A stretch of 64,000 nucleotides of DNA from contig JAIWWG010000109.1 of assembly GCA_025435555.1 (NCBI GenBank), forward strand, positions 27,722-91,721. Direction: 5' to 3'. Below are positions 1 through 64,000 of the stretch, in pieces. The notes under the pieces were generated by a model. The model did not search any database, was not told where the DNA came from, and saw only the letters and a program-made list of their open reading frames with translations. The stretch's first letter is position 1; each line of letters starts with the position of its first letter. The position numbers and the translations under genes were made by a program. The DNA is from Chytriomyces cf. hyalinus JEL632 (lineage: Eukaryota > Chytridiomycota > Chytridiomycetes > Chytridiales > Chytriomycetaceae).

Positions 1-1000
1 CTGTCCACACGCACATGCGCTACAAGGGACGCCATGCTGACCCAGCCCCCGCTGACGCCCACTGCAAACTCGTTCCAAGACAGAGACTGTGTCTCATTGA
101 TGGCCTTAACTGGCGTCCACTGTTTCGAGGGTGTCGTAGATGCTGTGCGAGTCTGAATCGCCCCAAGCTGACGGAGGTAGGTGCTGACATCTCTATGGCA
201 GTGAATTCGAGCCCCATCCATGATCCAGATTGAGTTTCGACCTGGAAACTGTTGCACTTTTCCACTGTGCAATGCAAAGTCGCGGCACACCTCCACAAAT
301 GATGCTCTATCAAAAGTCCCTTCTGTGTATACTGTTTCAAGCAATCCATAAGCGCCTGTGAAACAAGCCAGAGACACTCTCGGAAGTCTCGTAAATTCTG
401 CCCCTCTGACAACCCTTTTCCCCCTTGAGTGCATACCCTCGTTTACACCACATATCCCGATTGTCAAAAGAAACCTCATCATAAAACACAAGTTGTGACA
501 TAGTCCACTGCAGCAAGTTCAGCTCAGAAGTATACCGGACTATATCATCAAGATTGACGTTTATTGCCCACCGTTCTAAAACCTTTTTAAACTGTTTAGA
601 ACGTCAATGCAAAACCAAACATTTTTTCAGATACCTTCCATGTGAGCCCAGCATCATGCATTATTGTCCATACAGTTGTTAAACTGATTGGACTATCCCA
701 CTTTGCAACATATGCTGATCCCACCTCATCTAAAAAGGACAATGGGTTTGCTGTTACGTATCTGACTAGCCACTCCCTTCTTTCAGTACTGTGTTTGCTG
801 TAGACTTTTTCCCGCTGTTTTCTTGATACTGTTCCATCTCTATCGTAGTGTCTGACCCAAATATTCACGCATTGCGGGGTTTTGTGGAGAAGCCTTGCAA
901 CCTCTGTTGCAGGTAAGTTGAGGTAATGGTACATATACAGAGCATGCATCTTTGTATTCTCAGTAGCTTGCGTGCTGGAAACTGCTTTCAAAATGCTCAT
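1..1000 (-). pseudogene. Tc1/mariner-like DDE transposase remnant, cut by the left edge
   Basis: Read on the minus strand, an open frame from 1000 to 596 encodes a helix-turn-helix N-terminus (LPATEVARLL, TPQCVNIWVRHY) typical of Tc1/mariner-type and IS630-like transposases. The frame then shifts and coding similarity continues toward position 1. A first catalytic strand is visible (VFYDEVSFDNRDMW, about 490-440) and, after another frame change near 415, a second (IWIMDGARIHCHRDV, about 235-190), which carries the expected second aspartate. The third acidic residue lies beyond the window or is lost. At least two frame changes make a working protein unlikely; one could be an unspliced intron. 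No terminal repeats were found. Confidence 0.65.
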
Positions 1001-1586
1001 CTGCTCATTTTAAATGCATTTGCTCTTTTAGTGCCATGAAATTCCCAAAATGTCCTTGCCATGCTGGCCTCTGACACCCCCACCACTGCCAGATGCTCAC
1101 CTGTGACTGCAAGATTGATGGCACCGCTTGTGTGTAGATCGTTTTCGCAGGCTGGCTGGCTGCAATGGTGGTGCAAGGGTTGTATAAGTGACTGCACATG
1201 TCTTGATCATGTGAAAGGCCTCCAATAAGAGGTGTTTGGAGTGCATTGTGGCTCTGACTTACTATAAAATATCGATTCTGAGATGCCTGGTGGTCTAAGA
1301 TGCTCTTTTGGTGACAAAGGGGTGACTGCTGGCTTTTTTGCTCCCTTTCGACTGCTGCTTTTTTTCAAATGCACCCAGAAAATTTGGAGAAAAAGCAGCA
1401 ATATCGAGTCCATAAAATCGAGATCAGGAGATACTCACACTTTGATATCTTGAAAAACTGTTTTGAGCAGTATTTGAAAAAGCAGGGCACCATTTGAAAT
1501 ACAGATTAAGAAAAGAGCCCTTTTATTGGTGAAGACAAATGGTGAACTATAAAGTTGAACAATAAAGGTGAACAATAATCAATTTA

Positions 1587-2225
1587 TTATGCACCGCGAG
1601 CAAGATGCGCTTGATAGTCCACCCACATTGCGTCTGCAATACCATCCCGCCATGTCCAGGGCTCCACCACTTCAACAACCTCCTCATCCTCCAAGTCCAT
1701 ATCCGAATCCGAATCCGAATCCTCCTCCACTGCATCCACAAAAGAATCAGAACCAAAATTGATACAAATAATATTAAAAAGAATAGGGAGAGCAATGGCA
1801 AGGTCACGCTGAATTTCGAGGGAAAAGGGCCGCATCGCCTTCACAATGGGGAACCGCTTTGACAGGCATCCAAAGATTCGCTCAATGACATTTCACAGCT
1901 GCACGTGTCGAAGGTTGAAAAGCTCTTTCTTGTTGACAGGTCTGCAAGATGAAAGCATCAGCAGTTAAATAATACAAATTGAAATGAACCACTGACTGTG
2001 TGTCTGCTTGTCATCATTCCTTTAGATGATAACGCGCACCTTGATATGGGACCAGGACCTTGTTAGTCATAGAGTAGCCAGCATCTGCAACTGTCAGGTA
2101 CAGAGAAAGACCGTGTCGTCAGCGCATCATTGAGAACCCGTCTGTCATGAGCGCTTCCCTCCCACCCGGCATGGATGTACTGGAACAGCATACCGAACCC
2201 GCAAACTACCCCTGCCGAAAAGGCT
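1587..2225 (-). pseudogene. PIF/Harbinger-type (DDE_Tnp_4) transposase remnant
   Basis: The minus strand contains the three hallmark blocks of PIF/Harbinger nucleases in the right order: HAGWEGSAHDRRVL (about 2195-2150), VADAGYSMTNKVLVPY followed by RYHLKE (about 2095-2030), and ERIFGCLSKRFPIVK (about 1890-1840), then an acidic Asp/Ser/Glu tail ending at 1587. In this family the blocks carry the catalytic acidic residues. The blocks lie in different frames, separated by short stretches that could be introns, and the N-terminal part upstream of 2225 is missing or replaced by unrelated sequence. It is therefore a truncated copy. No partner Myb/SANT gene was seen nearby. Confidence 0.7.
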
Positions 2226-2309
2226 CCAGCTCCCACTGATCCAGCTCTTCTCAACGCTCTCAACCAAGTTGTGAATTGCATGGACCATCCCATCGAGAAC
2301 GAGAAGGGA

Positions 2310-3205
2310 GCATGTTGAATATCAGTCTCAAGTGATGGAGCACTGTTTACTTCAATAAAGGTTAATTCTCCCCAATTCATCTCTTATTCTCTACTGCAGA
2401 TAAAGAAGAGTCCTGCACCTCACCATTCCACCAACCTCAATACAAATGGGCATGAATTATGACATTGAGTAGGGTAAACGTCTAGTTGATACTATAACAA
2501 GGAATGAATACACGAATACTCGTATTCTATAAAGGGTGCAGACTTGTAGATGACGATAGCTTATTCCACTACATGATTTCAACTATTCTTGCTCTGATCA
2601 AGCATAAACATGGTTGGAAAGCAAATGTTTAGAATTTATATGATTCTGGCATAGCTGTTAAGGTTCGCGACCACAGACCTGCAGGTCACTGGTTCAACCC
2701 ACACTGCTGCCAACTTCATGCAGCTATCTTCTGATCTTTATAGGGAAATAAGCAGAAGAAGAGGAAATAGAAATCACCTTAGACAAGTATTCTATTACCA
2801 CTTTTGTATGACTAATATGTCAAGCCAGTCAAGCAATTAATCAATAACCTTACCCACTGTGGGGATATTGATTATAATTGACAAGCCTTTGCTGTCAGCC
2901 CAGTTCTGATTAATGAATCAGCCTGAAAACTGATTTGTGAGCAATGACTCACTTTTTCAGCAATTTCAAACTGGAAAATGACAAATGAGTGATTTCACAT
3001 CCATAATGACTTTTCTGACTGAAAATCTCAATTATGACAAATGAAATGGAAAAAAAGGTGGCTGAGAAGTGAAATTGAAGAAAGCCTAATTAGATTTTAT
3101 GGGAGACAAAAATGTATATAAGGAGAGCTGTTTTGATGTGTTGTGATTCACCCTTAAGATAATAAATACTTATCAGCCCAAGTTCAAAACCAAACAAACT
3201 TGGCA
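2310..3205 (+). repeat. Dispersed ~880-bp repeat, copy 1 (copy 2 inverted at 40.3-41.2 kb)
   Basis: This stretch matches the reverse complement of 40310-41160 almost throughout, with scattered substitutions and small indels. Shared landmarks include tattgattataattgacaa and the closing gatgtgttgtgattcaccc with its inverted counterpart. It holds no long reading frame. It could be a non-autonomous element or the untranslated end of a larger one. No clear terminal inverted repeats or target duplications were recognised. Confidence 0.7.
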
Positions 3206-3259
3206 GCAGGAATCCAAGAGATACCGCTGATTTTGAAATCAGTGGTACGAGTCTGAGAG

Positions 3260-3725
3260 GTACGTTGGGTGGCATGAAAAGCGCTGATCTGGACACTCAA
3301 ATGAATGCAGATGTCATTGTGTCCACGTACAACTTTTTGTGCAAAGGAATCTCCATTTGGGGACTCAGCAGTATTTGTTTCGCGAGTCCAAAGAAGGATG
3401 TTGTGCAGAGTCTTGGCCGTATATACCGCAAAATACACTCTGTGAGACCTCTTGTCTTGGACATATTGGACACTCCTCTTTGTGGACAAGAGCGCACTCG
3501 CATCGAAATTTACAAGACTGAACTGTATGGCAATGTCACAATCCTGTAGCAAGTTTTGATCGAAAATATCCACCTGATTCCGACGCTTTGGAGGAACATG
3601 TCCAAATCTGCCAACACAATTCCGAACGCAGCAACGCATCCTCTGCTGAAGAACACTTGATTCATCCGCAAGTTCACCTCCGCCGAATTCCGAAGCTCAA
3701 CCGCCTCAGACAAACGATTTAAGCG
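3260..3725 (+). pseudogene. SF2 helicase C-terminal fragment of large-DNA-virus (NCLDV) type
   Basis: The plus-strand frame starting near 3262 reads GGMKSADLD, then NADVIVSTYNF, a gap, FASPKKDVVQSLGRIYRK, and PLVLDILD. This is the C-terminal RecA domain, including motif VI (QSLGRIYRK), of the superfamily-2 helicases carried by nucleocytoplasmic large DNA viruses, where xGGMK, ASPKxDVxQSxGRxxR and PLVxDxxD are recurrent. A stop at 3547-3549 ends this frame; an acidic, Asn/Glu-rich tail continues in another frame to about 3720. The ATPase half is absent, so this is a fragment. Cellular SF2 helicases are an alternative, but the SPKKDVVQSLGRI block favours a viral-type origin. Confidence 0.6.
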
Positions 3726-4071
3726 AAGCAGATGATGCGCCTGCTGGGACTCCAGAGAGACCAAATGGAACCAGCTAAAACTGCTTTTACTGACCGCAAA
3801 TTGCTCGTATGTATAACCTTGACCAATGCCGTGCAAATTCGAATCCAGCAGTAATCCCAAAAAGCCAACTAAAAGGATTCCCCATTCTGGATCATTGCCT
3901 TCTTCACATAATCATCAATCGCCATTGCCGTTGACACCAGATCCCAAGAGCAACTTGTGGCCAAATATGCTTGAAATATAACATCCCAAAATACATAACT
4001 ATTATTGACAATCGAAAAAAAAAAAAATAAAACATGTCAAAAAAAAACAGAGCGGCAGAGCGAGCGACCAT

Positions 4072-5908
4072 TCAGAACTGCCCGCATGGAATGCTGTCTT
4101 TTCCCTGACATTTCGCAGTCTTGAAAGATGATGTAGCAATGTTCGAATAATGTTGAATAAACTTGTCCACGTCCCCAGAGAAGTGGTACTGTAAGCAGCC
4201 CATGATTGGGTGGCATTGGTTAACAAATGAGCAGGCACCTTCAGTGAGATCAGAACCAGAAGGTGCGCTGGCCAGAATTTCGCTGATCTTTTGCACTTTC
4301 GCAGCTCCTTGTAAACCCTTCACTGTCTCTTGCTCCTTCAGATCATTCTTGCCACCTCACTTTTGCTTCAAAGGAAGAGCCACTGTTGGCTGCACAAGTG
4401 GGGCAGGTGCAGCTCTCTCAACAATAATTGTCTGTCTGTGACTAATCCTTTGCTCAGTTGAAAAGGGTGGCTGAGAGTTCAATTGTGCAGTTGATGTCAT
4501 TGGGTTCATTTCAATGCTCTGAGAAGATAAATGCGGCAGATTGACTGTGCTTGTGTCGGTGTTTGTGTTGGGAGCCATTGCTGCTTTATGTTAAAGCTGC
4601 AATTGAATAACTAACCATCGTCACCTTGTTGCTCATGTGTGTGTTGTTCCAATGCAACTGCTGAGTGTCCCAATTGGTTGTTGATTGTTATTGTGTTCAT
4701 CTGACTGACATCCGCACCATCTCCATCCTCCTCCTCATCATGATCAATCTGAATTACAACTGGCTCAACCCCTGTGTTCTGATATGTTGCCTCTGTCAAA
4801 ATTCGCGAATAGAGAATGTTTAACTTTGCTGCAGTTAATGGATCCACAGTACTCAGAAGCTGATTCAGTTCTTGCCTCAGTGTTTTTGTTCTTGACACGT
4901 TCAAAATAGTGTTTGAAATGTAGATTGGCATGACAACAGGATTATCCATTGCAACCTTGCAATCATGAGTAATAAACTTGACTGCAACTGAGCAGATGCT
5001 TTTGTCAGCAAGAATTCCCAGGTCATGAGCTCGATTCACGCTGTGCGTAAGCTGAAGATCTTGGACAAAAATGGGCCTGAACTTTGGTGCCACAAGTGCT
5101 CCCTCATTTCCATTTCAAACATTTACAACAGCCATCAAGCTCAATGCATCTCTTTTGTAGTGTGTGCCCATGGCTGCAGATTTGTGTCTTGCACATTTGA
5201 ACCCCCCAATATGACAGCAGATATCCCGTTTCCTCATGGTATGTGTGCCAAATGGCCCACTCCGGTAAGGAATACTAATGGCGCATGTGGACTTGATTCA
5301 ACTGAGAACAGTTTCATATGAAATTCCCTCTTTGCAGTGGATGCGGCAACTTGGATCATTTTTGTGAGCTTTCACAATACGGTCCAGCTCATTGCATGAC
5401 GGAAATAGATAGCCACTAGATATTCCTGTCAGATAGATCCATGCCAGAAGATGCTTCAATGGGGCTTTATGCCATCATGTTTTTCACATCAATGTTCCTG
5501 CAGGGATTTCCCCTTCTCCACAGATGAGGCACACCTCTCCTGCAGAGTTGGCTGTCATGATCTCCCAGCAATGCACACATGTATTGCAGGCCTGTCAATG
5601 ATGAATGTTGTTCAATGCATATAATAAAACCCAACTATTAAACCCATACCATTGATGTGCTTTGCATACGCAAGAAGAGAATTGTCTTTGAGGGGCTTGC
5701 TGCCATGTGCAGGAACAGGGGTTGCGCTTTGCGTCAAGCTGAGCCATTCAAGTGAAGCCTTGATCCCAACATCCATTGCTGCTTGATATACCGACTGGAT
5801 CTTGAACCGCTGATTGACTTTGCCACTTTGCAGAATTTGTGTTGTGCATTTAGGAACAACCTCCTTGTCTGGTTCAGCCATCAGACATTGTTTACGGATG
5901 ACAGGCAC
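4072..5908 (-). pseudogene. Crypton-like tyrosine recombinase, decayed
   Basis: The minus strand encodes a protein of the tyrosine-recombinase type found in Crypton elements and related fungal and oomycete genes. Order: an N-terminal DNA-binding-like part (NSLLAYAKHIN, then after an intron GLQYMCALLGDHDSQL), the catalytic region APLKHLLAWIYLTG-ISSGYLFPS, then SYETVLS, GPFGTHTMRKRD (the H-x-x-R box), ARHKSAAMGTHYKRDA (second His and the tyrosine nucleophile), followed by a Gln/Asn-rich C-terminus to 4072. The first catalytic arginine, expected in the LTGxRSGYLF context, reads as serine. There is one frame change near 5480 and in-frame TGA codons at about 5310, 5110 and 4359, so the copy looks dead. 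An intron joins the exons around 4613/4578. Confidence 0.6.
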
Positions 5909-6624
5909 TGTTTATTGGTTCATGTCCAAAAATTGGGTTCAGGTTGAGCATATTTCAACAATATTTATATTGTTCTTGCTGTTTTGTATATATGACTAGT
6001 TTCTAAATTAAGTTTCCCAAGTTTCCCAAATGCTACAGCACACAAAAAAAGTGGGAAACCTGGGAAGACACCATGAAATTTGACCAATTTCACATATAAA
6101 AAATGGGGAGATGTTGGGAAACTTGGCCCTGACTTTAAGGATGTGGTTAAGCAACTTCTCCACAATCACCAAGAACAAGAAGAAAAACCACAGACAGGAA
6201 TATTCCCATTTGTGATATGGACAAGGGCGATCTAACCCAGGAGTAAGTGGATCTGGATGAAGAAGACAATTGGAGCACTCGGTCCCAAGCCACCAGTGGC
6301 CGGAAATGTCAAAGAATGTTCTGCAACACCACCACCCAAACTCAAGACATGTTTTATTTTTGAAGAAGCGGATGACAATGAACAAGTTCAACCTCTGCCA
6401 ATGCGGCCATATTGTCAGCTCCCTCCAACTCGAATCAGACTTGTTGCAGACCATGGTCAAGGTGGACCACTGGTTCTCATTATGTACTCTATACAATAAA
6501 GATAGTGAACTTTATGTACATGAAGAGCAGTAGACATCACTTCTACAGCAAGCACAACAAAAAGCAGAACCCACACGTGCTGATTGCACAAGGCTAGTGA
6601 AGTTATTTCCAATTAACTCCATCA
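5909..6624. other. Repetitive spacer without a convincing gene
   Basis: No coding similarity was recognised. Around 6448-6510 lies the block ggtcaaggtggaccactggt followed by a tgtactc word and an AATAAAG-like signal. The same block recurs at 41.36-41.42 kb and, inverted, at 51.41-51.48 kb, so this is a member of a dispersed repeat family. Confidence 0.5.
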
Positions 6625-6700
6625 CTTATTTAGCGCAGTGGTTAAGACATAATGGTTGGCACAATTGAACCACGGTTCAATACCCATCACCGACTTTCAT
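6625..6700 (+). repeat. tRNA-derived (SINE-like) RNA polymerase III head
   Basis: A consensus-like A box, TAGCGCAGTGGTTAAG (6631-6646), is followed 27 bases later by a perfect-looking B box, GGTTCAATACC (6674-6684). This spacing and sequence fit the internal promoter of a tRNA gene. I could not fold a full cloverleaf with an intact acceptor stem, so a SINE head or tRNA pseudogene is more likely than a functional tRNA. Confidence 0.45.
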
Positions 6701-6779
6701 TGTTTTGACCACTAGCACTTACCTGAGCCTCTAGCAACACTGCCAGGCTGTTGAACTCTGTTAACACACACCACTTGAG

Positions 6780-6940
6780 GTCCTCACCACACCATCAAGG
6801 GTGTCGAATCTATCCTCTATAGAAAACCAGTCGTACTGCACACACATCCAAACACCTTGGCTGAAAACACATACAGTACATAGCTTATGTAGTTGAAACA
6901 AAGGTTTGAGCCTGGATGGGCGCTATTTGAGAAGTAGGGA
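6780..6940 (+). repeat. Dispersed repeat family member (others at 41.7-41.9 kb and 63.9-64.0 kb)
   Basis: The segment shares tagttgaaacaaaggtttga followed by gcctgga, plus an upstream block beginning ctcacca, with 41720-41885 in the same orientation. Its core recurs inverted at the right edge of the window (63940-64000). No coding content. Confidence 0.6.
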
Positions 6941-7103
6941 TCACCAGACCCTCTGGAACAGAGGGGATCAGGGATCTGAATACAGTACACAAAGTAAAAC
7001 GAGAACGCTGCAATGTGCAGACATGGTAGGCAGCACTACCAGTCAGCATTCGATAGCCAGGCATCAGGGCTACCGCTGCCAGGTGCAGCGGTCACGCTAG
7101 CAG

Positions 7104-7735
7104 GTGTTGGGCATCACTCAGAGTCACTTTGTACATTGGTTGGATAGTTTTCGATTTAATCACCAACAGAGCAGCACCAAGGCAAAAGAGCACTCTAGGG
7201 AACAATCTCCACGACTCATGGGCCCTGCCACCCAATTTGAGGTGATTTCACCCCCATGTGAAGGCTGGCTGTGCCCAAAAAGTGGAGATATGTCCCTTAA
7301 AGTCATGACAAACTGTTTTATGTGAAAAGGGTATAAAGGTAGCACCTCAGAATAGGCAATAAACATCAACTTGAACTACTACTCAAATTTATACCCATTG
7401 TACCGCATGCTAGACCCTCCTACACTGACAAGACTCCAATCAGTCCTTTGGCCAGCTCTTTGTTTGTGGAAACAGAAACAATTTCTGAATCTCTCTGAAT
7501 AAAATTTACATCTCTTTCATCACAACAATATATATACAGAGGTATCAAATCAATCAATTCAATTTACACGTGTCCTTTGGCTGGATGGTGACCCGTTTGT
7601 TGTTTGACTACCTTTTTTTGTTCCACCAACCACTTTTTTCTTGCCAGGGGTTGCTTTTTCAACACGTTTGACCCACATTCTTCTTTCTCCAGTTACCATC
7701 CCCTCTCTCTTTTCAATTGCCATATCACTCTTGAT
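7104..7735. other. Non-coding stretch, possibly LTR-like
   Basis: The sequence begins tgttgggcat and contains a TATA-like gggtataaagg near 7330 and aataaac near 7360, an arrangement reminiscent of a solo LTR. No matching partner LTR, primer-binding site or target duplication was found, so this stays a weak suggestion. I see no gene. Confidence 0.2.
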
Positions 7736-8372
7736 TCAAGCATAATTGTTGATGGTCTTTGAGATAATACCTTTTATCTTCAGCATGGCCCAGGCGACTT
7801 TGCAATTTTCCCTCAAATCTTTGAAGGCCACTGGAACAAGTACATCATCCATCGTAACACGCACAAAGAGTCCACCACCAGCATGGATCAAAAGAGATGT
7901 TGTCACAGCATATCCAGAGGCTCTAAAACCCCCAATCCTCAATCAATGCATTTTTTTAGAAGGAGATAGGTACATGAGCAACTCACCGTTACAACACTGT
8001 TCATTTCCATCAACCCATTCTTGATCAAAGATCACTTATTTTTGTCTTTGATTTCTTCAAGTTGCTTCACAGCATACAAATACAGTCCATGGATTGCTTG
8101 GAGCACAGCGTCTTTGTTTGAGATGCCCCACTTCCCATGTTTAATGAATTTATCCACAGTGAGAACGTTCCCTTCTTCAGGTGGTCCAGTCTGTACTTGA
8201 GAAGGTGTAAATGCACTCGTGGAGTGGCGTCATTGTCAGAGTCTGATAGAAGTGTCAGATCCATTGAGTTGAAGGTGATGCAGCAATAAGCAGAGCAAAG
8301 TACTCTTGAAATACTGTTTTCAATGTGTGGGATAACATACGGTGTGGGATAATATACAGTGTGGGATAACAT
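7736..8372 (-). pseudogene. Unidentified, broken coding remnant
   Basis: Two minus-strand blocks have protein-like composition: KFIKHGKWGISNKDAVLQAI (about 8140-8080) and GGLFVRVTMDDVLVPVAFKD (about 7880-7820), separated by a stop and by a gap that could be an intron (GT near 7993). I do not recognise the family. The frame is broken, and the neighbouring sequence is decayed mobile or viral material, so this is probably another relic. Confidence 0.25.
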
Positions 8373-8402
8373 ATGGTGTGGGATAACATATGGTGTGGGA
8401 AT
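8324..8402. repeat. 17-bp tandem repeat, about 4.5 units
   Basis: The unit gtgtgggataacatatg is repeated four to five times with one or two substitutions per unit. It lies in non-coding sequence. Confidence 0.8.
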
Positions 8403-8809
8403 GGTAATTGTGACTTGGCATTTTGCTGACTATCTGGACTAAAGTTGACAGCAAGGAGAGCATTCTGGAATAATTCTGGAATACTGAGGCAGATTGAAAG
8501 TATATTACAAATGTGCTTATTTTCTCCATGGGCTGCAATATTGAGCTGAAGCAGTGAAGACAACCTACATGTTTGATTTTCGGACAAGACATTCAATCAG
8601 CATTTTCAAAGTGAACAAATTGATTCAGAGCATTTGGGTTGCAATGAAAGTCCAGATTCAGCATTGGTCATGCCTGCCCAAAAAATACATGTGTTTTCAA
8701 CAACTCCTGAATCAGAGCCAATTCATTTTTTGAAAGTGACGGGTCACATCCTCATTGTTGACAATGGATCTCGCAGTTCGCAGGTCCCAGCAATACCCGT
8801 GTTTTCAGG

Positions 8810-9373
8810 TCAAGCAAGACTGCACAACTCAACAGGGGTGTTGAATTGAGTCAAGTACGTCAGGTGGTAGGTGGCCTCATCAATCATCCTGGGCACGCAC
8901 TGGCTGAGCAAGATTGTGTCCAGTTTTAGCATCTGTACTCGGATATGCCAAACTAGTTGTCTGGACGGAATCTCTAATTCTGCAGCCTCATCCGCATATC
9001 ACTCGTACACGCCCTCCATAGCCTGTGCTAGTAGTTGGACGTTGGGCTCGTTGACCGTGTAGCCAGAGTTCTTGAGAACGTTCTGTTGGCATAGTTTCTG
9101 CAGGGTGCGAATGTTGTGCGCAGAAAAAAATGTGCAGAATAACAAACTTGGCTCCATGTACAAATTCATCTTTACCTTGACTGACTCGAGCTCCGACGGC
9201 GTAAAAGGTGGGTCTAATGGATCGGCCAGCCTCAACTTTTCTGGCGATGCATTCAGCTGAATGTCTTTGGCTGGGTTTTGGAAGATGGAGGGGTGTTGAA
9301 GCGTGTAATTGTCCGACACCACTGAAAATGATCCAATCGACTCTTGATGCAGATCCATCTGTGTCTTTTGCAC
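8810..9373 (-). pseudogene. Virion structural protein of giant-virus (NCLDV) type, interrupted by one TGA
   Basis: The minus-strand frame from 9373 reads to a TGA at about 8999 and continues in the same frame to a TGA at 8810, about 187 codons. The C-terminal half has the pattern FFSAHNIRTLQKLCQQNVLK, GYTVNEPNVQLLAQAMEGVY, then IPSRQLVWHIRVQMLKLD, VPRMIDEATYHLTYL and a closing TPVEL. NCLDV minor virion proteins share this layout: a helix that begins with a short FS-x-N motif, a polar N-x-L-x-x-x-M block, a LN-like helix, and a final YxxYL before a Pro-rich end. The family call is from memory of that pattern, not from a search. Read with the helicase piece at 3.3 kb and the basic protein at 10 kb, it suggests an integrated viral segment. 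Confidence 0.5.
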
Positions 9374-9720
9374 CTACCATCTCAATTTTTTTTACTCACA
9401 CTCACTTTCCTGCCCTTCTTTTTAGGACTGGAACTCGAGCGTTTTACGCATGGACTTTTCCGGAGATTCTTTTTCCGCCCCACCGTTAATGGGATCATCA
9501 GACTGTGAGCGCGTGACTTGGTGCTGCTACCACCAGCCGTTATTGCTTTTGCCCTTGATCAACTATCGCCATTGGGGGTGCGTTCTTGTCAAACTCGACA
9601 ATCACAGCCACTGGGTCCATGTTAAAGTGAATGTGGTGCATGATTCTTACAGCCACTGCCACGAAAAAAAATACTGCAAAATGGTTTATTGGTGTGATAC
9701 TTCATTTTTATTTGGCATGC

Positions 9721-10008
9721 TTCTTCTTCTTCTTCTTCTTCTTCTTCTTCTTCTTCTTCTTCTTCTTCTTCTTCTTCTTCTTCTTCTTCTTCTTCTTCTT
9801 CTTCTTCTTCTTCTTCTTCTTCTTCTTCTTCTTCTTCTTCTTCTTCTTCTTCTTCTTCTTCTTCTTCTTCTTCTTCTTCTTCTTCTTCTTCTTCTTCTTC
9901 TTCTTCTTCTTCTTCTTCTTCTTCTTCTTCTTCTTCTTCTTCTTCTTCTTCTTCTTCTTCTTCTTCTTCTTCTTCTTCTTCTTCTTCTTCTTCTTCTTCT
10001 TCTTCTTC
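9721..10008 (+). repeat. (TTC)96 / (GAA)96 microsatellite
   Basis: An uninterrupted run of 96 TTC triplets (288 bp) on the plus strand, GAA on the minus strand. It begins two bases beyond the stop codon of the minus-strand basic protein remnant at 10010-10601. Long open frames of poly-Leu, poly-Phe, poly-Glu or poly-Lys across it are artefacts of the repeat. Confidence 0.98.
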
Positions 10009-10009
10009 A

Positions 10010-10601
10010 CTCCTCACCAACCTCGATCTCGATTTCTTCCTTGACAGGGGGTCGGCCCATGGCTTCCTCCTCTCTCACAGAAATAACCCTGTCACTTGAC
10101 TTTGCCGCTGTCTTTGCTGTCTTTGTCACCTTTGGTTCTTTGGGTGTTTTTGGTGCTTTTGCGACCTTCACTTTTGCCACAGCAACCTCAACTGGAGCAC
10201 TGATCCCGACGGGAATTGGGTCAACCACCTTCATGTCCTGCTTCAAAGTTTTGAGTTCCATCGTGTACTTGAATGGGATTTTGATCTTTTGGGTTGAGAA
10301 CTCCACTGCCTTGTCGGCCGTATTCCTTTGCCTCTCCCGCTTTAGCAACCTCACGAATGGAGATTTCAATGGTACATAAGGGCGAGTCCTTGAACAAAAT
10401 TTTGCATGCATGATTTGTAGCCTTTCTTGCTGCCCTGGCTGGAGTACCCAAGGAATATCTGTCAAGCCATTCACGCCAAAAAAGTTTCAAAGTGTCAATC
10501 CAAGCACACTTCGCCTGTTTTGATGAGGACGCCGAAATGAAATTACTTGAACACGTACATTCCAAAAGCCATAAAGCAACGACAGGTAAAGCCGCAACCA
10601 A
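10010..10601 (-). pseudogene. Small basic protein remnant resembling a conserved NCLDV protein
   Basis: Read on the minus strand, one frame gives RYSLGTPARAARKATNHACK, then LCTIEISIREVAKAGEAKEY. A second frame picks up with QKIKIPFKYTMELKTLK and a Lys/Ala/Pro-rich tail (KAPKTPKEPKVTKTAK) ending in acidic residues at about 10010. A small protein with a TPxQAARKA start, an IxExxxxxxKxxxY middle and an IxYKYxxxxK end is recurrent in large DNA viruses. The frame change near 10300 breaks the gene. Function is unknown; DNA packaging is only a guess from the charge. Confidence 0.4.
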
Positions 10602-10650
10602 AGTTTACAACACGCGAATTTGGAAATGAGACGTTTTATTTTGCGAAAAA

Positions 10651-11799
10651 CTAAAAGTTCGCTTCACTTCTCTCACGCAGCCACCACACTTGAAAGACTC
10701 CACAAATATTTTTCCGTATTTTATCATCGAATATCAAAACAACGATCGAGTTCAACACATCCTGCATGGCAAGTGCCATCTCGGCGGCAAACTCAAACGC
10801 AAGACTCGCGTCCGCGTTTGTCAGAAACTCGTAGAAAGCCATTACGTAATACGGCGTCCACCCAATCACAAACAGCGACACGATCGCGACACTCTGGACC
10901 AATAAACCCGTTTCCTCCGCCGTTCTCTTTTTCCTGTTGATGGATTTGATTCGTTCGATTTGGCTAATTCGCGCAGATCCTTTTCTTTGAGACTCTTCAT
11001 CCGCAGCAGCGGGTGCATCGGCGGTCCATGATGCGATGGAGTTTCGCTGTTCAGAGAGCCTTCTACCAGTCCATGCAATATCGTGACTTTGTCTCTTGTT
11101 TTGCGATACAGGTCCACCACTTTCAGGTACCGAAATCTGGCTTGGCCGTCGAAGGTCTGAAGATGGAGCCTTGATAGTCTCTTCAGAAGCAAGCGAGGCA
11201 TTTCGTAACGCAATAAACACGTTCGAAACCTCCCGGTAAATGCAGTAATACGCGTATCCCATGCTCGACAACGGCGCCATCAGCATCAAGCCGCACAGTA
11301 CAGAAATAACTCGCGTCGCAATTTCAGCGCTGGACCACGTGATTGTACAGTTGAACCACGTTGGATGAAGAACATAGATTGGGCGGTCCTTCTTGAATAT
11401 CATTGGGAGAGAAGCAATGATTGAGACGACCGCTACTACTCCGCCTGCATACAGGAGGGTGAAATGGAGTGATATTGTCTTCTTGCGGACAATGATGAGG
11501 TGCCTAAACAGAGTTAAACCGCCGCAAAACCCCAACGACATTAAACCGCCAAGGAGGGTAAGAAATCCGGGTATGTCGCAGGCCCAGGGCTCATACTCGG
11601 AATCTACCCTTTTCAAATTTACGGCAGCTTGAGTGAGGTAATTACCCAACAGCACGGCAGCATAGAAATATGATCAAGACGGAACTTGGAGGCAGGCTGT
11701 GAAGACGCCAAATATTCGGCAGTACCACAATTGCATTGAGAAGCAGGCCGGTGGATGTAATCGATATTGCCGTCTTAAGTATTGTTGCACCGTGTTCCA
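10651..11799 (-). pseudogene. Rhodopsin-like GPCR, copy 1, frameshifted in TM2
   Basis: A seven-helix receptor in two frames. The first frame starts at ATG 11799 (MEHGATILKTAIS) and encodes TM1 and the start of TM2 (PPSSVLIIFLCC), then shifts near 11655. The rest (AVLLGNYLTQ to the C-terminus at 10651) holds TM2-TM7, with FRH after TM3, a long Ser-rich third cytoplasmic loop, WTPYYV in TM6, and SIVVLIFDDKIRKN after TM7. It aligns along its length with the adjacent copy 2. In copy 2 the TM2 sequence is LCCSDSLLLSNYL; here about eight bases appear to be missing at that point. This is either a real pseudogene or a sequence error. An intact version would be a plasma-membrane receptor of unknown ligand. 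Confidence 0.7.
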
Positions 11800-12037
11800 T
11801 TTCGATGGCGTGGGAAGAGATTTGCAGTGATTTTCAGCTGCTACTTTCCGTACCAAAATCACGCTACTCCGTTAAAGATGCAGGCACCGCTGTTTATATC
11901 CACAAGAGAGTAATGATCGAATAAAAAACAAAAGAGGAGAAGTTGAACGCAAATGTTTGCAGCAACTTTGTTTGTCCTTCAGGACTTATTGAAGTAAATA
12001 CAAGCCACACACAGCGTGGGCACCTCATAACCATATC

Positions 12038-13216
12038 CTACCGCTCAGCGCAATTAAATACTTGGAGCACGTTGCGGCGAATCTTGTCGTCGAACACCAT
12101 CACCACCACCGGATTCAGCAAATCGTTCATCGAAACAAACATTTCCGCCACAAACTCATAATCCGGATGAGCTTTCGTTCCCGTCAAAAGCTCATACACA
12201 CCCATTGACAGGTACGGCGTCCAGCCAATCAGAAACAATCCCACAATTGCGATACTTTGCATCAACAGCGCCACCTGCTTTGCTTCTTCCTCCGTCCGCG
12301 CTTTCTTCTTATCCACCTTTGGTTGGCGCTGATCTTTTTCGGTGATTGAAATCTTGCTGCCGTTCTCTGAAGTGATGTTTGTATCGTTCGCTACTTTGAC
12401 TGGACACACCGAAATGCTGAATGGCCGATGTCCCTCTGGATGTTTCCCGTCCTGATCGACTGTCTTTGATTCCCTTATATTATTTCCAGTCAAGTCTTCA
12501 TTCATCATGACCGACGATGCGCGATACGCGCCAAAGACTTTAGAAACCTCAGAGTATATGCGCACATACACGACACCAATGCTCGAAACAGGGATCATGA
12601 GGACCGACAAACAAATCCACGACACGACGCGAGTCGTTACGTCAGTGTTGAACCAAGCCACGGTGCAGTTGATTTGCGTTTGGTGCATGATGTAAATCCG
12701 ATCGCCGGCATTGCAAATGAACGGTAGCCCTGCTACAAGTGCGCAGAAAGCTGCGGTACCGAGTAGATATGTGTATGCAAACTGATGGGAGACGGATGTT
12801 TTACGGATAATGATTTTGTAGCGGAAGAGCGTGAGACCCGTGCATAGTCCCAGTGACCAAAGAGCGCAAAAAGTGATGAAAAAGCCTTGGATTTGACAAA
12901 CGACCGCGTTGTACTCAAAATCGCCTCTTCGGAGGTGCGTTGCAGCCAGGGCGAGGTAGTTGGACAGAAGGAGTGAGTCACTACAGCAGAGACAGACGAT
13001 CAGGAGAGAACTCGGGGTTAAGCTGCGAACCCGCCAGAAATTTGGAACAATAACGATCAGGTTGATCAGTATTCCGACGGAAGCTATTGCCGTGGTGGTC
13101 GTGGAGTATGTCCATTCGCTTACGTACATCCGGATGATGAAAGAAATATTTTTGCAACGGCGTTTGGGGCAACGCAAGGACAATGCAGTTTGTTGTTCTT
13201 TCAAAGAGGCGATCAC
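12038..13216 (-). CDS. Rhodopsin-like (class A-type) G-protein-coupled receptor, copy 2
   Basis: A single 392-codon frame encodes a complete seven-helix receptor. TM1 starts near residue 38 (TTTTAIASVGILINLIVIV); TM3 ends in TLFRYKIIIRK (an E/DRY-like position); the third cytoplasmic loop is long and polar (about residues 230-300); TM6 holds FLIGWTPYLSMG (WxP-like kink); TM7 ends NPVVVMVFDDKIRRN, matching the NPxxY region with the tyrosine replaced. A conserved extracellular Cys pair is plausible (VCQIQG, INCTVAW). A later ATG at MYVSEW would still precede TM1, so the start is uncertain. It probably signals through heterotrimeric G proteins; the ligand cannot be read from sequence. It is a tandem paralogue of the frameshifted copy downstream. 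Confidence 0.8.
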   Translation of the reverse strand: MIASLKEQQTALSLRCPKRRCKNISFIIRMYVSEWTYSTTTTAIASVGILINLIVIVPNFWRVRSLTPSSLLIVCLCCSDSLLLSNYLALAATHLRRGDFEYNAVVCQIQGFFITFCALWSLGLCTGLTLFRYKIIIRKTSVSHQFAYTYLLGTAAFCALVAGLPFICNAGDRIYIMHQTQINCTVAWFNTDVTTRVVSWICLSVLMIPVSSIGVVYVRIYSEVSKVFGAYRASSVMMNEDLTGNNIRESKTVDQDGKHPEGHRPFSISVCPVKVANDTNITSENGSKISITEKDQRQPKVDKKKARTEEEAKQVALLMQSIAIVGLFLIGWTPYLSMGVYELLTGTKAHPDYEFVAEMFVSMNDLLNPVVVMVFDDKIRRNVLQVFNCAER

Positions 13217-13305
13217 AAACTGGTTGTCAACATAAATTTGGACGCGTTTTTACGTAAAATCAAAAGTAAAAAAAATAAATCCTGTTAAATCCAACAACAA
13301 ACGCA

Positions 13306-14502
13306 ATGTCTTCGATTGGAACGGGCGTAAGCCAGCACCCCATTTCGAGCATTCTATGAAGAGGAGGACACTCACTAACCAACTGAACACCCCCAAAAGT
13401 ACGATCTCTCTGCGTCCACATACTCGCCGGACGGACGCATTTTCCAGGTCGAATACGCACTGAAATCAGTCGACAACAGCGGGTAATTTCAGATTCCTCT
13501 TCATGCAAGCATCCACCAGCTGTACTCTGTTCCAATTCCGCATCTGCGCGAGAATTGAATAACAGCAGCCGACTAAAAACCCTTCCCCTACACCGCATTC
13601 GTTTAGAACCGCAATTGGAATCCGATGCAAAGACGGCGTCGTTTTGGCCGTTGAGAAACTGGTCTCGTCAAAATTACTCGTTCCAGGCTCGAACAAACGT
13701 ATCGGCACTGCCGACACTCACATTGGAATTGTTCGTGCATGTTTCTTTCTGGACTGCATGGCATGACACTGACCTTGGCTCTTTGTTACTCTGTGTTGAA
13801 GGCTACGGCTGGACTGTTGGCTGACACGCGTCATATCGTCAACCGGACCCGCGAAGAGGCGCAACAGTACCGTGATTTTTACAAATCCGCCGTCCCAGGA
13901 AAAGTGGGTCATCCGATGCACCAAGATATATTCCAGGGCACTAACAATTTGACAAAGGTGATTGCAGAGCGCGTTGCGCAGTACGTGCAAGCATACACTC
14001 TGTATTCCAGCGTGCGTCCATTTGGAGTGAGCACCATTTTGGCCACCATGGACAAATCGGGCCCCGGTCTGTACGTTATTGAGCCATCTGGAGTTCACTA
14101 CGGATACTTTGGATGCGCCGTTGGGAAGGGTCGTTCTGTTGCAAAAACTGAAATTGAAAAATTGAAGTTGACGCATCTCTCGGCGCGCGAAGGAGTAAAG
14201 GAAGCTGCTCGAATGTAAAAATTATTGTTTGGCTTCATAAACACTTGATGTCTAATTTTTTTTTTTTACTTCTCCAGCATTTATGCGCTCCACGACGAAG
14301 TGAAAGACAAAGACTTTGAGTTGGAATTGAGCTGGGTGTGCGAGGAGAGTGGTGGTAAACACCAGTTTGTTCCAAAGGAGATTGCTGAGGAGGCTGAAGC
14401 TGCGGCCAAGGTATGTTCCATCTCGATTTGCAATCTCATCAGAATAAGATTAACTTGTCGGTATTTAAGGCTGCACTCAATGCTGAGATGGACGAAGACT
14501 GA
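13306..14502 (+). CDS. PRE10: 20S proteasome subunit alpha7 (PSMA3 / yeast Pre10 orthologue)
   Basis: Six exons: 13306-13326, 13400-13482, 13607-13730, 13802-14214, 14278-14410 and 14470-14502, all with GT..AG junctions and matching phases, giving 268 aa. The N-terminus [20 protein letters not shown] is the alpha-subunit signature that forms the gated ring. [46 protein letters not shown] and [10 protein letters not shown] follow in order, as in Pre10/PSMA3. A 21-nt first exon carries the universally conserved start. The subunit is structural (no catalytic Thr) and belongs to the nuclear/cytosolic 20S core. The length is normal and nothing is broken. Confidence 0.93.
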
Positions 14503-14874
14503 GCGCATGAAGCAACGTGTCGTTCACACGCGTTTTTTAGTCGGGTCCGCAAAAACAAAATAAATGATATTCACGCCGTCAAGCATCATGCGATATCTGC
14601 AACAACGGGCGCAATTAAACTAACCACTCTATCCCCAATGCATCACCCTCCCTAGCTGCAATAATTCCAGTGGAACAACTTGTACACTCGTCAGTAGTTT
14701 TGCAGCAGAAAAGATTTGCTCCGCCAACGAGTTGCGCATGGTAATATATGCAGGGCAATGATGCGACAGGCACCAAGACGAATGACGAGAGGCAGACAAA
14801 AGGCACAGAGCAACTGAAGTGGCGCCAATTTAAAAAAAAAAAAATTAGTGTCCAAGCACGCGCTCTAAAAACAA

Positions 14875-16352
14875 ATGGACGACTCCGCAGCAGTCTCAGA
14901 ATCAACCACTGCAACGGGGCAAGGCACGAATACGCGCTTACTCCAATCAACTTCCCTCACTAGAGTCCCCTCAGCGCCGCGTGCAACAATGTCCAACCCA
15001 TCAGCATCCTCCACTTCAGCAGCGTCCCCACCACCCGCGCCACCTTCACCAATACCACCAACATCACTGATTCCATCAGCTGAAAGTACGCTTATCTCCA
15101 CCTCCACCCCCACAACCACCAACTCTACTTACAAGCCAACAAGCTCAACTGACTGGGCATTTGCCAACATCGGACCCCTTTCGGCGATTGCGGCCGCAGT
15201 TTTGATCATTGCTGTGGGGTGCATTTGCTGCTTGTACTCACGCTACCGCAAGCTCAAGCGAGAAAAGGGTGCCTCAATTCGCAGCGTGTTTGCATCTCCG
15301 CAGATGCAGCCACGGTTGTTGGATATTGGAAATCACGCCGCAGTATCTAGGTGACTCTTCAACAACGGTTGTGCTTAAAGTCTTTTATTTTGCTGACTTT
15401 CTGTTTCATAATCTCTCTTCCTCTCCCTCACTCCAGACATGCCTCCCTTCAAATACCATTCCAACCCGACTCAAGACAAGACGCAAATTCAGTCGTTACA
15501 CAGGCCCGCGAAGAACGAAGGAAACGCGAACAACAGGCCACGTTTGTTGAAAAACCCGTGCCGTTGGATCGAAGCCAGTTTTTGATATCTGAAAGCATGG
15601 CGCAATATCGAAACGCACTGTATCCATCCACCCACGATCAAAACGGATACACACAGAACATGACGCCCGAGCAGTACTATTACTACGAATGCGAGATGCA
15701 ACGGCGGCTGTATTTGCAGCAACAACATCAGCACCACCAACAGCAGATGCTGTTTTATCAGCAAAGCCACCCACAGAATGTTTTCAACGCGCATCAGTTG
15801 TATCATTACGGGCATACAAACCCAGCAGAAATGACGCCGTACATGCAAGTAGCCTTGACCCTTGAGGCCGCAGCCGCACCACCACCACCACCACCACCAC
15901 CACCACCACCACCACCACCACCACCACCACCTGTTGTAGAAAGCAAGCCAATTCCCACACCAACACCAGCAGCAGTTGAATCTTCACAAGTTCCAGACGC
16001 CGAACACCACCAAAGTTTCAGTTTCAGTAAAAGCGTTATTTTAGAAGTCGACAGGCGACTGTCTTCAGAGTCGCAGATTGTTGGTTCAACACCACCTTCA
16101 GAGCCTCCAATCCCACCACCGCGATTTCAAAAGTCAGCGACAGCTTCTCAACCGGAGGCAAGAAGGTCTTCCAAGTCGAGCTCATCTCCGCCATTTCTAC
16201 ATGCTCAAGCTCCGATTCCACCGCCACGACTTCAAACGTCAAAAATGCGTACACTGGCTCCGAGACATTCCAAAGCAACAACCGGAACAAAGGGCCCTCA
16301 ACGCGCACTCTTCGAAACTGATGGTTCTGTTTTGTATGTCGCATCCAAGTGA
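14875..16352 (+). CDS. Mucin-like single-pass membrane protein with polyproline cytoplasmic tail
   Basis: Two exons, 14875-15350 and 15437-16352 (donor AG|GTGACT, acceptor CTCCAG, phase kept). The N-terminal ~95 residues are Ser/Thr/Pro-rich and probably O-glycosylated outside the cell. A single membrane helix follows (GPLSAIAAAVLIIAVGCICC), then a basic stop-transfer stretch SRYRKLKREK. The tail is Gln/Tyr/His-rich, has a run of about 18 prolines and three further PPIPPPR-type or APIPPPR-type motifs, which are classic SH3 ligands. No cleavable signal peptide is obvious, so the helix may act as signal-anchor. The architecture resembles fungal surface sensors and polarity adaptors, but no named family is recognised. 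Confidence 0.65.
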
Positions 16353-17290
16353 CTCTTTTTTCTTTATCACGCGTATTTAGTTTTCCCCTCGTTTATCAAA
16401 CCGTGTCCTTAGTGTGTATATAAAAGCAAATTGAAGGAAGTTATTTGGTGCAGAAGTGGGAGTCCGATTTGCGTATCAGATTCCTGGCAATGACCATTCA
16501 GACCGGCCAGAGGCTAATGAAATTTGTTTTTGACTTGAGCAAATCGAGCTCACAATGATGCCTCCCTTCATAGCTTCCTCCCTCGATTGAAACAGGTCCG
16601 ATTCAAAGAATCCACAGCTGTCTCCAACAAGGGCTCATGCCTTTAAGTGAGCACTCAAACAAGAATGGTATTGGTAGCGCCTATGAGGCTCACGAGAGTT
16701 GCGTTAAAGAAGCGGCACTTTTCCAAAAACCCCAACAGGCCGAGTAGCTCAGTGGTACTGCGAAGCGACAATATCTTATCACCCAAGGGACCCCGGATCA
16801 ACATCACGATCCTCCCTCTGCTGAGCCACGACTCCGACACCTGTGCTTTTTGTTTTGTTTTTTAAGATGGCTTCTCCACACTGTCAAGGGGTGCGAAGGA
16901 AATAAAATGCTTCAATTTGTTGAAATGGATCAATTACTCGGCGATGTGCACTTCTTTACGTTGTGATGTGATATGATGTGTCTCTGCGTATTATTTTTTT
17001 TTTCTATTTCGTTTTTCCGCGTGTCGGACTTGATTTATCGCTGGGCTGACGGACAACTTCACTTCAAGTGGACATCCGTGCAACGCGTAAATGCGAATTA
17101 TCGGACATGGTACGAAGCGAAGCAGGTGACCCCTTTCGCTGCCACACGTGCCAAGATGTATGCGCTGATATGTGGAATGAAAGTTGAAGTGACCGTGTCA
17201 AAAGGTGGCCGTAAATAATAAGAAAATTTTTCGCAACCCATTTTGTTTCCCCCTTGGCTGAAACTGAACACACACCGAAAAAAAAATAAC
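16353..17290. other. Intergenic region with no supported gene
   Basis: No open frame with recognisable similarity. A tRNA-like A box (TAGCTCAGTGGTACTGC near 16746) is present, but the B-box position (GGATCAACATC) and stems are poor. A short frame near 17030-17218 has protein-like composition (LHFKWTSVQRVNANYRTWYE) but no start context, partner exon or family that I can name. Confidence 0.4.
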
Positions 17291-18932
17291 ATGAGCGCAA
17301 ACACAGTCTCGGCCGTGCCCACCGCGGTTCCATCCGAGATACCCTTGCCAACCACGCGAGTCCCTCCTCCGACCTCATCCGCAGCCCCATCTCCGTCTCC
17401 GGTTCCATCCCCGGAGCCAAGTCCGGAGCCTTCTCCTCCGCCTCAAACGACTTCCGCACGACCAGTGACATCTCAATCGCAGCCTCGTCCAACAACTTCA
17501 GAAGCCGATGAACCATCGATATCCACAACGACGAATTCGATCACAAGCACATTCACCACAAGCGAAAGACCACTCCGCACTACCACGGAAACGATTTCGT
17601 TTCCCACGACATCAATTACTGTCTCGACATCCATCGACCCATCCAACAATGGATCAAACGACAACGTTAACAAGCAACCCAGCTGGGCATCCTCAAATGT
17701 CGGCACCATCACTGGGATCGTGTTTGGAGTATTGCTTCTGATTGCGGGATTGATTCTTTTGCGCGGGTGCTTCAAGAGAAGAAGACGGAGCGGCGAGATT
17801 GACGATATCGTAAACAAGTTTGAGCAGAGGGACACACATCTGAATCTTGTGCAGACGATGAGGTAAAAACGGGGTCGTTTTGTCTTTTTCTTTTTGGCGT
17901 GCTTGGGGCGCCGTGCGAATGACGGTTTTACTGTTGCGCTTCTCTGGCAACTTTTTTTATGCATGTGCAAGTATGTGTGCACTTATGCCTTTCTTCTGTC
18001 ACAGAACTCCAGCCAGGGAACGTACACCGCCACTCAGGGAGCAAACCATGGTCGCCGATTCAATCGCTGAAGTGCAATACGCAAATGCAAATGATCAGAG
18101 CAATCCGCTACCCACGGTCCCTGCCGAAGTGAACATTTACGATCATCAATACTACCAACAATTGAGCCAGCAACAACAGACCCAGCAACAACAACTGACT
18201 CGGCAACAGCAATTGGCCCAGCAACAGCAACTGGCTCAGCAGCAGCAATTGACTCAGCAGCAACAAGCGTACTACGCACAACAACAACAACACCCGTACT
18301 ACCAGCAGCAAGACGCTCTGTACCAACAGCAGCAGCAAGATCTGTACCTGCAACAACAAGCGAACGCGTACTACCAGCAGCATGGATACCCACTCGATGC
18401 CGCGACGCTGCAGCAAATGCAAATGCAGCAGTCCATGTATTACGCTGCACTGAATGCGGCCGCCGCAACGACGGACACCTATGGCGCAAGCGGCTCTGCA
18501 TCTCAGCAGCCTATCGACGCAAGTGAGAAACATGTCCCTGGTTTGTTTACCGGTCTCAACGTGTCATCTTCGAATGCACCGGAGGAAGCAACTGCGTATA
18601 TTGAAAAAGAGCGTGCCCAGACCCGTCCAGAAGCAGGTCCACTGCCCGTCAAGATTGCGTATCGCGACACGGATTCTCCACCACCACCCGCGACGCTGGC
18701 TAAAGACGCAAACGTGCAAGTTTCTGAGTGGACCGTTGATCAAGTCTGTGCGTGGTTTACGCAGAACCAGTTTGGCGGTGCGGAGACGGTTTCTTCGATT
18801 CGCGAGCAAGAGATTGACGGACGCGCGTTGCTGCTGATGCCTGCGAAGGAGTTTGGGTCCGTGTTGAGGGTTGCGGATGCGGGGGTGTTGGAGCGTTTGG
18901 AAGTTGCAGTTTCGCGGTTGAAGCGGCTGTGA
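17291..18932 (+). CDS. Mucin-like single-pass membrane protein with C-terminal SAM domain
   Basis: Two exons, 17291-17862 and 18005-18932 (AG|GTAAAA ... CACAG). The N-terminal ~135 residues are Ser/Thr/Pro-rich with PSPEPSPEPSPPP-type repeats. A single helix (VGTITGIVFGVLLLIAGLIL) and a basic cluster RRRRSGEI follow. The cytoplasmic part has a Gln-rich, Gln/Tyr repeat region (multiple QQQQ blocks) and ends in a SAM domain (about the last 70 residues: VSEWTVDQVCAWF, IREQEIDGRALLLM, LERLEVAVSRLKRL). SAM domains mediate protein-protein association, for example in MAPK adaptors, so a role in coupling surface sensing to a cytoplasmic complex is a reasonable inference. It has the same layout as the gene upstream. 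Confidence 0.7.
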
Positions 18933-19064
18933 TGTGAAGATGGGAGGGAGGGAGGGAGGGGATGAAGGATCGCATCGGCCTTTCCGTTTCTGGACATAAG
19001 ACCTCATTCTTGTTATTTTCTTGAAAAAATTAAACGCTGTTCGTTTCATAGTTTTGAACCTCTT

Positions 19065-19675
19065 TTGAGAACCCACAATCGTGGAACACGAGATGAAGAA
19101 AGTGCGGCGCTTCTGAGCGCTGACTCCGCAGTGCACTTAAAAAGGCAGCGCTTCCAAACAACACAAACACAAACATGTGCCATCGAAACAGACCCCGTCA
19201 CAGCCACTGCAACAGCAGCGCCAACTCCAACCAACAAATGCCCATCCTCATCCTCCCCTTCCACGAACATCCACAACAGAGTCCCCGCAGCCACCATCAC
19301 CACCACTGTCACTCCATGAGAAGATCCGCCAGTCTGAACCCTACACGATGCAACAACAACTTGCTCAGTCCTATAAAGATGGTCAAGAACCAGATCCGCC
19401 AAATTGCAAACGAAGTGCAAGAGTTGCTCTCGAGCCGTCTGGATGCGATGCAGCCATCGACATCATCGAAGCAAACTCGCGTTCATCATGGGGATGTTGT
19501 GTATGCGCCAGTGTCTGTGCAGAGTGCGACGGTTGCTCAGCAGGGACAGCTAGGAATGATGGACACCAGACAGCACGGTTTCAGCAGTGGTGCGAGCATC
19601 CGCGCGCAGGGTCCAGGACGGGACGAGGACATTTTGCCGCCGTACAAAGAGTTTGACTCAAAGTCAAGTTTCTAA
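19065..19675 (+). CDS. Probable small Ser/Thr-rich protein, exon structure unresolved
   Basis: The first part is Thr/Pro/Ser-rich in one frame (DPVTATATAAPTPTNK, from 19065). The last ~90 codons, in another frame, look like a cytoplasmic tail (MVKNQIRQIANEVQELLSSR ... DILPPYKEFDSKSSF) ending at 19675. An intron around 19310-19380 could join them, but I found no convincing splice pair, and no membrane helix is visible. It sits between two surface-type genes and could be a degenerate relative. Low certainty. Confidence 0.3.
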
Positions 19676-19912
19676 TGAATGTCTCCCACTGGCTGTCCCA
19701 TAAGAGAAGAGCGTATGGAGGAACAAGCTGAATAAATAAAAGACACTTGTTTAAACTGGTGCATTATTAATGCCCACTCAAGAGCAAAAGCACCTGTCAA
19801 ACATAAATCGCTCAGACAATTGCCGGCTTAAAAATCAACACCTTTTACTTGGCTGCCAGCGAAACACTGGTCAAAGCAACAACTCTCAACTAACCAACCA
19901 CCATGGCCAACA

Positions 19913-20489
19913 CCAATTCCAATTCCACTGCGTCCGGCATCTGCAACAACGCCATGTTTACTGTTGCCAACCTGCTTGACGCTTGTGCCGGTAGCTCCTC
20001 CTGCCTCTGCAACACAGACGTGAGTACCTACCGTTTCAACTCTCATTGCCCGTAACTCTTGCCAACATACCCTTGCATTCCATTTTTTTCCAGCCTCAAC
20101 CCATATTTGACTCCTGCGAGTCTATCCACCTCGGCCTCATCTCCTACAACAAACTCGTGCGTGAACAAGTCAACTCTTGCCGCCGCATCAACCCTACCCA
20201 ACTAAACCTTGCCACATCCATGACCATCATCATTTGCGTGGTGGCATTGTGTAGTGTTGTGGGGTACCTGCTGCGAGATCGGTTCACTCGGAAAGGTTCA
20301 ATTTCGCCGATGATGATGGCGGCGGGTGACGCGGAGAGTGGTCGGCGAATGAATGCAAAATCTCCATCACCTTCGTTTGCTCAGATTTCGAGCAGGGCGC
20401 CAAGTGTTTTGAATGTCGGTTCTGGCGACGGTAAGGTTGGTGTGAGGCATGGACGAGAGGAGGACCAGTTTTCAACTCGGTTTGTGTGA
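19913..20489 (+). CDS. Small Cys-containing single-pass membrane protein
   Basis: Two exons, 19913-20019 and 20094-20489 (GAC|GTGAGT ... TTTCCAG), about 167 aa. The N-terminal ectodomain has six or more cysteines (GICNNAM, LLDACAGSSSCLCNTD, FDSCESIH, NSCRRIN), suggesting disulfide bonds. One helix follows (MTIIICVVALCSVVGYLL), then a basic RDRFTRKG anchor and a Ser-rich tail. There is no obvious cleavable signal peptide. No family recognised. It belongs to the run of single-pass surface proteins in this block. Confidence 0.6.
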
Positions 20490-20694
20490 AAAAACAGTTA
20501 TGGATGCGCCCACTTTTTTACACTACTACGCTCATATAATAAAGATTAATTGGAACAGTATGAAGGGGGAAGCTCTATATTTCCGCTTGTGCTGAAAAGA
20601 AAAAAAAGATGCTGTCGCGATGATCAGCAGGAACCTGTCCACCGTTGCTAAAAATGAAAGAAGTCACGCCGCTTCTAATGATTCGCAGCTACTG

Positions 20695-22250
20695 CTATCC
20701 TCCAGCCTCCTTCTGGACAAGCCCTTCCAACGACACAGACATCGTCATTGAAAGCGACTCATGTGGGTCCGCAACGAATTTGGTGAAATCAAAGTCTGAG
20801 AACCCTTCATTCAACATGTTCATTTGTTTTACTTCGTCCGAAAGAACAGGCTCTTCTTCTGTCAGTTTGGTGCTTTTGCGGATAATGCGGTCGCGAGTTT
20901 TGATGCGCACGGGTTTACTTTGGAGCGGGTTGTCTTCAAACAGGGCTTCTTCCAGTTCCAAGATGGAGTTATAGTACATGTTGTTTTTGGGCTGCGTTTT
21001 TGTGTGTGTATGCGCGCGCAATGGTGAGTGAAATGAAAGAAATCAGTCTTACATAAATTGATCAAAACACTCACATCAGGCAAGAACGGGACAGGTAATT
21101 CGCGATCCTCCGCCTTCTCCCAATCCCAACCTCTGAACCAAGCTTGATGCTTCACTTTGACGACACCGCCATTGTCGTCCGATCCCAACCGTTGCGTTGG
21201 GTTTTTGTTCAAAAGTCCCAAAATCAAATCTTTTGCTTCGTCAGAGACGGGTGATTTTGGATCAGCTGGAAATTCCACGTCATTGTTTCGAATCGACAAT
21301 TTGATTTCGGTGTCCTTGTCGCCTGCGAAAGGGGTCTGGAAAAATAATTTCATTTTTTTTTTTCAATTCGCCCAAAAAGCGTTTCCAGTGGAGACCTTTT
21401 TTGGCTTACATATCCGTAGAGCATTTCGAACGTCATGATTCCTAAGCTCCACCAGTCGATTGAGTTTAAATAACCAGCTTTGTTGATAACCTCGGGTGCT
21501 GTTACAATATCCCAGTTATCTTTCTGCGGACATCAAAAAAAACAAAAACACAACGCACCCATATACGCCAATGTCCCCGACCTCGAAGTCATGGGTTTCT
21601 GCACATCGTAATGACACGCAATATTGAAATCCGTTAAACTCGCGTGCCCAAATTCGTCCAACAACACGTTGCCAGGTTTCAAATCCCGATGGACAATTTT
21701 GAGCGAGTGTAAATATTGGATCCCGCACGCAATTTCGCTGAAATAAAACTTGGATCGTTCTTCGGGAAAGTATCCGTTGGATCGCAAATGGAATTCAAGG
21801 TCTCCCCCAAGTTTCAAATCCAAGACCATCAGGAGGTGCATGTCGTCTTGAAACGCATAGCGCAAGTTGCTTATGAAGGGGAAATGATGTTGTTTGAGAA
21901 GAGTTTATGTCCTTAGTGTCGAGAGCTTTCAATCTCACCATATAAATGGGCTATCGCACTCTTGCAGCAGTTTCCGTTCCCGCAACATGTTGTTTGCCAC
22001 CCCACGCTCGGCCACTTCGGCCTTGTTGATGTACTTGAGGGCGTACTGGACCCTGGTCTTTTTGTGTTCAACGATGCGGACCTTACCGAAGGCGCCTGTG
22101 TTTGCTTGTGGAGTCAGTGGAACAGATCTACATGTTTGGCCGGTGGTGGTGGCACGGGAGGTAACCTTTGCCGATGGATCGGCACAGCTCAAAGTGCGTA
22201 ATGTCAACGGGCGCATCAAAGTCGACCGGAGTACTTTGGCAGCATCCCAT
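20695..22250 (-). CDS. STK32/YANK-like AGC-type serine/threonine kinase, copy A
   Basis: Six exons, 22250-22166, 22095-21939, 21869-21559, 21498-21410, 21335-21075 and 20991-20695, sum to 1200 nt (399 aa). The start MGCCQS is an N-myristoylation plus palmitoylation signature, implying membrane tethering. The kinase domain has GKGAFGKV (glycine loop), YALKYINK (catalytic Lys), VHRDLKPGN (catalytic loop), TDFNIACHY (DFN instead of DFG, characteristic of STK32/YANK), APEV and [15 protein letters not shown] and SDFDFTKF near the C-terminus resemble the AGC tail and hydrophobic motif. [12 protein letters not shown] just before the domain is another STK32 hallmark. Substrates are unknown. It is a tandem paralogue of copy B immediately upstream, with the same first-exon design. 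Confidence 0.88.
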
Positions 22251-22377
22251 TCTGAGTCTTTAACAGGCGCGGGCGATGCCAACAATGGTGTCTTATAAAT
22301 ATTTCCGAAGCCAAGGAAAAATATCCAAACAGCTTTTCTTTTGTAATTCCCCCCCTTGAACAAAAATCAGCTTCACG

Positions 22378-24488
<2,111 letters not shown>

Positions 24489-25498
24489 TTTCTAAGTTTG
24501 GTGATCGGTTTGGATATCTTTTTTTGTGTAAGCAAAGCGCAGGTTTGTGTTGTGTTAGCATGGGCGCTGCTTCAGATGTGGGGTCGTTGGGTTGTACCTT
24601 GGCTTCTTCGGCTTCAATTGTTCTGGAATACAGAAAATCAAAAGAAAATCACCCACCATTGCGCACATTTCTTTACTCAAGCTGCTTACATGAGACTGAT
24701 GATGTAAATATATATAAAAAAAGGAACCAAGATGGATGAAGACAAGAAGCGGATTCATGACTGGCTTATGGTTTTGGTTTTGTTGGCTTGCAAGATTTCA
24801 CGCGTTGGCCAATGAGAGGAACTCCTGGGATCCCTGTGTCGGATTGGAATGGAGTTCCCTTTTTTCAGCTCCGACACAAGCGTTACTCCATTCCCACCTG
24901 ATCCCAATGCAAAGAAAAGGTGATAGTGTATCTCCCTTTTGATCAGGGTCACTTTGAAGCTTTTGCCATGGGTCTTTTGGTACGCTTGAGGCGGTGATCA
25001 GTCGCTGCGATCGTTGTGGACGCAGAGCATTGGTGGCTTGACTTTCACACTGTTTCAATGTAGCCACAGATTGCTCTATCAACAATTCATGCGCGTCATT
25101 TAGTTTTTCCTTCTTTTATTAAGTCTCTCTTTCTCTCGCTCTTTTTTGCATAGACTTGTCCGCGGAATTTTCTGAAAAAGAGGCTCATTTGGGCGTTCGT
25201 GCGCGGAATAAGCGTAACGGGAAAACGTACAGAACTCGAAAGAAGGGCAAAGAACAACAAGGAAGAATCTTGAGGAGTTAAAAAAACGAAATGGAAAGAA
25301 AAAAAGGGTAAAACAGGTTCAGACTCGGTCGGTACATGAGGCGCTGGATGGTACGCGGGAATAAAAACACGAAAAACAAAAAAGGGGGAATTCCCCACCA
25401 CAAACAAAAAGGATTCCCAGTGTCCAGTCTGAACCACAGAAAACATAAACGGACCCCGACACAACACTCAAAAAGAACTTGGAGAGAAAGTAGCGCTC
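24489..25498. other. Intergenic region, no supported gene
   Basis: Contains purine-rich tracts near 25330-25480 and short open frames on both strands without recognisable composition. A 95-codon minus frame (25085-24798) is the longest protein-like piece but has no identifiable features. It separates the start of kinase copy B from the 3' end of the phosphatase gene. Confidence 0.4.
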
Positions 25499-27238
25499 CT
25501 AGTTTGCGCTCTTGCTGGCCTCGAGCCATTGAATCCATTTCGGCAGCTGTGCTACTTTCTGCTTGGCAAGAGACAAGTTGACCGAATCCAACCCACGCTT
25601 GACTGGATACCGGCTCGCTCCAAGCCGCTCATCCTCCACAAGTGTTTCCACAGTGTCATTGCTTGCATCCCCACGGAAAAACACAACCTGCACACTCACA
25701 TCGTCCCTCACATCGCGCGAATCTGGATACTCTACCGCCAGAATGCGGGAAACGGCGTCATCCTTACCACCAAACGCGTTTCTCACCAAACATGCAGCAG
25801 CATTATCATCCCGATCCAACACCCAGCCTTTTTGATGGCTCAACGGGTCTTCACCCCAGACTCGGTTTGTACCCTTCTCCACCGCCTGCGCAACACGCAT
25901 GAATCCATGCACAATCGAGACAGCCTCTTTTGATGAAAGTTCGTCCGTCAAACCGTCTGTGCAGAGAATCATGAACCTGTCCTTGGAAGTGTTGATGCGT
26001 CGGTGAGTTGTGAGAGGTGTTGCTGTGACGTATGGCGGTGTGGCACAGTGAGGGACGGTTTTCTTTGTGACGAGAGGTTCTGGGAGCGATTGGGCAGTTG
26101 TGATGGGCCATTTGAGGAACGCGTCACCTGATTGAAATCAATAAAATAGTTAATAAAGCAAAACCAAAAAAATGCTTGGGGGGAAGCGTTTACCCAATGC
26201 ACGCGAGATGGCAATATACTGCAACACACGGAACGAAGCATCATAGTTTGGACGAACGCCCACAAGCATGTCTGGATCCTCTCCAGGATGCTCGCGAAGA
26301 ATTCTCTCGCGCTCCTCGGGATGGTCGGGTCTGTTTTCCACAGACAAGTCGATCGCTTCAAATGAGCCATCTTCGTTTCTTGAGCCGAGGATTGCCTTTG
26401 AATCTCCCGCGCAGGAAACGAACAAATCCTGGCCGTCCACGAGGGCAACAAGAGTGCAGGCGCCAGACACAGCAGAAGCGATGGATGCGTTTAATAGTTG
26501 CTTGTGGGCCTCGGCGTCAGCCAAAGTGGTTTTTGATACTTTTGGGGCTGGGGTCATGAAAGCTCCATTCACAATATCACTGTCAAGACGTTCAAAAGCG
26601 GCTGTGATTGATTCGGTCACCAGTTGGGATCGGTCGGAAGAAGAAGTGGAAGCCGCAGGGGATGATGCAGTTGGCCACCACCAGCTGCCATTCGAGACGG
26701 TTGAGACAGCCCTGCGTGACTTCAGTTCCTGGGCAATGTACGGTGCAATGTGGTCGACAACAATCTGTGCGCACTGTTCACCAACGTGTCCGTCTACAAC
26801 AATAAACAGCTGCGATGTAGGTCCAAGAGATATCGCAGCGATTCGGTCTTCACTGGGGTTGTTTGAGCCAACAGTACAGCTGTCGAGACGAAGACCCGCG
26901 GGAGAAGCGTTGGAAGCGCTGGCAAGGGTCGTAATGCTCGATTGAGAGTATATGATGCTGTCAATGTCAACTTGCGCGGCAATTCCAGTTGCGGACTCAG
27001 CGGGGACGATAGTGTCAGTCTGCTGGTAGTACTTGTACGCGGCACCGGCAGCCACGGCAGCAGCGACTGGAACAAACCAACGCCCACTGGAACCGGTGTT
27101 GGAAGAGCTGGTGACGGCAGGCTTGCTGGCAGTGGACGCGGCACGTGAGGCGGATACTTGGACAGACCTCGATGCAGCAGCTGATGTACGCGTGGCGGCA
27201 GAGCGAGTTGCTGCGGCAGAGAGGGAAAGCTTGAGCAT
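25499..27238 (-). CDS. Mitochondrial PP2C-type phosphatase, pyruvate dehydrogenase phosphatase-like
   Basis: Two exons, 27238-26194 and 26127-25499 (G|GTAAAC ... TCAG, phase 1). The first in-frame ATG is 51 nt upstream, but MLKLSLSAAATRSAATRTSA is the better start because it opens an Arg/Ser/Ala-rich, acid-free mitochondrial presequence. A hydrophobic helix follows (WFVPVAAAVAAGAAYKYY). PP2C motifs appear in order: NNPSEDR, FIVVDGHVGEQC (metal-binding Asp-Gly-His-x-Gly), SGACTLVALVDGQDLFV, CAGDSKAILG, ENRPDHPEERERI, ISRALGDAFLKW, LCTDGLTDELSS and RDDVSVQVVFF. The EERERI and SRALGD context is that of the PDP/Ptc5 group, which dephosphorylates pyruvate dehydrogenase; substrate assignment is by family only. 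Confidence 0.85.
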
Positions 27239-27334
27239 CGGTATTTGTTGTGGTCGGTGTGTTAAGGGGTGAGTTGGTGGTCGATTCAATCAGAGGAAAT
27301 CAATTTGATCGAATAACAACCAACTCGACCTTCG
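27239..27334. promoter_or_regulatory. Compact bidirectional promoter region
   Basis: Only 96 bases separate the chosen start codons of the divergently transcribed phosphatase (minus) and FAS1 protein (plus). Both 5' leaders and promoters must lie here or overlap the neighbouring coding sequence. No specific TATA or factor site is claimed. Confidence 0.45.
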
Positions 27335-29851
27335 ATGCAGACACCACAGGCACTGGTCCTGGCACTGCTGGCGCTGCTCGCAGCAGTCGTTCATGCGCAG
27401 ACACCCCTCGACTCCTTCAACGGCTCCATCATCGCTGCCCTTGCAAACATCCCCGAAGTCTCCCAGTTCGCTCTGCTGGTCAACGCCACCAAGGCCCAGT
27501 CCTTCGGCATGCGTGATGTCTACCCCAACCTGACTCTTTCACGAACAAGTGCTCTGCGTACCATCCCTCCCAACTACACTATTATCGCATTCGAAAACGA
27601 TGCGTACACGGCCCTTCAGACTGGCCCCAACAAGGGTCTGCTGGCCACGCCTGCGAACCAGGCCGCCTTGCTGACGTACCATCTCATCCCGAATGCAATC
27701 CTCGACTTTAACGACACTTTAAAGGCCATTCAGCCATTTGTTTCAACCTTCCTGACCCGGTACGGTTCTGGCTTTGACAACCTGGGTAACGGGATCCCGC
27801 AAGTGATTGGTGTTTCCAGCAAGAACGGAACCGGCCAGTTTTCAACGGGGACTGTGCGGGCGACAGTCAAGCGATCAGTCCGCACAGATTTTGGTAAAAC
27901 AGCTCAAACAAGGCAAAGCAGAAATCACTTTAACATTCTCTACCCAAAATCAGGTATCATCCACGTCGTAACGGCAGCCATCCCCATCCCATCCGATGTC
28001 TTTTCTACTGCAACTTCGCAGGATTACAACGACTTTGCATTATGGGTCAACGCCGCCAACATCACCAATGCCTTCAAGTCTCTCCAAGGAATCACCGTCC
28101 TCATCCCCGAGCAGGGCGCACTTGCGGAATTTCTCGAATCCAACAAGATCCAGGACGTCCCCGCCGGCCTCAAAGCAAGCATCCTGCAGTACCACATCAT
28201 CAACGGCGTCTACTACAGCAACACCATTGGCGTCAAGCCAGTCGGAAAGGGCAACTCACTCCCAGCAAACACTCCAGTCCTCACCTACTTTAACGGTCAA
28301 ACCCTTGTCGCAACAGACCCGACCCACTTTGCAACCTCAGGCAATGCCTCCACCCCTGCACCTCAAAAGATCCAAATCAAGATCCCAGACATTTTGTTTG
28401 ATTCGGGTGTCATCCATATCGTTGATTCCATCCTTCTTCCACCCACGTTCACGGCGGGGAGTGCGTTGGCGTCTGCAACTGCCACCCCGAGCCCGTTGGT
28501 GCAAATCAGTAATACTCCTGTAGAAGAGGATCCACCGATTGGATCCGACTTTCCTTTCGGTGCTGTGATTGGTGGTGCTGTGGGTGGGTTGTTTGTGGTT
28601 GGGTTGATCATGGCGTTGTACTTTGTCATTCGGCGAAGACGTCTGATTGCGCTGTTGGAGCAGGAGCGTATGAAGAGACAGATGGAAATGGCTGAAGCGA
28701 ATGGTGAATACGAATATGAAGAAGATGAAGAAGAAGAGGACGCTGAGTATGTGCAGGAGGAACATGGAGAAACGGATTCAGTCACATTCATGGTTACCAA
28801 ACCCACCGTTGTCAAAAAGAAGGTGTCGAGCCACCAGGTTCCACTCAAGAGCGATGATGATGACGATGAGGACGATGATGAAGATGCCGGTGATGATGCA
28901 GCCATCAAAGCTTCCTACGACCAAATCATGCAATACCGCCGTGCGCAGTGGGCCTCAGGGGACGAGAAGAAGAAGGAACCTTCATCCCCAACCACCCCAA
29001 CAACTCCCACCGACAAAAAGCGTGTCAGCGCCGTCAGCTCCGGAAGACGCAGCTCCAAGCGTGTCAGCATCATTGACGTTGTCCCACTCAACACCAAAAA
29101 CGTGTCGAACCAAAAATCTGCAGCATCTCTGTCGAGCAGTAACGCAAACATGACCCCTACTTCTGCCCACTCACCTGGATCTAAAAGAGCAAGTGGCGCA
29201 TCCTTCAACTTTTCTAAACGCATGTCCACCGCCAGTGCAACCCCATCTGCACTTGAATCCGTCGTCATCACCGACGCCAAGGAAGCCAAGAAGGAAACTG
29301 TGCGTAACGCGTGGTGGGCTGCCACGGGAGTGGGTGCCAACACGCACAACGAGTCTGTCCTTGAGGCCCAAGCGATCCGTGAAGAGCAGCGTAAATCGTG
29401 GTGGTCTGGAAACAGTGAAGTTGCTGAGCAGTTGGCAAGCATTGAGTCGAGCAGTCGACGCGGCAGTTTTATTGGCGGTGACAAGAGAAAGAGTGTTGCT
29501 TCGAGTTTTGGAGGTGGAAGAAGACGCAGCAGTAACACTGGACTCGGCGTGTACCATGCTGCCTTAGGAACTGGCGAACAGCACCAGCAGTTGCATGATG
29601 AGACTGAGTTGGAGTACGTTGCTCCTAAAAAGTTGCAGGATCAGCGTCGAAGCACCAGTGGTGGTGTTGCTGGTAAATATAAACCAAACAAGGCAAGTGG
29701 ATTGGGTGACGGTGCGCCTGTGGCTGTTCTGACGGGCAAATCCAAAAGAAAGTCAGGAAATGTGGGTGCCGAGTACGCAGCTGCGATCCCAGAGGAAGAA
29801 GAAGAAACAGGGGCATCTGCATTGGCTTCTGTGATGGGTGGAGCCAAATGA
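27335..29851 (+). CDS. Fasciclin (FAS1)-domain membrane adhesin
   Basis: The gene starts with a clear signal peptide (MQTPQALVLALLALLAAVVH). Two FAS1 domains follow, about residues 25-210 and 215-365, with FAS1-like YTIIAFENDAY, LLTYHLIPNAIL, GIIHVVTAAIPIP, ILQYHIINGVYY and GVIHIVDSILLPP. A membrane helix (GAVIGGAVGGLFVVGLIMAL) and RRRR stop-transfer come next, then a ~400-residue cytoplasmic tail with acidic runs and Ser/Lys-rich RRSSKRVS-type sites. A 60-nt intron (27894-27953, G|GTAAAA ... CAG) is removed to give a normal FAS1 end (DFG-IIHVV). It has no stop and keeps frame, so retention would add 20 residues. FAS1 proteins mediate adhesion at the cell surface. The long tail suggests signalling or scaffold contacts. 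Confidence 0.8.
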   Translation: MQTPQALVLALLALLAAVVHAQTPLDSFNGSIIAALANIPEVSQFALLVNATKAQSFGMRDVYPNLTLSRTSALRTIPPNYTIIAFENDAYTALQTGPNKGLLATPANQAALLTYHLIPNAILDFNDTLKAIQPFVSTFLTRYGSGFDNLGNGIPQVIGVSSKNGTGQFSTGTVRATVKRSVRTDFGKTAQTRQSRNHFNILYPKSGIIHVVTAAIPIPSDVFSTATSQDYNDFALWVNAANITNAFKSLQGITVLIPEQGALAEFLESNKIQDVPAGLKASILQYHIINGVYYSNTIGVKPVGKGNSLPANTPVLTYFNGQTLVATDPTHFATSGNASTPAPQKIQIKIPDILFDSGVIHIVDSILLPPTFTAGSALASATATPSPLVQISNTPVEEDPPIGSDFPFGAVIGGAVGGLFVVGLIMALYFVIRRRRLIALLEQERMKRQMEMAEANGEYEYEEDEEEEDAEYVQEEHGETDSVTFMVTKPTVVKKKVSSHQVPLKSDDDDDEDDDEDAGDDAAIKASYDQIMQYRRAQWASGDEKKKEPSSPTTPTTPTDKKRVSAVSSGRRSSKRVSIIDVVPLNTKNVSNQKSAASLSSSNANMTPTSAHSPGSKRASGASFNFSKRMSTASATPSALESVVITDAKEAKKETVRNAWWAATGVGANTHNESVLEAQAIREEQRKSWWSGNSEVAEQLASIESSSRRGSFIGGDKRKSVASSFGGGRRRSSNTGLGVYHAALGTGEQHQQLHDETELEYVAPKKLQDQRRSTSGGVAGKYKPNKASGLGDGAPVAVLTGKSKRKSGNVGAEYAAAIPEEEEETGASALASVMGGAK

Positions 29852-30192
29852 TCTCAAAGACTCGTTTCCTTCTCACCTCACTCATCATTTCTCCACTTTC
29901 TGTTCTCGAGGCTCTTTGCTGGTCGGTTGTTGTTTTTTGACTCTTTTATTTGTTAGACCTGTGAATGTAGAAGTGGAATAAAGTAAAGTCTGAGGGCGTC
30001 GCTTCTGTCTTTGCTCAAACTTATTTCGCCGAAGTTGAAGCAAACACTTAAATTTTTAAATTTTTTCAAACTCCGCCTGACAGCAAAACACCCCTGGCTT
30101 GAATGACGGACAACTTCATCCGAACCTGGCGGGCTGATCGCCACACGAGAAAGTCGCATTCAACGACTTCACAGGAAACATTGGTCGCAAGA

Positions 30193-31314
30193 ATGGAATC
30201 CACCACATCGTCCTCAGTCGCAGCTCTCGGCGGCAATGCAGCAGCGTCAAGTCTGCTGTCTGTAATGAACGTGTTTGCTAACCAGCCAAAGCTTGTATCT
30301 CCTGCCACGACATCTTATCCCGTTGCGAGCAATTCTGCCGCCGCTTCAGGGTCAACTCTTGCATTTTCAACTGAGGTTGACGCGTTTGTCGGGTTTGCAG
30401 CTGCCGCAACGGACTCACCCCCTTCCACTTCCGAGGGTGCTTCTTCATCGCTTGAGACGAAATTGCTTTCTCGCATGGGAACCATTTTGGCTACCAGTCA
30501 ATTGAAATCGAAACGACCTGCAACCAAAAAACAAAAAACCAATACAAAACAAGCAACAACCCGCGCCTTGACCGCGACAGCCACTGTTACAGCTACTTTG
30601 CCCGCATTGCTTCCAACAGATCCTTACATGGCCCCATATCCTACCATTGAAAGCCTCGCATCCAACAGCAGTGGCTCCAACCACCTCTCCAGAGGCGCAG
30701 TAGTTGGGATCGCTGCTGCATCGACCATTGCTGCATTGATGCTTGCAGCTGGAGCGATTCTCTTCTTCAAACGCCGAACTGCACTCGCCGCACACCGACA
30801 ACGAGCTCTGAACCTCAACTCTGCCGCACTTCCAAAACACACACATTCCGACACATCCTCTGAGACCACAACATCACCCGAACCGCGTGTTGCCAACTTG
30901 GATCCCGTACACAAAAAGGATACGGCGCACTCTGACTTTATGTACCCTACACATGAAAGCCTAGCGCGGGACTCTGTCTATGCAACCATGAGCAGGACAA
31001 AACGCGTTGCCTTCAGTGACCCTATTGTGCAATCTCCAGCCCAGCATAGAAAGGCGGGCTACTTGAGCGATGAAGGGTCCTTGCCAGAGTACGATTCCAT
31101 GCGTACCGTGTCACCACTGATTCCGATTTCAGAGGTGTGTGTGCATGTGGATCCCGTCAGTTATACAGCAGGTCGACGAGCGAGCATTGTTGGCAGTGAC
31201 AGTGCGTATGAGGATCCGTATGATTACAGTCGACCAGACACGCAGTTGCCTGTGATTCAGACGCTGGATCGGTACTACGAGTCGTCGTTGTACAGCGAGC
31301 CGCGCCATACGTGA
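30193..31314 (+). CDS. Ser/Thr/Ala-rich single-pass membrane protein
   Basis: The frame is open from 30103; MESTTSSSV at 30193 is preferred because the upstream 30 residues are basic and unlike an ectodomain. The ectodomain is Ser/Thr/Ala-rich with a Lys patch (KRPATKKQKTNTK). A single helix (AVVGIAAASTIAALMLAAGA) and a basic anchor (FFKRRTALAAHRQR) are followed by a polar tail with Tyr-based motifs (LPEYDSMR, EDPYDYSRP, RYYESSLY) that could be trafficking or phosphorylation sites. No family recognised. Same architecture as the mucin-like genes at 14.9 and 17.3 kb. Confidence 0.65.
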   Translation: MESTTSSSVAALGGNAAASSLLSVMNVFANQPKLVSPATTSYPVASNSAAASGSTLAFSTEVDAFVGFAAAATDSPPSTSEGASSSLETKLLSRMGTILATSQLKSKRPATKKQKTNTKQATTRALTATATVTATLPALLPTDPYMAPYPTIESLASNSSGSNHLSRGAVVGIAAASTIAALMLAAGAILFFKRRTALAAHRQRALNLNSAALPKHTHSDTSSETTTSPEPRVANLDPVHKKDTAHSDFMYPTHESLARDSVYATMSRTKRVAFSDPIVQSPAQHRKAGYLSDEGSLPEYDSMRTVSPLIPISEVCVHVDPVSYTAGRRASIVGSDSAYEDPYDYSRPDTQLPVIQTLDRYYESSLYSEPRHT

Positions 31315-31560
31315 CATGTGTGTGGGTGAGAGAGAGGGAGAAGCGTGTTTGTTTTTTGAATACTTTTTTATTGCATTTGTTTTGTTTTTATTTTTTATTT
31401 AGTTTGTTCTTGTTTGAAATTGCCCGACGCGTTTGTTCATAAAAATTGTATTTAAAATTTTGTGGCGTTATTCCTCCAATCTCCATTCCGTTTAAAAACC
31501 CTGCTTTTAAAAAGGAGAGATTTCTTTTTTAAAATTTAAGCAACGGAACGGAACGGGAGA

Positions 31561-33750
31561 ATGCTGGTCCATCTCACTTGTGCGGCATCTCTGAGGGCCT
31601 CTCTTCGCGCCACGCGGCTCTCGGCCACCACAGCGAGCATGGCACGGGCATCAACAGCTGCACGACACCGCTACTCCACGTTCACCCCCCCTGCCACAGC
31701 TACCGTTGCTACCACAGCTTCCCTTCCACAACCCACTTCACAGGCAGCCGCTGCAACGGTGGCAGAGGATGTCAACCACGCCGTTGTCTCCATCTTTGAC
31801 ATGTTCTCCATCGGAGTGGGTCCCTCCAGTTCACACACGGGTAACTTACAGCTTTTTGATCAACCAACTTGCTCTTCTTACTCACAGCAACAACAAACAG
31901 TGGGTCCCATGCGCGCCGCCAAGATTTTCATCAAAGAAACGAGCGATTGCGGCTTCACGGATGTCATTGCGCAGATCCGTGTGGACTTGTTTGGTTCGCT
32001 TGCCTTGACGGGAGTTGGGCACGGTACCCCGGGCGCGATCCTGGTATGTGATTCTTGTTTTTCTGTGCATTCACTTGGTCAGAGACTTGACAGCTGGTCT
32101 GAACAGATGGGCCTCGAAGGAGAGTCGCCGGAACTTGTCGACGCAAAAACGATTCCATCTCGATTGGAAACAATCAAAACAAAGTCGGTGCTCAACGTTG
32201 CTGGGTCCTCTCTCATTCGTTTTGATTATGAGAAGCACATGGTCTTTCACTACATGGAGTCACTCCCGCAGCATCCAAACGGCATGCGCATCACCTGTTA
32301 CGACAAGGAAGGTGACATGGTACGATATGCACATAGTCAGTTCCTCTTTATATCAAACTCATTTCATTTAACCCAGATTGCCACAAGCGAGTTCTTTTCC
32401 ATCGGCGGCGGTTTCGTCATCAACGAGCCCATGACAGTTCAGCCAAAATATCTGCTCCAACAAAAATCTGCGCCTACCGTGGCCGAAAAAATGGCACCCA
32501 CAACCGCCGTCGAAAACATTTTCCAAATGCACGACGAGAAAGAAGGAGCACATCTGACGACCATGTTGCCCTTCAATGACGCGAAAAGTCTGTTGGAAAT
32601 CTGCGAGACCCAAGGAATGTCCATTGCCGATGTTGTGTTCCAAAACGAGTTGCAGGTAAGCTCCTTTGCAGCGTCTCTTGTCTTGTTTCTCAACGTTCTC
32701 ATCGTAACACAGTGGCGAGCACCCGAAGAGGTGAAGCGGAGGACCATGGACATCTGGAACGTGATGGACCAAAGCATTTCCAACGGTGTCAGCTCAAACG
32801 ACGAGTATTTGCCTGGAAAACTAAGAGTTAAGAGACGCGCTCCTGTCCTCTACGGCAAGCTCATGAAAGGATTTGCCGAATACGCGGGCATGAACCTCAC
32901 TCCGAGAATCAATGGAGCCAGCAGCGGGATCATCAGCAAGCTCGCTGAGAGTGGAAACGGAAAACGGGCGAGCGAATTTACCCTGGCCTACAAAGATCTT
33001 GCTCGAGTTCCACGCGAAATGAAGAGACATCTGCCTGCTCTCGACTGGGTGTCCATGTACGCCTTGGCTGTCAACGAAGAGAATGCAGCAGGAGGGCGTG
33101 TTGTCACAGGTATAATACACTTAACATGAAGGTTAGTTTCTTGTTTGGCTAAACAACTTCTATGATGTAAGCTCCAACGAACGGTGCCGCTGGAACAATT
33201 CCCGCCGTGCTAAAGTACTATCTCGAATTTATCTGCCCGTCTCCAGAGCACGCGGAAAGAGACGTTTTAGAGTTTCTGTTCACCGCAGCTGCAGTTGGAA
33301 TGCTGTACAAACGAGGTGCTTCCATTTCAGCAGCTGAGATGGGATGTCAGGGAGAGGTAGGAGTGGCATGTTCAATGGCAGCAGCTGCATTTACCGCAGT
33401 GATGGGTGGAACAGTGAAACAAGTTGAAAACGCAGCTGAAATTGGAATGGAGGTGTGTTGCTTCTTTGCAATGGAAACTTCATTCAATCTCACCAGCAAA
33501 TACACAGCATAACCTGGGACTGACGTGCGATCCACCTGAAGGCCTCGTAATGATTCCTTGTATCGAAAGAAACGCTCTTGCTGCAGTGAAAGCAATCACT
33601 GCCGCCCAACTCGCTTTGAATGGGGACGGTACGCACCGTGTGACTTTGGACCAGGTCATTGCCACCATGCGCCAAACGGGCATGGACATGATGTCCAAGT
33701 ACAAGGAAACGAGTCAGGCCGGTCTGGCTGTCAATGTGCCTGTCTGCTGA
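31561..33750 (+). CDS. Iron-sulfur L-serine dehydratase (SdaA type), mitochondrial, copy 1
   Basis: Seven exons: 31561-31840, 31901-32043, 32107-32319, 32377-32655, 32713-33109, 33172-33452 and 33508-33750. The Arg/Ser/Ala-rich, acid-free N-terminus ending HRYSTFTPP looks like a mitochondrial presequence. The fold is the fused beta-alpha bacterial type: [33 protein letters not shown], then [48 protein letters not shown] and [13 protein letters not shown]. Cys in ACSM, LTCDP and IPCIE are the expected [4Fe-4S] ligands, and the chain ends in Cys, a position that caps the cluster in related enzymes. It converts L-serine to pyruvate and ammonia. The first four introns are 60, 63, 57 and 57 nt, all free of stops. 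Confidence 0.92.
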
Positions 33751-33954
33751 TGGTGAAATGGTAGCTGCTCTAGTTGAAAACAAACCTCATTCTGAAATAA
33801 ACGCGCCAATCTTAATAAATGCCTGGTGTTGGTTTGAGAGACGTGCGACTGATGCGAGGTGTTAGTGTTGCAGCAGACGCGGTTGTTGGTGCGAACCCAC
33901 TTTGCTGATAACAAGCCTTGACGTGGCATATTTTAAAATTTACTTTAAAAACAA

Positions 33955-35086
33955 ATGCGGCCTCGTCTCATAGTGGCACTGCGAGCGAGCCCATCCCGCG
34001 CCTCACTGCGCTCAAGGGTCCTCTCGCATGTCCGCAGGTACTCGACGTTCACTCCACCCGTGTCCCAGGCGTCTGCAGCCACTGCTCCGGCGACAGAGAC
34101 TGCGTCCAGTCAAGAAGTCAACCACGCCGTTGTCTCGATATTCGACATGTTTTCAATCGGAGTCGGGCCGTCAAGTTCGCACACAGGTCTGCTCTTTCTT
34201 TTTATGCGTGTTTCGTGTTTAGTGTTATTGGACTTCGCTTATCATGCGGTCACGTGACAATTTGAAGTGGGTCCCATGCGAGCTGCTCGCATCTTTGTCA
34301 AGGAGGCTGCGTCGCATGGATTCGTTCTGGACATTGCTCAGATTCGCGTGGACTTGTTTGGGTCACTGGCGTTGACGGGCGTTGGACACGGCACCCCAGG
34401 GGCAATCCTGGTGCGTGACTGGAAATATGATCACACTGTTTTCGACGTTGCATAACTGAATAAGGTCACTTTTTATTGATACACTTCCCAGATGGGGCTT
34501 GAGGGGGAGTCGCCGGAACTCATTGATGCAAAATCGATACCGTCGCGCCTCGAAAACATTAAGCAAAACTCCATCTTGAATGTCGCAGGGACGCACAAAA
34601 TCACGTTCGATTACGCAAAACACCTCAAATTCCATTACGACCAAGTCTTGCCTCAACATCCGAATGGAATGCGAATCACGTGTTTCGACAAGGAAGGAGA
34701 CATGGTCTCGCGCACCCCTTTTTATATACTCTTTCGTCTCATTTGGTTATTGATACAATTCCTTTATTTTTCAGATTGGAACGAACGAATTCTTTTCCGT
34801 TGGTGGTGGCTTCGTTATCAACGACTTGATGCGCGTGCTGCCGAAATTTCTTCGAACACCCGCGAAACCAACAACCGTGAAACCCATCGTCGAAAAAGAA
34901 TCCGAAACTACGCCAACTCCCGATCACCATGTCGAAAATATTTTCCAAAAAAACACCAAAGACGATCATTTGACAAACATGCTTCCATTTCACAATGCGC
35001 AAAGCTTGCTAGACGTCTGCACGGAGCAGCACATGACGATTGCGGAAGTGGTTTTTCAGAATGAACTTCAGGTTTTGGATTTCATT

Positions 35087-35119
<33 letters not shown>

Positions 35120-36372
35120 GTGGGAAAGATGAGGTTACATGTCTTTCTAAACATCTTTTTCTGGTCAGTGGCGGGAAGCGGGCGAAGTGAAAAAGAGGAC
35201 TATGGGGATTTGGAACGTGATGGATCAAAGTATCATGAATGGGATCAGCTCTCGCGAAGAATATCTGCCGGGGAAACTCAAAGTGAAACGCCGAGCGCCA
35301 GTGCTTTACAACAAGCTGATGAGAGGGTGAGTGGAATTGCCAATAACAAAAAAACGCGACTTGCAAAAAAATCTAACCTCAGTGCGACTGCCAGTTTCGC
35401 AGAATATGCAGGCATGAATCTGAGCCCAAAAAGCCACACCGCCATCGATCAATCTCCTGCAAATACGACACTAATATCTGACGCACTGATTCGAAAGGGG
35501 AAATTTCCAAAGGAAAGCGAGTTTACTCTTGCGTACAAAGACTTGGCCAGAGTTCCGCGCGAAATGAAGCGTCATTTACCTGCCTTGGATTGGATCTCCA
35601 TGTACGCACTGGCTGTGAATGAAGAAAATGCCGCAGGTGGACGCGTTGTGACAGGTGAGATGCATTTTACGATTGAGGGGAGACTTTTTTTTTTTAAACT
35701 CAGACAATTTTCGTAGCTCCGACAAATGGCGCTGCCGGAACCATCCCCGCGGTTCTTAAATACTATCTCGAATTCATCTGCCCTTCACCTGAACACGCGG
35801 AGCGGGACATTTTGGAGTTTCTCTTCACGGCAGTAAGTCTGTGTGTGGAATGCTTGATTGACGAATACTGTCAACTGAAAGTTCTGTTTTTAAAAAGGCT
35901 GCAATTGGTATGCTCTATAAGCGTGGCGCGTCCATCTCTGCAGCTGAAATGGGCTGTCAAGGAGAAGTGGGTGTTGCGTGTTCAATGGCTGCAGCCGCGT
36001 TCACTGCGGTGATGGGGGGAACCGTGGAACAGGTTGAAAATGCCGCAGAGATTGGAATGGAAGTATGTCTCACTCGTTTTTCCAATGATGTCTCTACATG
36101 TTTTTAACCTGGGTGATGTATCGTTTCAGCATAACCTCGGATTAACCTGCGACCCACCTGAAGGCCTTGTTGTGATTCCGTGCATTGAAAGAAACGCCCT
36201 TGCCGCAGTGAAAGCGATTACAGCGGCTCAGCTTGCGTTGAATGGAGATGGAACGCATCGCGTGACTTTGGATCAAGTCATTGCCACCATGCGTCAGACG
36301 GGCATTGACATGATGTCGAAATACAAGGAGACAAGTCAAGCTGGGCTTGCAGTGAATGTACCAGTTTGTTGA
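33955..36372 (+). CDS. Iron-sulfur L-serine dehydratase (SdaA type), mitochondrial, copy 2
   Basis: Nine exons: 33955-34186, 34268-34410, 34492-34704, 34775-35071, 35169-35326, 35395-35654, 35717-35832, 35898-36062 and 36130-36372. It has the same domain order and the same cluster cysteines as copy 1, and also ends in VPVC. The presequence is basic ([15 protein letters not shown] ... RRYSTFTPP). Compared with copy 1 it has two extra introns, inside LMRG-FAEYAG and inside FTA-AIGMLY. The linker [17 protein letters not shown] is longer. Most divergence lies in the presequence and linkers; the catalytic blocks are nearly identical. It starts 205 bases after the stop of copy 1, in the same direction, so tandem duplication is clear. 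Confidence 0.92.
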
Positions 36373-36662
36373 GGTTTTCCCCAAATCGGGGAGAGGATTT
36401 TGTTATTTTTTGGAGTACCCTTCGATTCATTGCACCGGAGCGACACATAAAAAAGATTGGAATATTTTGTGTGAGCATTTTTTTGGCCAAGTTTTTGCAA
36501 CGGTCAAGCGTCTCGAAGCGCTCCACCAGCAGCAGTCTGCATGGCACCGTTGGGAGATGTATTAGGCTACGTGTTGATGTGGGACAAGCGCAACTTGTTT
36601 GGACAACTTGAAAAATGAAAACAGTTCAGTAAATTCCATCGCATCCAAATTGGACTGACAGA

Positions 36663-38156
36663 ATGAAGCCTCGCAGCATTGCCTTCATTGCCCTCTGGTA
36701 ACCTGATCCTTCGCTGTCTCATGAACTCATCGCATTGAATGATCCTCCCAATTTGCGCACAGGTACGTCTCATCCAGTCTGCTGTCAATGTCCAACAAGC
36801 AAATGCTGGGCAAAGAGTGCGTCGCTGTTCATTTCCCACCCGTATTCAGTTTGGATCTAACCTCTTGCGGCGCATGCAGACACTCCAAGTTCAATTACCC
36901 GCTCCTTCTCTCGGGTGTCCACAGCATCAGCAACTCTATCGTGACGTCAATCATGTTGCGTCTCTTCTACAAAGACGGCCAGAAGCGGAAAACGGAGAGC
37001 ACGATGGCGTATCTGCGGGAAACGGGCCCCACGGCCCTGTGTGGCGTGCTTGGTATGTTTGCAAGCTTGTTTATTCCGTATCTGGCTGAACCAATCCACA
37101 CAAACACACAGATATCGGACTGAGCAACGCCAGTTTGCATTACATCTCACTGTCGTTTTACACAATCGTAAAGTCCGTTGTTCCGGTCTGGGTGCTCTGC
37201 TTCTCGGTCGTGTTTGGGCTGGAAAAGATGAAGATGAACCTGTTCCTTGTCATTGCGCTCATGTGTGCTGGAGTGGCGTTTACAGTGATGGGAGAGGTTT
37301 GTTATTCTCGTTAACAATGACGCATTGCAATTGAACGGTGCGAATCAACAGATCCACTTCAGCTGGTTTGGATTCACTCTGATCCAAATGGCCTCGTTGA
37401 CATCTGGTTTGCGATGGAGTCTGACGCAGCTCATGCTTCAACATAAAACGCAAAAGTCGAAAACTGTGACGCTGCATAAACCATTTTCGGGAAGCGAGCG
37501 CGAACCTTTGTCCGGAACTTCAACTGAACTTGACGTGGAAAAAACTCCTGACAATCCTGTCCGGACATTGAACCGACTGAGTCCGATTATGGCAGGGCTA
37601 TTTACCGTTGCAACGCTGCTTTGGGAGTCAGGTGGGGAGGATGGGTGGAGGCAGTCGGCATTTTTTGCAGATTTCTCGAGCACTGTTCAGACATTGTTGC
37701 TGCTGAATGTGGGGTCATTAATGGCATTGATAAGTGAGTGCCTTTGGGGTTTTTCGAAATGCGCAGGTCTCAATTTGATATTCTGTGCAGTGACATTGAG
37801 CCAGTTTCATGTGGTGTCTACAACAGGAGTTTTAACCTTGTCTGGTATGTGGCCACTTTGAACTCTAAAGCAACGTAAATCTGATTCAAATTCTCATTTT
37901 CAAAAACAGTCGCAGTAAGTTCTGATGCATGGAGGCCCCAATGTTTTCCTCACACTTCCATGCACTCAACTCAACTTACACTTCTTTATTGCAGGGGGTG
38001 GTAAAAGTATTATTCACAGTTGCATTCTCCATGTTCTGGTTTGGGGACACAATGACACTGATGGGTCTGTTTGGACTCACAATGTCGTCAGCTGGGATTG
38101 CTCTGTATTCATACCTCAAAATACAAAGCAGCAAGTCTGCAATCAAAAAAGAATAA
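36663..38156 (+). CDS. SLC35C2-like nucleotide-sugar/triose-phosphate family transporter
   Basis: Eight exons: 36663-36697, 36763-36816, 36880-37052, 37112-37296, 37352-37733, 37791-37844, 37910-37914 and 37995-38156 (349 aa, in frame throughout). The seventh exon is only 5 nt (TCGCA). It matches the DMT/TPT family with SLC35C2-like landmarks: SMSNKQMLG, GVLDIGLSNASLHYISLSFY, TIVKSVVPVWVLCF, TSGLRWSLTQLMLQ, STTGVLTLSVAGVVKVLFTV and GLFGLTMSSAGIALYSYLK. About ten membrane helices are expected. The lysine in IVKS is shared by the family. It is probably a Golgi or ER antiporter; the substrate cannot be read. A Ser/Thr/Glu-rich loop (about residues 200-240) interrupts the middle. Confidence 0.85.
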
Positions 38157-39174
38157 AATCCAACTAGAAATGCCAACTGTGCTGTGCATCCACTCAGCTT
38201 ATATAAGAGTTGTTTTGGGGCATGCTTGTTGAGTGCAACAGGATTGTTGGGCAGCTTGGCACTCTCATGGAAGATTGCCGGAAGGAGATAAAGTTCAAGT
38301 CAAATGAGGATGCTTGAAACTACCTTTGTCTGCATGCTTGCCACGCTGTTTTTGCACACAGCATCAAATGAATCCAAGAGTGGCTCCATCCTTGTGGTGT
38401 GTGTTGGATGAGACTGCTTCCAATGCTGGAGTGTGCCATAAGAGTAAGACTGGAAGTGCATTCTATCAGTCTGCTTTGGGAGCTAGCGATCAAGTGCCTG
38501 ATGCTGACAAGTGCAGATCTTGGATGTCTAACCATGAAGTGTGCTACTTGAGCCAGCCACAATAGATGGTTCCGCAGTGCTGGAGGTAAAATGCTCTCCC
38601 CCACCACTGCACATTCTTCTCATCTTGTTGCAATGTGGGGTTTGGAGCACATCTCAAAAGGTTCACTCTCACTGGGGCCTCTGCATGCATGTCACTGTAT
38701 AACTATTACATGTCGTCAGCTTTCTGAAAGCTATGGGAGGTTGCAGGTGAGGTTAGAGCCAGATATATTCTGCATCTTTGTTTTGCTTTCTGTTTACCAA
38801 CTTGGAATACCCTCCCTTGTACATGCTCTCCCACTATCACATTTTGTCACATTTGTCACACATCATGAGAATTCATCATGTTTCTTTGTTTGTTGTTGTG
38901 GTATCCTAAAACATGCTCCCCACTTTATGCAACAGTTTATGACTGCCTTTGCCTTCATCATGGTTGGTATCTTAATGTGGCACCAGTACTGCATGATGGC
39001 CCAAGGCCAAAACAAACAAAAACTGCAAGAATATAGTGTAATGCAAGTGTTGTGTGCCATCACTGTCAAGCAGTACTCCTTGCAGTCAGTGAACGCAACC
39101 CAGCTGGAGATTCTCAGTGCAATGTGAGACAACACAATGCACATCTGAGACAAAGTTGTGAAGTAACAACTGTT
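38157..39174. other. Start of the repeat-rich right flank; no supported gene
   Basis: Contains Cys- and His-rich short frames (MKLPLSACLPRCFC at 38314; another at 38591-39127) with no recognisable family, splice pattern or partner. I regard them as chance or as eroded mobile DNA. Confidence 0.4.
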
Positions 39175-39330
39175 ATTCACAGGGTTAATTCTTCTTCCTT
39201 GCCAGTTTGTTAGTTCTTTTCTTTCTTTCTTTCTTCTTTCTTTTCTTTTGTTTTATTTATTATTCATTGTTGTTTTATTTACAGGCAAGTGATCGCTCCT
39301 TGACAATGCAATAAATCTAGAAGTATGCTG
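39175..39330 (+). repeat. Dispersed repeat alpha, copy 1
   Basis: Matches the reverse complement of 42780-42925 and, more loosely, of 45485-45580. Shared parts are attcttcttccttgc, a CTTT-rich pyrimidine tract, tcattgttgt and gacaatgcaataaatctaga. Confidence 0.7.
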
Positions 39331-39904
39331 AAGTCAATCATCTGGGAAAGGTGGCTCTAAACTAGATGCAATGAAGATCAAACTCCTGTCAAGAACAAAG
39401 CTGCGACATGCTCCTCTGGGAGGAATCTGACTCGTCATGGTCCTGGAAATAAGTAGGGTGCTGTTTTTGGGTCTTGGCAGTCTCGTATGGAAGTGCCCTG
39501 AACCACTGAGAGGCGGCATTACTGGTCAGTGTCCAAAGGCAAAAGCTGGAGGCCATGTGAGTTTTCTGTTTGCAACAAAAAGATCTTTGAGGTGTTGTGC
39601 TACTTTTCCTGTTTGCCGAAAACAGAAGCTATCCCATTCACATCCCCTGTGGTGTAGCAGGCAGGACAAGGATACTATGACGCTATCAGAGGATGAATAC
39701 TTACTGGGAAGAGCAGTATAGGGAAGAAGAGTACTGACCATGTGCAACACCGGTTTGCAATCAGGCCAAAATTCATGACATATATTGCTATGGTAGATTC
39801 TTGCAAGGTGGAGCCCTTGGGATGATATGGTCTGATGTCAAGATGGAAGAAGATAGTATTTACTGAACTGCCCTTTAATGGGAATTGTCAAGTTCTCAAA
39901 AGGC

Positions 39905-40165
39905 AGTACACTGAGAAGTATAGAGTGCAATACAGTAAAATCATAGTGGCAAGTGATGGTTTTTATTTATGTTATTTACTTTACATGTTGTTTGTTTGTT
40001 TGCATTGTCAGATAAACCTGCAGATTGTGTTCACATCTCCTTTGATTCTATTCACAAATGAATGTAGCCACCCATTCCTCAGACATTCCTCAAGGATCTC
40101 AGACCACCTTAAGTGTTCAGACATTTCTCCTATCCAAATCAGCACCATCTACTATTTATATTGTA
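39905..40165 (+). repeat. Dispersed repeat beta, copy 1
   Basis: Matches the reverse complement of 43080-43320. Shared words include catgttatttactttac (with minor changes), cctcagacattc and tttctcctatccaaatcag. No coding content. Confidence 0.65.
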
Positions 40166-40309
40166 GACTTCCTGGACTTCCATCAATGGCATTAAGCTGT
40201 TAGAGCCAAACACATGAACACTGAAACCACAAAAATAAGACGCAAGAGTCTATTTTAGTTTATTTACTATTGTCATAGTTTACTGAGGTCTGCAACAGGA
40301 ATTGATTTA

Positions 40310-41160
40310 AGTGTGTTTGGTTTTGAACTTGGGCTGATAACTATTTAATATCTTAAGGGTGAATCACAACTCATCAAAATAGCTCTCCTTATATATATTT
40401 TTGTTTCCCATAAAATCTAATTCGGCTTTCTTCAGTTTTACTTTTCAGATACCTTTTTTTTCCATTTTATTTGTCATAATTGAGATTTTCAGCCAGAAAA
40501 GTCATTATGGATGTGAAATCACTCATTTGTCATTTTCCAGTTTGAAATTACTGAAAAAGTGAGTCATTGCTCACAAATCAGTTTTCAGGATGATTAGTCA
40601 ATCAGAACTGAGCTGGCAGCAAAGGCTTGTCAATTATAATCAATATCCTCACAGTGGATAAGGTTATTGATTAATTGCTTGACTGGCTTGACAGATTAGT
40701 CATACAAAAGTGGAATAGAATACTTATCTGAGTTGATTTTTATTTCCTCTCCTGCTTATTTCCCTATAAAGATCAGAAGATAGTTGCCTGCAGGTCTATA
40801 GTCATGAACCTTAACAGCTATGCCAGAATCATATAAATTCCATACCTTTGCTTTCCAACCATGTTTATGCTTGATCAGAGCAAGAATAGTTGAAGTCATG
40901 TAGTGGAATAAGCTATCCTCATCTACAAGTCTACACTCTTTATAGAACACAAGGATTTGTGTATTCATTCCTTGTTATAGTATCAACTAGATGTTAACCC
41001 TACTTAATATCATAATTCATGCCCATATGTATTGAAGTTGGTAGAATGGTGAGGTGTGGGACTCTTCTTTATCTGCAGTAGAGAATAAGAGATGAATCAG
41101 AGAGAATTAACCTTTATTGAAGTAAACAGTGCTCCATCACTTGAGACTGATATTCAACAC
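40310..41160 (-). repeat. Dispersed ~880-bp repeat, copy 2 (inverted relative to 2.3-3.2 kb)
   Basis: The reverse complement aligns with 2310-3205 over nearly its whole length with small indels, giving an inverted pair about 37 kb apart that brackets the conserved gene block. No transposase or reverse transcriptase is visible in either copy. Confidence 0.7.
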
Positions 41161-41719
41161 CTCCCACAATCTAAACATAGGACTGTAGACATGACATGTA
41201 TGTGTGTGTGTGTGTTGGATTGATATAAGAAGGTTCAAGTGCATGTCTTGGTATGAAGCCTTCAATGATGAATGATATCTATTTCCAATTTTTATTATCT
41301 GTGTTACCCTCATGGTTAGCTCACAGGCTGTATCAGGTTTTGGGTATATTGCGGATTCTGGTCAAGGTGGACCAGTGGTCTCCTTATGTACTCAACATAA
41401 AAGAGAGCTCAAAATCTCTGGAATGCATGAAGATATGGGAAACAGGTATTTGAGCACCTGCAGACCCCATACGTAACAAAGACATGAAATCCACACGACT
41501 TTGTGTGAGTATAGACAAGCCACGGGGACGGTAACACACTGTCGATCACACACACAGGTCTCTGGCACATCTGCCAAGTCCTACAAGTACCCACATGCCA
41601 TCCACCACTGTTTATTGTCACTGGATGAGAAGTTGTGAGGCATACTGCCAAGACCCCAATAAAGCTTTGTTTACACAAAGCTGAGACCTTAAATGATCCA
41701 CCACAATAACACGCCATCA

Positions 41720-41990
41720 CATGATACCCTCACCAAGTTGTCATAAGGTGTTAGACTCTATCACTCTAGAGAATACCAACAGTACTAAGACAAACTACCT
41801 GCAACACCAAGTATTTGGTGGAAACACACTAGTACATAGCTTGTGTAGTTGAAACAAAGGTTTGAGCCTGGATAGGCTTCACTTGAGGACCTAGATCTTG
41901 GGTAATCTTAGACCAAAATTATTGTTGTAGCACCTAGTCCTCAAGTCACAAACCCTCGTACAGCGTGCCACCACCATTTCAAATTCTACA
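41720..41990 (+). repeat. Dispersed repeat family, second member (see 6.8 kb and 63.5-64.0 kb)
   Basis: The first part (41720-41885) matches 6780-6940. The second part (41905-41980, with caccTAGTCCTCAAGTC and cgtacagcgtgccaccacca) matches the reverse complement of 63465-63545. It therefore joins two modules found separately elsewhere in the window. Confidence 0.65.
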
Positions 41991-42009
41991 CTTGTCTTTA
42001 TGAAATGTA

Positions 42010-42775
42010 ACTGTATGTCAGTGTAAATGGTGGTGGCACCTGGATGCGATCAAGTCGGCAATTGCTGGACTCCCACTTGGAAAGGCTACTGCATCTGATG
42101 GAATCCCTGCTGAACTCATCAAAGCTGGCGGCAATCTCATGGCTCACGTTCTCAGTGTTTTTCTGCCTATGGTCCAGGTCCAAGTTCAGGAATGAGCAGC
42201 TGCTCATAGAGTCATTGAATCGTACATATCAATGCAATGGGCCAGTAATTTGCAATGTCCTGATCAGATCCATTCTTCTAAGACTGGCACAATGAGTGCC
42301 TTCCTCCAGTCAGATGGAATAGTTGCAGCAGCATGTGATGCAACAACTTGATGACTTCCAAGGCAGCTTCAGACCTGGTCGGTCCTCGCTTGATCAAGCC
42401 ATGGTTCTCTATGAAAACCTTGAACACCAGCAAACATGCATCCTCCCTCCTGCTGGCTGCTGGACATCAAAGTGGCATATGACAAAGTTAATCAAAGTGT
42501 TGGACAAATTCATGCTGGCGCAGCTTCAGGATCTTTTTGATCACAACTTGTGCTGCCTGGTGGTGGCTGGTGTGATTGGTGATCTGATTGACAACAAATA
42601 AGGTCTTCTGCAGGGTGCTACTCTGTCGCCGATCTTATTTAATTGTCACATCCATGGTCTCTCAATTTGGCTACAGGCTCCTGGAATCCCACAAATTCGA
42701 ATCAATGGTATCCAGCTCAACAACCTCCTGTTTATCTGCGTCGCGTCTAGTTCAGAGCCACCTTCCCTAGATAAT
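42010..42775 (+). pseudogene. Non-LTR retrotransposon (LINE) reverse transcriptase remnant
   Basis: Pieces of a reverse transcriptase appear in order on the plus strand in shifting frames: IKSAIAGLPLGKATASDGIP (the KAxGxDGIPAE block), FQGSFRPGRSSLDQAM (GFxxGRSTxDQ), LLDIKVAYDKVNQ (DIxKAYDxV), and GLLQGATLSPILFNCHIHGL (GxxQGxxLSPxLF). The YADD box expected next is lost, and the copy ends near 42775 where repeat alpha begins. Many stops and frame changes show old decay. No endonuclease domain is seen upstream. Confidence 0.65.
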
Positions 42776-42779
42776 TGAT

Positions 42780-42925
42780 TTCAAGGTTCTTCTAGATTTA
42801 TTGCATTGTCATGGGGACAACAATGAACAATAAATAAAACAGAAGAAAACGGAAAGAAAGAAAGAAAAGAACTGACAAACTAGCAAGGAAGAAGAATAAA
42901 CCCTGTAAATAACAGTCGTTACTTC
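42780..42925 (-). repeat. Dispersed repeat alpha, copy 2
   Basis: Reverse-complement match to 39175-39330. It begins where the LINE remnant stops, so it may be the 3' untranslated end of that element; copy 1 then would be an untranslated-end-only copy. Confidence 0.65.
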
Positions 42926-43079
42926 ACAGTACTGCTGATTGGGGTTTGTTTGCATGTTTCTGCCAAAGTCTGTACAGAAACGTTGTGGAAAGCTAATGAT
43001 GTGGTGTTCCCATCAATTTGAAAATTGGCAGTTGGACAGGATTTTATGCAGTAAACTCATGTCAGAAATCCATTTTGAT

Positions 43080-43320
43080 CCTATAATATAGAATCGTAGA
43101 AAGTACTGATTTGGATAGGAGAAACGTCCAAGCACTCAAGATAGTCCATGATCCTTGGAGAATGTCTGAGGAATTTTGTCGGTGGATAGAATCAAAGCAG
43201 ATATGAACAATCTGTGGGTTTGTCTGACACAACAAGCAAATAAAACAATTCGCAAAGTAAATAACATGAATTAAACTGTCACTTGCCCCTATGATTTTAT
43301 ATACTTCACAGTGCACTACC
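43080..43320 (-). repeat. Dispersed repeat beta, copy 2
   Basis: Reverse-complement match to 39905-40165. Alpha and beta occur in a different relative order in the two places, so they are separate families rather than two ends of one element. Confidence 0.6.
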
Positions 43321-43387
43321 TTTCAAGAACTGGACAATTCCCTTTGAAGCATGGTTTGGTAGGGTGATTGCTTGCCTATACATAAAA

Positions 43388-43535
43388 GGGGAAATTACAT
43401 AAATAGGCCCAATTTCGAAAATAAATACAGAAATAGGCCAAGTATGAAACTATTTACAGAAACAGGCCGACATGCAAATTAATTACACAAATAGGCCAAC
43501 GCGCAAACTATTTACAAAAATAGGCTGAGGCGCGT
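43388..43535 (+). repeat. MULE left terminal inverted repeat
   Basis: Built of five degenerate ~30-bp units, each containing AAATAGGC or AAACAGGCC preceded by an A/T-rich TTAC or AATA stretch. The repeated word is a likely transposase-binding site; that is inference. Confidence 0.85.
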
Positions 43536-43568
43536 GAATTTGAATAAATTGTCTTTATTACTTTCAAA

Positions 43569-45262
43569 CTAACGCTGTTCAATTGTCGCCCCTGGTCGAT
43601 TGTGCGCGTAACAAGTTTGCTGATTATGACCTCCCTCATTGCATATAGAGCACTGAATTGGTGATTTTTCAGGCTGTAAATCCGAACGATTTCGGATCCT
43701 AATTTTTTGAGGCTGTCCATGCGGGTTTTGCACAAGTGGTGGTTTGATTGGAATTGGCTCCAGGTCAGTGGTAGAAATATGGTGCACAACACCTCCGTAC
43801 AGCAATTTTAGCTCACTTGTCAAATATTGAGGGCAGATGTACAAAAGAACATTTTCTTGCTTATTTCGAATGGCAGCCATGGCATGCGAACAAGAGAATA
43901 AATATTGCTGAAACTCACCGCACTGCAAATTTTGGAGTCCAAAGAAACCATGAATTCAAGGCTGTTTTGAGTCACAACCAAAAACTCGACTTCTGAAGTA
44001 GGGAAAACTGTCATCTGAATGCGTAAATTTTCATTTTCGTCCAGCTCTTTTTGGCGCACTACTGGAAGTTGCCCAGCCAGTTGATTGTAGTGGGTCTGAT
44101 GTTGCAGAAAAATGTCTGCAATTTTGCGGGTAATTCCAGCAATGATCCCAAAGTGGCTTTCATCACTGATCTCATTGATCCAGGAATTAAAACACTCGGC
44201 CATATTTGATGTTACATGCCCAAAATTTGGAACACGTAAATGAGATGTAGTCCAAGCCGGCAACAGCAATCTTGTCAAAAAATTGTGACCTTCATTTGAT
44301 TCCAGACGGATCTCCTCCATACTACGTGCAAAGACAGATTGTTTAATATCTTTGGCTGCTTTCCATAACCTCTCTTTAAGATTGATACCCTTGGTCTTCA
44401 GGTTCTTTTCCAGGTGCTTCACACAATAGAAATGGCTGCTGTATGTAAGGATCTGAGCCACTGCCTCATAGATCCCCTTTTCTCTGTCTGAAAGGACCAA
44501 CAACAGGTGATTTGCATCGTTCATTGCAGGAATTCCCTCCAGCATGGTTCTGACAAACCAAATCCAATGTTCGGTGTTTTCAGTCGGCACAAGTCCAAAG
44601 GCTATTGGCACCATTTGTCCATTTCCATCTAAAGCTGTAGCACCCAGTAAAACCCCTTTGTATTCATTCTTGATATGACACGCATCAAATGCCACTATTG
44701 GCAGGCAATGCACAAACATGTTTTGCAAGACATTGAGGCTTGTAAAACACTGAAAAAATCTCCTGTCTCGATTTTCAGAACAAACTTTGCTTCCTGGCAT
44801 CAAGGCATCCACTTGATTTAGAAATGGCTTGATCTTGGCAAAAGATTCACTTGCTTCGCCAAACATTTGATTAGCAGCTAGCTTTTTGCTACAGTAGCTC
44901 TTCATGTAGCTCACTTCTAATCCCTTTTCTTGCCGCAAAATGTTGCGTAACATTGCAGGTGTCACTTTTGCATCATCATTCAGATTCCTTGTGATAGCAG
45001 TCAAGACTGATTGAGGCACCTTGATTTGTCTGTTCAGAAACACGTTGCAGACATGCTCAAGCTCCCATTGTGACACATGAATTTTTCCATCTGCACGCTT
45101 GTTGCAAGAGATTTCGAATCCTGGGCATATGGAAGGACAATGGATGTGGTACTTGACTTTGTTGGAAGACTTGGTTCAAAATGGCCAGTAGTTGTCCATA
45201 CGGAGCTGCTTAATCACTGCCCATATGACAGGGATATCATCAAACACACTTTCAGAATTCAT
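43569..45262 (-). pseudogene. MULE transposase with SWIM zinc finger and zinc knuckle, one stop and one frameshift
   Basis: Starts at ATG 45262 (MNSESVFDDIPVIW). An N-terminal DNA-binding part (NKVKYHIHCPS, CNKRADGKIHVSQW) leads to the catalytic core: VAFDACHIKNEYKGVLLGAT (first Asp), LVLSDREKGIYEAV (second Asp), NMAECFNSWI (Glu). After the core come a SWIM finger (CGEFQQYLFSCSHAMAA) and a CCHC knuckle (CSICNEGGHNQQTC), ending at 43569. Lesions: an in-frame TGA at 45178-45176 and loss of one base near 43920, just before the SWIM cysteines. All key residues are otherwise kept, so the copy died recently or the lesions are sequence errors. An intact relative elsewhere in the genome is expected. 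Confidence 0.85.
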
Positions 45263-45324
45263 ATCTTTATTACGGGGGGGAGGGGTTGGATCTTTATGGC
45301 TGCGTGTTGGCCTATTTTTGGAAT

Positions 45325-45473
45325 TCATGTGCCTCAGCCTATTTTGTAAATAGTTTGTGTGCTGGCCTATTTGTGTAATTAATTTGCGCGTTGGCCTGTT
45401 TCTGTAAATAGTTTCATACTCGGCCTATTTCTGTATTTATTTTCGAAATTGGGCCTATTTATGTAATTTCCCC
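45325..45473 (-). repeat. MULE right terminal inverted repeat
   Basis: Inverted copy of the left end with the same five-unit structure. One unit boundary carries tgtgctggcc here where the left end has a cgcgttggcc-type sequence, showing a small number of point differences since insertion. Confidence 0.85.
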
Positions 45474-45484
45474 TAAATAAAATT

Positions 45485-45580
45485 ACAATAAACAATAAAT
45501 GAAACAAAAGAAAAGAAAGAGATAGAAAGAAAAGAACCAACAATTTTGCAAGGAAGAAGAATAAACCCCATGAATAACAG
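45485..45580 (-). repeat. Dispersed repeat alpha, copy 3 (partial)
   Basis: Same purine-rich tract and aaggaagaagaataaaccc block as 42820-42915, in the same orientation as that copy. It abuts the MULE, whose insertion probably split it. Confidence 0.6.
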
Positions 45581-45583
45581 TAC

Positions 45584-45960
45584 ACGGCCGGCAATAAAAT
45601 TCATCCACAACAATCTTTTTGCATTCGTGTGGATAAATATTGAGATTCTTGTGTATGAATTCCCAACAACCGCGCTCTCAAGAAAAATCGGTTTTAGTCT
45701 TCTGGATGAATATGGGGCGCATTCTTGTGGATGAATACGTCTTCTGGATGAATATGGGGCGCATTCTTGTGGATGAATACAAATCTGGTATTCATCCACA
45801 AGAATGCGCCCCATATTCATCCAGAAGACTAAAACCGATTTTTCTTGAGAGCGCAGTTGTTGGGAATTCATACACAAGAATCTCAATATTTATCCACACG
45901 AATGCACACACATTCATCCACATGAATCTTGCAGAATTGATCCTCAAGACTACGTGCAAA
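45584..45960. repeat. Foldback (long hairpin) repeat with ATTCTTGTGGATGAAT words, copy 1
   Basis: The stretch is a near-perfect inverted repeat centred near 45787 with arms of about 120-160 bp, so both strands read almost the same peptide. The left arm carries a 42-bp internal duplication (gtcttctggatgaatatggg onward, ending gtggatgaatac). Arms are built from attcttgtgKatgaat and its complement. The left end reads TACACGGCCGGCAATAA, which matches, inverted, the end of the second copy at 52.74 kb. Confidence 0.8.
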
Positions 45961-46074
45961 TGATCAAAGAATTGTTGAATAAATTCACTCATTTATTAAT
46001 AATAAGAAGAATAAAAAGAGGATTAGGAGCAAAAAAATAGAAGAAGTGAAAGTAGGTTGCCTGTCACGCGCCCA

Positions 46075-47599
46075 TCACCCGTAATCCTCATCATCATCAA
46101 CTTCCCACTCCTCTACCTGCTTACCCTTACCGTATTCCCGTTTCACACCATTCTCCCAGTTCTCACCATCCTCATGGTTCTCCCAATCCTCACACTCTTC
46201 ACCCTGTTCACCCTCCACACCCGCCTCAGCATCCTCACCTGTTCCATCCTCATCATCCTCACCCTCATCACTATCATCTCCACAAGTTCGTAGAATTGGC
46301 GCCATTGGTGCGTCATCAACATCTGCAGGCAGTTTTAGCATCCTTTTCACTTTGGAATATATTGATTGGAATTTGCGTGGAGGAAGACTGTTCAAATGGG
46401 CAAAATGGGCAGGGAAGTAGTCCCAGTAATTTTCTTTCAGTTGTTGAGTTTGAAGGTGTTTCGCAAAATGGACCTGCAAAAAAAGTTATGCATGTAGACA
46501 GAATAAAATAGAAACTAAATTTTACCAGCATGTGGGAGGCTTGGTGCATGTTGATTACATCATTAGCTGTGAGATTTTCCCATCTGTCATTTTTGTAAAT
46601 CAATGGGATGGCTTTCTCATCACTGTAAGGTTCCTGCGCAAGGATTGCAAGCTAAAATTTTTTTTTTAATTCTAGTTGACTGTGCCTCAAATAAATTCTT
46701 ACATTGGCTTTGAGTGCTGTTCGCAACAGTGATAATTTTTTTTATCACATCCACAGCAATAGCCCGTTCCGCTGCAGTGGTTGGACTTACGGTTGTGTTC
46801 TGTACCTGCAGAAAGAAAAGATGTAAAAAAAACCCCGAAATTAGCGAAATCAGCGAAATAATCACAAAAACTTGTGCGAAAGAATAAATACTTACTTCAA
46901 TATACTCCAGGCAATCCTCAGTGGAGTTTGAAGTTGTTGCAGGTGGTATATCCAGAGACTCAAAGAAAGGCACACGTCTCAACTTGAAATCAGACATGGG
47001 TGTGAAGGAAGTGACACAGAGCATCTCATAGAAGAAGATGGTAATGAATGGGACAGACTTGAGCTGAGCAATGAGAAGACATGCGAATGCAAAAAAATTT
47101 AATCAGGCTTGAAACATTTAATCAAAATAAAAAAAAACACGCAAGTCAAACTTTGAATGTGCCTGCCCAATCCTCCAGTTCTCAAGCAGCGTTGAGGGAT
47201 TCTGCCAGGATAGCGATGCCTGCCATGAGTTCACGTTCAGACAGCTGTTCAGAAGAAGAGGGAAGTGTTCAAAATATCATGGTGAGAGTGGAGTCACAGT
47301 GACAGTGTAAAAGTTAAGAGACCAACCTTGCCCAGCTTGTCCAACCGGCTCCTTTTCGAGAGAGGAAACCCGAATGCTTCAATGACTGCTTTGCTGTTGA
47401 AGCTTGATGGCTGACCTTGAGGACTTTGAGTGAAACTGGAAGTGCGAGAGCTGGCGGTCTGATTGCGGAGGGGGTTTGTTTCACTGTAGGGGGCATGTGG
47501 AGGAGGTCGGCGGGGTGAAGCTGCAGGGGCTGATGAGGGGCCAGAGGAGTTCGCTGTTGAGGCATTCAGGAGGGACAGGTAGCTGGGGCGTGGATTCAT
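46075..47599 (-). CDS. Multi-exon gene of unknown function, divergent partner of the Plavaka transposase
   Basis: Exons on the minus strand: 47599-47327 (Ser/Pro-rich, MNPRPSYLSLLNAS ... SRLDKLGK), 47244-47152 (LSERELMAGIAIL), 47063-46896 (SVPFITIFFYEMLCV, FKLRRVPFFESLDIPP), 46805-about 46710 (TAAERAIAVDVIKKIITV), 46652-46528 (LAQEPYSDEKAIPLIY, ENLTANDVINMHQASHML) and 46473-46075 (HFAKHLQTQQLKENYW, then an acidic tail). Most junctions are GT..AG with kept phase; the 46.7-kb junction needs a one-base adjustment. Exon 2 has one in-frame TGA. I do not recognise the family. Conserved-looking exons next to a transposase suggest an accessory gene of the same element. Confidence 0.5.
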
Positions 47600-47802
47600 G
47601 TTGGATGTAAAAAAGAAAATTTTTTCCAAACTGATCTGGCTGATGGAAAAAGATGACGCAATAAAAATCAGCGAGAGCTGAAAAATCACTGAGAATGTGT
47701 TCAAAAAAGTATAAAAGGGACAGATATTTCTTCAACATTGCATCAAACAGTTAATGCAAAATTGAACTCCACACACTGCCCCCTTCCTGTCTCCAAGTAC
47801 CA

Positions 47803-50685
47803 ATGCAACCATTCAGTCAAGAAAACCATTTTGTTCAAGTTCATGGAGGGTTTCAATGCCACAGCTGTGGTGCCATGTTTCAGCGAGCGTCAATTCCACC
47901 TTCTGTTGCTCACCAGGACTTTGAGAGTCGTAATCACACCGAGAAACGGAAGCTGCTGCTATTAGTCAGCTGAATGACAACCAAGGTGTGCACTCACAGA
48001 GTTTAAACTTTATCATGCATATCATTCTTATGCTTTTCTACTCAACACAGACGTTACTGAGGTTGACATTGATAGACACAACTCAGAAACTGAAAATGTT
48101 GACAGTCATAACTCGGAAACTTGCAATGTTGACAGACACAACTCAGAAACTGAAAATGTTGACAGTCATAACTCGGAAACTCGCAATGTTGACAGACACA
48201 ACTTGGATACTGAAAATGTTGACGGACACAACTCAGATACTGAAAATGTTGACGGTCATAACTCGGATACTGAAAATGTTGACAGTCACAACTCGGAAAC
48301 TCGCAATGTTGACAGACACAACTCGGATACTGAAAACGTTGACAGTCATAACTTGGAAACTCGCAATGTTGACAGACACAACTCGGATACTGAAAATGTT
48401 GACAGACACAACTTGGATACTTGCAACATTGACAGACACAACTCGGAAACTGAAAATGTTGACAGTCATAACTCGGAAACTCGCAATGTTGACGGACACA
48501 ACTCGGATACTGAAAACGTTGACGGACACAACTCGGATACTGAAAATGTTGACATTCATAACTCAGAAACTGAAAATGTTGACAGTCACAACTCGGAAAC
48601 TTGCAACGTTGACAGACACAACCCATGGGGCACTGAAACTTGGGATGTTGATCCTACCCAGAAAGCTGCTCCCATTGAGCTGAACAAGCAAGGTAAGCTC
48701 TAAAAAAGTTGTAAGCAGCTTCATGAATATTTTTCTAAACCCTTACTACTCAAAACAGATGTCACTGAGCTTGTGATTATGGAAGGCAATGCTGATGGAG
48801 ATGCTACCTGCTCAAACTCTACCAATGATGCAAATATTGATTCTGGCAATGCTGTGATTTGGGACGATGACCTTCCAAACTCTGACGATGACTCAGATTT
48901 CAGTGCAAGCAGTCATATGTACTCTGAAGATGATCCCAGTGATGTTGAAGCCAGTGACTATGCGGTGGACACAGTTACTGAGAGCAAGCCTGATGAAAGG
49001 TGGGCATTTCCTGTCGATGCTGGGAAATTCAAGGATGGGATCCACCTTCCATTCAGTTCCATTCTGGAATTCACGCTGCTGTCCTTATTCAGTAGCTTGG
49101 GTGCTTCAAAGTTCTCCCAAGATCAGCAGGATGGAGTTCTCAGCTTTCAGGGTTATTCCTGGTATACCAACGCTTGGGAGGCTGCGGTCTTTGACTGTCA
49201 AGGCATGCAGTTGGCTTCGGACCAAAGCAAACAATTGGCAAGTTATCAATGTGCCGTTGACACTTTTTAACGATGACACAAGGGGGAATGTATCAAAGAA
49301 ATGGAACAAATACGAGTCTTGGTTGTTCACACTTGCTGGCCTCCCATTCAAAGCCACCCAGCAGCAAGGGAATATACACTTCATTTGCACTTCAAAGAGG
49401 GCATCTGCCATTGAAACAACTCCAATGAACCCTTTACTTGGAACCAGAGGTGAACTTCCTTTCATTGCAGGCCCTTTGGATACTCCTGTCGAAATCCTGC
49501 ACTGCGTGCTTCTTGGAATTATCAAATACCTATTGCGGGAAACTATAGCTCAGCTGAGTGGAGACAAAAAGCAAGATTTAAAGGCGTACTTGGAAGGTGT
49601 GGGACAAGATGGATTTCCATCAAAAATTGACAGCCATGCCATGGTCCATTATCATGGGTCCCTGAATGGCAAAGACTTTTGCATCTTTGTACAAGTTGCT
49701 CCATTTGCACTTTATGCCATTGCACCTCCTGACCTGCGCTTTACTTGGATCTCACTATCTCACCTTGCTGCTCACTTATACATGTCACATATTGATGTGA
49801 CTTCATACAATTTGGACTTCACCAGAACGATAGATCACTTTGTGTTGCATGCCTCCAAAACTCCACACTTCTATTCAGTTGTCAAGCCCAAGCTTCATAT
49901 TCTTTGCCACATTCTGGCCTTTACCAGTCGATTTGGGCCAGCTCAGTTGTCTGCAACAGAGGCATTTGAAAGCTCAAACAAAACAATTCGCAACTGCATA
50001 ATGCACACGACTCATCAAAACCCTTCACAAGATGTGGCTTTGCAGTTTGCAAATAACCTGGTGGTTCAGCATCTGGTTGATGGAGGATTATTTCAGATAG
50101 AAAATACCTTTCACAGTAACGACTCACTTCAGCACATGTCTACCAGGACAGAACCTTCTTCCCGCAACCCCACCATGAAACTGGAACAGTTTGTCTTTCT
50201 GGACATGTATTCACCGTATCGGCCAGTCATTCTTCAAGTCACTTCAACTGACAAATTGCAAGAAAGTGCTACTGGCACGGAATTTGTCAGGTCGATTTCA
50301 TCTCCTCTGCCCAGTTATAATCCCAACTACAAGGAGCCTTTCATTTAATTGCAATGATGCTCTTGTCATCAATATTCAGCATTGCTGCTCTGCCAGTTGC
50401 GCAATTGCAAAAAAACGAGTCACAGAAAAAAAATGCAGTGCTGAAGTTGAAGGTCACAAGTTCTACATCAGGCATGCCCAAGACAATGCATTGTGCATCA
50501 ACATGTACCACTTCTGCACACGGAGAGCTGTTTCAAAAATTATTACACTAAGACCAACAGAAGTTGACAAAAAAGAGCTTGAAGATGCACTTGTTTTGGC
50601 TTTTGTAGAACCAAAGTGTAGAGGCAGACCACCTTCAAACAAAACAATGGTTATCACAACTCAAAAGAATTCCACAAAACGTTAG
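47803..50685 (+). pseudogene. Plavaka (CACTA-related) transposase gene with 10-residue repeats, frame-broken
   Basis: Parts in order: a possible zinc finger (FQCHSCGAMFQRAS ... HQDFESRNH, from ATG 47803), an exon 48051-48692 made of about 18 ten-residue repeats (HNSDTENVDG type), an acidic exon from 48759, then the Plavaka-type body: INVPLTLFNDDTRGNVSKKW, YESWLFTLAGLPF, FICTSKRASAIE, PLDTPVEILHCVLLG, KPKLHILCHILAFTSRFGP, SATEAFESSNKTIRN, and a Cys/His C-terminal block (HCCSASC, HKFYIRHAQDNALCINMYHF) ending 50685. Frame changes are needed near 47930, 49245 and 50320; some could be unrecognised introns. The family call is by memory of the DDxxGNxSKKWNKxES and RFGPAxxxATExFES patterns. Confidence 0.6.
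48060..48622 (+). repeat. 30-bp coding minisatellite, about 18 units
   Basis: Unit of the form gacagacacaactcggatac followed by tgaaaatgtt. Units alternate between gaaac-tcgcaatgtt and gatac-tgaaaatgtt versions, giving a higher-order 60-bp pattern. Period 30 keeps the reading frame. No unique spacers, so it is not a CRISPR array. Confidence 0.95.
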
Positions 50686-52479
50686 TAACTTTTGTTAAAA
50701 TGAGATTAAATCAGATGTCACTTCACAATCTGTTGGAACCACACTCTTTTGGGTTCACAATGATTATGACCAGAGAGAATCTGATCAGGTAACTTAAACA
50801 GTGATGTCAGTATCACTGCTCACTATAAGTTCACCAATAGTTTAATACCTTAAACAGTGATGTCAGTATCACTGCTCACTTGCACTATAAGTTCACAAAC
50901 AGAAAAGGGAAAGAAATGGTCCAACTAAATAGGAAAAAGTAGAAGAATGAAAACCAATCAGAATCATCCTGGAAGCATGACAATGGAAGCAATGTTCCAT
51001 TGTCATGAAAAATCCGAAATTTCTCTCCAGAACTAAAAACAATTTTCCCACTCCTCCAATCACAAGCTGCACACCAATCACTAGTTGCAAGCTTGCCTCC
51101 TTCATCTCCACTCCTCATGACACCTCCAACACTGGTGTCTCAACACAATCAAACCCCAAAAAGTCTTGGAAACATTGCCAATGTGAAATTTTTACATGTG
51201 ACTGTAGTACGGGTTAGGTGGTCTATAGTATAGCCTCTGGACATCTTCTGTGTTTTGATTTGGTCAGTCTCTGATGTACTTACTTCTGTATGAGTAAAGT
51301 GTAAACTCTACGTAATGTGATTGTGTTTTCTATGTGCGTATGAGGAGATCTGACTTTTCAGGGTCCAACTCTCATACCTTCGTGTATTCTGAGGTGAGAA
51401 GTCTCCTTTATTTGAGTACATGAGGGAGCCAGTGGTCCACCTTGACCATGGTCCACAACAGTGGCACAAACCTATGTTCATGGCTGACAGATTGCTGTGA
51501 GTGGACTTGTGTCTCAGCTGTTGCATTGGGACTGATTGGCTCACATGCTTATGTTGGCTGAAAAAGGGACATTATTTTGGTCTGCAGCGCCCCACACGTG
51601 CAACTCTTGTGCAACAAAAATCCTGAAATCATTGAACAACATTGATGAACAACATTTATAAACACTTTCGAGAACTGAAAACATCTTCATTTAGCTGCAT
51701 ATTATTTGACACTTCATGCAGTTAAACAGCTTGTTCTTGGAGTGTGTGCATGATAGCGACGACTGTCATTCTTTGTCAATAAAAATTTGCGCAAGAGTCC
51801 ACACCGCCCTCAGTCCACCTGCCTGAAGATGCTATTCAGACCTCCCCAGTGTGCCTGGAGACGTTTGACTGGCCCTCTGCGGCAGCAACCCTCTCCAATT
51901 GAAATCCCTCCTGTGCTTTTTCCAATCAGCACATCGGTCCGCAGCGCAGCAAAGAGTCAGTCAGCAGCTGATCTATCGAATGTCTTGCGGAGCCACCACA
52001 CTCTTCGAATCAACTGACCTCTGCCATACATCATCAGCTGCACAGCATGAGTGAGCACACTTATCAGCCATCGAATCACAGCACCATAGTAAAGTTTATT
52101 CAGATTGAGCGCCCCATCATGCGCCAGGTGCACTGCTCTCATTCTGATCAGCGCTGTCCGTCCAACAGCAGTGTTGGGTCGCAGCAGCACCAGTCAATCC
52201 CGTATCTCTGATCTGTTAAAGCACCAATCAGCGCAGGAACTTTATTGAAATGAACCAATCCAGCCGCCATTTCTTTCTGTGCACTATCTTGTTTTCATTT
52301 CTGAACCTCTGTCAGTGCTATTCAAATAAACACCGCCGCTTCTCTGTCCACTTCCATTTTCAATAGAATCCACTCATGCGCTGTCTCATTTAAAGATGCT
52401 CATGAGAGTATTTATTGTTTCCATAGCACTCCTTTCCCATCACTTTTATTTGTTCACTTTTTCTGTAGCTGTGCAAGAA
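50686..52479. other. Repeat-rich spacer, no supported gene
   Basis: Holds a ~45-bp direct repeat (50795-50840 and 50848-50890, cagtgatgtcagtatcactg), a 12-bp-arm hairpin (atgacaatggaa ... ttccattgtcat, near 50977-51006) and, inverted at about 51310-51490, the dispersed ggtcaaggtggaccactgg block also seen at 6.45 and 41.36 kb. Open frames here show no recognisable family. Confidence 0.5.
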
Positions 52480-52747
52480 TGCGACATTACTCTTGTGCAT
52501 GAATGTGTGCGCCGCATTCATGTGAATGAATTTTTGCATTCTTGTGGATGAATACAGCTGGTTTGCATTTGTGCACAAGAATAAATGCCACATTCATACA
52601 CAGCTCCTTTATTTACATTCATACACAAGAATGTGCCCTGTATTCATCCACAAGAGTCGCGTCGCATTCTTTGACAAGAAATTTCGTATTCTTGTGGATG
52701 AATTTCATAAAAATATTCATACACAAGAATATTATTGCCAGCCGTGT
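52480..52747. repeat. Foldback repeat with ATTCTTGTGGATGAAT words, copy 2 (degenerate)
   Basis: Contains at least six occurrences of attcttgtggatgaat or its complement and relatives (attcatacacaagaat). The right end ttattgccagccgtgta is the inverted form of the left end of copy 1. The hairpin is less regular than in copy 1. Confidence 0.7.
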
Positions 52748-52989
52748 AGTTAGTTCATACTCAGGTTTTATTACAAATCTTCTGTTTTAATGTTAGGAAT
52801 AAAAAGAAATAGGTTATAGCCGATTTTCAAAAATTTTCAGCTATAAGCAAATGGAGAAAAAGCACAATAGCTTTATAGCAAGCTAAAAATGATTCAATAA
52901 GGTTTTGAAAAGGTCAGACCTGAGGGCAAAACCATGTTTGACTGTTCTCCATTAATACTATCTTGCAGCTCTCTCATACAGTGGATTAT

Positions 52990-53400
52990 TAGATGCCCTT
53001 TTCAAAGTGCAACTGAAGTGTATAATAATTTGCTACTGGGTGGCTTTGAATAGGAGACCAGCAAGTATAAACAAACAAACTTTGAATTTGTTTTTTTTTT
53101 TAATAAATTGCCACTTATTTTATTGTTAAACAGTATCAATGTGCCATTGATAACTTCCTGTCTTTTTGCTTTGGTCCTGTTCAAATTTGGAAGTGCTGGA
53201 GTTGTTGGAGTTAATAGCAGCAGCAGGAATGCATCTAGAAGCACCAAAATTCACAGGAGTGCAGAGGGAGTTGAGCATTTCAGAATATTCTGAGAGTGTT
53301 GTGAATGATTTGGAGTTGGGAAGTTATGTATTTTATGCAGTTTTGGGTGGCACATTGATCTGTAATTTAGCTAGATTGGAAAGGGATTTATCCGCATGAA
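52990..53400 (-). pseudogene. Plavaka transposase fragment, degenerate
   Basis: Minus-strand sequence reads VINGTLILFNNKISGNLLKK, which corresponds position by position to VINVPLTLFNDDTRGNVSKK of the 48-50 kb gene. Upstream nucleotides also match weakly (aggaccaaagcaaa versus cggaccaaagcaaa). Key acidic residues are lost. An old second copy in inverted orientation. Confidence 0.6.
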
Positions 53401-55065
53401 AAACAAGGGTTAGCCATGAGTTTAAGCAATCCACCAATCAAAATAAATCAGAAGCGCAAGAATTGTGGGACTGGAGGGCATGCACAGGGGCACGCTGCTG
53501 AACAGCCTGAAAAGGGGATATAAGAAGGAGTTTTTGTTTTAGTTTTTCTCTTTAAGTTGTTATCTCTTATTGGCTGTGACACACAACTAACAGTTGCTGT
53601 GTTTAAGTTGTAGACAAGCCTCCAATAAATTCAAACAGGTCCAAAGTAGATTGCATAACTTGATAGTTCTAACTAGGGATGTTTTAGTCAAATTTATATT
53701 TCCTCACTACTTGTAGATTAACAGCAAAAGGAACACTGCTGACTGGAGCAATCATATTATTATCATGGATATTCAGAGATCCATTGGTAGTGAAGACCAT
53801 TTTCCCACAAGCTATAATGGATCTATCTCTGCTACAGCAAATGTTACTGGGACAATGCATGTGACTCCATCTTGTTGAAAATTTTATGCTTTACTAGCAG
53901 AAATATCAAAGAAGCTGTTTCCATATTGCTCTCTAACTATTTGAGTCAGAACTTCCTTAATGCATTTCTTTGAATGATACAGTTCTAAGCTTTGTAGTGT
54001 GGGTAGAATGTGCAACTGACTCTAAATTTGTGTATTTGTAAAAACAAAGCAAACAGTTTGCTAGATTAGAATAAAATAGACTTGCTTGTCACAAATACAA
54101 AACAGTAGTGAAACATTTAGCAAAGCTCTTATGTTGGTTGTCAAAGACTGCAGCCTCCCAGCATTGTTATACTAGAAATGTACTTATAAGCCTTGGGAAC
54201 TCCAGCCTGCTGATCTCAAGAGACTTATGCCAATGAATAAAGTCTGTAGTATGAATTACAGAAGGGAACTGAATAGAAAGTGGATTCTATCTTTGAACTT
54301 CCCAGTATTGATAGGAAATTCCCACTTTTTATTAGGTTTGTTCTCAGAAACTGGGTCCATCTCACATTCACTAGCTTCAATATCACTATGATTGTCTGAA
54401 ATTATTAAGATTATTTTTCAGTGCATTTTGTTTTTGATAACTTCATTGGTAAGAATGCAATGTCAAAATCGTAAAGTTAAATTATATTTCTTTTGCACTT
54501 AATAAATTGTCCAATATATGAAATACAAAATTTGTTTGAGTAAAAGAGAACTTTACTTCAATATATTTTGATGATATTAAATTGAATTTCAATATTCTAT
54601 AAATAATAATAATGGAGATAGATTTAATGCAGTTTATTTTTGTATACAAGTATGTGTCAATTGCAAAATCTGAAGCACAATTCTATTTTGTTTTTGCAAT
54701 TTGCAAAAAGTGATCATGAAAAAAACCAAATTTCCAAATCAGCAATGAGTGATGAGAATTCATTTAAAAGGTGCTGTAATTATTTTAGATGGCTGAGAAG
54801 AAATACTTTAAATCTGTATTACTTGAATGTATAAGCTAAGAAAGTCTAAGTATATCATACTGCACAATCCAGTGTTCTGTTTGACTCACAGCAAGAATTT
54901 GTCAATTACGTTATTGGCCATTGCTTCAATCAATAGTCATTCTGTGAGGTTTATTTTGTTTTGGATCTGTTCTGATCAACATGGTTAATATTCTAAAAAT
55001 CTGCTATCAAAAGGCAAGTTTAAAATCAGACACTACGATCATATTCAATCAAGGAACAAGCTGCT
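53401..55065. other. AT-rich spacer, no gene recognised
   Basis: Only short frames. A TATA-like gggatataagaagg near 53515 followed by caataaa near 53620 could be an LTR-type promoter/terminator pair, but no second LTR was found. The segment is the most AT-rich of the window. Confidence 0.4.
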
Positions 55066-56990
55066 ATGACCAGTCTGAGTAATACTATCTCAACTACCCC
55101 CTGTCTCTCAGGCCCTTCTTCTCCAAGTGGTCTTGAAGCTGCAAATGGTTCTTCTGCCGCAAAAAGTCTTTCTGCTACCAGTTGTCTTCCTGCTCCAAGT
55201 GCATTCCAAGCTAAAGGCGTTAATGCTTCAAATCAAAATCTATCAAATGCCAGCTATTCCGGCCACCTGCTCCACCTCAACCTTATCAGAAACACGAAAA
55301 TTTTCAAAACTGGTTCCAGCATACAGGTATACTTTTTGAACTTGAATCTAGCAATCATGTTTGTGGGTGTTGACTGTGGATAGGGCTGTATATATTCTTT
55401 GAGGTGAGTTGAACCTTTATTGTATTGCCTATTTCAACATTGGCTGTGCAAATACATCTCCTTCATCAGAGTTCACTATACCCTCTGCTCCTGATGATGA
55501 AGCTACTGACATGGAAGTTGACCAGCAACCTGCCCCAACCATGGAAATGGCTAAGCTGGAGTTGGAGCAAGACAGACTCAACTTGGACAACTACAAAAGA
55601 CAGTTTGAGAGAGAAACTAGGTTCTACACCCTCAAGATAACTAAATATGAAGTTAACCTAAGAGTGTATAAGAATCTGCTCAAGGTCCACAGCCAGTGGG
55701 TATCTCTCTTGAAGGAGCACATTGATGTCATGCACAGTCAGACCACTATTTCCAGTCTGGAGTCACTTCCTGAGATACTGGATGCTTTGTTCCTTCATTG
55801 CAACTCTAAGCACTACACATCTATGACCAATGAATGGGCCAAAACTGAAGGAGGCTTTCCAATCAAGCAAGTGGAATGATCAGACCCAAAGGAAAGATAT
55901 TTTATTATCAATGGAGGACACACTACCAAGTTAGACAAGCAACTTGGCAGTATCTTTAAAGGAAGGCTCATGGAGGTAATCCCACCTGATGACAGAGAAT
56001 TTGGACCTCTCTTCCTTAGTATCCAAGCTGACAGACACAATGGACTCTGCTGTGGTACTTCAGCAAATCAGTGAATGCATGGCAGACAAGGCCCTCCTGA
56101 GACCAACAGCAAAGGCCAAACTCACTGGAGAGAAAAGATCTGTGGACTCCACTGGAGACAAGCTTTGTTTGGTCCACCCCACTGCTAATCACTCCAATGA
56201 GGAATGCTATGCCCAAGGTGCTACCAAAAAGAAACCTAAGACTTCCAAAGGAGCTTCAATTGAGGTCAAAGCTGGTAATTAGAAGAAACCTGATGGAAAA
56301 GCATTAGGAAAGCAAGCTACCAAAGCTCACCCTCCCAAGCATGCTGATGCATTGGCTGCTCAAGTGAAGGCCTTGCAAGCTAAATTGGAGGCACTTGAAA
56401 AGTCAGCTACCAGCTCAAAGAAGATCCAAGTCTTGAAATCCAGAGTTGGTGAGTCTATCTATTACCTTAATCATTATAAAGATTATGAGTTACTAACTGA
56501 GAACCCTGTCTATCTAGATAGTGGAGCCAGTAAGCATGTTGCTCCAGTGGAACTTGTCTTGGACAATGTAGTTGAGGTGACTACTCTGCATTTTCTCATA
56601 GATGCCACTAATAACCAGTCTTCTATTCAGATGCAAGGAGATTTGGTACACAACTCTGGTGGTAAGCAAACTACATTTTCTGATATGCTTCAGTGCAACA
56701 AACTGACTGACACTCTCATCTCTTGCTCAAAATGGCTATCTGGAACAGATGACAGGATTATCCTGACCTCTGAGCATGCCTTCTACCAAGGAGCAGGAGA
56801 GTCTACCCAGCACCAGATTGCCAAAGTTGTCAATGGCATGTACTGCATGACTCTCCTGGGAAAAATCCATGAATCTGCCAAAGTCAGCACTTGTCAGTTC
56901 TTGACCAAGTCACAGATGACAGGATCATCCTTACTTCTGAGCAAAAGATGCAAACTTATATCCAATGCATTATAGTGAGGAGCATCGGGC
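55066..56990 (+). pseudogene. Ty1/copia retrotransposon gag-protease remnant
   Basis: A coiled-coil-like gag part (KLELEQDRLNLDNYKRQFER, WVSLLKEHIDVMHSQT, WAKTEGGFPIKQVE) is followed, after an in-frame TGA at 55877-55879, by SDPKERYFIINGGHTTKLDK. Then, in another frame, come a knuckle-like CLVHPTANHSNEECY and the aspartic protease core VYLDSGASKHVAP with FLIDATNNQSSIQMQG. The order is that of copia gag-pol, but integrase and reverse transcriptase are missing after about 56990. Lesions: TGA, one TAG near 56280, and a frameshift near 55990. LTRs were not identified. Confidence 0.65.
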
Positions 56991-57614
56991 AAACCTCCTC
57001 TTGCTCTTGCAGTACGAGCGCCGCGTGAGAAACGTGGGCCCCGATTTGTTGTTGGAGGAAGTTTTGACTGATGAAAGGATTGCTTCAGTCAAAAAGTCGG
57101 TGTCGCTAATGGTCCATCCGGACAAAAACAGCCTGTACAAGGACCACCTGCTCTTGCATCTGGAACACATCGGACTCATTACATCTGCCTTGCAAATGTG
57201 GGGCAAAATGACAGTCGACTAACAAAAAGCAGCCTTTCATGTGGTGGATGACCTGGTAGAGGAATATAAGTTTTACCTTCGTCGCTGCGAAGGAGACTTT
57301 GACTTCCCCCCAGTCCCCAGACCTTGGCGAGCTAGGAAGTGAAAAAGGACATTCTTGTAGAGGCGCATGAGTTAGTCGAGCACATGTACGCGTTCTACAA
57401 GGGTCGCCGGTGTCTCAAGGTCGTCCAAATCAGCAAGGCTGACTATCTGGCTCGCACGGCTCAGGTTGTTGAATCCAGCGACGAAGACGAGGATGAAGAC
57501 CAGGATGAGGATGAAGACCAGGATGAGGATGAAGACCAGGATGAGGATGAAGATGAGGGTGAAGATGACAACCTTGACCTCGAAAGTGATGCGGGGGATG
57601 ACATGGAGGATTAA
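56965..57614 (+). pseudogene. Unknown acidic-tailed protein remnant
   Basis: Frame from 56965 (SEEHRANLLLLLQYERRVRN, SLMVHPDKNSLYKDHLLL) meets a TAA near 57220 and continues in the same frame (AAFHVVDDLVEEYKFYLRR, FDFPPVPRPWRAR). After a one-base shift it goes on with DILVEAHELVEHMYAFYKGR and a tail of DEDEDQDEDEDQ repeats (18-bp nucleotide unit, 57480-57560), ending 57614. No known family. It directly follows the copia relic and precedes the 563-aa gene, so it may be a dead relative or accessory piece of that neighbourhood. Confidence 0.35.
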
Positions 57615-58163
57615 CGTGGGGTTAACAAGCCCATGCATGAGAGTTTTAATCAGAGAAAATTTGTAAAAAATTTATTTCCAAACATCTCTTCCAATTGTTA
57701 CACAGCAATGCCACTTCACTTGCCACATCAATCAAAATTGCATCCATAGCCATAGTGCCAAACCTCTTTTCAATTTTCAGTGCAAACCAATATCTGCATT
57801 CTCTGTAAGGCAATGGATGATGTTGTTCCTGGCGTGGCAATTGCCTGATGCTCAAATTGATGCGGGAACAACGTCACACTAAACCAGTCGGAGTTGCGGA
57901 GCCACCCGATGGCAATGACAGCAAAATGTTGTTTGAGTGGCATGACCAGGCAGACTGGAACAAGGACCTATCAGAGTGTGAGAGACGCGAAGACCCAATT
58001 GGACAAGGACCTGCTTTCCCACACATTTGTTTTCCCACACCCCTGAATTGTTCCGTATAAGATGATCACCTCCTCTGATCAAATTTTCAAATTCACAATC
58101 CACGATTGTCATGTCGTCATCAGCTGGGCAATCAAATATTGGTATTGCTCTCAAATCCAACAT

Positions 58164-60102
58164 ATGACACAATCTGAAATTCCTACTGCATCCAAACGCC
58201 GTCGTATTGCAGTAAATCGCAAGGAGAGTCGAGCATTGTCGTTGGCCGCCCATGACGAAGATGGACGTTCCAACCGAACCCGGGAAAACTCCGTTGAAAC
58301 GGAAAACAAACCTGGATGGGAGAAGGGGGTGAGAACACCTTCTCCAAGACGGTCCATGACCTCCTCGAAAGGTAATCATTGACGGTTTTGAGCCATACGT
58401 CTCCCATGACCCGTCGCTAATGTTTCTATGATTCAGGCGCCTCTCCTACCAGAGAAGGTTGCATTCAAAAACCACGCGATGAATCCTTTGATCGGTCAAG
58501 CAGTGTGCATGACGATCCGGACCATGAAACGGAGCTTGATCAAAGGGAAGGGGATGTAAGGGAAGGGGATGTTGGAAGTCCACCTGTCGGTAGTCCGAGT
58601 GGGCAGGGGCACCGATTTTCACCTCCGCCCAGTCCCGACAATCATTGTGGAAGCAGTCACAACGAAGCGGCCCTTGGCGCTCCCATTACTGGCGGGCGAT
58701 TGCAGAATGAGTAAGTTCACTTTTCTTTGCAGGTGCAGAATACGGCAATTTTTAAAACGCTGGAAATGCCAACAGATCAGTTCTCAAAATGACGACCATG
58801 AACCTGAACGTCACCATCGACCGGCTGTACAATGAACCCAATAAGACCGTCTCTGATGTCTTCTACCAAATCCTCAACGCCAGCAGATTGCAGAACATTG
58901 ACCCATCGCTCGGCTTGCTGCCGAATTTCATCTCGGTCGTCATGGAACCTGTACGGCAGTTGAACAAGGCTGGTGACGAGCTAACTCAGCTGTCAGTTGA
59001 GTACGGACCGGCCATGTTCTGTATCACCCAGCTGTTCTACCGGTAAGACGTTGAAATTACAATATTCATCACCTCCAGCTGACAAAATGTGCAATAGGAC
59101 CTTTATTGCCAAAACTCCTGAGACTCCAGAAGAGCAGGATTTAGCTGACAAGCAGTACTGTTCGGACTACTCCACGGCGTTCCCTCCAAAACCTGTCAGC
59201 AGGACTGCATTGGCCACCTTCAAGACAAACCTCAACCGCTTCCCAGACATCCTTCAGCTTGATTGCTCCAAGCAGATTGTTGACTTTGAAAAACTGCAGA
59301 GTGACCAAGACCCGGTATTGCAGCTGTCGTACCTTCTGAACGATGCTTCTCAGTGAGATTCTCAATTATTTACTATCATTGGTCAAAGTTCTGAACTTTT
59401 CCCAATCTTTGCAGGGCGGTTCACAAACTTTTGCGCCGCCTGTTTTTGAGCAGATGTGATGGCAAGTTCGGACGGTCCAGGAAAGACGCCAAGCTGAGGT
59501 CGACCAACAGCGAGTTCCTCCTCTTTTGGCTTGCCAAGTACTGCCAGGAAAAGCAAGGCAAGGTCATGTCAGTCAAGGGAACCGGCGGAAAGGGAAAAAA
59601 GGTTGTCGAGCAGCGGCAATCGATTGTTGAGTCGGGGACAGAAGAACAGATCACTCGATTCTTGCTTCGCGACGACCCTCCCCTGATCACCAAGTACGAA
59701 GGCAAGCTCATTGCCAAAGCCGCCAAAGCACTCAAAGCCCAGAAACTGAAGCAAGCTGAGCTTGAAGCCGAAGACACCTCAGGAACTGCCGGTACTGCTG
59801 GCCAATCCGCTCCCCCCTTTCCGGCGCCCGGTCCCTCCACTGGTGAATCCGCCTCCTCTGCCAGTGTCGTGAAGTCCAGGAAAAAAGCCTCGAAAAGACT
59901 AAGCCGGGATTTGGAAGGTTCCGATGCAGGCGATGACGAGACCCATGACGACGCCTCAGCTCCCCCCAGAGACATTTACACTCGCGCGGTTCAATGGGAG
60001 GGAACTTCGTACGAGGTTCCGCAACGGTTCCTGGATAAGCTTCTGTCAAAGCGGCTGCTGAAGGAGGTGAGGGAAGAGGACGGGGTTATTATAATTGATT
60101 GA
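58164..60102 (+). CDS. Intact five-exon gene, 563 aa, unknown function
   Basis: Exons 58164-58371, 58437-58710, 58776-59042, 59098-59352 and 59415-60102 add to 1692 nt with every phase kept and all introns GT..AG (55-65 nt). The N-terminal ~165 residues are polar, Ser/Pro/Asp-rich (KRRRIAVNRKESR looks like a nuclear localisation signal). The middle is globular and conserved-looking (TMNLNVTIDRLYNEPNKTVS, LLPNFISVVMEPVRQLNKAG, YGPAMFCITQLFY, TALATFKTNLNRFPDILQLD, VHKLLRRLFLSRCDGKFGRS, FLLFWLAKYCQEK). The C-terminal third is Lys/Ala-rich, acidic and ends VIIID. No family recognised. It sits between mobile relics and is the only unbroken multi-exon gene in the right flank. A transposon-associated nuclear protein is plausible. 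Confidence 0.6.
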
Positions 60103-60324
60103 TTTGGGAGTTTTTTTACTACTGATGGCGGCTTGTCAATTTTTTTATTTAATCTGAATTTTTTTTAACCCCAAATTGCTGTTGAATTGCACATAAAGAA
60201 CCTTTGTCCTCCAAACCTTCATAAACCATATGCGATCTCTATTCAGAACAGTGCAACCTCCTAACAGGCCAAATTTAGCAGCTGCTGAGGCCGGCAATTT
60301 CTATGACAACGGTGGGATAATCTT

Positions 60325-63300
60325 TTTCCAACAACACAGCTGACATTCAAATACCCGACCATGCAGTTGGTACCTTGGGTCATATTGGAACAGATGACGT
60401 GCACCGAACTCTAGCAAGGACTATTAATAAGCCTCACAAGCCGGGGCGCGTCAGTAAACAGTCTCCGAGTAAACTCCGCGCGGCAACAAGACTTCGAGTT
60501 CAAGCATGTCAAGCCAAACAATCTACAGCCGCGTTAAGAGAGATACAATCCCGAAACACAGCCTCCCATAGAATAGCATATCAAAAGAAAAACAGCCAAT
60601 CCCGCAAAACATGCATCTATGACCGGGAGGAATTGGAAACACTGGACAATGAATATCGATTTGGCTGTCAGCGTCGTGAAGAGGAACTCTATTTGAAGTG
60701 CGCAAAATCACTATCGTATCAGAACATGACCAAACATTGTTGCCTTGTTTGTGACTGTGGGTATGTTAAATCGAATTTAACATATGTTCACGCTGAACCA
60801 TTTGTTGCTGTAAGTACATGTCCTTCTGAAGTGTTTGGCAAGTGAACCAATGTTGTATTTTTGCGCAACTTTCAACAGAATCTAAAGCGGATCCTTAAAA
60901 TTGATGACCAAGTGATGAAATCGTTGGATGCCAAGCTTGTACAAATGTACGACGTGTCGGAATTTGACGAACGTCTTTGTGGACTGCTGTTGAGCCGAAG
61001 TGGATTCTACATAAAGGTCGATAACTTGCAGTATCCTGTTCACTGGAAAAATGACATGGACGATACATTTTATGAAGCAACTCCGGGAGTATTCGCACCA
61101 GTGCAGAAAGACATGATGCAAATAGCCATGTGCCCGGAATGTTGGAAGGTAGCAATAATTCTGTTACCTACTTCTCACCTTATCTTCATGCGAGTGTCCG
61201 CTGCTATTCTCCCTTAACAGAATCCGCCGTTTTTTAAAACGCGGGTTCCCTTAACAGAATCCGCCGTTTTTTAAAACACGGGTTCCCTTAAATCAGCCTA
61301 TGGTGCTGAGAGGGGCCTAATCCGACAGAGGTGCACAGCTAGATCCTTGGGTCTCTTGTTACAGTACAGTACTGATCCTATGCTCATGTACTCTATGTGG
61401 AACCTGTACCAATAAAGGATACCTGCTACCAGGGAGACATGTGCTCCAATCTGACCATCTGCTTCCCATTGCTCCTGTACCACTAAGGTGATCCCGTGAC
61501 CACTTTAAGTTAACAAGGGCAGGGTCGAGGTAGGACAGGCGAGTGATGGCTGACGAGGTTGCATGGGAGCCAGGCCCGACCCTTCAGCGGACCCTGCAAT
61601 GGCCACCCAACAGTGAAGAGGGTTGGGTGTTAGCTCTGGCTTTCCCTGCTCATCTGAGTGACTATTGGTACGTGTCTGAAAAAAAAATCCACCGTTTTTC
61701 AAATCGGAGGAATCCTTTCCATCTTGTCAATCCTATTCTCCCGTTACAGAATCCACCGATTTAAAAACGGCGGATTGGTATCACTGCTGCATCCCTCCAA
61801 TCTCATAATGGTCCCTAATCCGTTCTATAGCATATTTCAGGAGAGAATTCTACATCGCTATCTCCCAAAAAACCTGCCGAGGCCATTGCAAACGGAAATT
61901 GGATTGGATACCTTCCAGCTGAATTTGTCAATGTTTCCCGCACAACTGAATCAGTTGTCAGTTTGATGCAACCATGTATTTATCTGTCATCTGTGATTGG
62001 GAATTCATCCCGAAAAACCATCAAGTCTCACCACTACATATCTGTGTTTGACCAACCAGTCCTGCGGCATTTACCAGCAATGCCTTGGGATCACCTTCGA
62101 GTAACTTTTGTTGGTTCCTTTGCAACTGAAGAATTTGCTCAGATGCAGGCCAGGTACTCTGTCCAAAAGTTTGCTGGAGACCTGCTGTCATTCTTTGAGA
62201 AGCACAACAAATGGCACAAGGAACACGCGGATCTAATTAGGCCAGCAGCTGCTGGAAATTATGACTTTGGTGAAGGTAAACTGATGTTTACATTTGGTCC
62301 TATTGTACAAACTGACTGGTTGTACAAGGCATATTGATCGAAACTGACACAAGCTTGGTCCCGGTAAACGAGCGCCTTGTTCAAATGCTCAATCACACCA
62401 CTTACAATACTGGATGTGCTGATACTGCCTTTGAGGAAGCTACCGCCCACATCCTGCATTCTTCAACAGGCAATCCGAATGTGGAACAATCACAGGCCGA
62501 ACCCCAAGACGACGGGAGCGCTGATTACGCGGTCTTTCGCGCTTCGCGTTTATCTAAAGCAAGGAAACTTGCCAACATTCCTTTGTTCTTTCCTACTTTG
62601 ATGCCGTTTGGCCTTGGAGGGCCAAGTATGGATAGAGACGTGCAACTCTCACCACGGCGTTGGGCAAAGAGATGCCTGAAACTGTACGCGGGGAATTTCC
62701 AGGAGCATTGGGGATTCACAGCCATCATTTACGATTACATTGCTACCAACGAAGCATTTTCCAAGCAGTACCTTTCCATGAGCTTACGAAAGTCTACACT
62801 TCAAGCTGGCACCTGGACGCCTAACGATATTCGCACATGCTACGAACATATGCAAATACTGGAAGACTGCAATCGCATTGGGAGTGCTGCGCCTCAAGCG
62901 CCGGAAGTTGTTAATCGGTTGCTTGACATCAAAAAGAAAATCATCCCAGGCTTGCGAGCATTCATTGGCTCAGATGAATCTTGATCAGCTCATTTGCATG
63001 TCGCATTTGGCATCCAAAGACGTCTTGGAACAGCAAACGTGTTCATAACAGTTTCTCCTGCTTCTTCAAGATCATGGGCACTGGCAATCAACTGCAAGTT
63101 AGTCAATGGCAAACACATCCAGCTACAAACATCTTCAACGCCAAATTTAAATGATCGTGAAAAAAGCGCCAATAACAACTCGTATGAATGTGCTGACAAT
63201 GCAAGAAGAATGCTTATGGTCTTTCTTGAACATTTTTTGGGATGGAATTTCAAATACCGGGCGCCAACTCGCGGAGGCGGATTTTTGGGGGTTGTGCGTT

Positions 63301-63434
63301 GGTTTACCACATCAGCGGAAACTCAAAAGAAAGGCGACCTTCATTTCCACATGGTGGGGTCGTTGTACGGCCTTCCACGAACATCGTTAGAATTTCGAGA
63401 AAAGCTGTCAGATGAAGATTTCTGCACTCGGTAA
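60325..63434 (+). pseudogene. Helitron Rep N-terminal part with HUH motif, truncated and damaged
   Basis: Pieces in order: a basic N-terminus (60325-60810), CCLVCDCGYV, then after an intron YDVSEFDERLCG and MCPECWK (60880-61148); after a ~690-bp invaded intron AIANGNWIGYLP, QPCIYLSSVIG, RVTFVGSFATEEF (61839-62335); after a frame change FPTLMPFGLGGPS, LSPRRWAKRC, FQEHWGFTAIIYDY (to 62984). An in-frame TGA then precedes HVAFGIQRRLGTANVFITVS, APTRGGGFLGVV and GDLHFHMVGSLYGLP. The HFH of the last block is the HUH metal-binding motif of rolling-circle Rep. The catalytic tyrosines and PIF1 helicase would follow but are cut off at 63434 by unrelated repeat. Helitron or Helentron type cannot be decided. 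Confidence 0.7.
61149..61838. mobile_element. MITE-like palindromic insertion inside a Helitron Rep intron
   Basis: The sequence between the donor GTAGCA (after CPECWK) and the acceptor ATTTCAG is about 690 nt, ten times normal intron length here. It starts with a 37-bp direct repeat (61211-61247 and 61248-61284, cccttaacagaatccgccgt) and ends with aatccaccgatttaaaaacg plus gcggatt (61750-61776), an almost perfect palindrome related to the starting repeats. gctattctccctt near 61205 and cctattctcccgtt near 61733 may mark the borders. No coding content. Confidence 0.55.
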
Positions 63435-63464
63435 GAAGATCAATATCGCCATTCTTCTGTGTCG

Positions 63465-63545
63465 GTACAAATGGTGGTGGCACGCTGTACGAGGGTTTGT
63501 GACTTGAGGACTAGGTGCTACAACGATGATTTTGGTCTAAGAAGA
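63465..63545 (-). repeat. Dispersed repeat module, inverted copy of 41905-41980
   Basis: About 90 percent identical to 41905-41980 over 70 bases, inverted. It starts just downstream of the point where the Helitron Rep coding sequence breaks off, so this family probably caused or accompanies the truncation. Confidence 0.65.
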
Positions 63546-63935
63546 TGTTTATTTGCCTTGTGGAAGCTCTACCATTTATACCCTTTGGAATAGAACATGA
63601 AAGAATCACTCATGGGTGGAAAATCGTGGGTATCTCCATGGTTTTCTATTTTTTCACGGTAGAAATTATAAAGAACCGAGATGGAAATCCCCCGAACGTC
63701 CCCAAAGACTGTTGGGCCTTTACCAATCCAAAAAGTTACGATTTGAATAAGAAACTATCCAACCAACGTCCAAAGTGCATATGACTGTATCCTTGGACCT
63801 CTGACGGGGACTCTCCCACCTGGGCAGGGAGCCATGGGTCCAAGTGACGGTGTACAGGTAAGCAGCGCTGCCTGCTGTCCATGTACGTTTCAGCGTGTCA
63901 GTTTGACTGTGGTGTACTAACTTTGAACTTTGCTT

Positions 63936-64000
63936 ATGCAAGATCTGGGTCCTCAAGTGCCGCCTGTCCAGGCTCAAACCTTCGTTTTCAACAACAAAAG
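63936..64000 (-). repeat. Dispersed repeat family end, running off the right edge
   Basis: Reads, on the minus strand, gaaggtttgagcctggacag, matching 6900-6925 and 41855-41880. Together with 63465 it could bound a ~0.5-kb element that inserted into the Helitron. Confidence 0.55.

Follow-up and report, generated by a model that had tools for sequence, protein, structure and literature searches.

The 64,000-bp stretch of Chytriomyces cf. hyalinus JEL632 DNA analysed here (hereafter the window, on contig C12 of the genome assembly) holds remnants that very probably derive from a nucleocytoplasmic large DNA virus (NCLDV, Nucleocytoviricota) whose fragments were inserted in the nuclear DNA of the host. 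One insert, with genes coding a P8 capsid protein and two basic proteins, has decayed and was probably copied, and a fuller insert lies elsewhere in the genome, on contig C42. Fungal endogenous giant viruses are already known as a kind of element, to which this case adds a new and well-supported example.

In the scenario that we favour, fragments of an NCLDV member, tentatively PBCV-1-like, would have entered the fungal nuclear DNA. From one insert a run of three genes would remain, P8, the small basic protein and the larger basic protein, in that order. In the host this run would have decayed as it acquired stops in frame, deletions, frameshifts and an expanded microsatellite, and would have been copied to give the versions found on C12 (the window) and C199. 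C42 would preserve a second insert, from a related virus and much fuller. We infer this number and direction of insertions and copies, as well as the gene roles. In a virus, P8 would help to build the capsid, the basic proteins may bind DNA in the virion and an A18-type helicase would serve late transcription. The pieces in the window most likely have no function now.

The P8 and basic-protein relics of the window

The segment 9002-9373 of the reverse strand matches profile P8_CR (PF19065) with an E value of 2.8e-6 and 27.8 bits, above the curated cut-off of 26.9, in agreement with an earlier note that had recognised a virion-protein-like frame at 8.81-9.37 kb on this strand. A longer stretch with two internal TGA codons reaches 1.2e-10 and 46 bits. 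With its short flanks the relic spans 8694-9370 (minus strand). Pfam was run on the window as far as 10.9 kb, on two sets of 10 and 24 ORFs with one in common, 33 in all, leaving out the frames of a CTT tract; P8_CR is the only viral family above cut-off. It exceeds the cut-off in the window and at three places found in the genome, and gave no match in 14 control genomes, a weak control as all of these are bacteria and archaea. Compared to the C42 copy, the window relic has two in-frame stops and two in-frame deletions (coding part compared 8810-9358). Its sequence argues strongly for an NCLDV origin.

Two broken genes follow on the minus strand where the earlier note had placed a single small basic protein (10.0-10.6 kb); the broken basic gene is there, but the region holds a second one that had been overlooked. 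The latter (~9382-9652, ends placed by alignment and approximate) lies between P8 and the larger basic gene and codes a small, very basic, SPKKK-rich and frameshifted protein whose relative on C42 is a 90-codon open frame (C42:17957-18229). The larger basic relic (10007-10460) is defined by its match to a 258-codon open frame of C42 (C42:18322-19095). The 258-aa protein is matched in two frames, at 85% by segment 10025-10330 and at 76% by segment 10308-10460; the frame breaks near 10308-10330, and the first 106 residues are unmatched. Its stop is followed immediately downstream by a (CTT)96 microsatellite (9720-10008), and a short tract of the CTT triplet occupies the equivalent site in C42. 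The poly-Glu/Lys/Arg frames at 9.6-10.0 kb are merely this microsatellite and were rejected as genes. The basic proteins have no Pfam family above cut-off, and no PDB sequence matched the 258-aa protein at E < 0.6. A suspected resemblance of this protein to archaeal MC1 found no support in Pfam and is not claimed. Because of their position beside P8, collinear with C42, a viral origin of both basic relics is strongly indicated.

Of the 7.4 kb, 8694-10460 is the only part that is collinear viral DNA, a ~1.8-kb three-gene fragment abutting a host gene for a 7tm_1 (rhodopsin-class) receptor (10654-11673, minus strand, E 3.5e-14). As read from the assembly, the relic is joined to this and other host genes. 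A 17-bp tandem repeat of 4.5 copies (8325-8400) is found downstream of P8, in DNA common to C199. At the window start, a broken Tc1/IS630-type transposase (3-1009, minus strand), whose frame continues past the first position, matches HTH_23 just under cut-off (E 9.1e-5) and shares 36-60% identity with the transposase that has inserted upstream of the C42 copy of P8. DDE_3 matches were found in 2 of 24 window ORFs scanned (best E 0.0062). Rfam gave nothing above gathering over the window. The pieces examined have no TTAGGG-type telomere repeats, so a subtelomeric location is not claimed.

The viral genes of contig C42 and the number of insertions

Contig C42 codes a major capsid protein (MCP; C42:51175-52461; Capsid_N 2.5e-24, Capsid_NCLDV 1.3e-18), a protein not found in the window. 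Its best solved relative is MCPv1 of 8h2i (1.3e-33), which we take to be the PBCV-1 capsid structure. Matches to minor capsid families P11_C (1.1e-11) and P8_CR (5.8e-11) complete the resemblance to PBCV-1 capsid proteins, although the C42 proteins are divergent and the C42 P8 protein had no match in a PDB search. The contig also codes a family-B DNA polymerase (PolB; exonuclease domain 5.5e-41, polymerase domain 7.4e-66) whose domains lie at C42:36487-40106 in two overlapping frames. The best solved relatives of this polymerase are cellular delta polymerases and its viral placement comes from context; it is distinct from a delta-like copy on C221, with which its aligned part shares 41% identity. 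Genes for MCP, P11 and PolB are elsewhere on C42 than P8. Of the further viral markers sought on the same chromosome, MCP, P11 and PolB exist in the same genome but on another contig. The packaging ATPase (A32), proposed for a genome scan by the earlier note as were MCP and PolB, and VLTF3 gave no match, negatives of little weight since the search also missed the C42 P11 detected by hmmscan. No chitinase was found in 30 C42 ORFs scanned; in the genome the chitin synthase family has 18 exon-level matches.

The viral DNA of C42 looks integrated rather than free because, in the assembly, the contig has host-type genes further along (for cNMP-binding proteins and an ATPase of the AFG1 type) and two long frames akin to a retrotransposon-like one of C12, and because a transposon that bears terminal inverted repeats and TA ends sits immediately upstream of its P8 but not at the matching C12 and C199 sites. 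If the window relic alone were endogenous, C42 would be a contaminant, a free virus or a chimaeric contig; this would fit the several open viral frames of C42, but is very unlikely given that the contig combines host-type genes with retrotransposon-like frames and a Tc1-type insertion and that its PolB is spread over two overlapping frames. C42 could be chimaeric as a contig. It also codes a 579-aa ORF, viral or from a mobile element, with broken relatives on C188 and C111, which is not used as evidence.

The DNA of the window and of C42 is collinear at 79, 86 and 81% identity over 752, 377 and 501 columns. Between their P8 genes, dN is 0.048 and dS 0.504 over 181 codons (NG86). Changes by codon position are 11/7/37 on the C42 side and 10/9/11 for C199; the C12 branch, with 9 changes, is too short to judge. 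The pattern of codon changes suggests that purifying selection acted between the copies on C12 and C42, and hence two related viral lineages probably inserted. The opposing reading, a single viral insertion duplicated in the host, draws on the occurrence of both copies in the same genome with the same gene order, and on the YN00 method, which gives weaker selection than NG86 (0.057/0.325 for P8 of C12 and C42; 0.080/0.140, a dN/dS near 0.57, for a 98-codon piece of the larger basic gene). It is rather unlikely: NG86 dN/dS is ~0.1 in P8 and 0.08-0.29 in four pieces of the basic genes, and in dead host duplicates the three codon positions should change near-equally, as they do in C199. C12 and C199, on the other hand, seem to hold copies duplicated in the host from a single broken insert, since their P8 genes have two in-frame stops in common. 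One of these stops is close to where P8 ends and might mark an earlier end of the gene.

Going beyond two insertions to the broader proposal that at least two related PBCV-1-like lineages infected the fungus and inserted in its nucleus, the P8-SPKKK-basic run being a conserved virion cluster of an undescribed group of fungus-infecting viruses, we find the chances evenly balanced.

The helicase tail and the extent of the viral DNA

The 3' end of an A18/UvsW-type superfamily II helicase gene, identified by alignment and fold search, is found at 3265-3549 (plus strand). It belongs to an open frame (3166-3546) closed by a stop at 3547-3549; residues 34-121 align with the ends of UvsW-type helicases, all upstream parts are missing, and the last ~95 residues are all that is left. 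The helicase C-terminal domain announced at 3.26-3.7 kb is therefore present but stops short of 3.7 kb. Like the helicase, which is truncated, the other three relics are interrupted, frameshifted or truncated, as the earlier note had said of its pieces. In a structure library consisting of viruses only, the fold search ranked a Pandoravirus A18 helicase first (E 2.4e-4) and that of LCMiAC02 third, with an alignment-based model that is weak (pLDDT 64; the single-sequence model, pLDDT 29, was useless) and whose alignment was filled from viral contigs, phage-like where checked. The fragment thus resembles giant-virus helicases of the vaccinia A18 type in its fold and C-terminal motifs, a likeness that is only supportive with so weak a model, and it does not include the N-terminal half.

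Model and sequence moderately favour a viral origin for the helicase tail. A host or transposon helicase is an unlikely source, even though the tail adjoins a multi-copy repeat, has no Pfam family at E up to 1, and shares the genome with 108 Helicase_C matches. A genome search returned only the window copy, with none on C42; by sequence it matches UvsW-type helicases of phages and the LlaGI/LlaBIII enzymes; and A18 helicases of giant viruses lead among viral structures, the best solved structure reaching only E 0.11 in a PDB Foldseek search that gave nothing below 0.1. Most likely the tail is a further piece of such a virus that the repeat has severed, and we infer that it belonged to the same virus as the P8 run. 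The repeat (2313-3196) ends just before the helicase homology and matches C42:331-1110 and C199:28777-29646, stretches that also match C12:14192-15051 and C12:68034-68886.

Support for the giant-virus origin proposed by the earlier note is accordingly strong in the case of P8 and of its two neighbours, the latter by their collinearity with C42, and moderate in that of the helicase. A single decayed 7.4-kb island is not demonstrated, with viral collinearity confined to the three-gene fragment and the helicase beside a repeat. The related idea that all window pieces, helicase included, came from one viral insertion later shuffled by transposons falls somewhat short of an even chance. All pieces lie inside 7.3 kb of transposon-rich DNA, P8 is of an NCLDV family and the helicase is A18-like in look; yet between 3.55 and 8.69 kb the scanned ORFs have no family above cut-off (the weak matches there, Birna_VP3 at E 0.046 among them, fall well short of it), the repeat adjoins the helicase, and no helicase copy was found on C42, which may itself be partial.

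Relation to known endogenous and free viruses

Endogenous giant viruses were described before in early-diverging fungi (PMC5294986, PMC10640383). In the part of the report available for Gonapodya prolifera and Allomyces macrogynus, small NCLDV islands lie amid eukaryotic genes, as in this early-diverging fungus, and those of Gonapodya are phycodnavirus-like with MCP and DNA polymerase (PMC5294986). Relative to that portion of the account, the present case differs in its P8 and P11 minor capsid genes, in the dead P8-cluster copy on further contigs and in the lack of chitinase among the C42 ORFs scanned (PMC5294986). Rhizophagus irregularis also has endogenous Nucleocytoviricota DNA, described in the available text as a continuous, transposon-poor, Asfarviridae-like region of 1.5 Mb without MCP (PMC10640383); here, unlike in that description, MCP is present, PBCV-1 capsid proteins lead its nearest solved relatives, and transposons invaded. 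Eight eroded giant endogenous viral elements of Euglena gracilis, as outlined in the accessible part of their report, share erosion by transposons and duplication but differ in host (PMC12455990).

A single contig with PolB, MCP and two families of minor capsid protein provides sequence handles to find a living virus, to which the dead P8-cluster copy elsewhere in the genome, apparently of a second lineage, adds a further one. Scans of viral contigs with the helicase, MCP, P8 and PolB gave no relative. Alignment-guided scans of these contigs yielded 23 distant polymerase loci and 30 helicase loci. Pfam analysis of nine ORFs from three of these 53 loci identified phage tail domains and PolB in one (L040), a DnaB helicase in another (L074), and ribonucleotide reductase and papain in the third (L039). 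When ORFs of the host genome were compared by tblastn to the 23 polymerase loci, PolB matches and two other short, weak ones were obtained. No match to MCP was found in phage records, 47 of which matched PolB weakly.

The minor capsid relic and the viral island of contig C42

The virion-protein-like frame noticed earlier on the minus strand holds up as a minor capsid gene: the frame at 9002-9373 matches the profile of minor capsid protein P8 (PF19065, P8_CR) with 27.8 bits, over the cut-off of 26.9, and the score rises to 46 bits on a longer stretch when stops are read through. A profile search of the genome places P8_CR over cut-off at three sites, on contigs C12 (which carries the window), C42 and C199.

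C42 (69,440 bases, 30 of its ORFs scanned) encodes a major capsid protein (MCP) with two NCLDV domains, the minor capsid protein P11 directly adjoining it, P8, and a family-B polymerase (PolB) split over two overlapping frames. The closest solved structure to the MCP is 8h2i MCPv1 (1.3e-33), which we take to be a PBCV-1 structure; 1m4x, PBCV-1 by its listing, matches at 6.9e-15. The PolB differs from the delta-like polymerase copy on contig C221 and its viral label rests on context, because its closest solved structures are cellular delta polymerases. With this qualification, MCP and PolB are among the further viral markers that the earlier note had proposed to seek in the genome.

RING, haspin-like kinase and Fic proteins are also encoded on C42, as are, from 59.5 kb onwards, an AFG1-type ATPase and cNMP-binding proteins. 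Two long C42 frames (41.5-45.9 and 53.7-57.3 kb), presumably Copia-type retrotransposons, each match the long C12 frame 19402-22473. The segment C42:10946-53136 (loci L019-L023), with MCP, P11, P8 and PolB, is a much fuller endogenous viral island that sits beside the kinase, RING and Fic genes and has been invaded by mobile elements. An unknown 579-aa C42 protein has broken relatives at C188:894677-896622 and C111:463154-464804 (47-63% identity, several stops), which may be further, older viral remnants or derive from a mobile element.

The helicase tail

The proposed helicase relic is sustained in part. Its plus-strand frame (3166-3546) has no Pfam match. The final ~95 residues can be aligned to UvsW-type helicases (20-52% identity), and the frame ends about as far past a conserved tyrosine as some of these enzymes do. 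A model built from the window fragment and 30 viral-contig helicases (pLDDT 64, pTM 0.52) gives 340 matches to viral structures at E up to 10 and 3 at E up to 0.001. Among the best 50 of the 340, nine of the top 11 are named helicases of giant virus, asfarvirus or iridovirus and two are unnamed; the first named phage UvsW appears at rank 14. Against solved structures the model has no match below 0.1. The fragment is probably the tail of a viral A18-like helicase. The genome search found the window copy only. A repeat at 2313-3196, with copies on C12, C42 and C199, stops just short of the tail.

Collinearity, duplication and codon changes

Contig-to-contig DNA comparison (matches of at least 60 columns) aligns window 8694-9370 with C42:14677-15428 (79%), 9372-9741 with C42:17947-18320 (86%) and 9987-10458 with C42:18299-18775 (81%). 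The first two pieces lie about 2.5 kb apart in C42, and the intervening DNA, just upstream of the P8 start, is a transposon that has terminal inverted repeats and a TA at either end. Its transposase is a relative of the broken copy at window 3-1009, and both C12 and C199 keep the transposon's natural empty site.

A third gene, open over 90 codons in C42, rich in SPKKK-like motifs and frameshifted in the window, separates P8 from the larger basic gene, so that the region holds two basic genes rather than one. The small basic protein of the earlier note is one of them, and its relic is present. The 258-aa product of the larger gene matches no Pfam family over cut-off. The viral label of both rests on their position and pattern of codon changes. 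A (CTT)96 tract (9720-10008) just past the larger gene's stop is far longer than the short C42 tract there.

Relative to the C42 copy, P8 in the window is interrupted by two in-frame stops, and C199 shares both. The window copy also has two in-frame deletions absent from C199, which in turn has one additional private stop. The sequence common to C12 and C199 extends past the C42 match (C12:36005-36410), and C12:22483-27882 shares with C199:19926-34750 several kilobases, about 90-97% identical and rearranged. Given the shared stops and the shared DNA outside the C42 match, the two P8 copies are most simply duplicates of one insert already broken.

Counted over 183 P8 codons by first/second/third position, with two three-state sites excluded, the C42 side has 11/7/37 changes, C199 10/9/11 and C12 2/2/5. 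NG86 dN/dS values are 0.048/0.504 for C12-C42 (181 codons), 0.094/0.552 for C199-C42 (218 codons) and 0.057/0.159 for C12-C199 (180 codons); the YN00 values are 0.057/0.325, 0.116/0.349 and 0.070/0.095, respectively. The small basic gene gives 0.031/0.395 (50 codons) and 0.073/0.336 (36 codons) by NG86, and 0.032/0.174 by YN00 for the 50-codon piece, the 36-codon piece yielding no value. For the larger gene the figures are 0.078/0.616 (47 codons) and 0.064/0.225 (98 codons) by NG86, and 0.095/0.370 and 0.080/0.140 by YN00, which weakens the functional-divergence reading for the 98-codon piece. NG86 and the codon positions indicate that the C42 and C12/C199 lineages split while the genes were still functional, which most simply reflects two related viruses.

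Fungal precedents and the host genome

One survey of 392 fungal genomes found NCLDV proteins in three fungi; it describes islands from both Gonapodya and Allomyces, and an MCP from Gonapodya, and warns of algal prey as a potential source of such signal (PMC5294986), a caution that applies to the present genome too. Another describes an Asfarviridae-like 1.5-Mb region without MCP, unlike the C42 island (PMC10640383); a further paper restates earlier fungal cases (PMC9894930). A literature search on endogenous giant viruses and chytrids, with preprints (bioRxiv) and most subscription papers outside its coverage, found no paper. On what was seen, the viral DNA of the window and C42 is a further case of the endogenous giant viruses already reported in fungi.

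The 37.8-Mb genome (242 contigs; C12, 91,721 bases, with the window at C12:27722-91721) has 18 exon-level matches to the chitin synthase family, found in 0 of 14 control genomes (all bacteria or archaea), which fits a fungus. C12 is host DNA, because the window also holds two minus-strand 7tm_1 receptor genes (10654-11673 and 12041-13249) and genes for PP2C, fasciclin and serine dehydratase. It also holds a MULE transposase frame (43823-45175). Together with C12:10294-11451, the receptor genes make three related copies on this contig, 39-50% identical (two of the three scanned, both 7tm_1), an arrangement that is, to our knowledge, atypical for most fungi.
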